DNA of 47,357 nt from Sulfurovum sp. Lineage in GTDB: Bacteria; Campylobacterota; Campylobacteria; Campylobacterales; Sulfurovaceae. The notes under the pieces are model-generated. The model searched no databases. It saw only the letters and a list, made by a program, of their open reading frames with translations, and had not been told where the DNA came from. The first letter of the stretch is position 1; each line of letters opens with the position of its first letter. Shown in pieces: positions 1-47,357 of this stretch. Where the stretch lies: positions 1-47,357 of the forward strand of contig DYLZ01000004.1 of the NCBI GenBank assembly GCA_020721775.1, written 5' to 3'. The translations under genes were made by a program, and so were the position numbers.

Positions 1-19
1 ATGTATTAATTTTTCCCAT

Positions 20-50
20 AATCCTCCACAAGTAATCTTGTCGGAGGATT
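20..50. other. Hairpin near the left edge, possible terminator of the preceding gene
   Basis: AATCCTCC (20-27) pairs with GGAGGATT (43-50), and ACA (28-30) can pair with TGT (39-41) across a one-base bulge, leaving an 8-base loop. The stem is far richer in GC than its surroundings. No good T-run follows on either strand, so a terminator role is only a guess. Confidence 0.35.
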
Positions 51-179
51 TGTATCTGCCTAATAATTATCATAATATAAATTTTTCTAAATATAAAATA
101 ATATTATCTTTTTGTTTCTAAAATGTAATACGAATTGCTTACAATCATAAAAATTTATTTTTATGAGAGGTGAGTATAT

Positions 180-767
180 ATGCAAACACAAGCTAGCATC
201 TCACAAAATGGACAATCGCATTCATATGCGGATTTTAAAGATGTTTTTATAAAATCAAATATACAATACTATAGAAAAGCTCTTGAGGAAAAGAAAGAAA
301 AATCATCGCATCTTGATAGTCAAAAAGATTATTTTCAATCAATAATATACGGTAAAAATAAAATAAAGTTGATTGATGAGGAGTATAAATTTGATGATGG
401 TCTCATAGTGAGCTCAACCGATCTAAAAGGCATCATAACATATGCAAATAGAAAATTTTGTGAAATTTCAGGCTATACAAAAGATGAATTGGTAGGTAAA
501 AATCATAATATAATAAGACATCCGCATATGCCTCGTGTTGTATTTAAGGAGTTATGGAATTCACTTCATTCTGGAAATGAATGGAAAGGGATAGTGAAAA
601 ATTTAAGAAATGATGGCAGGTATTATTGGGCATATAGCCATATCATGCCAATTGTTGAAGATAAAATCGTTATTGGATATAGCGCAACAAAAAGACCCGT
701 TCTTGCCAGTGAATTAAGCCAAGCAATTGAGTTGTACAAGAGGCTGCTAAATGAAGAAAGCTATTAA
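180..767 (+). CDS. Single PAS-domain redox/energy-taxis sensor, Aer/CetB-like
   Basis: This 195-residue protein has a charged N-terminal stretch (about 1-70) and one PAS domain (about 73-170). The segment with HNIIRHPHMP, then an F..LW pair, then EWKGIVKN and YYWAYSHIMP closely follows the FAD-binding PAS domain of the energy-taxis receptor Aer as I remember it. No transmembrane segment and no methyl-accepting signalling domain is present, as in Campylobacter CetB, which works with a separate transducer (CetA). No cetA lies in this window. The ATG at 180 is preceded by a purine-rich GAGAGGTGAG site. Family membership is firm; flavin binding and a taxis role are inferred from the motif. Confidence 0.8.
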   Translation: MQTQASISQNGQSHSYADFKDVFIKSNIQYYRKALEEKKEKSSHLDSQKDYFQSIIYGKNKIKLIDEEYKFDDGLIVSSTDLKGIITYANRKFCEISGYTKDELVGKNHNIIRHPHMPRVVFKELWNSLHSGNEWKGIVKNLRNDGRYYWAYSHIMPIVEDKIVIGYSATKRPVLASELSQAIELYKRLLNEESY

Positions 768-792
768 AAAAGTAAATTTTTGTTCTATAATC

Positions 793-1401
793 TTATATCA
801 CTTTAAAAGTCTCTTTTAGTAGCAATTTTCCATCCATATAAATTTCAGCTTTAAAAATATCACCAATTTGATAGTTTGCTACACCTTTCGGTGTACCGCT
901 CATGATGATATCCCCGTCATCAAGTGTCATAAATGTTTGTATCTCTTCTAAGATTTCATTTGGTTTATATATCATGAGTTCATATGCAGCATGTTGTGCC
1001 AAATTATCATTGATATAAAGCTTCATTTCAAGAGTTTCTATATCCCCTCTTAAAGGAATAAATTTTCCAAGTACGCATGAACCGTCAAAGCCTTTTGCTC
1101 TCTCCCACGGTAAACCTTTGGATTTTAGATAATTTTGAATATCAGCCTTAGTTAGATCAAGTCCAAAGCCTAGCCCGCTCAATTTGCCATTTTCAACTAA
1201 AAAGCATATTTCGCCTTCAAATCTAGTTTCATCGCTAAAATATTTTAATTCATAAGCAATTGCAGAGTTTGGTTTGTTGAAAAGTACCATATTTGCAGGT
1301 ATTTCATTGCCAAGTTCATATATGTGCTCCACATAATTTCTGCCGACACATACTACTTTTGAGGGATTATATATTTTCCCGTCAAAAGATACGCTTTTCA
1401 T
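793..1401 (-). CDS. Fumarylacetoacetate hydrolase family protein
   Basis: A protein of 202 residues with the compact FAH fold. Visible motifs are GRNY near the start, FNKPNSAI, the metal-binding E-x-E in FEGEICFLV, the RAKGFDGSC segment that carries a metal-binding Asp in relatives, and SGTPKGV near the end. The family includes hydrolases, decarboxylases and isomerases of acyl-pyruvates and related diketo acids; the substrate cannot be told from sequence. I chose the ATG at 1401 because it overlaps the leuA stop in a TAATG junction. A GTG 12 bases upstream (1413) is possible but would overlap leuA by 13 bases. It is translationally coupled to leuA, although no role in leucine synthesis follows from that. 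Confidence 0.85.
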   Translation of the reverse strand: MKSVSFDGKIYNPSKVVCVGRNYVEHIYELGNEIPANMVLFNKPNSAIAYELKYFSDETRFEGEICFLVENGKLSGLGFGLDLTKADIQNYLKSKGLPWERAKGFDGSCVLGKFIPLRGDIETLEMKLYINDNLAQHAAYELMIYKPNEILEEIQTFMTLDDGDIIMSGTPKGVANYQIGDIFKAEIYMDGKLLLKETFKVI

Positions 1402-2963
1402 TATATCCCACACTCATCATTACATGATCTTCTGAGGCTCAATTTGCCTTCCATGCTTATATAGCTGTTGATCGCCCCTATATAAGCTCTAGCGCTTGCA
1501 AGCATAGTATCAAGACTCAACCCATGCCCTATGATGGCAGGTTCGTTATCGTTGAACATAACTTTTACTGTTACATTGGCAAGGGCGTCTTTACCTTTTG
1601 ATACAGATGTAACTTTATAATCCAAAAGTGTTCCGCTATATCCCGTAACTCTGTCTATCGTCTTAAACACCGCATCTATGGTTCCACCGCCGATTGCAGC
1701 ATCCGTTATCTCTTCGCCATTGTGCTTTATGGTAACGGCAGCGCTTGGAACTCCTCCTGTTGAATCCATAAGTTGCAAGGCTACAAGTTCATATGATTTT
1801 TCTACATTTGTCATCTCGCTTGTTACCAATGCTCTTATGTCATCGTCATATATATCTTTTTTCTTATCAGCCAGCTCTTTAAATCTTTCAAAAGTACTAT
1901 TCAAATCGTTTTCGCTCAACTCAAAACCAAGTTTGGTCAATTTGTCTTTAAATGCCGCGCGCCCTGAATGTTTTCCAAGCACTAAAGTATCTTTCAAATC
2001 AAGACCGATATCTTCAGGGCGGATTATCTCATAGGTTGATTTATTTTTAAGCATACCGTCTTGATGTATACCGCTTTCATGAGCAAAAGCATTTTTACCT
2101 ACAATTGCTTTGTTTGGCTGAGGTTCGATGCCGGTGATATTTGCTATCAATCTGCTTGCCGGATAAATTTCTTTTGTGTTAATGTTTGTATCCAAGCCTT
2201 TAAATATATCTTGTCTAGTTTTGATGGTCATTACAATCTCTTCAAGCGCTGCATTGCCGGCTCTTTCTCCTAAACCGTTTATTGTACATTCTATCTGTCT
2301 GGCACCGTTTAATATACTCTCTAAAGAATTTGCAACCCCAAGACCTAGATCATTGTGATTATGAACGGATATGATTGCTCTGCCTTTTGTATATTCACTC
2401 ATAATTTTTACCATCTGACCTATCTCGGACGGTAAGCGATATCCAACTGTATCCGGTAAGTTTATCGTAGATGCGCCCGCTTCGATCACGGCATCTGTTA
2501 TCTCTTTTAAAAAACCTATATCGCTTCTTCCTGCATCTTCACAGCTAAACTCGACATCATTTACAAAAGTTTTTGCATATTTAACTGCATTGACAGCTCT
2601 TTTTATCACTTCATCCGGAGTCATTTTCAGTTTATACTCCATATGAATAGGGCTTGTTGCGATAAATGTATGTATTCGCTTCTGTTTCGCTTTTGATATA
2701 GCATCGCCTGCCGCTTTGACATCTGCATCTGTTGCTCGCGCCAGTGAGCAAACCGTAGATTTTGTTACTTTTTGCGCAATTAAGCTGATAGCTTCAAAGT
2801 CGCCCGGACTCGCCGCTGCGAAACCGGCCTCTATGATATCTACGCCAAGTCTCTCTAGCTGAGCGGCAATTTGAATCTTTTCTTCAGTGTTCATAGATGC
2901 CCCGGGGCTCTGTTCACCGTCTCTTAATGTTGTATCAAATATTAATATTTTTTCATTTTGCAT
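1401..2963 (-). CDS. leuA: 2-isopropylmalate synthase
   Basis: LeuA condenses acetyl-CoA with 2-oxoisovalerate in the first committed step of leucine synthesis. The 520 residues cover the full family length. The TIM-barrel catalytic domain (about 1-280) has [16 protein letters not shown] at residues 9-24, the metal-binding HNHNDLG, and [13 protein letters not shown]. The C-terminal part (about 390-510) is the LeuA allosteric domain that binds leucine, with the GGGTIDAVF segment. The first ATG is at 2963 and has only a weak AAGG-type site upstream. Upstream lie a 42-codon ORF and several hairpins that may form an attenuator. A FAH-family gene overlaps its stop codon. Confidence 0.97.
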
Positions 2964-2985
2964 TATTTCTGTACCTTTATAATAA

Positions 2986-3033
2986 AACCAAAATTATTGG
3001 TTAATGTTTTATTTTACCAAAAAAGCGGTAAAA
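2986..3033 (-). promoter_or_regulatory. Overlapping alternative hairpins in the leuA leader
   Basis: Read on the minus strand, four short segments can pair in competing ways. TTTTACC (3033-3027) pairs with GGTAAAA (3018-3012) in a 7-bp stem. The TTGGT that begins in the second segment can instead pair with ACCAA (2995-2991 region). AACCAA (3002-2997) can also pair with TTGGTT (2991-2986) in a 6-bp stem followed by a T-rich stretch just before leuA. This 1:2, 2:3, 3:4 logic resembles an attenuator, but the stems hold only two to three GC pairs, so termination strength is doubtful. Confidence 0.35.
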
Positions 3034-3129
3034 AACTATTATGAATCCTAAGTGATAAAAAAGAAGATTAGAGTAACAGGAGAGAATTGGCAGCTTTTGC
3101 AAATGATGCGTTAAATATGTTTTTTTCAT
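3001..3129 (-). CDS. Small ORF upstream of leuA: candidate leader peptide or small membrane protein
   Basis: This 42-codon ORF has a strong GGAGAG ribosome site (3139-3134) placed five bases before its ATG (3129). Its stop lies 37 bases before the leuA start. The middle and C-terminal half is hydrophobic: NLLFYHLGFIIVFYRFFG covers residues 21-38, with Leu at 6, 10, 13, 16, 22, 23 and 27 and an Ile-Ile-Val run at 30-32. Richness in branched-chain residues just before a leucine gene fits a leader peptide. The hydrophobic run followed by basic residues also fits a one-pass membrane microprotein. The end of the ORF runs through the alternative hairpins before leuA. I do not recognise the sequence. 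Confidence 0.45.
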   Translation of the reverse strand: MKKTYLTHHLQKLPILSCYSNLLFYHLGFIIVFYRFFGKIKH

Positions 3130-3174
3130 TTTTCTCTCCATAAATTTTTAGTATTACAATAAAAACAATATTTT

Positions 3175-3657
3175 TTAAGATATTTGTGTCATATATCCTT
3201 CGTTTGGATCTTCCTCGGCTTTAAGTTTTTTATATAGTTCAAGAGCTTTTTCCATCTCTTCTTTGTTGGGAACTTTTCTTCCCGCGATATAACCTATAAT
3301 TTTTCCGTTTTCGTCAAATTTTGGCTTTACCCAAACTATAACATCATAGTACTTCCCGCTTTTTGCCATATTTCTAACATAGCCTTCCCAATATTTGCCG
3401 CTCTTTATAGTGTCCCACATATCTTTAAAACCTGCTTTGGGCATGATCGGATTTCTGTTAATGCTGTGAGGCGAGCCAATAAGCTCTTCTTTTGTGTATC
3501 CCGTCATCTCTCTAAATTTACGATTTGCATATACAATAACACCTGCCGTATCGGTTTCAGTGATCATTACACCACCGTCATACGGAATCTCTTCGTCTAT
3601 AGGATCCGGTTTTTGTATAATTTGACCAGTTATTAAATTTTTTATTTTTGTACCCAC
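3175..3657 (-). CDS. Single PAS-domain sensor protein, Aer/CetB-like, second copy
   Basis: The 160-residue protein is essentially one PAS domain (about 27-125) with a short helical tail. It shares the YANRKF, MTGYTKEEL and MPKAGFKDMW pattern with the PAS protein at 180-767. The start is GTG at 3657: an AAGGAG site sits six bases upstream, and no ATG competes. Compared with the other copy, the RHPHMP segment is RNPIMP and the YYWAYSHIMP segment is YYDVIVWVKP, so cofactor contacts may differ. It has no membrane segment or output domain, so it probably signals through a partner protein. Its direction is the same as leuA, with the leader ORF between them. Confidence 0.8.
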   Translation of the reverse strand: MGTKIKNLITGQIIQKPDPIDEEIPYDGGVMITETDTAGVIVYANRKFREMTGYTKEELIGSPHSINRNPIMPKAGFKDMWDTIKSGKYWEGYVRNMAKSGKYYDVIVWVKPKFDENGKIIGYIAGRKVPNKEEMEKALELYKKLKAEEDPNEGYMTQIS

Positions 3658-3790
3658 TCTAAACTCCTTTGCTTAATCAACCGTTTATATAATTATACAT
3701 CAAAATATTATAAAAATATGTAATTTTAAAAATTTAGTATGAATTTGTTATTATATTAAATAAGTATTATAATAAATTCTAAAGTATATT

Positions 3791-4390
3791 TTGAACATAA
3801 AAGAGACTATTTTAAATATCATTAAACAAAGATTTCTCGTCATTGACGGCGCTATGGGTACGCAAATTCAAGACCTCAAAGTTCCTAGTGAAGCATGGAT
3901 TGATGACAAGGGGGCAAGTCAAGAGGGGTGCAATGAACTTTTAAATGACACGGCTCCAGAGCTTATTCGTCAAATTCACAAACGATATGCAATGGCCGGA
4001 GCAAATCTAATCTCTACCAATACCTTTGGAACTATGCCATGGGTACTTGATGAGTATCAAATGGGCGATAGGGCGTATGAACTTAGTCGCAAAGGGGCAG
4101 GGCTTGTAAAATCTATATGCGATGAATTTCAAAGTGATGATAAGCCACGGTTTGTTTTGGGTTCGATCGGCCCGGGGACGAAATTGCCAAGTTTAGGACA
4201 TATCGCTTATGATGAGATGTTTGCAGGGTACAAAGAGGTTGCCTTGGGGTTGATTGATGGTGGATGTGATATATTTTTGCTTGAGACTTGTCAAGATCCG
4301 TTGCAGATAAAAAGCAGCACTTCATGCGTGCGAGGAAGCCAATGCGCAAAGGGGCATAAAGCTACCTATTATGATAAGTGCAACTATTGA
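3791..4390 (+). pseudogene. metH: metH fragment 1: start of the homocysteine-binding domain
   Basis: Residues 1-174 of this frame are genuine MetH (VIDGAMGTQIQ near the start, TNTFGT, GSIGPGTKLPS, DIFLLETCQDPLQIK). After the A-run at 4309-4313 the frame is wrong and ends at a TGA about 25 codons later. Removing one A restores a continuation reading A-A-L-H-A-C-E-E-A-N into fragment 2. Confidence 0.85.
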
Positions 4391-6119
4391 GCTAAGTGGC
4401 ACGATGCTGATAGGGACTGATGCTACTACGCTAATGACTATTTTAGAGCCTTTTGATATACTCTCCATTGGTTTCAACTGTGGCACGGGGTCAGACCAAG
4501 TCAAAAAACATCTAAAATTGCTTAGTGAGATTTCAAAATTCCCAATATCTATCCATGCAAATGCCGGGCTTCCACAAAACAGAGGAGGATACACATACTA
4601 TCCAATGGGACCTGATGAGTTTACGAAAAAGCAGTTTGAGTTTAGTCAATTTGATGGAGTAAGTTTTTTGGGTGGTTGTTGTGGCACTACACCGCAACAT
4701 ATTTTGGCACTTTCAAAAGCATTGGAAGGACAAAAACCAAAACCTCCGGTAGGGAATATAAAACCTTCTATTGCTTCTTTATTTAATAGCGTAGAACTTG
4801 TACAAACTCCGGCACCTCTACTTATAGGCGAACGCAGTAATGCTACAGGTTCAAAAGCATTTAGAGAGCTTATCATAGCTAGTGACTATGAAGGCACTCT
4901 AAGTGTCGGACAGGCTCAAGTGCGAGACGGGGCTCATTGTCTAGATGTGAATGTGGAGTTTGCAGGGCGAGACGGCGCAAAAGATATGAGTGAGGTTATG
5001 AAGCTTTATAATCAAAAAATCTCAATTCCGCTGATGCCGGATGCTACTAGAGTAAACACTATGGAAGAGGCTTTGAAATGTATAGGTGGAAAGCCTATTA
5101 TAAACTCTGTCAATTTAGAGGATGGAGAGGATAGACTAGATGCCATATGTAACCCAGCAAAGAAATTTGGAACAGCCCTAGTATGTCTAGCGATAGATGA
5201 AAAAGGTATGGCAAAGACTACTGAAGATAAGATGAGGATCGCTGATCGCATATATGATCTGTGTGTAAATCGTCATGGTATTGACCCTAGAAATCTTATC
5301 TTTGATATGCTTACCTTTACGGTGGGAAGTGGGGATTTGGAATATCGTGACGCTGCTATTCAAACACTTGAAGTAATCAGGCAACTTCACCAAAAATATC
5401 CGCTTGTTGGCTCGACACTTAGGCCTTCTAATATATCCTTTGGACTAAATGCCAATACAAGGGTATTTCTAAATAGCGTGTTTTTACATCACTGTGTAGA
5501 AGCCGGAATGACAAGCGTAATTATAAATGTCAAACATATAATACCGATTAGCAAAATGAGTGATGAGGATAGAGAGATTTGCGAAGAGCTGCTTTTTGCT
5601 CCGGATGATCAGTCGCTTTTTAAATTTATAGAGCATTTTAGTGATAAGAGCATAGACAACACACAAAATGATGAAGCTTATGAAGCGCTAAGTAGTGAAG
5701 AGAAGATAGCTAAGCTGCTACTGGATGGCGACAAGGAGCGAATGATCCCTCTAGTAGAAAAGGTGCATAGTGAGCTAGGAGCCGATAGGATTGTAAATGA
5801 AATTCTAATTGATGCGATGAAAGTCGTGGGTGATCTTTTTGGTAGTGGTAAGATGCAATTGCCATTTGTGTTACAAAGTGCTGAAACTATGAAAGCAACT
5901 GTGGACTATCTAAACCCATATCTAACCAAACAAGAAAAAGATACAGACACCACGCTAGTCATCGGTACAGTCAAGGGGGATGTGCATGATGTAGGCAAAA
6001 ATCTAGTTGATATAATCCTCTCCAATAATGGGTTTAAAGTGATAAATGTTGGTATCAAAACTGAGCTTGAAACCTATCTTAATGTTATGAATGAGAAAAA
6101 ATTCAAGCAATTGGCATGA
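4371..6119 (+). pseudogene. metH: metH fragment 2: homocysteine, pterin and cobalamin-binding domains
   Basis: The zinc ligands of the homocysteine domain are visible as GFNCGTGSDQ and GGCCGTTP. The pterin domain follows with LIGERSNATGSKAF and INSVNLEDGE. The cobalamin cap (GKMQLPFVLQSAE) leads to DVHDVGKNLV, whose His is the lower cobalt ligand in MetH. The frame is lost at the A-run 6096-6101. Adding one A gives K-K-I-Q-A-I-G-M-S-G-L-L into fragment 3. Confidence 0.85.
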
Positions 6120-6649
6120 GCGGACTGCTCGTTAAATCAACTGCTGTTATGCTGGATAATCTAAAAGAGATGGAAAGTCGGGGGATAAACATACCTGTAC
6201 TGTTGGGAGGCGCTGCGCTTACTAGAAGCTTTGTTGATGATTTTTGTCGCCCTGCATATAGTGGAGCGATATTTTATTGTCGTGATGCATTTGATGGCGT
6301 TATTGCTATGAGTAGAATAGAAAAATTCAACGAAGACAACTCTGTGGGACTAGATACACGCCTTGCAGGAGATATGGTTGAAAGAGCCGAAAAAGTAGAA
6401 AAAGTTGAAGTCGTTATTCCGCCATTTGAAGAGCTTAAAATGCCAAGCAAGGTGGACATTCCCACGCCTCCATTTTGGGGTAGAAGGGTTATGAGAGGCG
6501 ATGAGCTTGATTTTGATATGGTATGTGAGTGGATAAATAAAAGAAGCCTATTTAAAATGCATTGGGGATATAAACGAGCCGGAATGCCCATCGATGAGTA
6601 TAAAAAACTCATGGAGAGACAAAAGTATATCCGGCATTCGAGCGAATAA
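6116..6649 (+). pseudogene. metH: metH fragment 3: rest of the cobalamin domain and linker
   Basis: The piece begins in MSGLLVKSTAVM and includes PVLLGGAALTRSF, the far side of the cobalamin-binding fold. It continues with the linker and start of the activation domain (PPFWGRR, CEWINKRSLFKMHWGY). The frame is lost at the A-run 6621-6624, and adding one A restores Y-P-A-F-E-R-I-K-K-E-I-V-Q-R-G into fragment 4. Confidence 0.85.
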
Positions 6650-6660
6650 AAAAAGAGATA

Positions 6661-7302
6661 GTGCAAAGAGGACTTTTTGAGCCTACCATCATATACGGAT
6701 ACTATCCAGTTCGCTCAAACGACCGTGAAATAGTAGTATTTGATGAGAGTGAGGGGTGGAATATCGATAGCAATGCAAATCGTGAACCACTTCATGAGAT
6801 AATAGGCAGAGCAAAATACAAATTTAGTTTTCCTAGACAACGCCGTGAGCCACATCGTGCCTTAAGTGATTTTCTTAGACATGAGAGGGATGATGTTTTG
6901 CCTATCACATGTGTGAGTGTTGGAGCAAAATTTAGTGAGTATGAAAAAGAACTTTATGCTGCAAATGAATATCTGGAGTATAATATGGTACATGGATTTG
7001 GCGTTGAACTAGCTGAGGCATTGGCTGAAATAGCGCACAAACAGATAAGGCTTGATTTAAATATCGCTTCAAGTGATGAGGGTTTTAGTCTGCGTGATGT
7101 TAGGATGAATAGGTATCAAGGTGCAAGATACTCTTTTGGATACCCTGCTTGTCCTGATCTGGAGCAGTCGCAAATCATTTTTGACCTGCTAAAGCCCGAA
7201 GAGTTTGGCATCACTCTAAGCGAGACATTTCAAATACATCCGGAGCAAAGCACAACTGCCCTTGTGATTCACCATAGAGAAGCGAGTTATTATGCAGTGT
7301 GA
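6661..7302 (+). pseudogene. metH: metH fragment 4: AdoMet-dependent reactivation domain
   Basis: This is the C-terminal domain that reduces and remethylates inactivated cobalamin using AdoMet and an electron donor. The motif RMNRYQGARYSFGYPACPD is the conserved AdoMet-binding segment, and EQSTTALVIHHREASYYAV is the usual end of the protein. Nothing is missing from the 3' end. Confidence 0.85.
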
Positions 7303-7320
7303 TTACAACCAAATAATATT

Positions 7321-7393
7321 CTATTATAAGACTAGATTCCTGCGGTCATTCTCACGAAGGTGGGGACAGAAGTCTAGAAATATTATAATATAG
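7321..7393. repeat. Long imperfect hairpin repeat downstream of metH
   Basis: The element starts CTATTATAA and ends TTATAATATAG. Inside, CTAGATTCCTG and CAGAAGTCTAG form an imperfect stem, and the core GGTCATTCTCACGAAGG resembles the GTCATTC..CGCGAA..GCGGG type of intergenic hairpin repeat known in many bacteria. It lies in a 306-base region without an intact gene, directly before a GIY-YIG fossil. Only one copy is visible here, so its status as a dispersed repeat is inferred. Confidence 0.5.
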
Positions 7394-7395
7394 CA

Positions 7396-7485
7396 ATGAA
7401 GCAACCAGCAGTTTATATTTTGGCAAGTAGCAAAAATGGAACACTTTATGTTGGTGTTACTTTAAACTTGCTAAAACTAATATGA
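7396..7485 (+). pseudogene. Remnant of a GIY-YIG endonuclease
   Basis: An ATG at 7396 opens 29 codons reading M-K-Q-P-A-V-Y-I-L-A-S-S-K-N-G-T-L-Y-V-G, which is the N-terminus of the small GIY-YIG nuclease family (usual pattern VYILAS..NGTLYIGVTSNL). A TGA follows at 7483-7485, and beyond it A-K-H-H-L continues the family pattern (usually E-H-K-H-H-L) before similarity ends. The rest of the roughly 90-residue domain is gone. Small GIY-YIG genes are often found with hairpin repeats, and one lies just upstream. Confidence 0.6.
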
Positions 7486-7590
7486 GCAAAACATCATTTA
7501 TATCTGCTTTTAGAAACGATTCATTTTTCAAATTTGTTATAATTATATATAACAAATATTAATAAAAAGCAAATAGATAATCGATTATGT

Positions 7591-7596
7591 TATAAT
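7591..7596 (+). promoter_or_regulatory. Probable -10 element for the pepD-like gene
   Basis: A perfect TATAAT lies 18 bases before the preferred ATG (7615), in a very AT-rich stretch. Transcription would begin near 7603, giving a leader of about 12 bases, which argues against the GTG at 7609 as the start. Confidence 0.5.
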
Positions 7597-7614
7597 TTTT
7601 CAAAAAGAGTGCAG

Positions 7615-8874
7615 ATGATAATAGATTATTTTAAAGAGATTTGTAGTATTCCTCATTGTAGTTTTGATAGCGATAAATTGATGAATTTTTTAGTAGATTT
7701 TGCTAAGAGCAGAGGATATGAAATCCATACCGACGAAGCAAAAAATATTTATATTACTAAAGGCAGTCCTGTTATTTGTTTACAAGCACATTATGATATG
7801 GTTTGCGTAGGAGATGCTCCAAATATTGAGCCTATAGAGATAGACGGCTTTATAAAAGCAAAAAACAGCTCTTTGGGAGCAGATAATGGTATAGCTATTG
7901 CTATGATGATGGTTTTAATGGATGAACAAAAGGAGGTAGAATTCTTAATCACCGCCAATGAGGAAGTTGGCTTAGTTGGCGCAAACGGCGTTGATTTTGC
8001 ACTAAGATCAAATTATATGCTCAATCTTGATAGTGAAGAAGAGGGCGAAATATGTATAGGATGCGCAGGCGGTGTAGATATAAAAGCAACAAAGAAGCTT
8101 AAAAAAATTTCAAATACTTTTGAATGTTATGAAGTTAGTTTGTCTGATCTTCCCGGTGGCCATAGCGGAGTAGATATAGATAAAAATATCCCAAATGCCT
8201 TAATTGAATTGGCAAAATTCTTAAAAGATAAAAATATAAAAATAATAAAATTTAAAGGCGGTGAAAGGATAAATTCAATACCTGCAAATGCCAAAGCTAT
8301 TGTTGCTTGCGATATGAAGCCTGAAAGCGAAGATGGATTCAGTATAAGAAGAGTAGAAAAGTATGACTATTGTTATGATGAGAATGTCATTCAAATAATA
8401 TCAGATTTTAAGCATGGAGTTTTGGAATTTAACGAGTCATTAAATATTCCAAATATTAGCCAAAATCTAGCCATTGTAGATATAGCAGATGATATTTTAA
8501 GTATAAAGGTGGGCATAAGAGCTATGAGTATGGATGATTTGGATAGAACAAGCAAGGAAACATCGGAGTATTTTAAAAGTTTTGGTTTTGAAGTAGAAAA
8601 AAAAGATAAATATCCGGCATGGAAACCGGAAGTTAATGATTTTGTTAAAAAGATCGAAGAGATTATGCGCGCTCAGCTTGGCAAGAGCGAGATCAAAGCT
8701 ATTCATGCAGGACTTGAGTGTGGAGTTTTAAAGCAAAAATATCCCAAAATGAAATTTGCTTCCATAGGACCAACTATCCATTTCCCGCACTCCAAACAAG
8801 AGATGGTTGAAATAAGCACTGTTTATAGTACTTTTAAGGTAGCAAACCGTATTATTAACGAATTTGAGAAATAG
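7615..8874 (+). CDS. pepD: M20-family aminoacyl-histidine (Xaa-His) dipeptidase
   Basis: A metallo-dipeptidase of the PepD branch, 419 residues. The order of motifs is QAHYDMVC (metal-binding His/Asp), SSLGADNGI (bridging Asp), ITANEEVGLVGA (catalytic Glu-Glu), LNLDSEEEGEICIGCAGG, PGGHSGVDI with the dimerisation-domain His, and AIHAGLECG near the end. It hydrolyses short peptides in the cytoplasm. It is shorter than the roughly 485 residues of the E. coli enzyme. I prefer ATG at 7615, with AAGAG six bases upstream, over the in-frame GTG at 7609. The next gene follows after eight bases with its own AGGTGG site, so the two probably form an operon. Confidence 0.85.
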   Translation: MIIDYFKEICSIPHCSFDSDKLMNFLVDFAKSRGYEIHTDEAKNIYITKGSPVICLQAHYDMVCVGDAPNIEPIEIDGFIKAKNSSLGADNGIAIAMMMVLMDEQKEVEFLITANEEVGLVGANGVDFALRSNYMLNLDSEEEGEICIGCAGGVDIKATKKLKKISNTFECYEVSLSDLPGGHSGVDIDKNIPNALIELAKFLKDKNIKIIKFKGGERINSIPANAKAIVACDMKPESEDGFSIRRVEKYDYCYDENVIQIISDFKHGVLEFNESLNIPNISQNLAIVDIADDILSIKVGIRAMSMDDLDRTSKETSEYFKSFGFEVEKKDKYPAWKPEVNDFVKKIEEIMRAQLGKSEIKAIHAGLECGVLKQKYPKMKFASIGPTIHFPHSKQEMVEISTVYSTFKVANRIINEFEK

Positions 8875-8882
8875 GTGGTTTT

Positions 8883-9788
8883 ATGAAAGAATTATTTGAA
8901 AATATAAATCTGCTAAAGAATAATTGCAATGAGCAATGGAGTGAAATTTTAAGCAGCATAGAAAATGATCTTCGTTTGATTAAAACAAAAGATGGGCTGA
9001 AAAGTCTTATCGGAAAAAAGAAATTTAATGAAATAAAAGATGAGAACATTTATGAAGAAGAGCTTGAGTCTCTTCAGATAGAGCTCTTAAAACTTCAAAA
9101 TTGGGTTTTTGAAAATAAAAAAAGAGTAATGATAATCTTTGAAGGAAGGGATGCGGCAGGTAAGGGAGGCACTATTAAAAGATTTATTGAGCATTTAAAT
9201 ACAAGAAGATTTAGAGTTGTTGCTTTACAAAAACCGACAGAGATAGAGGCAGGACAATTTTATTTTCAAAGATATTTTACCCATTTGCCAAATCCGGGCG
9301 AAATAGTCTTTTTTGACCGCAGTTGGTATAATCGCGCTATTGTTGAACCTGTTTATAAATTTTGCACCAAAGAGCAGTATGAAAAGTTTTTAAAAGAAGT
9401 TCCAATAATAGAAAATGCATTAGTTAATGATGGAATAGTGTTGATAAAATTCTGGCTTAGTATAAATAAAGATACGCAAAAAAAGAGATTTGAAGAGCGA
9501 ATGAAAAGTCCATTTAAAGCTTGGAAGATTAGTCCTATAGATGAAAAAGCTCAAGAGTTTTGGGATGATATCACATACTATAAAGATGAGATGTTTCGCT
9601 GTACGCACACCGATCTTGCCCCTTGGGTGATTGTGGACAGTAATGATAAAAAGAAAGCAAGACTTGAGTCTATAAGATATGTTTTGTCCAAATTTCCTTA
9701 TGACGACAAAGATGATGAAAAAATAGATTTTAAACACAATTCTAAAATAGTCAAGATATATTCCGGCAAGAGAGTAAAAAATAACTAG
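8883..9788 (+). CDS. ppk2: Polyphosphate kinase 2
   Basis: PPK2 moves phosphate between polyphosphate and nucleotides. The 301-residue protein has an N-terminal helical part (1-80), then a P-loop kinase core. Its Walker A is GRDAAGKGG at 88-96, followed by TRRFRVVALQKPT, FYFQRYFTHLP and the Walker B/lid signature FFDRSWYNRAIVEPV. WISPIDEKAQEFWDD-like and APWVIVDSNDKK segments complete the family pattern. It is a one-domain enzyme and probably acts in the cytoplasm. The stop overlaps the convergent nth gene by four bases. Whether it prefers ADP or GDP, or NMP, cannot be settled here. Confidence 0.9.
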   Translation: MKELFENINLLKNNCNEQWSEILSSIENDLRLIKTKDGLKSLIGKKKFNEIKDENIYEEELESLQIELLKLQNWVFENKKRVMIIFEGRDAAGKGGTIKRFIEHLNTRRFRVVALQKPTEIEAGQFYFQRYFTHLPNPGEIVFFDRSWYNRAIVEPVYKFCTKEQYEKFLKEVPIIENALVNDGIVLIKFWLSINKDTQKKRFEERMKSPFKAWKISPIDEKAQEFWDDITYYKDEMFRCTHTDLAPWVIVDSNDKKKARLESIRYVLSKFPYDDKDDEKIDFKHNSKIVKIYSGKRVKNN

Positions 9789-10429
9789 ACTTTAAATCGT
9801 CCACTGCTTTTGCAGTATTGCCTCAAGATGCATTCTTCGCATTTTGGGTTTACCGCTTTGCAGTGGTATCTTCCAAAGAGGACCATTGCCTGATGAAGTT
9901 TATGAAGATCGGATTTGAATTTTTTAGTCAGATCTTCTTCGGTTTTTATGGCTGTTTTTGCCCTTGAAAGCCCAAGTCTATGCGCCACTCTAAATACATG
10001 CGTATCTACCGCCATTACATTTGCGCCTGTGTATTCAAGCATTACTACATTTGCTGTTTTTTGTCCTACCCCTGCCAAGCTCATAAGTTCTTTTTGAGTG
10101 AGCGGAATATTGCCTCCAAACTCATTTACGACTTGATTTGCCATTTTGTGGAGATTGACGGCTTTATTGTTAAAAAAAGAGCAGGTATTTATAAGTGATT
10201 TTATATTATCTATATTTGCATTTGCAAGGCTCTGGATATCGTGATATTTTTTGAAAAATTGAGGAGTTATGATATTTACTCTTTTATCGGTACATTGAGC
10301 CGAAAGCATTACGGCAACCAAGAGTTCATATATGTTTGTATAGTTAAGTTCTGTTACGCTATTGGGGTAAAGTTCCAATAATTTTTGTTTGATCTCGCTA
10401 ATTTCTTTTTTGCTTGCCTGTTTTATCAT
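9785..10429 (-). CDS. nth: Endonuclease III (DNA glycosylase/AP lyase)
   Basis: Nth removes oxidised pyrimidines from DNA and cuts the strand by beta-elimination. The 214 residues have the helix-hairpin-helix LMSLAGVGQKTANVV with the catalytic Lys, the catalytic Asp in MAVDTHVFRVAHRLGL, and a 4Fe-4S loop with Cys at 190, 197, 200 and 206 (C-x6-C-x2-C-x5-C). All key residues are present. It is convergent with ppk2 and divergent from the PEB4-like gene; nth next to peb4 and fba is an arrangement I recall from C. jejuni. Confidence 0.96.
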   Translation of the reverse strand: MIKQASKKEISEIKQKLLELYPNSVTELNYTNIYELLVAVMLSAQCTDKRVNIITPQFFKKYHDIQSLANANIDNIKSLINTCSFFNNKAVNLHKMANQVVNEFGGNIPLTQKELMSLAGVGQKTANVVMLEYTGANVMAVDTHVFRVAHRLGLSRAKTAIKTEEDLTKKFKSDLHKLHQAMVLFGRYHCKAVNPKCEECILRQYCKSSGRFKV

Positions 10430-10479
10430 TGCACAATTTTACACATTAGTTTATTAATCAATGATTTACATCTTTAGGG

Positions 10480-10485
10480 TATGAT
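10480..10485 (+). promoter_or_regulatory. Probable -10 element for the PEB4-like gene
   Basis: TATGAT lies 28 bases before the ATG at 10513 in the divergent nth/peb4 gap. There is no clear -35 match, which is usual for this lineage, where T-rich upstream sequence replaces it. Confidence 0.35.
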
Positions 10486-10512
10486 TATAAAAAGTTATGA
10501 TCGGATCAAATT

Positions 10513-11346
10513 ATGAATATATTTTTAAAATTATTTTTATTTTTAGCTCTTTTAGCATCTGCAAAGGCAGATGTCGTTTTGGCAAAAGTGAACGGAGTTA
10601 ACATAACGGAAAATAATGTCAAAGAGTTTTTGATAACAACAAACCCATCTTTAGACTATTCAAAACTGTCAAAACAGCAAAAAATAGAAGTTTTACAAAA
10701 AATGATACAAAAAGAACTTTTTTTGCAAGTAGCCAGAAAAGATAAAATTGAACGATCGGCAGAATTTTTAAAACAATTGGAAATTTTAAAAAGAGAACTG
10801 ATGTTAAATGTGTGGCTCAAAAAACAGATGAATTATATGATAGTGAGTGATGGCGATGCAAAGCAGTTTTATAATAAAAACATAAAAAGTTTCACAGAGC
10901 CTACAAGGATAAGAGCAAGACATATATTAGTTAGAACTCAAGATGAAGCAATAAATATCATACTTGCGCTAAAAAAATTAAATGGTAAAATATTAAAAGA
11001 TACTTTTATGGCTATTGCGCAAAATCACTCCATTGATATCAATAGCAGAGAGAGCGGCGGCGATCTGGGCGAATTTTCCAAAGATGGAATGAGCGCTGAT
11101 TTTTCAAATGCCGCTTGGAATCTAAAAGCCGGAACCATATCTTTAACTCCTATTAGGACTAGACAGGGTTATCATGTCATTTATGTAGATGAGAGGATTG
11201 CTCCAAAAGTTATTCCTTTTGATAAAGCAAAACCGGAGATAGTAGCTCTTATAAAACAACAGCAATTTCAAAAATACATATCGCAATTATCAGGCGAACT
11301 TGGAAAAAAAGCAAAGATAGAAGTAATTCCAAGCAGCATAAGATAA
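10513..11346 (+). CDS. peb4: Periplasmic peptidyl-prolyl isomerase/chaperone, PEB4/SurA-like
   Basis: The 277-residue protein has a signal peptide (FLKLFLFLALLASAKA, cleavage near residue 19-20), a SurA-type N-terminal chaperone region (about 20-125), a parvulin rotamase domain (about 131-230, with RARHILV, SGGDLGEFSKDGM and GYHVIYVDE) and a C-terminal helix that packs on the chaperone part. It helps outer-membrane proteins fold in the periplasm. In C. jejuni the homologue is the major antigen PEB4 (cell-binding factor 2), also located just before fba. Lysine-rich composition and length agree with that family. It is followed by a related gene that lacks the rotamase domain. Confidence 0.85.
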   Translation: MNIFLKLFLFLALLASAKADVVLAKVNGVNITENNVKEFLITTNPSLDYSKLSKQQKIEVLQKMIQKELFLQVARKDKIERSAEFLKQLEILKRELMLNVWLKKQMNYMIVSDGDAKQFYNKNIKSFTEPTRIRARHILVRTQDEAINIILALKKLNGKILKDTFMAIAQNHSIDINSRESGGDLGEFSKDGMSADFSNAAWNLKAGTISLTPIRTRQGYHVIYVDERIAPKVIPFDKAKPEIVALIKQQQFQKYISQLSGELGKKAKIEVIPSSIR

Positions 11347-11413
11347 TTATTAATGTTTGATTTACTTATATTGTGTATAATTTCAAAAATTTTAAATATT
11401 TAAGGAAAATTTT

Positions 11414-11887
11414 ATGAAAAAATCTTTATTAATAGCAACTCTTAGTGTTTTACTTTCAACTTCAATATACGCTGACAGCGTTGTAGGAAGTGTGAATGGC
11501 ATGCCGATATATAAATCTGAAGCAGAGAATGCCGTAAAAATGCTAACAGGCGGCAAGCAAACTTATGACAATTTAACTGCCGAGCAAAAAAAAGGAGTTG
11601 TTAGCATAATTGCTCCTAGTAAACTTATAGCCAAATCAGCAAAAAGCGACCTTAGCCAAAAAGAGCAAGATGCTGCGCTTTCGGCATTTTGGATGCAAAA
11701 AAAGGCTTCTAGCATGTCAGTATCGGATTCAGAAGCCAAAGCAGTATATGAGAAATTAAAAGCTGCAAGTAAAGAACAAAGCAAAGTACCTGATTTTGAA
11801 AAAGTTAAAGAAAGTATTAAAATGAGAATAAGACAAGACAAAGTGATCAAATCACTTATGCAAAATGCAAAAGTAGTAGTAAACTAA
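11414..11887 (+). CDS. Secreted SurA-N-like protein without a rotamase domain
   Basis: A protein of 157 residues with a clear signal peptide (MKKSLLIATLSVLLSTSIYA, cleavage after residue 20). The mature start SVVGSVNGMPIYKSEAENAV parallels the ADVVLAKVNGVNITENNVKEF start of the upstream PEB4-like protein. The rest is helical and rich in Lys, Ala and Ser, ending in an IKMRIRQDKVIKSLMQNAKVVV segment like the C-terminal helix of SurA-type chaperones. It therefore looks like a chaperone shell without the parvulin insert. The function is not established. A promoter-like TTGTGTATAATT (about 11370) lies before it, and fba follows after 14 bases. Confidence 0.75.
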   Translation: MKKSLLIATLSVLLSTSIYADSVVGSVNGMPIYKSEAENAVKMLTGGKQTYDNLTAEQKKGVVSIIAPSKLIAKSAKSDLSQKEQDAALSAFWMQKKASSMSVSDSEAKAVYEKLKAASKEQSKVPDFEKVKESIKMRIRQDKVIKSLMQNAKVVVN

Positions 11888-11901
11888 TTTTAGGAGAAAA
11901 A

Positions 11902-12969
11902 ATGTCAATCTTAGATATGGTAAAAGCAGGCGTTGTTACAGGAGACGATCTACAAAAAGTTTTTAATATTGCAAAAAAAGAGGGTTTTGCCATACCTGCT
12001 GTCAATGTTGTCGGTTCAAGCTCAATCAATGCCGCATTAGAGGCAGCAAAAAAAGCAAATTCTCCTATTATCATTCAATTCTCGAATGGAGGGGGAGCAT
12101 ACAATGCAGGAAAAGGTATTTCAGGTGAGAATGCAGCCGTGCTTGGCACAATTGCAGGAGCATTGCATGTGCACACACTCGCAGCTGCTTACGGTATACC
12201 TGTTATTTTGCACACAGATCATGCCGCAAAAAAACTTTTACCATGGATAGATGCGCTTCTTGAGGCAAGCGAAGTACATTTTAAAACTCACGGAAAACCG
12301 CTTTTTTCTTCTCATATGCTTGATCTTTCAGAAGAGCCGCTTGAAGAAAATATTGCAATATGCAAAGAATATCTAAAAAGAATGTCTAAAATAGGCATGA
12401 CTTTAGAAATTGAGCTTGGCGTTACCGGCGGCGAAGAAGATGGGGTTAATAATACAAATATTGATAATTCTCTTCTCTATACTCAGCCTTCAGAAGTTGC
12501 TTATGCATACAAAGAGCTTAGCTCTGTAAGTCCAAATTTTACAATTGCAGCCTCTTTTGGAAATGTTCATGGAGTCTATAAACCCGGCAATGTTGTACTT
12601 ACTCCAAGCATACTTGATAATTCACAAAAATATATTCAAAATGAGTTCAATACAGAAGAAAAGCCTGTTAGTTTCGTATTTCATGGAGGTTCAGGCTCAC
12701 TTCTAAGTGAAATTAGAGAGGCTGTAAGTTATGGCGTTGTAAAAATGAACATAGATACAGATACACAATGGGCGTTTTGGGATGGCGTGAGAGGCTATGA
12801 AGCTAAATATCATGACTATTTGCAAGGACAGATCGGTAATCCGGAAGGTGAAGATAAACCGAATAAGAACTACTATGATCCAAGAAAATTCTTAAGAGCC
12901 GGCGAGGAATCAATGGTTGCAAGGATTTTGCAAGCTTATGAAGATCTAAACTGCATTGGAAGAAATTAA
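11902..12969 (+). CDS. fba: Class II fructose-bisphosphate aldolase
   Basis: This zinc aldolase splits fructose 1,6-bisphosphate in glycolysis and joins the trioses in gluconeogenesis. The 355 residues match the long E. coli FbaA form. Visible sites are SNGGGAYNAGKG, the zinc-binding HTDHAAKK, the ELGVTGGEEDGV segment, GNVHGVY with a second zinc His, VFHGGSGS, and the NIDTDTQWAFWDGVR segment. A GGAG site stands eight bases before the ATG. It lies downstream of the PEB4-like pair, and the next gene starts inside its last codons. In this lineage, which generally lacks phosphofructokinase, the main direction is likely gluconeogenic; that is background knowledge. Confidence 0.96.
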   Translation: MSILDMVKAGVVTGDDLQKVFNIAKKEGFAIPAVNVVGSSSINAALEAAKKANSPIIIQFSNGGGAYNAGKGISGENAAVLGTIAGALHVHTLAAAYGIPVILHTDHAAKKLLPWIDALLEASEVHFKTHGKPLFSSHMLDLSEEPLEENIAICKEYLKRMSKIGMTLEIELGVTGGEEDGVNNTNIDNSLLYTQPSEVAYAYKELSSVSPNFTIAASFGNVHGVYKPGNVVLTPSILDNSQKYIQNEFNTEEKPVSFVFHGGSGSLLSEIREAVSYGVVKMNIDTDTQWAFWDGVRGYEAKYHDYLQGQIGNPEGEDKPNKNYYDPRKFLRAGEESMVARILQAYEDLNCIGRN

Positions 12970-13936
12970 ACTTAATCTGCCATCGCCTATAGAAACAATA
13001 ACGGTTGATGGTATCTCTTTTTTTCTTAAGAGAGATGACCTTACACATCCGGATTTTTCAGGCAACAAAGCAAGAAAATTGCATTTCTACTTAAATAATC
13101 ATTTTTCATATATAAATAAACTAATATCATATGGTTCTAATCAATCTAATGCAATGTACTCTATGTCGGTTTTGGCTAAATTAAAAGGCTGGGATTTTGA
13201 ATATTACACTGACCATATATCAGAATACTTGAGTCAAAATCCACACGGAAATTATGCCAAAGCTTTAGAAAATGGGATGAAAATAATAACCAATAATGAG
13301 CAATTAGCAGAGTATTGTCACTGCGAGACTTTGAAAAAGTCGTGGCAGTCTAGTGAGTTCAACGGATTGCCACAGTCATTTGGACTTCACAATGACAAAA
13401 GTGTATTATTTATAAATGAGGGCGGCAGGAATAAGGAGGCAAGTTTCGGACTTGAAATAATGGCAAAAGAGATAGTCGATTGGCAGATAGCAAATAAGTT
13501 GCAGGAACTAAAAATATTTTTGCCTAGTGGCACAGGAACTACAGCTTTATTTCTGCAAAAACACTGCTCGCTGATCGCCGCTAGCTACTCACTTCAAACA
13601 CTAGTTTACACAACCCCTTGCGTTGGAGACAAAGAATATCTTATAAAGCAATTCAAAGAGCTTGAAAATAATGAAATATATTATCCAATAATAATAGAGC
13701 CAAAAAAAAAGTATCATTTTGGTAAACTTTATAAAGAACTATATAATATTTGGCTAAAATTGCAAAAACAAACCGGCATTGAGTTTGATTTGCTTTATGA
13801 CCCCATCGGATGGAGCGTTGTTACGGATAATTTAGATATATTTTCCAAAAATATGCTATATATTCATCAAGGCGGACTGCTTGGCAATATAAGTATGATA
13901 GAAAGATACAAGAGAAAATTTAAGGATTTGGTATGA
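12956..13936 (+). CDS. PLP-dependent deaminase/desulfhydrase family (ACC deaminase/D-cysteine desulfhydrase-like)
   Basis: The 326-residue protein is a fold-type II PLP enzyme. FLKRDDLTHPDFSGNKARKL contains the N-K-x-R-K motif whose first Lys binds PLP, and YGSNQSNAM corresponds to the family's GG-x-Q-SN-H segment. LPSGTGTTALF should hold the phosphate. Family members degrade D-cysteine or 1-aminocyclopropane-1-carboxylate; which one cannot be told. The start is the TTG at 12956, 14 bases inside fba: no ATG in frame precedes the conserved LPSPIETI segment. It ends in an ATGA overlap with hisD, so fba, this gene and hisD are probably co-transcribed. A 9-base A-run near 13706 stays in frame. 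Confidence 0.8.
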   Translation: MEEIKLNLPSPIETITVDGISFFLKRDDLTHPDFSGNKARKLHFYLNNHFSYINKLISYGSNQSNAMYSMSVLAKLKGWDFEYYTDHISEYLSQNPHGNYAKALENGMKIITNNEQLAEYCHCETLKKSWQSSEFNGLPQSFGLHNDKSVLFINEGGRNKEASFGLEIMAKEIVDWQIANKLQELKIFLPSGTGTTALFLQKHCSLIAASYSLQTLVYTTPCVGDKEYLIKQFKELENNEIYYPIIIEPKKKYHFGKLYKELYNIWLKLQKQTGIEFDLLYDPIGWSVVTDNLDIFSKNMLYIHQGGLLGNISMIERYKRKFKDLV

Positions 13937-15222
13937 AGATAGTAAAAACTAGTGACGCTAATTTTAAAAATGAATTCGAAGAACTATTGCTTAGAGGCAA
14001 GATGGATATAGAAGGAGTTACGGCTATAGTCTCATCACTTTTAAATGATATAAGAACAAATAAGAATAGCGCTCTTAAAGCCCAAATAGCAAGATTTGAC
14101 AGGTGGGAGCCAAAAGACGATAGTGAACTTTTGGTAAATGCGGATGATATGAAAAGAGCATATGGCAATATAGACAGTGATCTTAGAAATGCAATGCGCT
14201 TGGCTTATGATAGGATAAAAGCCTACCATGAAAAACTCCTTCCTAAAACATGGATGGACAAAGAGGATAACGGCATTATTCTTGGACAAAAAGTAACGGC
14301 AGTTGATAGAGCAGGGCTATATATCCCAGGAGGCAAAGCCGCATATCCCAGCTCACTTTTGATGAATGCGATCCCGGCAATTGTTGCAGGCGTTAAAGAG
14401 ATAGTAGTTTGCACACCAACACCTGATAATGAGATAAATGAACTTCTTCTTGCAGCTTGTCATCTGTGTGGTGTAACTAAAGTATTTAAAGTCGGTGGAG
14501 CATCGGCTATTGCTGCTATGGCTTACGGAACTGAAACCATACCAAAAGTTGATGTTATAACAGGACCCGGTAATATTTTTGTAGCAACTGCAAAAAAACT
14601 AGTTTACGGCGAAGTAAATATAGATATGATAGCAGGACCAAGCGAGATAGGTATCTTAGCAGATGAAAATGCAAGGGCAGATTATGTAGCTATGGATCTG
14701 CTTTCTCAAGCAGAGCATGATGAAATGGCAAGTTCTATTTTGATCACTACAAGTATAGACCTAGCAAATAATGTAAGTAAAAAAGTCGATGAATTTTTAA
14801 ATACGCTTAGCCGTGAGATAATAGCTCGTAAATCCATAAATGAACGAGGAGCTATCATAGTAACTTCATCTATGAATGAAGCAGTGGAGCTTATGAATGA
14901 GATAGCACCGGAGCACCTTGAAGTTATGACAAAAGAGCCTTTTAAATTACTTGACACTATTCGTCATGCAGGTGCTATATTTTTAGGAGAATATACTCCT
15001 GAGCCTATTGGAGATTATATAGCAGGACCAAATCATACATTGCCAACCGGGGGAACTGCCAAATTTTATTCGCCTCTTAGTGTTGAGCATTTTTTGAAAA
15101 AATCATCGATTATATCAATGAGTCAAAACGGCATAAATGAAATTGGCAAGGCTTGCGCATTGATAGCACATACCGAAGGGCTTACAGCGCATGAACAGAG
15201 TGTAAAAATGAGATTGCTATAA
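13933..15222 (+). CDS. hisD: Histidinol dehydrogenase
   Basis: HisD performs the last two oxidations of histidine synthesis, turning histidinol to histidine with two NAD+. The 429 residues contain AGLYIPGGKAAYPS, ITGPGNIFVATAKKLV, AGPSEIGILADE, the zinc-binding QAEHDEMA segment, the catalytic EHLEVM, and GPNHTLPTGGTAKFYSPL near the end. Its ATG overlaps the preceding stop in ATGA, which suggests translational coupling. No other his gene is in the window. It runs convergently into the tRNA cluster with only 22 bases between the stop and the first tRNA end. Confidence 0.97.
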   Translation: MKIVKTSDANFKNEFEELLLRGKMDIEGVTAIVSSLLNDIRTNKNSALKAQIARFDRWEPKDDSELLVNADDMKRAYGNIDSDLRNAMRLAYDRIKAYHEKLLPKTWMDKEDNGIILGQKVTAVDRAGLYIPGGKAAYPSSLLMNAIPAIVAGVKEIVVCTPTPDNEINELLLAACHLCGVTKVFKVGGASAIAAMAYGTETIPKVDVITGPGNIFVATAKKLVYGEVNIDMIAGPSEIGILADENARADYVAMDLLSQAEHDEMASSILITTSIDLANNVSKKVDEFLNTLSREIIARKSINERGAIIVTSSMNEAVELMNEIAPEHLEVMTKEPFKLLDTIRHAGAIFLGEYTPEPIGDYIAGPNHTLPTGGTAKFYSPLSVEHFLKKSSIISMSQNGINEIGKACALIAHTEGLTAHEQSVKMRLL

Positions 15223-15244
15223 AGTTGATTTGTGATAGTTTGAT

Positions 15245-15320
15245 TGGTGTCCCGTCTAGGTCTCGAACCTAGGACCCTCTCATTAAGAGTGAGATGCTCT
15301 ACCAACTGAGCTAACGAGAC
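15245..15320 (-). tRNA. tRNA-Lys (anticodon CTT)
   Basis: On the minus strand the cloverleaf folds fully: acceptor GTCTCGT with ACGGGAC, D-arm GCTC/GAGC, anticodon stem TCTCA/TGAGA with loop CTCTTAA, T-arm CTAGG-TTCGAGA-CCTAG, discriminator A and encoded CCA. The anticodon CTT reads AAG. It differs at six positions from the two tRNA-Lys(TTT) copies in the same cluster and sits last in the transcript. Confidence 0.93.
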
Positions 15321-15341
15321 AGAATTAAAAAAATTGTAAAA

Positions 15342-15418
15342 TGGCGCGGTGGACGGGGCTTGAACCCGCGACCCCCTGCGTGACAGGCAGGTAATCTAAC
15401 CAGCTGATCTACCACCGC
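15342..15418 (-). tRNA. tRNA-Asp (anticodon GTC)
   Basis: Acceptor GCGGTGG pairs with CCACCGC. The anticodon arm is CCTGC-CTGTCAC-GCAGG, the T-arm is GCGGG-TTCAAGC-CCCGT, and GCCA is encoded at the end. It appears identical to the copy at 15756-15832, and the spacers on the Lys side of both copies are nearly identical too. Confidence 0.95.
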
Positions 15419-15471
15419 ACTAAGAAGTGTTTATTGAAATTCTAACTAAAGAATTTAAGAATCATATCTTA

Positions 15472-15547
15472 TGGTGGTCCCTGCAAGACTCGAACTTGCG
15501 ACATCTACCTTGTAAGGGTAGCGCTCTACCAACTGAGCTAAGAGACC
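15472..15547 (-). tRNA. tRNA-Val (anticodon TAC)
   Basis: Acceptor GGTCTCT pairs with AGGGACC. The anticodon arm is CTACC-CTTACAA-GGTAG, the T-arm is TGCAA-GTTCGAG-TCTTGCA in outline, and ACCA closes the gene. It appears identical to the copy at 15834-15909. Confidence 0.95.
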
Positions 15548-15558
15548 ATATATTGGTT

Positions 15559-15634
15559 TGGCGACCCTTAGAGGATTTGAACCTCTGTGTCTGCGTTGAA
15601 AACGCAACATCCTTGGCCACTAGATGAAAGGGTC
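15559..15634 (-). tRNA. tRNA-Glu (anticodon TTC)
   Basis: Acceptor GACCCTT pairs with AAGGGTC. The anticodon arm is TTGCG-TTTTCAA-CGCAG, the T-arm is AGAGG-TTCAAAT-CCTCT, and GCCA is encoded. It is the only member of the cluster present once, and it separates the two Val-Asp-Lys blocks. Confidence 0.95.
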
Positions 15635-15659
15635 ATCTAGATCCGAACAGTCATAAAAG

Positions 15660-15735
15660 TGGTGTCCCGTCTAGGATTCGAACCTAGGGCCCCCTCATTA
15701 AAAGTGAGATGCTCTACCGACTGAGCTAACGAGAC
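15660..15735 (-). tRNA. tRNA-Lys (anticodon TTT), copy nearer hisD
   Basis: Acceptor GTCTCGT/ACGGGAC, anticodon loop CTTTTAA, T-arm CTAGG-TTCGAAT-CCTAG and encoded ACCA. It appears identical to the copy at 15932-16007. The anticodon stem TCTCA/TGAGG has one wobble pair. Confidence 0.95.
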
Positions 15736-15755
15736 AGAATTAAAAAAATGTAAAA

Positions 15756-15832
15756 TGGCGCGGTGGACGGGGCTTGAACCCGCGACCCCCTGCGTGACAG
15801 GCAGGTAATCTAACCAGCTGATCTACCACCGC
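15756..15832 (-). tRNA. tRNA-Asp (anticodon GTC), second copy
   Basis: Same sequence as the gene at 15342-15418, with encoded GCCA. Only one base (15833) separates it from the preceding tRNA-Val, so the two must be cut from a joint transcript. Confidence 0.95.
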
Positions 15833-15833
15833 A

Positions 15834-15909
15834 TGGTGGTCCCTGCAAGACTCGAACTTGCGACATCTACCTTGTAAGGGTAGCGCTCTACCAACTGAGC
15901 TAAGAGACC
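15834..15909 (-). tRNA. tRNA-Val (anticodon TAC), second copy
   Basis: Same sequence as the gene at 15472-15547, with encoded ACCA. It directly abuts tRNA-Asp on its 3' side. Confidence 0.95.
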
Positions 15910-15931
15910 AAAAATAATTAATTCTCAAACA

Positions 15932-16007
15932 TGGTGTCCCGTCTAGGATTCGAACCTAGGGCCCCCTCATTAAAAGTGAGATGCTCTACCGACTGAGCTA
16001 ACGAGAC
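15932..16007 (-). tRNA. tRNA-Lys (anticodon TTT), first gene of the cluster
   Basis: Same sequence as 15660-15735. It is the promoter-proximal gene of the cluster; the predicted transcription start is about ten bases upstream. Confidence 0.95.
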
Positions 16008-16024
16008 ATTAAATTGAGAACGAT

Positions 16025-16053
16025 ATTATAGCTTAATATGGCTTTGATGTCAA
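16025..16053 (-). promoter_or_regulatory. Consensus sigma-70 promoter of the tRNA cluster
   Basis: On the minus strand TTGACA (16053-16048) and TATAAT (16030-16025) are both perfect, with the optimal 17-base spacer. The first tRNA begins 18 bases after the -10. Such a match is exceptional in this AT-rich window, where most promoters show only a -10, and it fits strong constitutive stable-RNA transcription. Confidence 0.9.
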
Positions 16054-16069
16054 GGCTTTTTTATGAAAA

Positions 16070-16555
16070 CTATATCAAATTTAGCTTTTTGGATATAAGA
16101 TCTATAGCAAAATCAACAGATTTTTTTTGTACAGTTTCTCTATCGCCTTTAAATAAGCAGTGATGAATATCAGTTACTCCACTTGGCTCTATAATGCCAA
16201 TAAATACTGTTCCGACAGGCTTAAGCTTCGTTCCTCCGGTTGGTCCCGCTATGCCTGATACTGCAATTGCATAGTCTGAATTTGCCATTTTGACAATTCC
16301 TTTTAACATTTCTTCCACACACTCACCGCTAACGGCGCCAAATTTTTCTAATGTGTTGCTTGAGACTTCAAGCCATTTATGTTTTATATCGTTAGAGTAA
16401 GAAACCACAGAGCCGTTAAATACATCAGATGCGCCGCCGATAGAAGTAAATGCCGCTGCGATCCTTCCGCCTGTGCAGCTTTCGGCAAATGATATAGTTT
16501 GTTTTTGCTCTCTTAATTTATTAATGATCTGTATTAGTGTTTGTTGTTGTTTCAT
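16070..16555 (-). CDS. pncC: CinA C-terminal-domain nicotinamide-nucleotide amidase
   Basis: The 161-residue protein is the stand-alone amidase domain that hydrolyses nicotinamide mononucleotide to nicotinate mononucleotide, recycling NAD breakdown products. SFAESCTGGRIAAAFTSIGGASDVFNGSVVSYSN carries the catalytic Ser and the conserved S-C-T-GG motif, and AVSGIAGPTGGT and KPVGTVFIGI are typical of the family. The N-terminal MoCF-like domain of full CinA is absent. The ATG at 16555 precedes KQQQTLIQIINKLREQKQT. It reads toward the tRNA promoter, in the same direction. Confidence 0.9.
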   Translation of the reverse strand: MKQQQTLIQIINKLREQKQTISFAESCTGGRIAAAFTSIGGASDVFNGSVVSYSNDIKHKWLEVSSNTLEKFGAVSGECVEEMLKGIVKMANSDYAIAVSGIAGPTGGTKLKPVGTVFIGIIEPSGVTDIHHCLFKGDRETVQKKSVDFAIDLISKKLNLI

Positions 16556-16635
16556 AAGAGTATTTTAGCATATTATAAAAATAAATATCTAGTTGTAATT
16601 ATCTATAATCAACCCAATCTTAACCCTTTTTTAGA

Positions 16636-16641
16636 TATAAT
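16636..16641 (+). promoter_or_regulatory. Probable -10 element for ileS
   Basis: A perfect TATAAT lies 35 bases before the ileS ATG, preceded by the T-run CCCTTTTTTAGA that may stand in for a -35, as is common in Campylobacterota promoters. Confidence 0.55.
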
Positions 16642-16676
16642 CGCCATTATTTACAACAACTTTAAAGAGAATATAT

Positions 16677-19430
16677 ATGGACTACAAAGATACCTTATTG
16701 CTACCTCAAACTTCTTTTCCTATGAGAGGAAATCTACCTGTTAATGAACCGATCAGATATGCAAAATGGAAAAAAGATGATGTCTATGGGCAGATGAAAA
16801 ATGCCAGAAAAGATAGAGAGCTATTTACTCTGCATGACGGTCCTCCTTATGCGAACGGCACTATACACATCGGGCATGCACTAAACAAAATACTAAAAGA
16901 TATAGTTGTCAAATATAACTATTTTCAAGGCAAATCTGTGCGGTTTACTCCGGGTTGGGATTGTCATGGGTTGCCGATAGAGCAAAAAGTTGAAGAGGAT
17001 ATAGGCAAACCAGCAAAAGAGGCTATGGGCGTATCTGAGTTTAGGGCTTTGTGTCGTGAACATGCGAGAAAATTTGTCGATATCCAAAAACAAGGGTTTG
17101 AATCTTTGGGGGTGATCGCCGACTGGGATAATCCTTATTTGACAATGGATTTTAAATTTGAAGCAAATATATATAGAACTCTTTGTGAAGTTGCAAAAAA
17201 AGGTCTTTTGGTTGAGAGGCATAAGCCTATTTACTGGTCTTGGGCTGCAAAAACAGCTCTGGCAGATGCGGAAGTTGAGTACAAAGACAAAGAAGACTAT
17301 TCTATCTATGTGGCATTTGAACTAAGCGACAAGTCAAAAGAAGAGCTTGAAATACATGAAAATGCAGCAATCGTCATTTGGACCACAACTCCATGGACAT
17401 TGCCGGCAAATACGGGAATCGCGCTAAATCCTGATGAGATGTATGTGATCACAAGCGACGGTTACATAGTAGCCGAGAGCAGGCTAAAAGACCTAGTCGA
17501 TGCAGGCATCGTAAAAGACCGTAGTGATAGGAAAATAGCGGCAAGCGAACTTGAGGGCAAAATAGCCATCAATCCGCTAAATGATAGAAATTCGACTATA
17601 GTTTTAGGTGAACATGTTATGCTTGATGGCGGAACAGGCGCCGTTCATACTGCTCCAGGACACGGTGAAGATGACTACAGGGTTGGACTTAAATATAACC
17701 TTGAAGTATTGATGCCTGTTGATGAGAACGGCTGTTATGACGAGACTATCATAGGGCACCACCTATTTCCCAATCCGGATGAGTTTTTAGGGATGCATGT
17801 ATTTGAAGCGAATGATAAAATAGTTGAGATGTTAGGTTCATCACTGCTTTCAGTGAGTAAATTTGTTCACTCATATCCACACTGCTGGAGAACAAAAAAA
17901 CCTTTAATATACAGAGCAACAAATCAATGGTTTATATCTGTTGACAGTAAGCCAAACGGAGAAGATAAAACTCTAAGAGAGATAGCTAAAGATGAAGTAG
18001 CAAATACTACATTTTATCCAAGCTGGGGAAGAGGACGCTTAGATGCTATGATAGATGGCAGACCTGACTGGTGTATATCAAGACAGAGATCATGGGGGGT
18101 GCCGATAGCGTTCTTTAGAGTTAAAAAGACCAAAGAGGTCATTTTCGACGAAAAAGTTCTCAACTTTGTTGCTATGATATTTGATAAGTTTGGTTGTGAT
18201 GCCTGGTATGATATGGAGATAAGTGAACTTTTATATCCGGGAAGCGGATACGATGCAAGCGAACTTGAAAAAGTTACAGATATACTTGATGTCTGGTTTG
18301 ATAGCGGCTCAACCTGGAACAGTGTTTTAAAAAGCGGTAACTACGATGCGGGCAAATACCCTGCCGATATTTACCTAGAAGGCAGTGATCAGCATCGCGG
18401 GTGGTTCCAAAGTTCACTTTTGCTTTCAGCTGCTGTGAATCATCATGCTCCTTATAAAGCTCTTTTAACTCATGGATTTACAGTTGATGAGAAGGGCGAG
18501 AAGATGAGTAAATCCAAAGGCAATGTAGTTGCGCCTGATGAGGTTATAAAAGAGTTTGGCAGTGAGATACTCCGCCTTTGGGTAGCATTAAGTGACTATC
18601 AAAATGATCTTAAAATTTCATCAAATATCTTAAAACAGAGCGCTGAACAGTACAGAAAGATACGAAATACATTTAGATTTTTGCTGGCAAATATTAGCGA
18701 TCTAGAAAACTTGGTCGATGTAAAAGAGTTTGGTGAGCTTGATCTTTGGATAGTTAATAGCGCTAAAAAAGTATTTGACGAAGTAAAAACAAACTTTGAC
18801 AATTATGATTTTTTAAGAGGTTTTTCCGTTCTTAACCATTTTCTTGTAAATGATCTTAGCTCTCTTTATATGGATATATGCAAAGACAGATTGTATTGTG
18901 ATGATATAAATAATCCTTCTAGGAGAGCATCTCAAAGCGCAATGGCGCTCATTGCAAAAAGCATGCTTGGGCTTATCGCGCCGGTTTTAACTTATACGGC
19001 TGATGAAATATTGGATTATGCAACACCTCTTTTAAAAGGTGATGCAAAAAATATTTTTGATTTTGAATTTGTAACTTTGCCTGAAGTAAGCTCTGAGCTT
19101 AATGTAGCAAAATTGGTAGATATTAGAGAGAAGTTTTCTGAAGAGATAGATAAACTTAAAAAAGATAAAGTTTTAAAATCTACTCTTGAAGTTGAACTTT
19201 GCGGCGAGTATGATTGGGGTATTAAAAACCAAAAAGACTTAGAGGATTGGTTCATTGTCTCATATGTGAGAAATAAGGCGAAAAGCGAAGTTCTTGCATC
19301 ATTTGAAGTTGATGGCGTAAAATTTGATATAGCAAAAGCTGATGGTTATAAATGTCCAAGATGTTGGAGATTTAAAGCTATAAGCGAAGATAGTATTTGT
19401 GACAGATGCGCAAAGGTTTTAAATGTTTGA
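16677..19430 (+). CDS. ileS: Isoleucyl-tRNA synthetase
   Basis: IleS charges tRNA-Ile with isoleucine. The 917 residues are complete: HDGPPYANGTIHIGHALNK holds the HIGH signature near residue 60, the editing (CP1) domain follows with WTTTPWTLPAN and GTGAVHTAPGHGEDDY, then DVWFDSGSTW, and the KMSKSKGN signature. The C-terminal zinc site has paired cysteines in YKCPRCWRF and ICDRCAKV. The ATG at 16677 has an AAAGAGA site. A tiny membrane gene starts inside its last codons, then gatA follows, so this is an operon centred on aminoacyl-tRNA supply. Confidence 0.98.
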   Translation: MDYKDTLLLPQTSFPMRGNLPVNEPIRYAKWKKDDVYGQMKNARKDRELFTLHDGPPYANGTIHIGHALNKILKDIVVKYNYFQGKSVRFTPGWDCHGLPIEQKVEEDIGKPAKEAMGVSEFRALCREHARKFVDIQKQGFESLGVIADWDNPYLTMDFKFEANIYRTLCEVAKKGLLVERHKPIYWSWAAKTALADAEVEYKDKEDYSIYVAFELSDKSKEELEIHENAAIVIWTTTPWTLPANTGIALNPDEMYVITSDGYIVAESRLKDLVDAGIVKDRSDRKIAASELEGKIAINPLNDRNSTIVLGEHVMLDGGTGAVHTAPGHGEDDYRVGLKYNLEVLMPVDENGCYDETIIGHHLFPNPDEFLGMHVFEANDKIVEMLGSSLLSVSKFVHSYPHCWRTKKPLIYRATNQWFISVDSKPNGEDKTLREIAKDEVANTTFYPSWGRGRLDAMIDGRPDWCISRQRSWGVPIAFFRVKKTKEVIFDEKVLNFVAMIFDKFGCDAWYDMEISELLYPGSGYDASELEKVTDILDVWFDSGSTWNSVLKSGNYDAGKYPADIYLEGSDQHRGWFQSSLLLSAAVNHHAPYKALLTHGFTVDEKGEKMSKSKGNVVAPDEVIKEFGSEILRLWVALSDYQNDLKISSNILKQSAEQYRKIRNTFRFLLANISDLENLVDVKEFGELDLWIVNSAKKVFDEVKTNFDNYDFLRGFSVLNHFLVNDLSSLYMDICKDRLYCDDINNPSRRASQSAMALIAKSMLGLIAPVLTYTADEILDYATPLLKGDAKNIFDFEFVTLPEVSSELNVAKLVDIREKFSEEIDKLKKDKVLKSTLEVELCGEYDWGIKNQKDLEDWFIVSYVRNKAKSEVLASFEVDGVKFDIAKADGYKCPRCWRFKAISEDSICDRCAKVLNV

Positions 19431-19554
19431 TATGACTAAGCCTGTAGGAAATGAAGTTATAGCAATATCAATAGGTTTTATTTTTATCCTTATCGGAATT
19501 GGTTTGGGTGTTGTGAAATATTATAAAAATAGATTATCAAAGGAGCATATGTGA
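19423..19554 (+). CDS. 43-residue single-pass membrane microprotein between ileS and gatA
   Basis: An ATG inside the last codons of ileS opens 43 codons ending M-TGA at 19554, overlapping the gatA GTG start by four bases. Residues 11-31 ([21 protein letters not shown]) form one strong hydrophobic helix; a short acidic/neutral N-terminus and the basic tail KYYKNRLSK suggest an N-out, C-in orientation. The gatA ribosome site lies inside it. I recall a similarly small integral membrane protein (Cj1060c) at the same place in C. jejuni, so it is probably a real conserved gene. No function is known to me. Confidence 0.75.
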
Positions 19555-20891
19555 TCACACTACAAGAGGCTTTGAAACTTTCGCCGCAAGAGCAAACAAA
19601 GTTGGTAAATGATATTTTAGATAAAGCAAAGGCGAGCGATCTTAATGCTTATGTTGGATTTGAAACATCCGGAAGCGGTGTTCCGATCTTGATAAAAGAT
19701 AATATTCAAGTTGACGGCTGGAGTGTTACGAGCGGCTCTAAAATTCTTCAAGGATATATTGCCCCATATAATGCAACGGTCATTGAAAAACTTTCACAAA
19801 ACGGTATGATGTGTTTAGGCAGATCAAATATGGATGAATTTGCTATGGGAAGTACGACAGAGAGTAGTTTTTACGGTATTACAAAAAATCCACATGATAC
19901 TTCAAGGGTACCGGGCGGAAGTAGCGGCGGAGCTGCAGCGGCAGTTGCCGGCGGAATTGCCATAGCGGCGCTTGGAAGCGATACCGGCGGCTCTATTCGT
20001 CAGCCTGCGGCATACTGCGGTTGTGTTGGATTTAAGCCGACTTACGGCAGAGTAAGCAGATATGGACTTGCGGCATATGCATCAAGTTTGGATCAAATAG
20101 GACCAATTACTCAAAATGTAACTGACGCTTCTATACTTTATGATGCGATCAGCGGCCATGATGAGAAAGATTCGACAAGCGCTGATATATCAAGTGCGCC
20201 TACATTTCCAAATCTAAACCCCGATAGAAAGCTAACGATCGCAGTAATCGATAATTATATAAGTGAAGCGAGCAGTGATATACAGCAAGCATATGCAAAT
20301 ACGGTTAAGACATTGGAGTCTTTAGGACATACCATAGTTCACAAAAATATGCAAAATACAAAATATAATATTGCAACATATTATATAGTGGCTACTGCCG
20401 AAGCGGCAACTAACTTGGCTAGATTTGACGGTATAAGATACGGCAGACGCGCAGAATCTACAAATGTTGGCGATCTGTTCATAAATACAAGAACAGAAGG
20501 TTTCGGAGAAGAGGTAAAAAGAAGAATACTTCTCGGTAATTTTGTTCTATCTTCGGGATATTATGATGCTTATTATCTAAAAGCGCAAAAAGTAAGACAT
20601 CTGATAAGGGATGAATTTAATGAGATATTTAAAGATGCCGATCTTATCCTTTCTCCTGTAGCTCCTAGTGTAGCTCCAAAAATCGGCGCTGTTCATGATC
20701 CGCTTGAAATGTATAAAAGCGATATGTACACAATCGCAATTAACTTAGCCGGACTTCCTGCACTTTCACTTCCGGTTGGGCGTGACGAGAGCGGAATGCC
20801 GATAGGTTTGCAGTTCATAGCTAATGCATTTGATGAGCAAACGCTGCTTGACGGCGCTCTTGGACTAGAAAAGGCAATCGGCTACAATTAA
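19551..20891 (+). CDS. gatA: Aspartyl/glutamyl-tRNA amidotransferase subunit A
   Basis: GatA supplies ammonia from glutamine to convert misacylated Glu-tRNA-Gln and Asp-tRNA-Asn. The 446-residue amidase has the Ser-cisSer-Lys triad: the Lys in VPILIKDNI (about residue 49), and the Gly/Ser-rich [14 protein letters not shown] and [13 protein letters not shown] segments. The start is GTG at 19551 with AAGGAG seven bases upstream inside the preceding microprotein gene. gatB and gatC are not in the window. guaB follows after 36 bases with its own GGAGAG site. Confidence 0.97.
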
Positions 20892-20915
20892 TATAGGCAA
20901 AATAAAATAACTTAA

Positions 20916-22714
<1,799 letters not shown>

Positions 22715-22769
22715 TTTTAATTACCGCTAAAGTTTATTGGAAGAGTTTAAATAAACATAAGGAAAATTA

Positions 22770-24035
22770 ATGGAAAAAGAGACGATAGCATTACATAGCG
22801 GATATGATAAAAAATTCGGACATGGGACAATGAGCGTTCCTATTTATCAAAGTACAGCTTATGCTTTTAGAGATAGTGAGCATGCAGCAAATCTTTTTGC
22901 GCTAAAAGAGCTCGGATCAATTTATAGCAGGCTGACAAACCCGACAAACGATGTTTTGGAGGCTAGATTTGCCAAACTAGAGAATGGTGCAGCGGCAATT
23001 GCCGTAGCTTCAGGGCAATCTGCTATTTTTTATGCTATCGTAAATGTAGCAGAGGCCGGAGATAATATAATAATCTCAGATAAGATATATGGTGGATCCG
23101 TTACGCTGCTTACTCACACTATAAAGAGATTTGGCATAAGTGCAAAAGTGTTTAAAAGTGAAGATGCGAGCAATCTAGAAGAGCTTATAGATGATAATAC
23201 AAAAGCTATATTTTTTGAATCACTTTCCAATCCGCAGATTGCGATAGCCGATGTAGAGAAAATTACACAAATTGCAAAAAAACACGGGGTTTTGACAATA
23301 TGTGATAATACCGTAGCATCGGCAGCGCTTTTTAACCCTATAAAATGGGGTGTAGATGTGGTAGTACACTCTATATCAAAATACACTAACGGACAAGGAA
23401 GTGCGATAGGCGGTATCATAGTGGAACGAAACGGTTTAAATGAGTTTTTCAAAAAATCTACAAGATATAGCCACTTTAACACACCTGATGAGAGCTATCA
23501 CGGACTTGTCTATACAGATGTTCCTATTCCAAACTTCACGCTTAGGGTCAGGCTTGCGCTTCTTAGAGATATAGGAGCATGTTTGCCGGCATTTAGCAGT
23601 TGGTTATTTATACAAGGACTTGAAACTCTTTCCATTAGAATGGATAAACACTCTTCAAATGCACTTGAAGTGGCAAAGTTTTTAGAGGCTCACCCAAAAG
23701 TAAAATCTGTTAATTATCCCGGGCTAAAGAGCCATAGTGGATATGAAAGAGCGCAAAAATACTTTAAAGACGGCAAAGCTTCCGGGCTTATATCTTTTGA
23801 TGTAGATAGTTTTGAAGAAGCAAAAAGAATTATTGATAGTGTTGAACTGTTTAGCGTGGTTGTTAATATAGGAGATAGCAAATCACTTATCACCCATCCG
23901 GCAAGCACGACACATTCTCAATTAACACAAGAAGAGTTAATAAAAATTGGTGTAAATCCATCAACTATCAGACTAAGTATCGGGCTTGAAGATACAAAAG
24001 ATCTCATAGCCGACCTTTCTAAGGCGTTAGGGTAA
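22770..24035 (+). CDS. metY: O-acetylhomoserine sulfhydrylase
   Basis: MetY joins sulfide with O-acetylhomoserine to make homocysteine. The 421 residues follow the Cys/Met-metabolism PLP family: SIYSRLTNPTNDVLEARFAKLE near the start, SGQSAIFYAI, the PLP-stacking YGGSVTLL region, DNTVASAALFNPI, and the Schiff-base Lys in VVHSISKYTNGQGSAIGG. The insertions typical of MetY rather than MetB or MetC are present. Ribosome site AAGGAA precedes the ATG. cysK follows, and metX (which makes its substrate) is 1.8 kb downstream. Confidence 0.93.
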   Translation: MEKETIALHSGYDKKFGHGTMSVPIYQSTAYAFRDSEHAANLFALKELGSIYSRLTNPTNDVLEARFAKLENGAAAIAVASGQSAIFYAIVNVAEAGDNIIISDKIYGGSVTLLTHTIKRFGISAKVFKSEDASNLEELIDDNTKAIFFESLSNPQIAIADVEKITQIAKKHGVLTICDNTVASAALFNPIKWGVDVVVHSISKYTNGQGSAIGGIIVERNGLNEFFKKSTRYSHFNTPDESYHGLVYTDVPIPNFTLRVRLALLRDIGACLPAFSSWLFIQGLETLSIRMDKHSSNALEVAKFLEAHPKVKSVNYPGLKSHSGYERAQKYFKDGKASGLISFDVDSFEEAKRIIDSVELFSVVVNIGDSKSLITHPASTTHSQLTQEELIKIGVNPSTIRLSIGLEDTKDLIADLSKALG

Positions 24036-24063
24036 GTAATGCCGCTTGTAGATGGGAAAATTT

Positions 24064-24984
24064 ATGAAATATGCAACTGATGTTACAGGACTTATTGGTA
24101 ATACTCCGCTAGTAAAACTTAGGGTTGCTAGTGAAAATGAAGCTTTAGTGCTTGGAAAATGTGAATTTATGAATCCAACCCATTCGGTAAAAGACAGGAT
24201 AGGTATCAATATGATAAATGATGCCCTCATAAAAGGGCTAATAGACAGTAATACAACTATCATAGAGCCAACAAGCGGAAATACCGGAATTGCTCTGGCT
24301 AGCGCATGCGCTGCTCTTGGGATCAAGCTCATACTAACCATGCCAAGCTCAATGAGTATAGAAAGACAAAAACTGCTTAAAGCTTTGGGTGCAAATATAG
24401 TTTTAACAGAGCCTCAATACGGTATGAAAGGAGCTATTGATAAAGCAAATAAGCTTCAAAAAAGTATATCAAATTCTATTATATTGGGACAGTTTGCTAA
24501 TGAAAGTAATCCTGAAGCGCACCGTAAAACAACAGCGCTTGAGATATACAATGACACTGATGGCAAGATAGATGTATTTGTCGCAGCAGTCGGTACGGGA
24601 GGAACTATCACCGGAATAGGAGAAAAGTTAAAAGAGCTAAATCCTAACATAAAGATCATAGCAGTAGAACCGGCAAGTTCACCTGTGCTTAGCGGAGGAG
24701 CGCCTGCGCCGCATCAGATACAGGGCATTGGGGCAGGATTTGTTCCAACTGTTTTAGATACAAAAATCTATGATGAAATAATAACAGTTAGCAATGAAGA
24801 TGCTTTTGAAACTGCAAGAAATTTAGCCAAGCAAGAAGGGCTTTTGGTCGGTATCTCAGCCGGAGCAAATGTGTTTGCGGCGTCCATGGTAGCTTCAAGA
24901 GAAGAAAACAGAGGCAAGGTTATCGTTACCATCCTATGTGATACCGGAGAGAGGTATCTAAGTACTTCTCTTTATGATGAGTAG
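24064..24984 (+). CDS. cysK: Cysteine synthase
   Basis: CysK forms cysteine from O-acetylserine and sulfide. The enzyme has the PLP Lys in NPTHSVKDRIG, the substrate loop PTSGNTGIALA, the phosphate-binding GTGGTITGIGE and the C-terminal SAGANVFAA. I prefer the ATG at 24064 because GGGAA lies six bases upstream; an in-frame ATG at 24052 would add four residues but has no ribosome site. It lies 28 bases after metY, in line with joint sulfide assimilation into cysteine and homocysteine. Confidence 0.92.
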   Translation: MKYATDVTGLIGNTPLVKLRVASENEALVLGKCEFMNPTHSVKDRIGINMINDALIKGLIDSNTTIIEPTSGNTGIALASACAALGIKLILTMPSSMSIERQKLLKALGANIVLTEPQYGMKGAIDKANKLQKSISNSIILGQFANESNPEAHRKTTALEIYNDTDGKIDVFVAAVGTGGTITGIGEKLKELNPNIKIIAVEPASSPVLSGGAPAPHQIQGIGAGFVPTVLDTKIYDEIITVSNEDAFETARNLAKQEGLLVGISAGANVFAASMVASREENRGKVIVTILCDTGERYLSTSLYDE

Positions 24985-25074
24985 GGCTGTTGCTTAGTTA
25001 GTTGATAAGGGCGCCTCTAAAAATTAATATTTATTATGATATAAGATAGTACAATTCAATATAAAGGTTGTTTC

Positions 25075-25632
25075 ATGAAAAAAATATTAGTAAGTATGGT
25101 GGCATTTAGCCTATTTGTTTGGGCACAAACATTTATACAGACAGATAAAGCAAGTGTTACTTGGACAGCATTTAAGACTTTGGCAAAAGTGGGAGTTTCC
25201 GGAGATTTTACAGATATTAAATACACGAGTGGCAAAAAAGATGGCAATACTATTTCCTCTATAATGGTAGGCTCTAAAATTCTGATCGATAGCACCAAAA
25301 TAGATACCAAAAATGTTGCCAGAGACGCTACAATATCTGAAATGTTCTTCAAAAAATTGACCAGCCCCGTTATTAGCGGATATATAATCTCATTAGATGA
25401 GGCAAAATCAACAATGAAAATAAGACTATCTATGGGCGGTGTTACAAAAGATATACCAATGGTATATACATTCAAAGACAATATATTTAAAGCTACCGGA
25501 ACAATAGATATACTCGATTTTGGCGGGCTAAAGGCGTTGCGTTCTATTAATAAAAGTTGTTATGATCTGCACGAGGGTAAGACTTGGAACGATGTAAACA
25601 TACTATTTAGTACAACAGTAATTAGTAAATAA
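25075..25632 (+). CDS. Periplasmic YceI-family lipocalin-like protein
   Basis: The 185-residue protein has a signal peptide (KKILVSMVAFSLFVWAQ, cleavage near residue 17) and the YceI fold: VTWTAFKTLAKVGVSGDF at the start, then repeated amphipathic strands and a C-terminal NDVNILFSTTVIS strand. YceI proteins bind isoprenoid-type lipids in the periplasm; the function in cells is not settled. The 90-base gap before it contains TACAAT at about 25050 as a possible -10 and AAAGG just before the ATG. It sits alone between cysK and metX. Confidence 0.85.
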   Translation: MKKILVSMVAFSLFVWAQTFIQTDKASVTWTAFKTLAKVGVSGDFTDIKYTSGKKDGNTISSIMVGSKILIDSTKIDTKNVARDATISEMFFKKLTSPVISGYIISLDEAKSTMKIRLSMGGVTKDIPMVYTFKDNIFKATGTIDILDFGGLKALRSINKSCYDLHEGKTWNDVNILFSTTVISK

Positions 25633-25808
25633 TAGCCATAGATACCACACTGTTGCATCAAAACGCCGGTACTCCTTTTAAAGAAGCAGAAGATGTTTGA
25701 GTGATAGTGATAGTATGGTCGCAAAGACTTTGTTTTTTTGTATCGCTTCACTAACTCTAAAGTCCAGTTACGATAAAATATAGCAAACTATTTTTTCAAA
25801 AGCAGTGT

Positions 25809-26918
25809 ATGAAGATAGAAACAAAACAAGCGCATTTTAGCAGTCCGCTTTACTTAGAGAGCGGTCGTATATTAGAACCATATACCATAGCATATGAGAC
25901 ATATGGTGAAATGAATGAAGATAAAAGCAATATAGTATTGATATGTCATCCGCTAAGTGGCTCGCATCATGCGGCAGGAATATACGAGGGCGAGAAAAAA
26001 GCTGGCTGGTGGGATGATCTCATTGGTAACGGTAAAGCCGTAGATACTTCCAAGTATTTTGTTATATGCTCAAATGTCATAGGCAGCTGTTTTGGCTCTA
26101 CCGGTCCTATGAGCAACTCCTACCCGTCTTTAACGCCTTTTAGACTTAAATTTCCCGTAGTAACTATCAAAGATATGGTAAGAGCTCAAGTCCACTTGCT
26201 TTCATCTCTTGGGATATATAAACTCAAAGCGATAATTGGCGGATCGATGGGAGGCATGCAAGCGCTTCAATTTGCCATTGACTATCCAAATCTATCAGAA
26301 AATATAATATCTTTAGCTGCAACATATGAAACAAGACCATGGACTATAGCATTTAACAAAGTTGCCGTTGAAGCTATAAGAACAGATCCTAGATTTGAAA
26401 ACGGCAATTATGCTAAAGATGCTTTCAAAGAAAAGGGGCTTAGCGGACTTGCGATAGGCAGAATAGCAGGACATATATCATTCCTTTCTCCTAAATCAAT
26501 GGATAAAAAATTTGATAGAAACTATGTGAGCAATGACGGACTTTTTGAACTCTTCGGAAGATATGAAGTAGAGCGGTATATGGAGTATAATACCACAAAT
26601 TTTAGCAAAATTTTTGACCCGCTTAGCTATCTGTATATCGTTAAGGCTATAAATACTTTTAGTTTAGAACGAGGCTATGACAGCGTAGAAGATGCCTTGT
26701 CCCGTATAAGATCAAAAGTACATCTTTTTAGCTTTAGTTCAGATTATCTCTTTTTCCCCGAAGAGATGGAGTATATATATAAAGTTATGAAAAAGAATTC
26801 TCAACAAGTAACTTACAAAGAGGTACAAAGCGACTATGGACATGATGCATTTTTGGTTGAAGTTGATAAGTTTGAAGATGATATTAAAGCCATTCTAGGA
26901 GAGAACGATGTCAAATGA
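25809..26918 (+). CDS. metX: Homoserine O-acetyltransferase
   Basis: MetX acetylates homoserine, making the substrate of MetY. The 369 residues form an alpha/beta hydrolase: the nucleophile elbow is GGSMGGMQALQFA, the GSCFGSTGP loop forms the oxyanion region, the catalytic Asp is in FSFSSDYLFFPEEME, and the His in SDYGHDAFLVE. All three are intact. The ATG at 25809 has only a weak site. It overlaps xseB by 11 bases, and these two plus the nitrilase-like and E1-like genes form a tightly packed string. Confidence 0.94.
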   Translation: MKIETKQAHFSSPLYLESGRILEPYTIAYETYGEMNEDKSNIVLICHPLSGSHHAAGIYEGEKKAGWWDDLIGNGKAVDTSKYFVICSNVIGSCFGSTGPMSNSYPSLTPFRLKFPVVTIKDMVRAQVHLLSSLGIYKLKAIIGGSMGGMQALQFAIDYPNLSENIISLAATYETRPWTIAFNKVAVEAIRTDPRFENGNYAKDAFKEKGLSGLAIGRIAGHISFLSPKSMDKKFDRNYVSNDGLFELFGRYEVERYMEYNTTNFSKIFDPLSYLYIVKAINTFSLERGYDSVEDALSRIRSKVHLFSFSSDYLFFPEEMEYIYKVMKKNSQQVTYKEVQSDYGHDAFLVEVDKFEDDIKAILGENDVK

Positions 26919-27111
26919 AAGTTTTGAAGAAAAAATAGCAAATGCAAAATCCATAATAGAAAAGCTTATGAAGCAAGATATATCTTTAGAAGAGAGCGTT
27001 AAGCTATACGAAGAGGGCATCAAGAGCATTCAAGAAGCCGGCACTATCTTAGAAGAAGCAAAAGCAAAAATAAAAATAATCGAACAAAACAGTATCAAGG
27101 ATGATGCTTGA
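26908..27111 (+). CDS. xseB: Exodeoxyribonuclease VII small subunit
   Basis: The 67-residue helical protein has the XseB pattern: SFEEKIANAKSIIEKLMKQDISLEESVKLYEEGIKS, then a second helix EAKAKIKIIEQNS. It binds the large subunit XseA and is needed for single-strand exonuclease activity; xseA is not in the window. Its ATG overlaps the end of metX and is preceded by GGAGAACG. The next gene starts within its stop in a TTGA junction. Confidence 0.9.
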   Translation: MSNESFEEKIANAKSIIEKLMKQDISLEESVKLYEEGIKSIQEAGTILEEAKAKIKIIEQNSIKDDA

Positions 27112-27920
27112 GCAGCCAGCTTGTAGTAGCAGCTCTGCAACTTCAAACATTGGGGTTTAATCCGTCAAGACTAGAATTTTATTTTAAAAATGCGCATGCC
27201 AGGGGTGCAAAGATAATGGTTTTTGGCGAATATGTACTAAATCATTTTTTCAAAGAACTCGCTTCCATGCCGCAATCTATGGTCAAAGAACAATCAGAAA
27301 AACATTTAAAACTTTTAAAATCATACGCCATAGAGTATGATATGACCATAATCGCTCCCATTGTAATGTTCAAAAAAGAGGACTTTGTAAAAACTATCGC
27401 AAAGATCAGTTCGTCTAGTACACTTTATTATGAACAGCAGATACTTATACCTTATGAGCATTGGGATGAGCAGAGTTTTTTTAAAAATAAGATAGAAGCC
27501 TTAAAATCGCCTCTTATCTTTACTATTGATGGATTTAGGATCATGGTGATGGCGGGGTATGAGATGCATTTTCCACCTTTTTGGGATTATGTAAGAGCAA
27601 AAAAAATAGATTTGGTCATACTTCCTACATCCTCTACTTTCGGTTCGCATAACAGATGGAGAGAGATCATAAAAACACAGGCATTTCTTTATGAAACCTA
27701 TATACTTAGGGTAAATAGACTTGGAGAATATAATGATAAAGATGTCAAGTGGAGATTTTACGGAGATAGTATGCTGGTGCGTCCTGACGGAGAAGTGGAA
27801 ATGATGTTAGAGGATAAAGAGTCTATGTTGGTTGAAGGGATAGATAAAAAAGTTTTAAAAGCCCACAAAAAAGAGTGGAGATTTGAACAAGCTCTCAATT
27901 TAAGAAAAGAGTTGGAATAA
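27108..27920 (+). CDS. Nitrilase-fold (carbon-nitrogen hydrolase) protein, catalytic Lys and Cys absent
   Basis: The 270 residues follow the CN-hydrolase superfamily through their whole length. The catalytic Glu is kept in MVFGEYVLN. The family's Y-R-K segment is here YYEQQILIPYEHWDE, so the Lys position appears to be Gln. The I-C-Y-D nucleophile segment is MVMAGYEMHFPPFW, so the Cys position appears to be Gly. Downstream LVILPTSSTF and RFYGDSMLVRPDGEVE match the fold well. It is therefore probably a binding or scaffold protein rather than an amidase. The start is TTG at 27108, with AAGGA seven bases upstream, overlapping the xseB stop. H. pylori HP0757 may be a relative, from memory. Confidence 0.8.
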   Translation: MSSQLVVAALQLQTLGFNPSRLEFYFKNAHARGAKIMVFGEYVLNHFFKELASMPQSMVKEQSEKHLKLLKSYAIEYDMTIIAPIVMFKKEDFVKTIAKISSSSTLYYEQQILIPYEHWDEQSFFKNKIEALKSPLIFTIDGFRIMVMAGYEMHFPPFWDYVRAKKIDLVILPTSSTFGSHNRWREIIKTQAFLYETYILRVNRLGEYNDKDVKWRFYGDSMLVRPDGEVEMMLEDKESMLVEGIDKKVLKAHKKEWRFEQALNLRKELE

Positions 27921-27921
27921 T

Positions 27922-28593
27922 ATGACACAAGAAGAGTATTTTCTTAGACAAATTCAGCTTTGGGGTGCAGAAACACAGACAAGCTTGCAAGACAAAAGAA
28001 TAGCCATAATCGGCGCAGGCGGGCTTGGTTCATCTTTGGCTCTTGCTCTTGGCACCAGCGGTATAGGCTATATAGATATAGTTGATTTTGATAAAGTCTC
28101 TTTGCATAATATCCACAGGCAAATAGCCTTTACGCTAAAAGATCAAGATAAGTATAAAGCAAAAGTAGTTGTAACTTTAGTTCGATCAAAAAATCCTTTT
28201 GTAAATATAAAAGCTATCATTTCTACTTTTGAAGAGTTTAGCAAGTTAGAGGGCAGATATGATCTTATAATTGATGCAACAGATAATCTGCAAACAAGAA
28301 TGCAAATAGATATTTTTGCAAAAAAACAAAATATTCCATGGATATATGGAAGCGTGGAGGCATGGCACGGCTATGTCTGTTTCTTTGAAAAGTCAGGATT
28401 TAATTCATTTAATGCAAGCGATCATAGACCGGCAGGTATTGCCGCTCCGATAGTCATGCACATAGCTTCACTTCAAGCAAATTTGGCTCTTAGATATCTT
28501 GCGGGACAAAGTGTGGCGAAAGATAAACTGTATTATATATATTTTAATGAAAACGGTGAGCTTATAATCCAAAAATTTGGTTTGCCAATATAA
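27922..28593 (+). CDS. ThiF/MoeB-type E1-like adenylyltransferase, short form
   Basis: The protein has 223 residues and the Rossmann ATP-binding site GAGGLGSSLALALGTSGIG, IDIVDFDKVSLHNIHRQIAF with the conserved Arg, and LIIDATDNLQTRMQID. This is the adenylating core of enzymes that activate ThiS, MoaD or other ubiquitin-like carriers. The C-x-x-C zinc pairs and the catalytic Cys region of MoeB and ThiF are missing; the only Cys lies in YVCFFEK. It may therefore only adenylate, or act on an unknown partner. It begins one base after the nitrilase-like gene ends. No carrier protein gene (thiS, moaD) is nearby. Confidence 0.82.
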   Translation: MTQEEYFLRQIQLWGAETQTSLQDKRIAIIGAGGLGSSLALALGTSGIGYIDIVDFDKVSLHNIHRQIAFTLKDQDKYKAKVVVTLVRSKNPFVNIKAIISTFEEFSKLEGRYDLIIDATDNLQTRMQIDIFAKKQNIPWIYGSVEAWHGYVCFFEKSGFNSFNASDHRPAGIAAPIVMHIASLQANLALRYLAGQSVAKDKLYYIYFNENGELIIQKFGLPI

Positions 28594-28614
28594 AAAATGG
28601 TAAAATATTCAAAA

Positions 28615-28962
28615 ATGAAAAAAGAGATGAAAATAAAAATATTTTTTTTGATCGCACTACTATTTGCAATAACAGGGTGTACACAGGAAACTCAAAATAA
28701 CTTAAGCCGTTCTCTTCAAAACTGGACGGGAACAAACGGTGTACTTGAAATTTATGCAAGCGATAAGCTAGTGCATAGATTTTTAAAAATTGATAAAATG
28801 TCAACTGCCATGGGAACAAATGATAGTGTGCCAAGAGCATATAGATTTGGATACGGTTATCATGATATAAATCTAAATAATGTTGTTGATGCAAATGAGA
28901 AAAAAGTATATTTTGAAGTTTCGGACTATAGTACAAATTATCTCTTTTTTGAAGCAAACTAA
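28615..28962 (+). CDS. Small predicted lipoprotein, function unknown
   Basis: About 115 residues, beginning with a basic stretch and a hydrophobic helix that ends in the lipobox AITGC (residues 18-22 from this start), so the mature protein should be lipid-anchored at its Cys. The rest has about 95 residues with no motif I recognise; RAYRFGYGYHDINLNNVVDANEKKVYFEVSDYS suggests a beta-rich domain with an acidic, calcium-loop-like D-I-N-L-N-N-V-V-D-A-N run. Three in-frame ATGs (28597, 28615, 28627) compete and none has a good ribosome site. It follows the E1-like gene closely and ridA lies 12 bases on. Confidence 0.7.
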   Translation: MKKEMKIKIFFLIALLFAITGCTQETQNNLSRSLQNWTGTNGVLEIYASDKLVHRFLKIDKMSTAMGTNDSVPRAYRFGYGYHDINLNNVVDANEKKVYFEVSDYSTNYLFFEAN

Positions 28963-28974
28963 AGGAGTCATATA

Positions 28975-29352
28975 ATGAATATAATATCAACACAAAATGC
29001 GCCACAAGCCATAGGACCTTATTCGCAGGCAATCGTAGCAAACGGACTTATTTATACATCAGGTCAGATAGGACTTATGCCAAACGGCGAGATGGCAGGA
29101 AATGACATATCTTCTCAAACAAATCAAGTATTGAGCAACCTAAAGGCTGTTTTGGAGGCAGGCGGAAGTTCTATGGAAAAAGTCATTAAAACAACCATAT
29201 TTTTAGCGGATATGGATGACTTTGCGGAAGTGAACAGGATATATGAAAAACATTTTGGAAGCCATAAGCCTGCCCGCAGTACGGTTGCTGCCAAAACATT
29301 ACCTAGAAATGCTCTTGTGGAAATAGAGTGTATAGCTTTGGTTGGTTGTTAG
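28975..29352 (+). CDS. ridA: RidA family reactive enamine/imine deaminase
   Basis: RidA clears 2-aminoacrylate and similar enamines produced by PLP enzymes, protecting other PLP enzymes. The 125-residue protein is a full-length trimer-forming YjgF fold: [12 protein letters not shown] at the start, [32 protein letters not shown], and the catalytic Arg in [24 protein letters not shown]. An AAGGAG site lies nine bases before the ATG. The many PLP enzymes nearby (MetY, CysK, the deaminase-like gene) give it plausible work. Confidence 0.95.
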
Positions 29353-29375
29353 TTTTTAGTCGTTAGTTTTTAGTT
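29348..29375. repeat. Two tandem 14-base units at the end of ridA
   Basis: GTTAGTTTTTAGTC (29348-29361) is followed directly by GTTAGTTTTTAGTT (29362-29375), one mismatch. The ridA stop codon lies in the first unit. It looks like a small local slippage duplication. Confidence 0.6.
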
Positions 29376-29422
29376 GTGGATTGAAAATAGTTTAATTTAA
29401 AAAAGATTAAAGATTATTTCGA

Positions 29423-29428
29423 TATAAT
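29423..29428 (+). promoter_or_regulatory. Probable -10 element for rplU-rpmA
   Basis: TATAAT in the context TTTCGATATAATCTT lies 43 bases before the rplU ATG. It is the only good -10 in the 118-base gap after ridA. Confidence 0.55.
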
Positions 29429-29470
29429 CTTACACTTTTTAAACAAAACATAAAATATAAAGGGTTTGCA

Positions 29471-29776
29471 ATGTACGCAATCATAAAAGCAAGTGGTCAA
29501 CAGTTCAAAGTTAAAGAGGGCGATATCGTATGCTTTGACAATATGAACTTAGAGCCAAAAAGCGCAGTAGAATTCAAAGAAGTTCTTGCGCTTGATAATG
29601 GTACTTTGACAGTTGGTACTCCATTTATTAGTGGAGTAGTTGTTAAAGGTGAAGTAATCAACGAAGGTCGTGATAAAAAAGTTATCATTTACAAAAAAAG
29701 AAGAAGAAAAGATTCTAAACTTAAAAGAGGTTTCAGAAGAGACTTTACAAGAGTTAGAATCACTAGCATAGCATAA
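29471..29776 (+). CDS. rplU: Ribosomal protein L21
   Basis: The 101-residue protein of the large ribosomal subunit starts [18 protein letters not shown] and ends in the basic [23 protein letters not shown] tract that binds 23S rRNA. Length and order match bacterial L21 exactly. AAGGG lies before the ATG. rpmA follows after 10 bases, the standard rplU-rpmA pair. Confidence 0.98.
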
Positions 29777-29786
29777 GGAGAAAAAT

Positions 29787-30041
29787 ATGGCACACAAGAA
29801 AGGTCAGGGGTCAACCCAAAATAATAGAGATTCAGCCGGTCGTCGTTTAGGTGTTAAAAAATTTGGCGGTGAAGCAGTAATCCCAGGCAATATCATCATC
29901 AGACAAAGAGGAACAAAAGTTCATCCGGGTAGTGGTGTAGGTATGGGCAAAGATCATACAATATTCGCTCTTATCGAAGGTACAGTTAAGTTCGAAAACA
30001 AAACTGCATCACAAAAGAAAGTTTCTGTAATACCTGCATAA
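29787..30041 (+). CDS. rpmA: Ribosomal protein L27
   Basis: The 84-residue protein begins [20 protein letters not shown], the N-terminal tail that reaches toward the peptidyl-transferase centre, and continues with LGVKKFGGE and [15 protein letters not shown]. There is no extra N-terminal extension of the kind that is cleaved in Firmicutes. A GGAG site is placed well. A hairpin terminator follows eight bases after the stop. In relatives obg comes next; here a toxin-antitoxin pair lies between. Confidence 0.98.
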
Positions 30042-30048
30042 TTCTACA

Positions 30049-30079
30049 CAAAGAGGCTCTCGCTTCTTTGATTTTTTAT
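30049..30079 (+). terminator. Rho-independent terminator after rpmA
   Basis: CAAAGAGGC (30049-30057) pairs with GCTTCTTTG (30062-30070) in a 9-bp stem with one G-T pair and a TCTC loop. ATTTTTTAT follows. It ends the rplU-rpmA transcript. Confidence 0.85.
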
Positions 30080-30110
30080 CTCCAAAATATTTTTTTATCA
30101 AATGTTTAGT

Positions 30111-30200
30111 TTAATTGCACATCAAAAACTTCTCTGCACTCATTGATTCAATTCCACAATTATAAAAATCTCTATCATTTGTGATATGGAGGGGTGAAGT
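30111..30200 (-). pseudogene. C-terminal remnant of a PIN-domain (VapC-like) protein
   Basis: Directly after the RelE-like stop on the minus strand, 29 codons are open: S-P-L-H-I-T-N-D-R-D-F-Y-N-C-G-I-E-S and onward to S-A-E-K-F-L and a TAA at 30111. The T-N-D-R-D-F pattern followed by a G-I-E strand and an EEFL-like helix is the usual C-terminal end of PIN-domain toxins. No start codon or catalytic N-terminal part is present. A second toxin-antitoxin unit seems to have decayed here. Similarity is by eye and the fragment is short. Confidence 0.4.
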
Positions 30201-30207
30201 TTATTTG

Positions 30208-30468
30208 CTACTCATACACATTTTTGCGATGTCCAACTTTTATGATAAAAATAGTCAAAATATTGTCTTCTATACTATAAAGTATTCTATAGTTGCCGAT
30301 TCTTACCCTGTATTTCTCGTCGCCACTAAGTTTTTTACATTCTGTGGGTCTAGGGTTTGTGGCAAGTGAGCTTATTTTTTCAATGACTCTCTTTAACTCT
30401 TTATTTGGGAGATTTTTTAGCTCTTTTTGTGCAGATTTTTTAATTTCTATCTTATAATCTATTTTCAC
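30208..30468 (-). CDS. RelE/ParE-superfamily toxin
   Basis: The 86-residue protein has the RelE fold order: an N-terminal strand YKIEIKKSAQKELKNLP, two helices, and the strands KKLSGDEKYRVRIGNYRILYSIEDNILTIFIIKVGHRKNVYE. The R-x-R-x-G-x-Y-R core and the closing VGHRK-x-VY are hallmarks of ribosome-dependent mRNA interferases of the RelE type. Its start overlaps the antitoxin gene by 17 bases, giving tight coupling. The pair sits between rpmA and obg, which are neighbours in relatives, so it is probably an insertion. Confidence 0.88.
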   Translation of the reverse strand: MKIDYKIEIKKSAQKELKNLPNKELKRVIEKISSLATNPRPTECKKLSGDEKYRVRIGNYRILYSIEDNILTIFIIKVGHRKNVYE

Positions 30469-30676
30469 TTTTCAACTCTTGCAGAAATGATTCAAATGAA
30501 ATACTAGGCTCTTTTTCTCTATCTTTAAATATCTCCAAATCATCACTATCTTCTCTAAAAGCATCAAAAAGTATATTATTTAGCAGAGTTGAGACAGATG
30601 TTGAAGTCTCTACGGCTTTAAGTTTGAGAAGTTTGAGCAAATCATCTTCAAGTGAAACTGTTGTTCTTGTCCGCAT
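30452..30676 (-). CDS. Ribbon-helix-helix antitoxin of the RelE-type toxin
   Basis: The 74-residue protein begins MRTRTTVSLEDDLLKLLKLKAVETSTSVSTLLNNIL, a ribbon-helix-helix DNA-binding domain whose strand R-T-R-T-T-V contacts DNA. The acidic tail DDLEIFKDREKEPSISFESFLQELKSE should wrap the toxin. I chose ATG at 30676 because AAAGGA lies six bases upstream; a TTG six bases further upstream is in frame but unsupported. A palindrome overlapping its promoter -35 is the likely operator for autorepression. Confidence 0.85.
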   Translation of the reverse strand: MRTRTTVSLEDDLLKLLKLKAVETSTSVSTLLNNILFDAFREDSDDLEIFKDREKEPSISFESFLQELKSENRL

Positions 30677-30699
30677 GATCAATCCTTTGTTTTTTTGTC

Positions 30700-30728
30700 A
30701 TTGTATCATAAATACATTAAGTCATCAA
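30700..30728 (-). promoter_or_regulatory. Promoter of the toxin-antitoxin operon
   Basis: On the minus strand TTGATG (30728-30723) and TACAAT (30705-30700) are separated by 17 bases, and TG one base before the -10 makes it an extended -10. The antitoxin ATG is 23 bases after the -10. The -35 lies inside a palindrome. Confidence 0.65.
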
Positions 30729-30734
30729 GATGAC
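30721..30734. promoter_or_regulatory. Palindromic operator candidate for the RHH antitoxin
   Basis: GTCATCAAGATGAC reads as two perfect 6-base arms around AA. It covers the -35 of the toxin-antitoxin promoter and lies 25 bases from the -10 of the divergent obg promoter. RHH antitoxins typically bind such short palindromes. Confidence 0.6.
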
Positions 30735-30758
30735 AATCTAAATATTCTCTTTTTTTGG

Positions 30759-30764
30759 TATAAT
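30759..30764 (+). promoter_or_regulatory. Probable -10 element for obg
   Basis: TATAAT preceded by the run CTCTTTTTTTGG. It lies 73 bases before the obg ATG, giving a leader of about 60 bases. Confidence 0.5.
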
Positions 30765-30837
30765 TCTATCAATCAAATAATAGTATATTTTTATAAATAA
30801 AGATACTATTATTTACAACAAGAAAGGTAATATATAT

Positions 30838-31950
30838 ATGTTTATAGATAGAGTTGAACTAACTGTTAGTTCAGGCAAGGGCGGTGCCGGAGCAGTATCA
30901 TTTTGGACAGAGAAGTTCGTAGCACAAGGCGGTCCGGACGGAGGAGATGGCGGCAGAGGAGGATCTGTATATATACAGACGGACAATAATACCGACACGC
31001 TTGCATCACTCAGGGGAAGACATCATATAAAAGCTCAAAACGGTCGTCCGGGCGAAGGTCGTAAAAAATATGGAAAAAGTGGTGAGGATGTTATCATCGT
31101 AGTTCCTCCCGGAACACAAATTTTTGATGTAGAAAGCGGCGAACTTTTACTTGATATGACTGAAAATAACCAAAAAGTAAAATTGCTTGAAGGCGGCAAG
31201 GGTGGATTAGGTAATATGCACTTTAAAAATTCAAGTAACCAAAGACCCACTTATGCGCAACCGGGACTGCCAGGCATCACAAAACAGGTGAGATTTGAGA
31301 TGAAAATGATAGCCGATGTTGGACTTGTAGGATATCCGAATGTCGGTAAATCAACACTCATTTCTGTTTTGTCAAATGCAAGACCACAGATAGCAAATTA
31401 TGAGTTTACGACTCTCGTCCCAACTCTTGGTGTCGTTGATCATAGCGATTATGACTCATTTGTGATGGCCGATATCCCCGGTATCATAGAAGGGGCAAGT
31501 GATGGAAGAGGACTTGGTATAGAGTTTTTGAGGCATATAGAGAGAACATCGATCCTTCTTTTTATGATAGATGTAAGCAATTATCGAGAAATGGAGTATC
31601 AATTTAGCTCACTATTTGAAGAGCTAAAAAAATACTCACAAGTTTTGAGTAAAAGAGATTATGCAATAGCTATAACAAAGATCGATGCTTTGAGCGTTGA
31701 AGAGTGTAATGAAAAGATAAAAGAGTTTATGGTAGCTATAGGTTTAGAGCCAAATGATAATCTTAAAAGTGAAAATATAGACAGTAACTATATAAATTAC
31801 GGCGCAAAATACGAATTTGGCAAAAAGCCTACATCGCCTCTATTTGTTTTGCCTATTTCGTCTGTATCTCATATCAATATAAAAGCCATTAAATACATAT
31901 TAGGCGATATAGTTAAAATATTAAAAGAGAGTAAATCCGCAAATGAATAG
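30838..31950 (+). CDS. obg: Obg GTPase (ribosome assembly)
   Basis: ObgE/CgtA is an essential GTPase that acts in large-subunit assembly and stress response. The 370 residues have the glycine-rich Obg domain (about 1-158, with [30 protein letters not shown] and KGGLGNMHF), then a G domain with [10 protein letters not shown] (G1), TTLVPTLG (switch I), [16 protein letters not shown] (G3) and the T-K-I-D nucleotide motif in AITKIDAL. The C-terminal part is short. It overlaps proB by eight bases. In relatives it directly follows rpmA. Confidence 0.97.
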
Positions 31951-32704
31951 AGTTGTTATTAAAGTAGGTTCACATGTATTGACCGAAAATGCTCAAATTT
32001 CAAAAGAGAGAATAAAATCTATAGTCGAACTTATTGCATCTTTGCAGCAACGCGGTAAAGAAGTGATATTGGTAAGTTCCGGAGCAGTTTCTAGCGGATA
32101 TACAAGGTTGAAACTCGATAAATCAAATATCGCAAATCGTCAAGCCTTAGCTGCTATAGGACAGCCGTTACTCTTGAAAATGTATCAAGAAAAGTTTGAT
32201 AAATTTGGCATAATCTGTTCGCAAGTGCTTCTTAGCGCAGCTGATTTGGATTCAAGAAAAAGAACCGAGCATGCTAAAAATGCTATAAATGTGCTACTAT
32301 CCAATAAAGTCGTACCTATCATAAACGAAAATGATGTTACCGCCACAGAAGAACTTGTTTTTGGGGATAACGATAGATTGTCCGCTCATGTAACATATCA
32401 CTTCGATGCGGATATGCTCGTGATCCTATCTGATATTGCCGGATATTATGACAAAGACCCAAATAAATTTGATGATGCCGTCATGTATAAAACACACTCT
32501 TTTTTAAGCCAAGATGTTTTGAGTGCAGAATATAGCGCAAATAATGAGTTTGCAACGGGCGGTATAGTAACTAAACTTCAATCTGCCCAGTTTTTGCTTG
32601 AAAATGGTAAAGAGATGTTTTTGGCAAGCGGTTTTGATTTGACCGATATAAAAAGTTTTTTACTCGACGGTGTGCAAAAAGGCGGCACGCTTTTTAAGGC
32701 ATAA
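31943..32704 (+). CDS. proB: Glutamate 5-kinase, form without PUA domain
   Basis: ProB phosphorylates glutamate at the start of proline synthesis. The 253 residues are only the amino-acid-kinase domain: [12 protein letters not shown] at the start, [39 protein letters not shown] with the substrate loop, and [11 protein letters not shown]. The C-terminal PUA domain of the E. coli enzyme is absent, as is usual in this lineage. Its ATG lies inside the last codons of obg. It is followed by a 173-base gap and a carboxypeptidase gene. Confidence 0.95.
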
Positions 32705-32837
32705 AATAATGATCTATATACCCAAACTTTTAAAGTAATCCGGTTGCCCCAAGAAGATGGTACCATAATCCGCCGGTAGCGATTTTGACGCTATATTTTA
32801 TGTATAGATGTTGGGCATAATATAACCAAAATTTGAA

Positions 32838-32843
32838 TATAAT
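32838..32843 (+). promoter_or_regulatory. Possible -10 element for the D,D-carboxypeptidase gene
   Basis: TATAAT in TTTGAATATAATATA lies 34 bases before the GTG start. The 173-base gap after proB holds no ORF I can support. An AT-rich stretch around it makes chance matches likely. Confidence 0.35.
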
Positions 32844-32877
32844 ATATTATATATTGTAAAATTATTTTAGGTATTTT

Positions 32878-33768
32878 GTGAAGAAAATTAAGAGATTAAA
32901 ATATATTTGGATCGTTTATATCATAATAAGCATTATGATGATAATACCGTATGTTATTTTAAACAATTCAAAGCCAACAGCCAAAGTCAAGCAGCCGCAT
33001 AAGATCATGGTCTATCGCAATATAAAAGATATTCCTTATGTAAAAGCAAAAGCATTTTTGTTAAAAGAGATAAACAGTAAAGATATTTTGTATTCCAAAG
33101 AGTTACATACAAAAATGCCTCCTGCAAGCTTAACAAAAGTTATGACGGCTGTTTTGGCAATAGAGAGCAATAGGCTTAATGAGATCGTTACCATGCCTTA
33201 TGAAGCGACAAAGGTTGAACAGTTTAAATTTGGCGCAAAAGAGGGCGATAAATTTCTAATGAAAGACCTTTTGGTTGCGACTCTTGTTTCATCATCTAAC
33301 GATGCAGCAACGGCGATCGCTATTCATCTGGCAGGAAGTGTAGAAAAATTTGCTGTGATGATGAATAAAAAAGCCAAAGAATTAGGAATGAAAAATACCA
33401 ACTTTACCAATCCTTGCGGATTTGATATCGGCGAAAATGTAACTACAGTATATGATTTGGCGCTTTTGAGTGAATATGCCATAACGCTACCCCATTTTAA
33501 TGATATAGTTAATTATAGAAAAGTGGTTATATATGATATAAGCAAAACAAAACACTACAATCTCAAAACACACAACAAGCTTCTTGAGTATTATCCTTAT
33601 ACAATAGGAATAAAAACTGGATATACTGCAAAAGCAGGTCCTTGCCTTATAGCAAGAGCAAAACATAACAACAAAGACATACTGCTGATAATTTTGCATT
33701 CCGATAGAGGAAAGAGATGGGAGATATCAAAAGAGTATTTTGATAATATTTTAAAAGTACAGAATTGA
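32878..33768 (+). CDS. dacA: D-alanyl-D-alanine carboxypeptidase (low-molecular-weight PBP)
   Basis: The 296-residue protein trims the terminal D-Ala from peptidoglycan stem peptides in the periplasm. An N-terminal anchor or signal segment (YIWIVYIIISIMMIIPYVIL, about 8-27) precedes the S11 peptidase domain, with SxxK as PASLTKVM, SxN in VSSSNDAATAIA, and KTG in GIKTGYTAKAGPCL. The second C-terminal beta domain of PBP5 is mostly lacking. The start is GTG, with AGG eight bases upstream. It stands between proB and fmt, which are adjacent in C. jejuni as I recall, so it may be an insertion relative to that order. Confidence 0.9.
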   Translation: MKKIKRLKYIWIVYIIISIMMIIPYVILNNSKPTAKVKQPHKIMVYRNIKDIPYVKAKAFLLKEINSKDILYSKELHTKMPPASLTKVMTAVLAIESNRLNEIVTMPYEATKVEQFKFGAKEGDKFLMKDLLVATLVSSSNDAATAIAIHLAGSVEKFAVMMNKKAKELGMKNTNFTNPCGFDIGENVTTVYDLALLSEYAITLPHFNDIVNYRKVVIYDISKTKHYNLKTHNKLLEYYPYTIGIKTGYTAKAGPCLIARAKHNNKDILLIILHSDRGKRWEISKEYFDNILKVQN

Positions 33769-33783
33769 ATATTGGAGAAAGTG

Positions 33784-34695
33784 TTGAAAAAAATAGTTTA
33801 TATGGGTACGCCGGAATATGCCAAAATAATATTAGACGGATTGATAAAAGACGGCAGTTTTGAGATATCCTTAGTAGTTACTCAGCCTGATCGCCCAATA
33901 GGACGCAAGATGGAGTTAACACCACCGGATGTTAAGGTATTAGCGCTTGAGTATGATATAGATATATTGCAGCCAAAGAGTTTAAAAGATGACGGAGTAT
34001 ATGAAGCCATTGTTTCAATTAAGCCGGATTTTATTGTGGTGGCTGCTTTTGGTCAATTGCTGCCACGCAATATTTTAGATATCGCTCCTTGTATAAATCT
34101 GCATGCTTCTTTGTTGCCGCTTTACAGAGGCGCAAGCCCTGTACAGCAGTGTTTGTTAAATGACGATAAGTTTACGGGCGTTACTGCTATGCTTATGGAA
34201 GAAGGACTTGACAGCGGTCCTGTACTTGGTTATAGATATTTTAAAATACCGCAAAATATGAAAGTAAATGAATTGATGGATCAATTGAGTATTGATGCTT
34301 CTGTTATTGCGATCGATGTATTAAAAAATTTTGATAATATTATGCCCATTGCTCAGACTAAAGCTGTCTCGTCCCACTGTAAAAAAATAAAAAAAGAAGA
34401 CGGTCTGATAGACTTTGAGAGTGCAAATGAAATTTATAATAAATTTAGGGCATATTATGGCTGGCCCGGTATTTATCTGGATAATAAAATGAAACTTTTA
34501 GATATCGAGCTTTTAGATCCTGACAGTAAAAATAAAAAAGGAATACTGCTTGACATTGTTAATGATAGTGTTATTGTTGGATGTAAATTGGGCGCAATAA
34601 AGATAAATATGCTTCAGCCTGAATCAAAAAAAGCTATGAGCGCAAAAGCTTATTGTCTTGGAAGGGGACTTAAAGTTGGAGATTATCTCGTTTGA
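33784..34695 (+). CDS. fmt: Methionyl-tRNA formyltransferase
   Basis: Fmt formylates initiator Met-tRNA with 10-formyltetrahydrofolate. The 303 residues start KKIVYMGTPEYA and include VVTQPDRPIGRK (the loop that contacts tRNA), AAFGQLLPRNIL, the catalytic INLHASLLPLYRGASPVQ, and the C-terminal OB-like domain from about residue 200. I chose the TTG at 33784, six bases after GGAG; an in-frame TTG at 33772 lies before that site and would add four residues that relatives lack. birA starts inside its last 20 bases. Confidence 0.94.
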   Translation: MKKIVYMGTPEYAKIILDGLIKDGSFEISLVVTQPDRPIGRKMELTPPDVKVLALEYDIDILQPKSLKDDGVYEAIVSIKPDFIVVAAFGQLLPRNILDIAPCINLHASLLPLYRGASPVQQCLLNDDKFTGVTAMLMEEGLDSGPVLGYRYFKIPQNMKVNELMDQLSIDASVIAIDVLKNFDNIMPIAQTKAVSSHCKKIKKEDGLIDFESANEIYNKFRAYYGWPGIYLDNKMKLLDIELLDPDSKNKKGILLDIVNDSVIVGCKLGAIKINMLQPESKKAMSAKAYCLGRGLKVGDYLV

Positions 34696-35311
34696 TACTT
34701 TGCCTTCAACGCAAGTTTATCTGATCGAAGCAATAAAAAACGGAACCATTAAACCTCCTGTTTGTATTTTGACAGATAACCAAACAAACGGAATAGGAAG
34801 CAGAGATAACAGCTGGGTTTGTATAAAAGGAAGCTTATTTGCATCCGTCGCATTGCCACTCTCTATGCTTCCGAATGATTTGCCACTGCAGTCAGCATCT
34901 ATATATTTTGGTAAAATAATGCAAGAGATTTTAGTAAGATCAAATAAAGATGTATGGCTGAAATGGCCAAATGATCTATATCTGAACGATAACAAAATAG
35001 GCGGGATTATTACTAATGTTATTGGAGATACATTAGTGTGCGGTATTGGCGTAAATATAGGTAAAAGAGATGATGATTTTACAACTTTGATCATCGAAGA
35101 GAGCCCGGTTTTTATTTTAGAAAATTTTTTACAAGTTATAGAAAAAAAACCAACTTGGAAGCTAACACTTAGTAATGTTAGGATAGAATTTTTTAAGAAC
35201 AAAAATTATTTTGCTCATACGCCTTTTGGCAAAAAAAGTCTAAAAGATGCTTTGTTGTGTGACGATGGTTCATTGGATATTGATGGAGAAAGGATATATA
35301 GTTTAAGATGA
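34676..35311 (+). CDS. birA: Biotin--[acetyl-CoA-carboxylase] ligase
   Basis: BirA attaches biotin to the carrier protein of acetyl-CoA carboxylase. The 211 residues hold only the ligase domain: FDTLPSTQVYL, the biotin-binding GIGSRDNSWV loop, WLKWPNDLYLNDNKIGGIITNV with the catalytic Lys, and VCGIGVNIGK. The N-terminal DNA-binding domain of E. coli BirA is absent, so it is not a repressor. I prefer TTG at 34676 with AAGGGG nine bases upstream; a TTG at 34658 would add six residues. It overlaps fmt by 20 bases and parA by four. Confidence 0.93.
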   Translation: MEIISFDTLPSTQVYLIEAIKNGTIKPPVCILTDNQTNGIGSRDNSWVCIKGSLFASVALPLSMLPNDLPLQSASIYFGKIMQEILVRSNKDVWLKWPNDLYLNDNKIGGIITNVIGDTLVCGIGVNIGKRDDDFTTLIIEESPVFILENFLQVIEKKPTWKLTLSNVRIEFFKNKNYFAHTPFGKKSLKDALLCDDGSLDIDGERIYSLR

Positions 35312-36093
35312 ATAATGTAATATGTATAGCCAATCAAAAAGGTGGGGTTGGCAAGACAACAACAGCCGTTAACTTAGCGGCTTCACTTGCGGTAAAAAAT
35401 AAAAAAGTATTACTATTGGATATGGATCCACAGTCAAATGCAACGACGAGCTTAGGTTTGCATAGAAATAGTTTTGAATTTAATATCCTGCATATTTTAA
35501 ACAATTCTAAAAGTTTTTCGCAAGTTATACTAAAAACAAATACCCCAAATCTTTCATTGGTGCCGTCAAGCATAGGTTTGGTTAGTTTTGATAAAGATTA
35601 TTATGAATCGTCAAAGCAAAATCGTGAACTTATCTTAAGATCAAAACTAAATGAGATAAAAGATGAGTATGACTATGTTATTATAGATTCTCCTCCGGCG
35701 CTCGGACCAATCACTATAAATGCACTTAGCGCCTCTGATTCTGTTATAATTCCAATTCAATGTGAGTTCTTTGCTTTGGAAGGGTTAGCGCAGCTTTTGA
35801 GCACTATCAATATGCTTAGACGCACTATAAATCCAAAGTTGAAGATCAAAGGATTTTTACCTACTATGTATTCAAATCAAAATAATCTCTCTAAGCAGGT
35901 ATTAGAAGATCTAAATAATCATTTTAAAAATAATCTTTTTTATTTTGGAAAAAACAAAGAATGCATAGTTATCCCAAGAAATGTTAAAATAGCAGAGAGT
36001 CCAAGTTTTGGTAAGCCGATTTGTGAATATGCAAGTGATTCAAAAGGAAGCATTGCCTATGAAGAGTTAGCAAAAGCTATATTAAAAGGATAG
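35308..36093 (+). CDS. parA: Chromosome-partitioning ATPase ParA/Soj
   Basis: A 261-residue ATPase that drives movement of ParB-bound origins. It starts NNVICIANQKGGVGKTTTAVNLAASLA with the deviant Walker A (KGGVGKTT), has LLLDMDPQSNATTSLG, and DYVIIDSPPALGPITINAL. No N-terminal repressor domain is present, so it is the chromosomal short type. It starts in an ATGA overlap with birA; parB follows after three bases. The parAB pair just before the ATP synthase genes matches the gene order of Campylobacter. Confidence 0.96.
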   Translation: MNNVICIANQKGGVGKTTTAVNLAASLAVKNKKVLLLDMDPQSNATTSLGLHRNSFEFNILHILNNSKSFSQVILKTNTPNLSLVPSSIGLVSFDKDYYESSKQNRELILRSKLNEIKDEYDYVIIDSPPALGPITINALSASDSVIIPIQCEFFALEGLAQLLSTINMLRRTINPKLKIKGFLPTMYSNQNNLSKQVLEDLNNHFKNNLFYFGKNKECIVIPRNVKIAESPSFGKPICEYASDSKGSIAYEELAKAILKG

Positions 36094-36096
36094 CTT

Positions 36097-36972
36097 ATGG
36101 CGTTAGGAAGAAGCTTGGGAGCCATTCTTGAAGATGTAGAAGAGGCTTACAGTAAAAATCTAATAGAGCTGGATTCGCTAACATTAGCTAAAAATAATGC
36201 ATATATTGAAGAGATCGATCTATCTTTAATATCACCAAACCCATATCAGCCAAGAAAGCATTTTGACGAAGATGCACTCAAGGAACTCAGTGAGTCTATC
36301 GTAAAACATGGACTTCTTCAGCCTATTATCGTTATCAAAAAAGATAGCGGATATATACTAGTTGCAGGCGAGAGAAGATTTAGGGCTCATAAACTTGCAA
36401 AACTGCCAAAGATCAAATCAATAGTAGTAGAAATAGATATAGATAGCGTACAGATGAGAGAATTGGCTCTTGTCGAAAATATACAAAGAGAAAATCTAAA
36501 TCCTATTGAACTCGCAAATTCTTATAATGAGCTTTTGGAAGTTCATAAGATAACGCATGACGAGTTGTCTTCCATTGTACACAAAAGCAGATCTCAGATC
36601 ACAAATACATTAAGACTTCTTTCTCTCATACCTGAAGTTCAAGAAGAGCTTATAAACGGCAAAATAACACAAGGTCATGCAAAGGTTTTGGTAGGTTTGT
36701 CTAATGATAAACAACGCATAGCACTCTCTACAATAATCGGTCAAAAGCTTAGCGTTAGAGATGCTGAACAGATGGTAAAAAATTATAAAAACCAACAAGA
36801 ATCAAGAAGTCCCAAAGGCGTAAAAAAAATATCATTTAGCATCAAAAAACACGCAGAAAAATTGAAAGAATTTTTACCATTTTCATATAAGATCAGTTCA
36901 AACAGATTGGAAATATCTTTTGAAAATGAAGATGAATTTGAAAAGTTTATAAATATGATAAAAAAAGTGTAA
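36097..36972 (+). CDS. parB: Chromosome-partitioning protein ParB/Spo0J
   Basis: ParB is a CTP-binding clamp that loads at parS sites near the origin. In 291 residues, the N-terminal domain has ISPNPYQPRKHFDEDALKEL and the CTP motif LVAGERRFRAHKLA. The middle domain has the helix-turn-helix VHKSRSQITNTLRLLSL, and ENIQRENLNPIELA precedes it. The C-terminal dimer domain is basic and helical. I find no parS palindrome of the common GTTTCACGTGAAAC type in the window. The gene ends 63 bases before atpF'. Confidence 0.96.
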   Translation: MALGRSLGAILEDVEEAYSKNLIELDSLTLAKNNAYIEEIDLSLISPNPYQPRKHFDEDALKELSESIVKHGLLQPIIVIKKDSGYILVAGERRFRAHKLAKLPKIKSIVVEIDIDSVQMRELALVENIQRENLNPIELANSYNELLEVHKITHDELSSIVHKSRSQITNTLRLLSLIPEVQEELINGKITQGHAKVLVGLSNDKQRIALSTIIGQKLSVRDAEQMVKNYKNQQESRSPKGVKKISFSIKKHAEKLKEFLPFSYKISSNRLEISFENEDEFEKFINMIKKV

Positions 36973-37035
36973 ACTTTTAACCTTTTTATTACCTCTATAA
37001 TGGTAAGATATTGTGAAATTAAAAGAGGAGAGGAG

Positions 37036-37458
37036 ATGCTTGATATACAACCGTCTTTAATGTTGTTTGTCTTTGTTGTATTTATAACTCTTTTGTTTTT
37101 ATTGAATCAGATTCTATATAAGCCTCTTATTGCTTTTATGGATGAAAGAACAGGTTCGATAGCAAAAGATTTAGAAACTAGCAAAAAATTAACTAGTAAT
37201 AGTAATGAGATGCAAGCAAAAGCACAGCAAATCATTAATGAAGCAAAAGCAGAAGCTGCATCGATCAGACAAAAAGCCATTGATGAAGCAAAGTTAGTTG
37301 CAGCTAGTAAGATCGAAGCTAAACAAAAAGAGCTGGAAATGAGTTATGAAAAATTTGTCAAAGCTCTGGAGCAAGATAAAGAGTCACTAAAAGAGGCGAT
37401 ACTTGCTGAAGTACCTAAATTTAGAGATGCTATCAAAACAAAATTGAGCAAGCTCTAA
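37036..37458 (+). CDS. atpF': ATP synthase F0 subunit b'
   Basis: One of two non-identical b-type stator subunits. The 140-residue protein has one N-terminal membrane helix (LMLFVFVVFITLLFLLNQILY) and a long coiled-coil stalk rich in Ala, Lys and Glu. I chose the ATG at 37036, directly after an AGAGGAGAGGAG tract; the ATG at 37000 would add 12 polar residues before the membrane helix and has no ribosome site. b and b' heterodimers are known in photosynthetic bacteria and Campylobacterota. Subunits a and c are not in the window. Confidence 0.94.
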   Translation: MLDIQPSLMLFVFVVFITLLFLLNQILYKPLIAFMDERTGSIAKDLETSKKLTSNSNEMQAKAQQIINEAKAEAASIRQKAIDEAKLVAASKIEAKQKELEMSYEKFVKALEQDKESLKEAILAEVPKFRDAIKTKLSKL

Positions 37459-37467
37459 GGAGGTCGG

Positions 37468-38025
37468 ATGAAAAACAGATTAGTAATTTTAAGTTTATTA
37501 GTTATGCCGGCATTGCTTTTGGCAAGCGGTCATGCTGAAAGTGGCGAAGCAACAAAGTATTTTGCTCTTACAGGCAGAGAAACGGATATACTTCCAAGAA
37601 CAGTGAACTTTTTGATCTTTGCAGGTTTGCTTTATTATCTTTTGGCTGACAAACTAAAAGCTTTTCTGGTAGGTCGTCAAGAAGGTATTGCAAATCAACT
37701 CAAAGAGATAGAAAACAAACTTGAACTTGCAAAAAAAGAAGAGAAAAATGCTCAAGCTTTATTAAAAGATAGTGAAGCAAAAGCTAAAAGCATTGTAGCG
37801 GATGCAAAAAATGAAGCAGTTTTGCTTGGCGAAAAAATAATGCAGGCAAATGCTCAAGATATTTCAATTCTTGATAAGCAAATGCAAGAAAAAATGGATC
37901 TTGAGACTAAAAAAAGTCTAAAAGATACAATTCGAAACATACTGAGTGAAAATATAAGCATAGACGATATAGAACTTAGCAATAGATCTGTCGTATCTAT
38001 CATAGATAGAAAGGTGGTTGCATAA
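37468..38025 (+). CDS. atpF: ATP synthase F0 subunit b
   Basis: The 185-residue protein starts with a signal-like hydrophobic segment (MKNRLVILSLLVMPALLLASG), a linker, then a second hydrophobic helix (TVNFLIFAGLLYYLLADKL, about residues 48-66) and a coiled-coil stalk. The extra N-terminal segment is typical of this lineage as I recall it. The helix anchors the stator in the membrane and the stalk reaches to subunit delta. AAGGAGG lies before the ATG. The stop overlaps the atpH start in TAATG. Confidence 0.94.
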   Translation: MKNRLVILSLLVMPALLLASGHAESGEATKYFALTGRETDILPRTVNFLIFAGLLYYLLADKLKAFLVGRQEGIANQLKEIENKLELAKKEEKNAQALLKDSEAKAKSIVADAKNEAVLLGEKIMQANAQDISILDKQMQEKMDLETKKSLKDTIRNILSENISIDDIELSNRSVVSIIDRKVVA

Positions 38026-38561
38026 TGGAAGCTTTAATAGCACAAAAGTATGCGAAAGCAATATTTGCTACAAAAAATAATGCCTTAATCTCAGAGTTTG
38101 CAGAAATTTTGAATGGATTATCAAGTGCATTTGGTCAATCAAAAACAGTTAGCTGTACCTTGAATTCACCGCTTTTAAGTGACGAAAATAAAACAAAAGC
38201 AATCTTAGATGCAGTAGGTGATAAAGTTGATACAAAGATCATGAATTTCATTAAGGTTCTTGGTGAAAATCAAAGATTGTCTTTAATACCTGCAATATCA
38301 AAAATCATAAATGCCAAATTGCAAAAAGAGACAAATAGTTATCAGGGTGTTATTTACAGCAATAAACAGCTTGATAAAAGTGAAATATCTCAACTTGAAA
38401 GCGCGCTTTCAAGACATACGGGTTCAACTATTTCACTAAAAGAGATAAAATCTGATATTGAAGGTATTAGAGTTTCAGTAGATGATTTAGGTATTGAGGT
38501 AAACTTTTCTAAACAGAGAGTTAAAGATCAGCTTTTAGATTTTATTAATCAAGCATTTTAG
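38025..38561 (+). CDS. atpH: ATP synthase F1 subunit delta
   Basis: Delta connects the stator stalk to the top of the F1 head. The 178 residues start [14 protein letters not shown], the usual helical N-terminal domain, and include [20 protein letters not shown] and the C-terminal [21 protein letters not shown] with [15 protein letters not shown]. It is coupled to atpF by overlap and precedes atpA by 26 bases. Confidence 0.95.
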
Positions 38562-38587
38562 TAAATATATTTTATAAAGGAGTATCA

Positions 38588-40102
38588 GTGGCAATTAAAT
38601 TACAAGCAGATGAGATCAGTTCAATTATCAAAGAGAGAATTGAAAATTTTCAAATTGATCTAGATATCAATGAGATCGGAAAGGTGGTAGGTATAGCAGA
38701 CGGTATATCTACTGTTTATGGATTAAACAATGTTATGGCCGGAGAAGTTGTAGAGTTTGAAAACGGCGCACAAGGGCTTGTTTTGAATCTTGAAGAGGCA
38801 AGCGTTGGTGTTGTTGTTCTTGGAACAAGCGCAGGGATCAAAGAAGGCATGAGTGTAAAAAGGAAAGGTGAACTTCTAAAAGTTCCTACCGGCGATGCAA
38901 TGATTGGAAGAGTTGTAAATGCTCTTGGTCAGCCAATTGATGGCAAAGGTGCAATTAATGCAACTGAGTCAAGATTTGTTGAAGAAAAAGCTCCCGGTAT
39001 TATGGCTAGAAAATCAGTTCATGAGCCGCTTCAAACAGGCATTAAAGCTATCGATGCTCTTGTTCCTGTCGGTAGAGGACAAAGAGAGCTTATAATCGGC
39101 GATAGACAAACAGGTAAAACAACACTTGCGATCGATACTATCATCAACCAAAAAGGTAAAGATGTTGTATGTATATATGTTGCGATAGGACAAAAACAAT
39201 CAAATGTTGCTTCAACTGTGAAAAAACTTGAAGAACATGGGGCTATGGATTATACAATCGTTGTTAATGCGAGTGCAAGTGAATCTTCGGCTTTACAATT
39301 CTTAGCCCCTTATACAGGTGTAACTATGGCTGAATTTTTCAGAGACAATGGCAGACATGCTGTAATATTCTATGATGACCTTTCAAAACATGCTGTTGCA
39401 TATCGTGAAATGTCTTTGATCCTTAGAAGACCTCCGGGCAGAGAAGCTTATCCGGGTGATGTTTTCTATCTACACTCAAGACTACTTGAGCGTGCAGCAA
39501 AACTTAGTGATGAGAGAGGAGCCGGTTCTATTACAGCATTTCCTATCATTGAGACACAAGCAGGAGATGTATCAGCATATATTCCAACAAATGTAATTTC
39601 TATTACAGATGGACAAATATTCCTTGAAACTGACCTATTTAACTCAGGTATCAGACCTGCAATCAATGTTGGACTTTCAGTTTCTCGTGTAGGCGGCGCT
39701 GCTCAAATTAAAGCAACAAAACAAGTAGCAGGTACACTTAGACTTGATCTTGCAAGCTATAGAGAGTTGCAAGCATTTGCTCAGTTTGCAAGCGATCTTG
39801 ATGAACATAGCAGAAAACAACTTGAGCGCGGTCAAAGAATGGTTGAAATTCTTAAACAACCACCGTATGCTCCGGTTCCGATCGAGAAACAAGTTGTTGC
39901 AATATTTGCAGGTATAAAAGGATATATGGATAGTATTCCTGTATCTAAAGTTACAAAATTTGAAAGTGAATTGCTTAATTTTATAGAATTTAAATATTCT
40001 TCAATTTTAGATAGCATTAGAACAAATAAACAAATTGATGCAGATACAGAGAGTGAACTTAAAAAAGCGATAGAAGATTTCAAAGTATCTTTTGAAGCGT
40101 AA
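38588..40102 (+). CDS. atpA: ATP synthase F1 subunit alpha
   Basis: The regulatory nucleotide-binding subunit of F1 (504 residues). The Walker A is [13 protein letters not shown], preceded by [33 protein letters not shown] and the alpha signature [17 protein letters not shown] follow. The start is GTG with AAAGGAG eight bases upstream. It shows no disruption over its length. Confidence 0.98.
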
Positions 40103-40117
40103 GTAAAAGGTAAAAAA

Positions 40118-41005
40118 ATGGCAAGTTTAAAAGATATCCAGCGTAAGATTAAAAGTGTTAAAAACACAGAAAAAACTACGCGTGCCATGAAGCTTGTCTC
40201 TTCTGCAAAACTAAAAAAAACAGAAGAATTAGCTAAAAAATCTAAAGTCTATGCAGCAAAATTGACTGAACTATTGAGTGAAATTGCTCAAAAAATGGTT
40301 AGTACAAATGTTGATGGTTTGGATATGCCGTATTTTAAAGATGCAAGCAATCCAAAAGTAGTAGATTTGATTTTTATCACAGCAGATAAGGGTCTTTGTG
40401 GTGGATTTAATGCCCAAACTATCAAAAGAATAAATGCTTTAAGAAAAGAGTATCAAGCAAAAGGCGTTGAACTTAGACTTAGAGCTATTGGTAGAAAAGG
40501 TATTGATTATTTTAGGTTTAATCGTGTTGATATGCTAGATCAGGTTGTAGGGCTAAGTTCTGCTCCTGATTTTGAAAAATCATCAGCATTGATCGGTCAG
40601 GTTGTTGAAGACTATCTAAGCGGAAAAACTGATAAAATAGTTTTAGTACATAATGGATATGTAAATATGATCACTCAAGAGGTAAAACAAGCACAAATTT
40701 TACCGGTTGATCATACATCTTTAACACTTAATTCTGTTTCAACTTCTGAATTGGAAGTTGAACCGGACAATGATAATACTTTGCTTGAAGCTTTGGTCAA
40801 AAAATACATAGAATATACAATTTACTATTCTTTGATAGATTCACTAGCTGCGGAACACAGCGCTAGAATGCAAGCAATGGATTCGGCAACAAATAATGCG
40901 AAAGATATGGTTAAATCCTTATCGATCAAATATAATAAAGCAAGACAAGAAGCTATTACTACTGAACTTATCGAGATAATCAGTGGTATGGAATCTATGA
41001 AATAA
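40118..41005 (+). CDS. atpG: ATP synthase F1 subunit gamma
   Basis: The central rotor shaft, 295 residues. It begins ASLKDIQRKIKSVKNTEKTTRAMKLVSSAKLKK, has FITADKGLCGGFN, and ends AMDSATNNAKDMVKSLSIKYNKARQEAITTELIEIISG, the paired coiled coil that turns within the alpha-beta ring. Ribosome site AAAAGG is at -10. It is flanked by atpA and atpD in the usual order. Confidence 0.98.
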   Translation: MASLKDIQRKIKSVKNTEKTTRAMKLVSSAKLKKTEELAKKSKVYAAKLTELLSEIAQKMVSTNVDGLDMPYFKDASNPKVVDLIFITADKGLCGGFNAQTIKRINALRKEYQAKGVELRLRAIGRKGIDYFRFNRVDMLDQVVGLSSAPDFEKSSALIGQVVEDYLSGKTDKIVLVHNGYVNMITQEVKQAQILPVDHTSLTLNSVSTSELEVEPDNDNTLLEALVKKYIEYTIYYSLIDSLAAEHSARMQAMDSATNNAKDMVKSLSIKYNKARQEAITTELIEIISGMESMK

Positions 41006-41011
41006 TTTTAG

Positions 41012-42427
<1,416 letters not shown>

Positions 42428-42444
42428 TCCATTAAAGGAAAATT

Positions 42445-42831
42445 ATGGAATTTTTAAAACTTGAAATTGTTACGCCTGATGGCGTAATATTTGACAATGA
42501 GGTCAAACAAGTTACTTTGCCAGGCAGTGAAGGCGAGTTTGGAGTGCTTCCTAAACATGCTACTTTACTTTCTTTGCTCAATGCCGGTGTTGTAGAGATC
42601 GAAACACGGGAAGGCAAAAAAATTGCAATTGCTATCAATTCAGGTTATGTAAAAGTTGATGAAACTAAAACAACTTGTATTGTTGACGGAGCGGTTGCAG
42701 TTTCCGGGGAAGGTAATGAGTTGGCTAATGCTCTAGAAGAAGCTAAGAAACTTCTCAAAAGTGCAGAATCTTCTAATGTTGCGATCGCAAGCTCTGTTGC
42801 AAAAGTCGAACAAATGGCAAAAATGCTATAA
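42445..42831 (+). CDS. atpC: ATP synthase F1 subunit epsilon
   Basis: The 128-residue rotor subunit begins KLEIVTPDGVIFDNEVKQVTLPGSEGEFGVLPKHA, the beta-sandwich domain, and ends with the two-helix region (ANALEEAKKLLKSAESSN) that can inhibit ATP hydrolysis. AAAGGAA precedes the ATG. It closes the ATP synthase genes; tolQ follows after eight bases, so read-through into the Tol-Pal genes is likely. Confidence 0.96.
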   Translation: MEFLKLEIVTPDGVIFDNEVKQVTLPGSEGEFGVLPKHATLLSLLNAGVVEIETREGKKIAIAINSGYVKVDETKTTCIVDGAVAVSGEGNELANALEEAKKLLKSAESSNVAIASSVAKVEQMAKML

Positions 42832-42839
42832 TATGTATT

Positions 42840-43409
42840 ATGGTACATTTTCTCTCTCAATTAAGTATTATCACTATTTTTGTATTGATAATACTTTCTT
42901 TATATTTCATAATAACTTTTTGGGTTTTTATAGATAGATTTAAATTGCTTGAAGCTCGTATAAATATAGAAGCAGAATCTTTAAAAAGTATGTATGCATT
43001 TAACTCAAATAGCGTAAGTCAATTTTCTATTCTTTATTCTTATCTCGAAAAAGTAAAAAATCCAAATTCTACAATTTTAGAAGCAGCTTTTAGTGATGCT
43101 TTGAGGGTATCTACAAGAAATCTTACATTGCTATCCATCATTGCTTCAACTGCGCCATTCATTGGTCTTTTTGGTACTGTTGTGGGAATTTTGGAAACAT
43201 TTGGTAAGCTTGGTAACCAGACAAGCGCAGCATTAAATATTGTTGCGCCTGCTATCTCAGAAGCCCTTGTGGCAACTGCTGCAGGTATATTGGTAGCTAT
43301 ATTTGCCTATACATTTCATCTGATATTAAAAAGAAAAGCTTATGAGCTTAGCTCGCTTTTAAATTCTGAGTCAAAAATGATATTGGCAAAAAGTTCTAAA
43401 GAAGAATAA
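42840..43409 (+). CDS. tolQ: TolQ/ExbB proton-channel protein
   Basis: The 189-residue inner-membrane protein has three hydrophobic helices: IITIFVLIILSLYFIITFWVF near the start, and two in the C-terminal half (LLSIIASTAPFIGLFGTVVGILETF and IVAPAISEALVATAAGILVAIFAYTFH). The second and third match the MotA/TolQ/ExbB signature. With TolR it forms the proton-driven motor. The tolA-tolB-pal context favours TolQ over ExbB, but C. jejuni annotation usually calls this exbB. Two bases separate it from tolR. Confidence 0.9.
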   Translation: MVHFLSQLSIITIFVLIILSLYFIITFWVFIDRFKLLEARINIEAESLKSMYAFNSNSVSQFSILYSYLEKVKNPNSTILEAAFSDALRVSTRNLTLLSIIASTAPFIGLFGTVVGILETFGKLGNQTSAALNIVAPAISEALVATAAGILVAIFAYTFHLILKRKAYELSSLLNSESKMILAKSSKEE

Positions 43410-43411
43410 TA

Positions 43412-43792
43412 ATGTTTAATTGGGACGATGATCCGGATCTTAACATTACACCGCTGATGGATGTAATGCTTGTTCTAATGGCTGTTTTGATGATAGCCGC
43501 TCCAACCATTACATATCAAGAACAGATAAAGCTTCCGGACGGCTCAAAAACTACAAGGTCTCAAAAAACAGACTCGATAACAATACGAATGGATAAAACC
43601 GGACAAATATATATAGAAGATAAAGTTTATGGTAAGGATTCATTTTTGGATTATTTTTCGGATAAAAATATAGATAAAAATAGCAGTGTATATATCAGAG
43701 CAGATGAATCTTTGGAGTATAAAGATATTATAGATATCTTGAAGGGTATTAAGAAAGCCGGATTTTTAAATGTTTCATTGATAACAGAGTAG
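43412..43792 (+). CDS. tolR: TolR/ExbD motor partner protein
   Basis: The 126-residue protein has one membrane helix, DVMLVLMAVLMIAAPTIT (about 17-34), preceded by NITPLMD; the Asp at residue 17 is the conserved proton-carrying residue. The periplasmic domain (about 40-126) has SITIRMDKTGQIYIEDK and ends DIIDILKGIKKAGFLNVSLITE, as in TolR and ExbD. It works with TolQ and the TolA-like protein next to it. Confidence 0.92.
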   Translation: MFNWDDDPDLNITPLMDVMLVLMAVLMIAAPTITYQEQIKLPDGSKTTRSQKTDSITIRMDKTGQIYIEDKVYGKDSFLDYFSDKNIDKNSSVYIRADESLEYKDIIDILKGIKKAGFLNVSLITE

Positions 43793-43794
43793 AG

Positions 43795-44679
43795 ATGAGA
43801 AAAGCATATACCATTAAAAGCGGTTTGATCGCTATTTTGATCTATATTTTGATCATTTTTATAGCCATATTTGCTTTTGTTCAAAATACAAAAGATGATA
43901 AATCCCAAGGCAGCAAAGAGCAAATTATAAAAGTAGATATGTCGGGTATTGATATGCCGTCATCACAAAAGCCTAACGATAAACCTCAAAATCAAAAGTT
44001 GCCAAAAAAAGAAGAAGTGCAAGAACCTAAGAAGATCGAAAATATTCTCGAAGAAAAAAAAGCATTTATTGAAAAAGGGCTTACAGAAAAAGAGTTTCAA
44101 AAAGAAGAGCCTAAAGAGATAGAAAAACCAAATAAGCCTTTAGTTGAGAGAAAAAAAGAAAAGCCGGAAACGAACAGTACTATTAAAAAAACAAGAGCTG
44201 TTAAAAAACCGATCAAAGAAACATCAAAAACGCTCAAAGATACCACTTCGCTATTTGAAACGATTGATCTAAAAGCGCCAAGCATGAGCGCTAAAAAAAC
44301 TGCAATTGTATCTCAAAAACAAACAGTATCCGGCGGAACTTTAGCAACCAAAGCTAAAGCAACCGGTAAGGCATCTGATCTTATCGGTAATGCTTTATCA
44401 GCTAAAAGCAGCGGAGTAGAAGAGGGTTACAAATCAAAAGTTAAATCTATCTTGAACGGCTGGCCTGCTCAAAGCAATTTTGCAGGGAATAAAGCTAGGA
44501 TAAAATTTGTTATTGAGCCAAGCGGCAGATTTGAATTTGAGATTATCAGCCAATCTTCTAATGAAGAGTTCAACAAAGGATTGGTACAATACCTTAGACA
44601 GCTTCAAAGAGTAGGCTTTGGCGCTCATGGCGGAGGCAGAGCTTATATATTTGATGTTGATTTTATTGCGGAGAGATAG
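43795..44679 (+). CDS. tolA: TolA-like energy transducer with TonB/TolA C-terminal domain
   Basis: The 294-residue protein spans the periplasm: an N-terminal membrane helix (LIAILIYILIIFIAIFAFVQ, about 11-30), a Lys/Glu/Pro-rich stretch (about 55-150) and a C-terminal domain (about 210-294) with SKVKSILNGWPAQSNFAGNKARIKFVIEPSGRFEFEIIS. The last part is of the TonB/TolA type that touches TolB or Pal. The position between tolR and tolB argues for TolA, although annotation as TonB is common in this lineage. The ATG lies two bases after tolR. Confidence 0.85.
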   Translation: MRKAYTIKSGLIAILIYILIIFIAIFAFVQNTKDDKSQGSKEQIIKVDMSGIDMPSSQKPNDKPQNQKLPKKEEVQEPKKIENILEEKKAFIEKGLTEKEFQKEEPKEIEKPNKPLVERKKEKPETNSTIKKTRAVKKPIKETSKTLKDTTSLFETIDLKAPSMSAKKTAIVSQKQTVSGGTLATKAKATGKASDLIGNALSAKSSGVEEGYKSKVKSILNGWPAQSNFAGNKARIKFVIEPSGRFEFEIISQSSNEEFNKGLVQYLRQLQRVGFGAHGGGRAYIFDVDFIAER

Positions 44680-45894
44680 GTGCGTTTTTTTTATATTTTA
44701 TTTTTGTTATTTAGTTTAATAAGAGCAGAGAGCGATGTTAGTTTAACTATTAAAAAAAATGTTGGTTCAAAAGCGGGCATTTTTATAGAAAATATAAGCA
44801 GTGGATTAATGCCTGCCATCTCACAAAAAAGTTTTATACTTTTTAAAGATGATCTAACATTAAGCGGAAATTTTGAAATTGTAGAAAGTAAAAATATTTC
44901 AGGCTCAGATAATTATCTATTGAAATATGATCTTTCAGGCGCCAATGGCGCTAATTTAAATGTTAGTTTGTTCAATGGAGACGGCAATTCGCTGCTATTT
45001 CAAAAAAACTACAATATTTCATCATTTGATAAGTATCCGTTTTTGATACACAAAGCTGTAAGTGATATAAATAAATTTCTTGGTTATAACAGTATGGAAT
45101 GGATAAATCGTTTGGTTTTGATGTCAAGATATATAGGACCCGGAAAAAGCGAAATAGTTTTAAGCGATTATACCTTTACATATAAAAAAGCCATTATAAG
45201 AGACGGATTAAATCTTTTTCCAAAGTGGGCAAATAAAAGTCAAACAAGCTTTTACTATACATCTATGAGTTCAGGTCTGCCAACAGTTTATGAGTATAAT
45301 ATTATCAATGGCGCAAAAACTTATATTGCTTCAAGCGAAGGTATGATCGTATGTTCTGATGTAAGCAGTGATGGCGGTAGATTGCTCCTTACTATGTCTC
45401 CGGATGGACAGCCTGATATTTATGAGTTTGATAAAACAACCAAAAAAAGTGTCAAACTAACAGATTTTAGCGGCATAGATGTTAGCGGTCAATATTTATC
45501 AAACGGAAAAGAGATAGTATTTGTTTCAAATAGGCTTGGTTACCCGAATATCTTTAAAAAATATATAGATTCACCGACAGTTTCACAAATGGTATTTAAA
45601 GGCAGGGAGAATAATAGCTGCGATACAAAAGGTAACAAGGTCGTTTATTCATCAAGGGAGAGTAAAAATATATTTGGAAGCAATACCTTCAATATCTATA
45701 TGATATCAAATGGCATCACTTTCCCTATTACTTCAAGCGGTGAAAATCAATTTCCTAGATTTTCTGATGATGGCAGTGTTGTGATGTACATTAGGCAATC
45801 AAACGGCAATAGTTATGCAGGTTTTGTAAATCCTAGAACAAATCAAAACAAGCTCTTTGAGATCAACAGCAGGGTTCAATCTATTGATTGGTAA
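44680..45894 (+). CDS. tolB: Tol-Pal system periplasmic beta-propeller protein TolB
   Basis: The 404 residues begin with a signal peptide (FFYILFLLFSLIRAES, cleavage near 16), then an N-terminal alpha/beta domain (about 20-150) and a six-bladed propeller with repeated S-x-D-G and D-I-Y patterns (for example LLLTMSPDGQPDIYEFD, FVSNRLGYPNIFKK). It links TolA and Pal. The start is GTG, with GGAGAG four bases upstream, directly after the tolA stop. Pal follows after 46 bases. Confidence 0.92.
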   Translation: MRFFYILFLLFSLIRAESDVSLTIKKNVGSKAGIFIENISSGLMPAISQKSFILFKDDLTLSGNFEIVESKNISGSDNYLLKYDLSGANGANLNVSLFNGDGNSLLFQKNYNISSFDKYPFLIHKAVSDINKFLGYNSMEWINRLVLMSRYIGPGKSEIVLSDYTFTYKKAIIRDGLNLFPKWANKSQTSFYYTSMSSGLPTVYEYNIINGAKTYIASSEGMIVCSDVSSDGGRLLLTMSPDGQPDIYEFDKTTKKSVKLTDFSGIDVSGQYLSNGKEIVFVSNRLGYPNIFKKYIDSPTVSQMVFKGRENNSCDTKGNKVVYSSRESKNIFGSNTFNIYMISNGITFPITSSGENQFPRFSDDGSVVMYIRQSNGNSYAGFVNPRTNQNKLFEINSRVQSIDW

Positions 45895-45940
45895 TTTTAT
45901 GGTAATATACGCTTATTCTTATACGCAAAGGATTTTTCTC

Positions 45941-46522
45941 ATGAAAAAAATAACATTAGGATTTTTATTTTTAGCATTTCTCTTTTTTACAGGGTGTACA
46001 CAAACTGCACCAATAATTCCATCTGATGATGCGGCAAACAGTAAAGTAAGCCCTAGAAATATATCCGATAACCCATCTATTACAACAGACAATGGAGTAA
46101 ATATAAAAGAAGGCAATGTAACAGCTAATGATATAAGATCAAGAATGAGTCCAAGCGGCGGACTGCCGAATGATGGAACTTTTAACAACAGTTCAGAAGG
46201 TTTGCAGAGCGTCTATTTCGGCTTTGGAGATTATAGTATTGTAAATGATATGTATAAAGCAGTTGATAAGAATGTTCAGACCCTTAAAAATTATAACGGA
46301 AAGATAAAGATCGAAGGAAACTGTGATGAGTTTGGTACAGATGAGTTTAATTATGCGCTTGGGCTAAAAAGAGCCAAAGTAGTAAAAGACGCTCTTGTAG
46401 CAAAGGGAATTCCTGCCGGCATGTTTAGCATTATTTCATTGGGCGAAAGTACTCCTGTTTGCACAGATGCAACTGATGAGTGTTATGCAAAAAACAGAAG
46501 AGTGGATTTGAAAAAACAATAA
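45941..46522 (+). CDS. pal: Peptidoglycan-associated lipoprotein Pal
   Basis: The 193-residue outer-membrane lipoprotein has a signal peptide with lipobox FFTGC (Cys at about residue 19) and a C-terminal OmpA-like domain (about 85-193) with VYFGFGDYSI, KIKIEGNCDEFGTDEFNYALGLKRA and NRRVDL. It binds peptidoglycan and TolB. I chose ATG at 45941, eight bases after AAAGGA; an upstream in-frame start at 45857 would place 28 extra residues before the signal peptide and overlap tolB. C. jejuni Omp18 is the homologue. Its stop overlaps the cpoB start. Confidence 0.95.
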   Translation: MKKITLGFLFLAFLFFTGCTQTAPIIPSDDAANSKVSPRNISDNPSITTDNGVNIKEGNVTANDIRSRMSPSGGLPNDGTFNNSSEGLQSVYFGFGDYSIVNDMYKAVDKNVQTLKNYNGKIKIEGNCDEFGTDEFNYALGLKRAKVVKDALVAKGIPAGMFSIISLGESTPVCTDATDECYAKNRRVDLKKQ

Positions 46523-47232
46523 TGAGAAAAGTATTAATATTCCTATTTGCATATCTTTTTATGGTCAATTTTATTTATGCCGGCGAAGCAGAGCTGCAGC
46601 AAAAAATAAATGAACAAAATGAAAAAATAGACGGTCTAACAAGTGTTGTAGAAGGATTAAATGACAAGATCCAATCGCTAGAAGAGATAATAAGAAACAA
46701 AGATGCGCAAAGCGATGAAGCGGTAAAAAATGAAAAACTTATCAAAGATCTAGCAAAAATGATAGACGATCTGGACAATAAATGCGTCAAAAAAGATGAG
46801 CTTAAAGCTATGCTTGAAGCGCAAAAGAAACCGGCCGTTCAAAGCAAATCGGCTTCAAGCGTCTCAAGTGATAAAAATAAAATATTTGAAGATGCAAAAA
46901 CGCTTTTTAGAAACAAAGAGTATAAAAAGTCAAAAGAGTATTTTTGGGAACTTGATAAGCAAAACTATAAAACAGCGATCGCTAACTATTATCTCGGCGA
47001 GATAGCATACTATGAAAAAAACTATAAAGATGCCTTATATTACTACAAAAAAAGCGCAAAACTTGATAGCAATGCAAGCTATGTAGATACATTGCTGCTT
47101 CATAGCGGTATTGCCTTAGAAAACACCAAGGATTTTAAGCAGGCAAAAAAATTTTATGAACTTATCATAGATAAGTATCCGCAAAAACATAGTGCAAAAA
47201 TCGCAAAGCAACATTTGGATAATCTAAAGTAA
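46522..47232 (+). CDS. cpoB: Tol-Pal system protein CpoB/YbgF
   Basis: The 236-residue periplasmic protein has a signal peptide (MRKVLIFLFAYLFMVNFIYA, cleavage after about 20), an N-terminal coiled coil (about 22-95: QQKINEQNEKIDGLTSVVEGL onward) that trimerises, and a C-terminal TPR domain (about 120-236) with FEDAKTLFRNKEYKKSKEYFWEL and ANYYLGEIAYYEKNYKDALYYYKKS. It coordinates Tol with cell-wall synthesis at division. The ATG at 46522 overlaps the pal stop in TAATG; an earlier in-frame start at 46480 would precede the signal peptide. Confidence 0.93.
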   Translation: MRKVLIFLFAYLFMVNFIYAGEAELQQKINEQNEKIDGLTSVVEGLNDKIQSLEEIIRNKDAQSDEAVKNEKLIKDLAKMIDDLDNKCVKKDELKAMLEAQKKPAVQSKSASSVSSDKNKIFEDAKTLFRNKEYKKSKEYFWELDKQNYKTAIANYYLGEIAYYEKNYKDALYYYKKSAKLDSNASYVDTLLLHSGIALENTKDFKQAKKFYELIIDKYPQKHSAKIAKQHLDNLK

Positions 47233-47269
47233 TATTTGAACCCTCTGAACAAACCATTCAAGCCAAGAG

Positions 47270-47320
47270 TTTGCCACGACTAGAACCCCGAAGCTTTCGC
47301 CATTCGAGCTGCCTGGCAAA
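47270..47320. other. Inverted repeat in an unusually GC-rich tail after cpoB
   Basis: TTTGCCA (47270-47276) pairs with TGGCAAA (47314-47320). Between them CGAA-GCT-TTCG (47289-47299) forms a small inner hairpin. The segment 47240-47320 is clearly richer in GC than the genes beside it and contains no ORF I can support to the window edge. It could be a structured RNA, a dispersed repeat or the end of a neighbour gene. Confidence 0.3.
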
Positions 47321-47357
47321 ATTGTCTATCAGTATTTATTTAGAGGATTCATTTATT

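Follow-up and report, generated by a model that had tools for sequence, protein, structure and literature searches.

The tRNA-Lys(CTT) gene that closes a cluster of eight tRNA genes in a Sulfurovum genome was most probably born recently, on the spot and in this lineage, through copying of an Asp-spacer-Lys stretch followed by a change of the anticodon. Judging from sequence comparisons, we assign this reading a probability of roughly 0.8. The window that was analysed is a stretch of 47,357 nucleotides, contig C54 of a 1.2 Mb draft genome in 67 contigs. The named hits of its HisD belong to Sulfurovum and relatives, which places the genome in the Sulfurovaceae. ARAGORN places exactly eight tRNA genes on the minus strand at 15245–16007, in the transcription order Lys(TTT)-Val(TAC)-Asp(GTC)-Lys(TTT)-Glu(TTC)-Val(TAC)-Asp(GTC)-Lys(CTT), the order and anticodons given in the initial annotation. 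A sigma-70 promoter at 16053–16025, upstream of the first Lys gene, is the sole strong one for the cluster and has a counterpart at the same place in congeners. The gene at 16070–16555 is one that we take to be cinA-like by reading the sequence alone. The features are as follows.

13933–15222, plus strand: hisD, convergent, downstream of the new Lys(CTT) gene (sequence reading and homologues)
15245–15320, minus strand: tRNA-Lys(CTT), the putative new gene (ARAGORN); the junction is without Lys in G007, G002, G008, G009 and G010
15321–15341, minus strand: Asp-Lys spacer 2, TTTTACAATTTTTTTAATTCT, apparently copied; none of 20,000 shuffles matches as well
15342–15418, minus strand: tRNA-Asp(GTC) copy 2, with A57 (ARAGORN); the orthologue in the sister G007 has G57
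15472–15547, minus strand: tRNA-Val(TAC) copy 2 (ARAGORN)
15559–15634, minus strand: tRNA-Glu(TTC) (ARAGORN); kept at the same place in congeners
15660–15735, minus strand: tRNA-Lys(TTT) copy 2, from which the CTT gene probably derives (ARAGORN); six differences from the CTT copy
15736–15755, minus strand: Asp-Lys spacer 1, TTTTACATTTTTTTAATTCT; almost identical to spacer 2 and unlike the spacers of congeners
15756–15832, minus strand: tRNA-Asp(GTC) copy 1, with A57 (TTCAAGC) (ARAGORN); A57 is otherwise found only in copy 2
15834–15909, minus strand: tRNA-Val(TAC) copy 1, identical to copy 2 (ARAGORN)
15932–16007, minus strand: tRNA-Lys(TTT) copy 1, which opens the cluster, identical to copy 2 and to the first Lys of the sister G007 (ARAGORN)
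16025–16053, minus strand: sigma-70 promoter, TTGACA-17-TATAAT, 12/12 consensus positions; kept in congeners
16070–16555, minus strand: presumed cinA-like gene (CinA C-terminal type), upstream of the tRNA genes, with synteny kept in the genus

Within the window the two Val genes, the two Asp genes and the two Lys(TTT) genes are identical in pairs, as had been claimed for Val and Asp. The Asp-Lys spacers measure 20 and 21 bases, and the single base by which they had been said to differ is one inserted A; they agree at 20 of 21 positions, a match that none of 20,000 shuffles equalled. The likeness does not extend to the remainder of the cluster. The Val-Asp spacers, of 1 and 53 bases, are unrelated to each other, the sequences that follow the second and the third Lys are unrelated, and the similarity of the copied stretch stops at the CCA of Lys.

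Comparison with related species separates an old part of the cluster from a new one. In G002, G008, G009 and G010 a complete seven-gene cluster, Lys-Val-Asp-Lys-Glu-Val-Asp, lies between the cinA-like gene and hisD and ends in Asp without a terminal Lys; a named Sulfurovum locus (L109) holds the same seven tRNA genes. In G007, the nearest relative compared (HisD 95% identical), the middle of the cluster is unassembled, and contig C36 starts inside the second Asp, after which non-tRNA sequence without a Lys leads up to hisD. The extra Lys copy is thus absent from the orthologous place in all five congeners with a readable junction, and no second Lys(CTT) was found among the 40 tRNAs of the window genome. 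Because the congener clusters have the Val-Asp doubling without the last Lys, on the evidence of gene order the doubling is old and common to the genus and other Sulfurovaceae, and the terminal Lys alone is new. The initial annotation had proposed that Val-Asp-Lys was duplicated as one block and that an AAG-reading Lys tRNA was recently born by duplication and anticodon change. The first idea finds no support, given the unrelated Val-Asp spacers and the genus-wide doubling, which leave only Asp-spacer-Lys as the recent copy. The second stands, given the lack of the extra Lys in four congener clusters and at the Asp-hisD junction of G007, and the fact that the window Lys(CTT) is the only one found in the genus. 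In several congeners (L073, L072 and L075) the cluster and hisD are separated by a gene for dodecin (assigned to Pfam PF07311 on L073), which neither the window nor G007 has.

A pattern search for Lys genes in 175 genomes of the family found at least one in 134 and none in 41. Lys(CTT) occurred in two of the 175, the window genome and G493, the latter with another body and another context (L264, 2264–2339, on a short contig). The same search returned seven Lys matches in G495 and three in G307 instead of two, perhaps from tRNA arrays on mobile elements.

Two markers bear on when the copying took place. The Asp-Lys spacer varies across species in both sequence and length, with 20 bases here, 25 in G008 and 6 in G002, G009 and G010. 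A57 is present in both window Asp genes, and G57 in all other Asp genes read (genus and named Sulfurovum loci, including the second Asp of G007). By these markers, the Asp-spacer-Lys stretch is a recent copy, made after the split from G007, and this copying would be the reason for both the likeness of the spacers and the shared Asp A57. We propose that, after that split, a stretch running from the first Asp across the spacer and up to the last base of the second Lys(TTT) was copied and placed over or next to the second Asp, the two identical Asp genes of 77 bases presumably serving as the sites of recombination. The outcome, an extra Lys between Asp and hisD, is what the comparison of species displays. 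Either conversion, or unequal exchange followed by deletion, may account for the copying. The extra Lys would then have gained U34C plus five other substitutions compatible with the fold, yielding a Lys(CTT) expected to read AAG only. By what is established for tRNAs, its transcription would start at the one promoter that precedes the first Lys, the ordinary LysRS would charge it, and it would decode AAG jointly with the modified UUU tRNA. In G010 and L109 the long Val-Asp spacers are near identical within a species and different between species; conversion between the two Val-Asp blocks, as ongoing concerted evolution, seems from these spacers to be usual in the family.

Six substitutions, the number that had been counted before, set the Lys(CTT) gene apart from the local Lys(TTT): C17T, T34C, G43A, C47T, A59G and T60A, the wobble base being among them. 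G43A converts U27·G43 to U27-A43, the predicted gain of a Watson-Crick pair in the anticodon stem, and the perfect fold claimed for the gene was borne out: 21 of 21 stem pairs hold, none of the six changes breaks pairing and, the wobble base aside, conserved positions are spared. The acceptor, D and T stems are those of the local Lys(TTT). The gene has the attributes of a tRNA-Lys, namely a cloverleaf with paired stems, the conserved loop positions, a CUU anticodon with U35 and U36, and A73, and it scores 67.3 bits against RF00005 (cut-off 29).

If the gene were a decaying, non-functional extra copy that merely happens to carry CTT, its changes should not all be so harmless. In a simulation of six random substitutions, all stems stayed intact in 2.9% of cases, and the stems together with a list of conserved positions drawn up by ourselves in 0.06%. 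Because six random changes so rarely spare both, the pattern argues for selection on the sequence, and a probability of 0.0006, together with the retained encoded CCA, U35, U36, A37 and A73, makes decay very improbable. What speaks for decay is the lack of an evident task. AAG makes up 15.6% of Lys codons in the window genome, 16.9% in G007, 14.4% in G008 and 27.9% in G010, so that its use here is not above that of G007 and is far below that of G010, which, like G008, is without Lys(CTT). Furthermore, homologues of MnmE, MnmG and MnmA are present in the window genome and in congeners, and the UUU tRNA should therefore carry the usual U34 modifications and read AAG. A rise in AAG use and a loss of U34 modification were accordingly both rejected as drivers, the former on the codon counts and the latter on the Mnm homologues. 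Since no AAG demand is visible, the new Lys(CTT) looks, from its genomic setting, redundant or fine-tuning at most.

An old or unrelated Lys(CTT) in relatives had been named in advance as evidence against a recent origin. Such genes do exist in some other families of the Campylobacterales, namely f10, f20 (Sulfurospirillaceae), f14 and f13 (g86), and in one of them at the same slot; none lies within the genus, and that of G493, the one other case in the family, is unrelated. The genes of the other families resemble the window gene in decoding type and in the frequent T47 and loss of T60, but differ from it in stems and flanks. Those of f20, f14 and f13 stand alone, whereas the window gene is part of the cluster. 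The f10 gene shares with it the slot after Val-Asp, as in locus L080, which reads Lys-Val-Asp-Lys-Glu-Val-Asp-Lys(CTT)-Glu(CTC). Relative to the local Lys(TTT), the f10 type of L084 and L090 shows the five loop changes of the new gene, base for base, and differs in addition at three compensated stem pairs.

These likenesses raise the alternative that the ancestor of the order already had Lys(CTT) at this slot and that almost all Sulfurovaceae have since lost it, while the window genome retained it and later homogenised the Asp gene and spacer by conversion from the first copy. The shared slot in L080 and the match at five of five changed loop positions favour such an old gene, and a joint clade is above rejection in the AU test (p 0.14). 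It would nevertheless require independent losses in the sister and across a family where any Lys(CTT) occurs in two of 175 genomes, and the gene is not found at the same place in close relatives: five junctions lack it, and 173 of the 175 family genomes are without Lys(CTT), 41 of these being without any Lys by pattern. Stem 49-65 of f10 differs from that of the new gene, as mostly do stems 28-42 and 2-71, and the new gene has the local stems. It shows six differences to the local Lys(TTT) and seven to the nearest f10 Lys(CTT). A tree built without column 34 groups it with the Lys(TTT) of its own genus and sets the f10 and f20 Lys(CTT) apart as a separate supported clade. The AU test gave p 0.14 when the new gene was joined with the main f10 and f20 Lys(CTT) and p 0.05 when it was joined with all f10 types, values that with 76 columns are weak either way. 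A joint clade of all Lys(CTT) was not favoured, yet at p 0.15 it falls short of rejection. One position counts against local birth: Lys(CTT) has T17, whereas the local and G007 Lys(TTT) have C17, and local birth therefore requires that T17 arose by reversion or that the parents were converted afterwards. Taken together, synteny, the state of the sister G007, the spacer, the A57 of both Asp genes and the stems speak for local birth rather than shared ancestry with f10 as far as the sequences allow a choice, and we regard the old-gene alternative as unlikely.

Recombination of a Lys(CTT) from another bacterium into the cluster would also explain loops like those of f10, and Arg(CCT) and Thr(CGT), two more tRNAs with C34 in the window genome, are lacking in G008 and G010. 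Against such a transfer, the stems and the spacer are local, this body with CTT occurs in no genome of the order survey, and a 27-base core of the gene has no exact match in viral contigs; the chance that the gene was acquired in this way appears slight. A phage origin was rejected on the same viral comparison.

The match of the loops to f10 may instead reflect repeated adjustment, to judge from the sequences. Among the distinct sequences compared, all 18 Lys(TTT) but 3 of 19 Lys(CTT) retain T60, and T47 is seen in 4 of the former and 14 of the latter, the sequences being related and not independent. It is conceivable, though we consider it rather doubtful, that every birth of a Lys(CTT) in the order brought the same loop alterations in its wake (T47, loss of T60 and often of A59). 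The wobble base would then dictate the elbow loops, and the window gene would repeat, very recently, a co-adaptation that had happened before.

Local birth of Lys(CTT) is a well-documented case of an already known route to new bacterial tRNA types. A synteny-based survey of 61 Enterobacteriaceae traced only one to four isoacceptor anticodon shifts (both figures appear in the paper); in eukaryotes, the positions that covary with the anticodon in such shifts lie in the D, variable (47/48, involving U) and T (57, 59) loops (Rogers and Griffiths-Jones 2014, PMC3923123). The present case shares the wobble change in a syntenic isoacceptor and the extra changes in these three loops, here at 17, 47, 59 and 60. 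It differs in that the shift follows a traceable local duplication and in that covarying bacterial sites were not analysed in that study. Laboratory duplications of 45–290 kb carrying serTGA involved no anticodon switch, a later switch being proposed as one possible fate of a duplicated tRNA gene (Ayan, Park and Gallie 2020, PMC7661048). Both systems entail the birth of a tRNA gene by duplication; unlike the laboratory events, the one described here spans about 100–170 bases, took place in nature and includes the switch. A natural bacterial anticodon switch in which the parent gene, the copied flank and the unduplicated sister are all visible is rarely reported. The case leaves ideas about decoding unchanged and offers a synteny-dated example, which also hints that changes in the loops go with the one at the wobble base.

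Other tRNAs of the same genome deserve mention. Arg(CCT) lies downstream of Ser(GGA) (L262, 630–705; G000:C8) and Thr(CGT) near a contig end (L261, 706–782; G000:C45), and neither is found in G008 or G010; relatives of the Arg(CCT) gene at 86–93% identity are common in other Sulfurovaceae genera. In three of three genomes examined (L211, L222 and L240), the sole CGN-reading Arg tRNA besides TCG has the anticodon GCG and not the usual ACG, which suggests that CGY codons are decoded without inosine.
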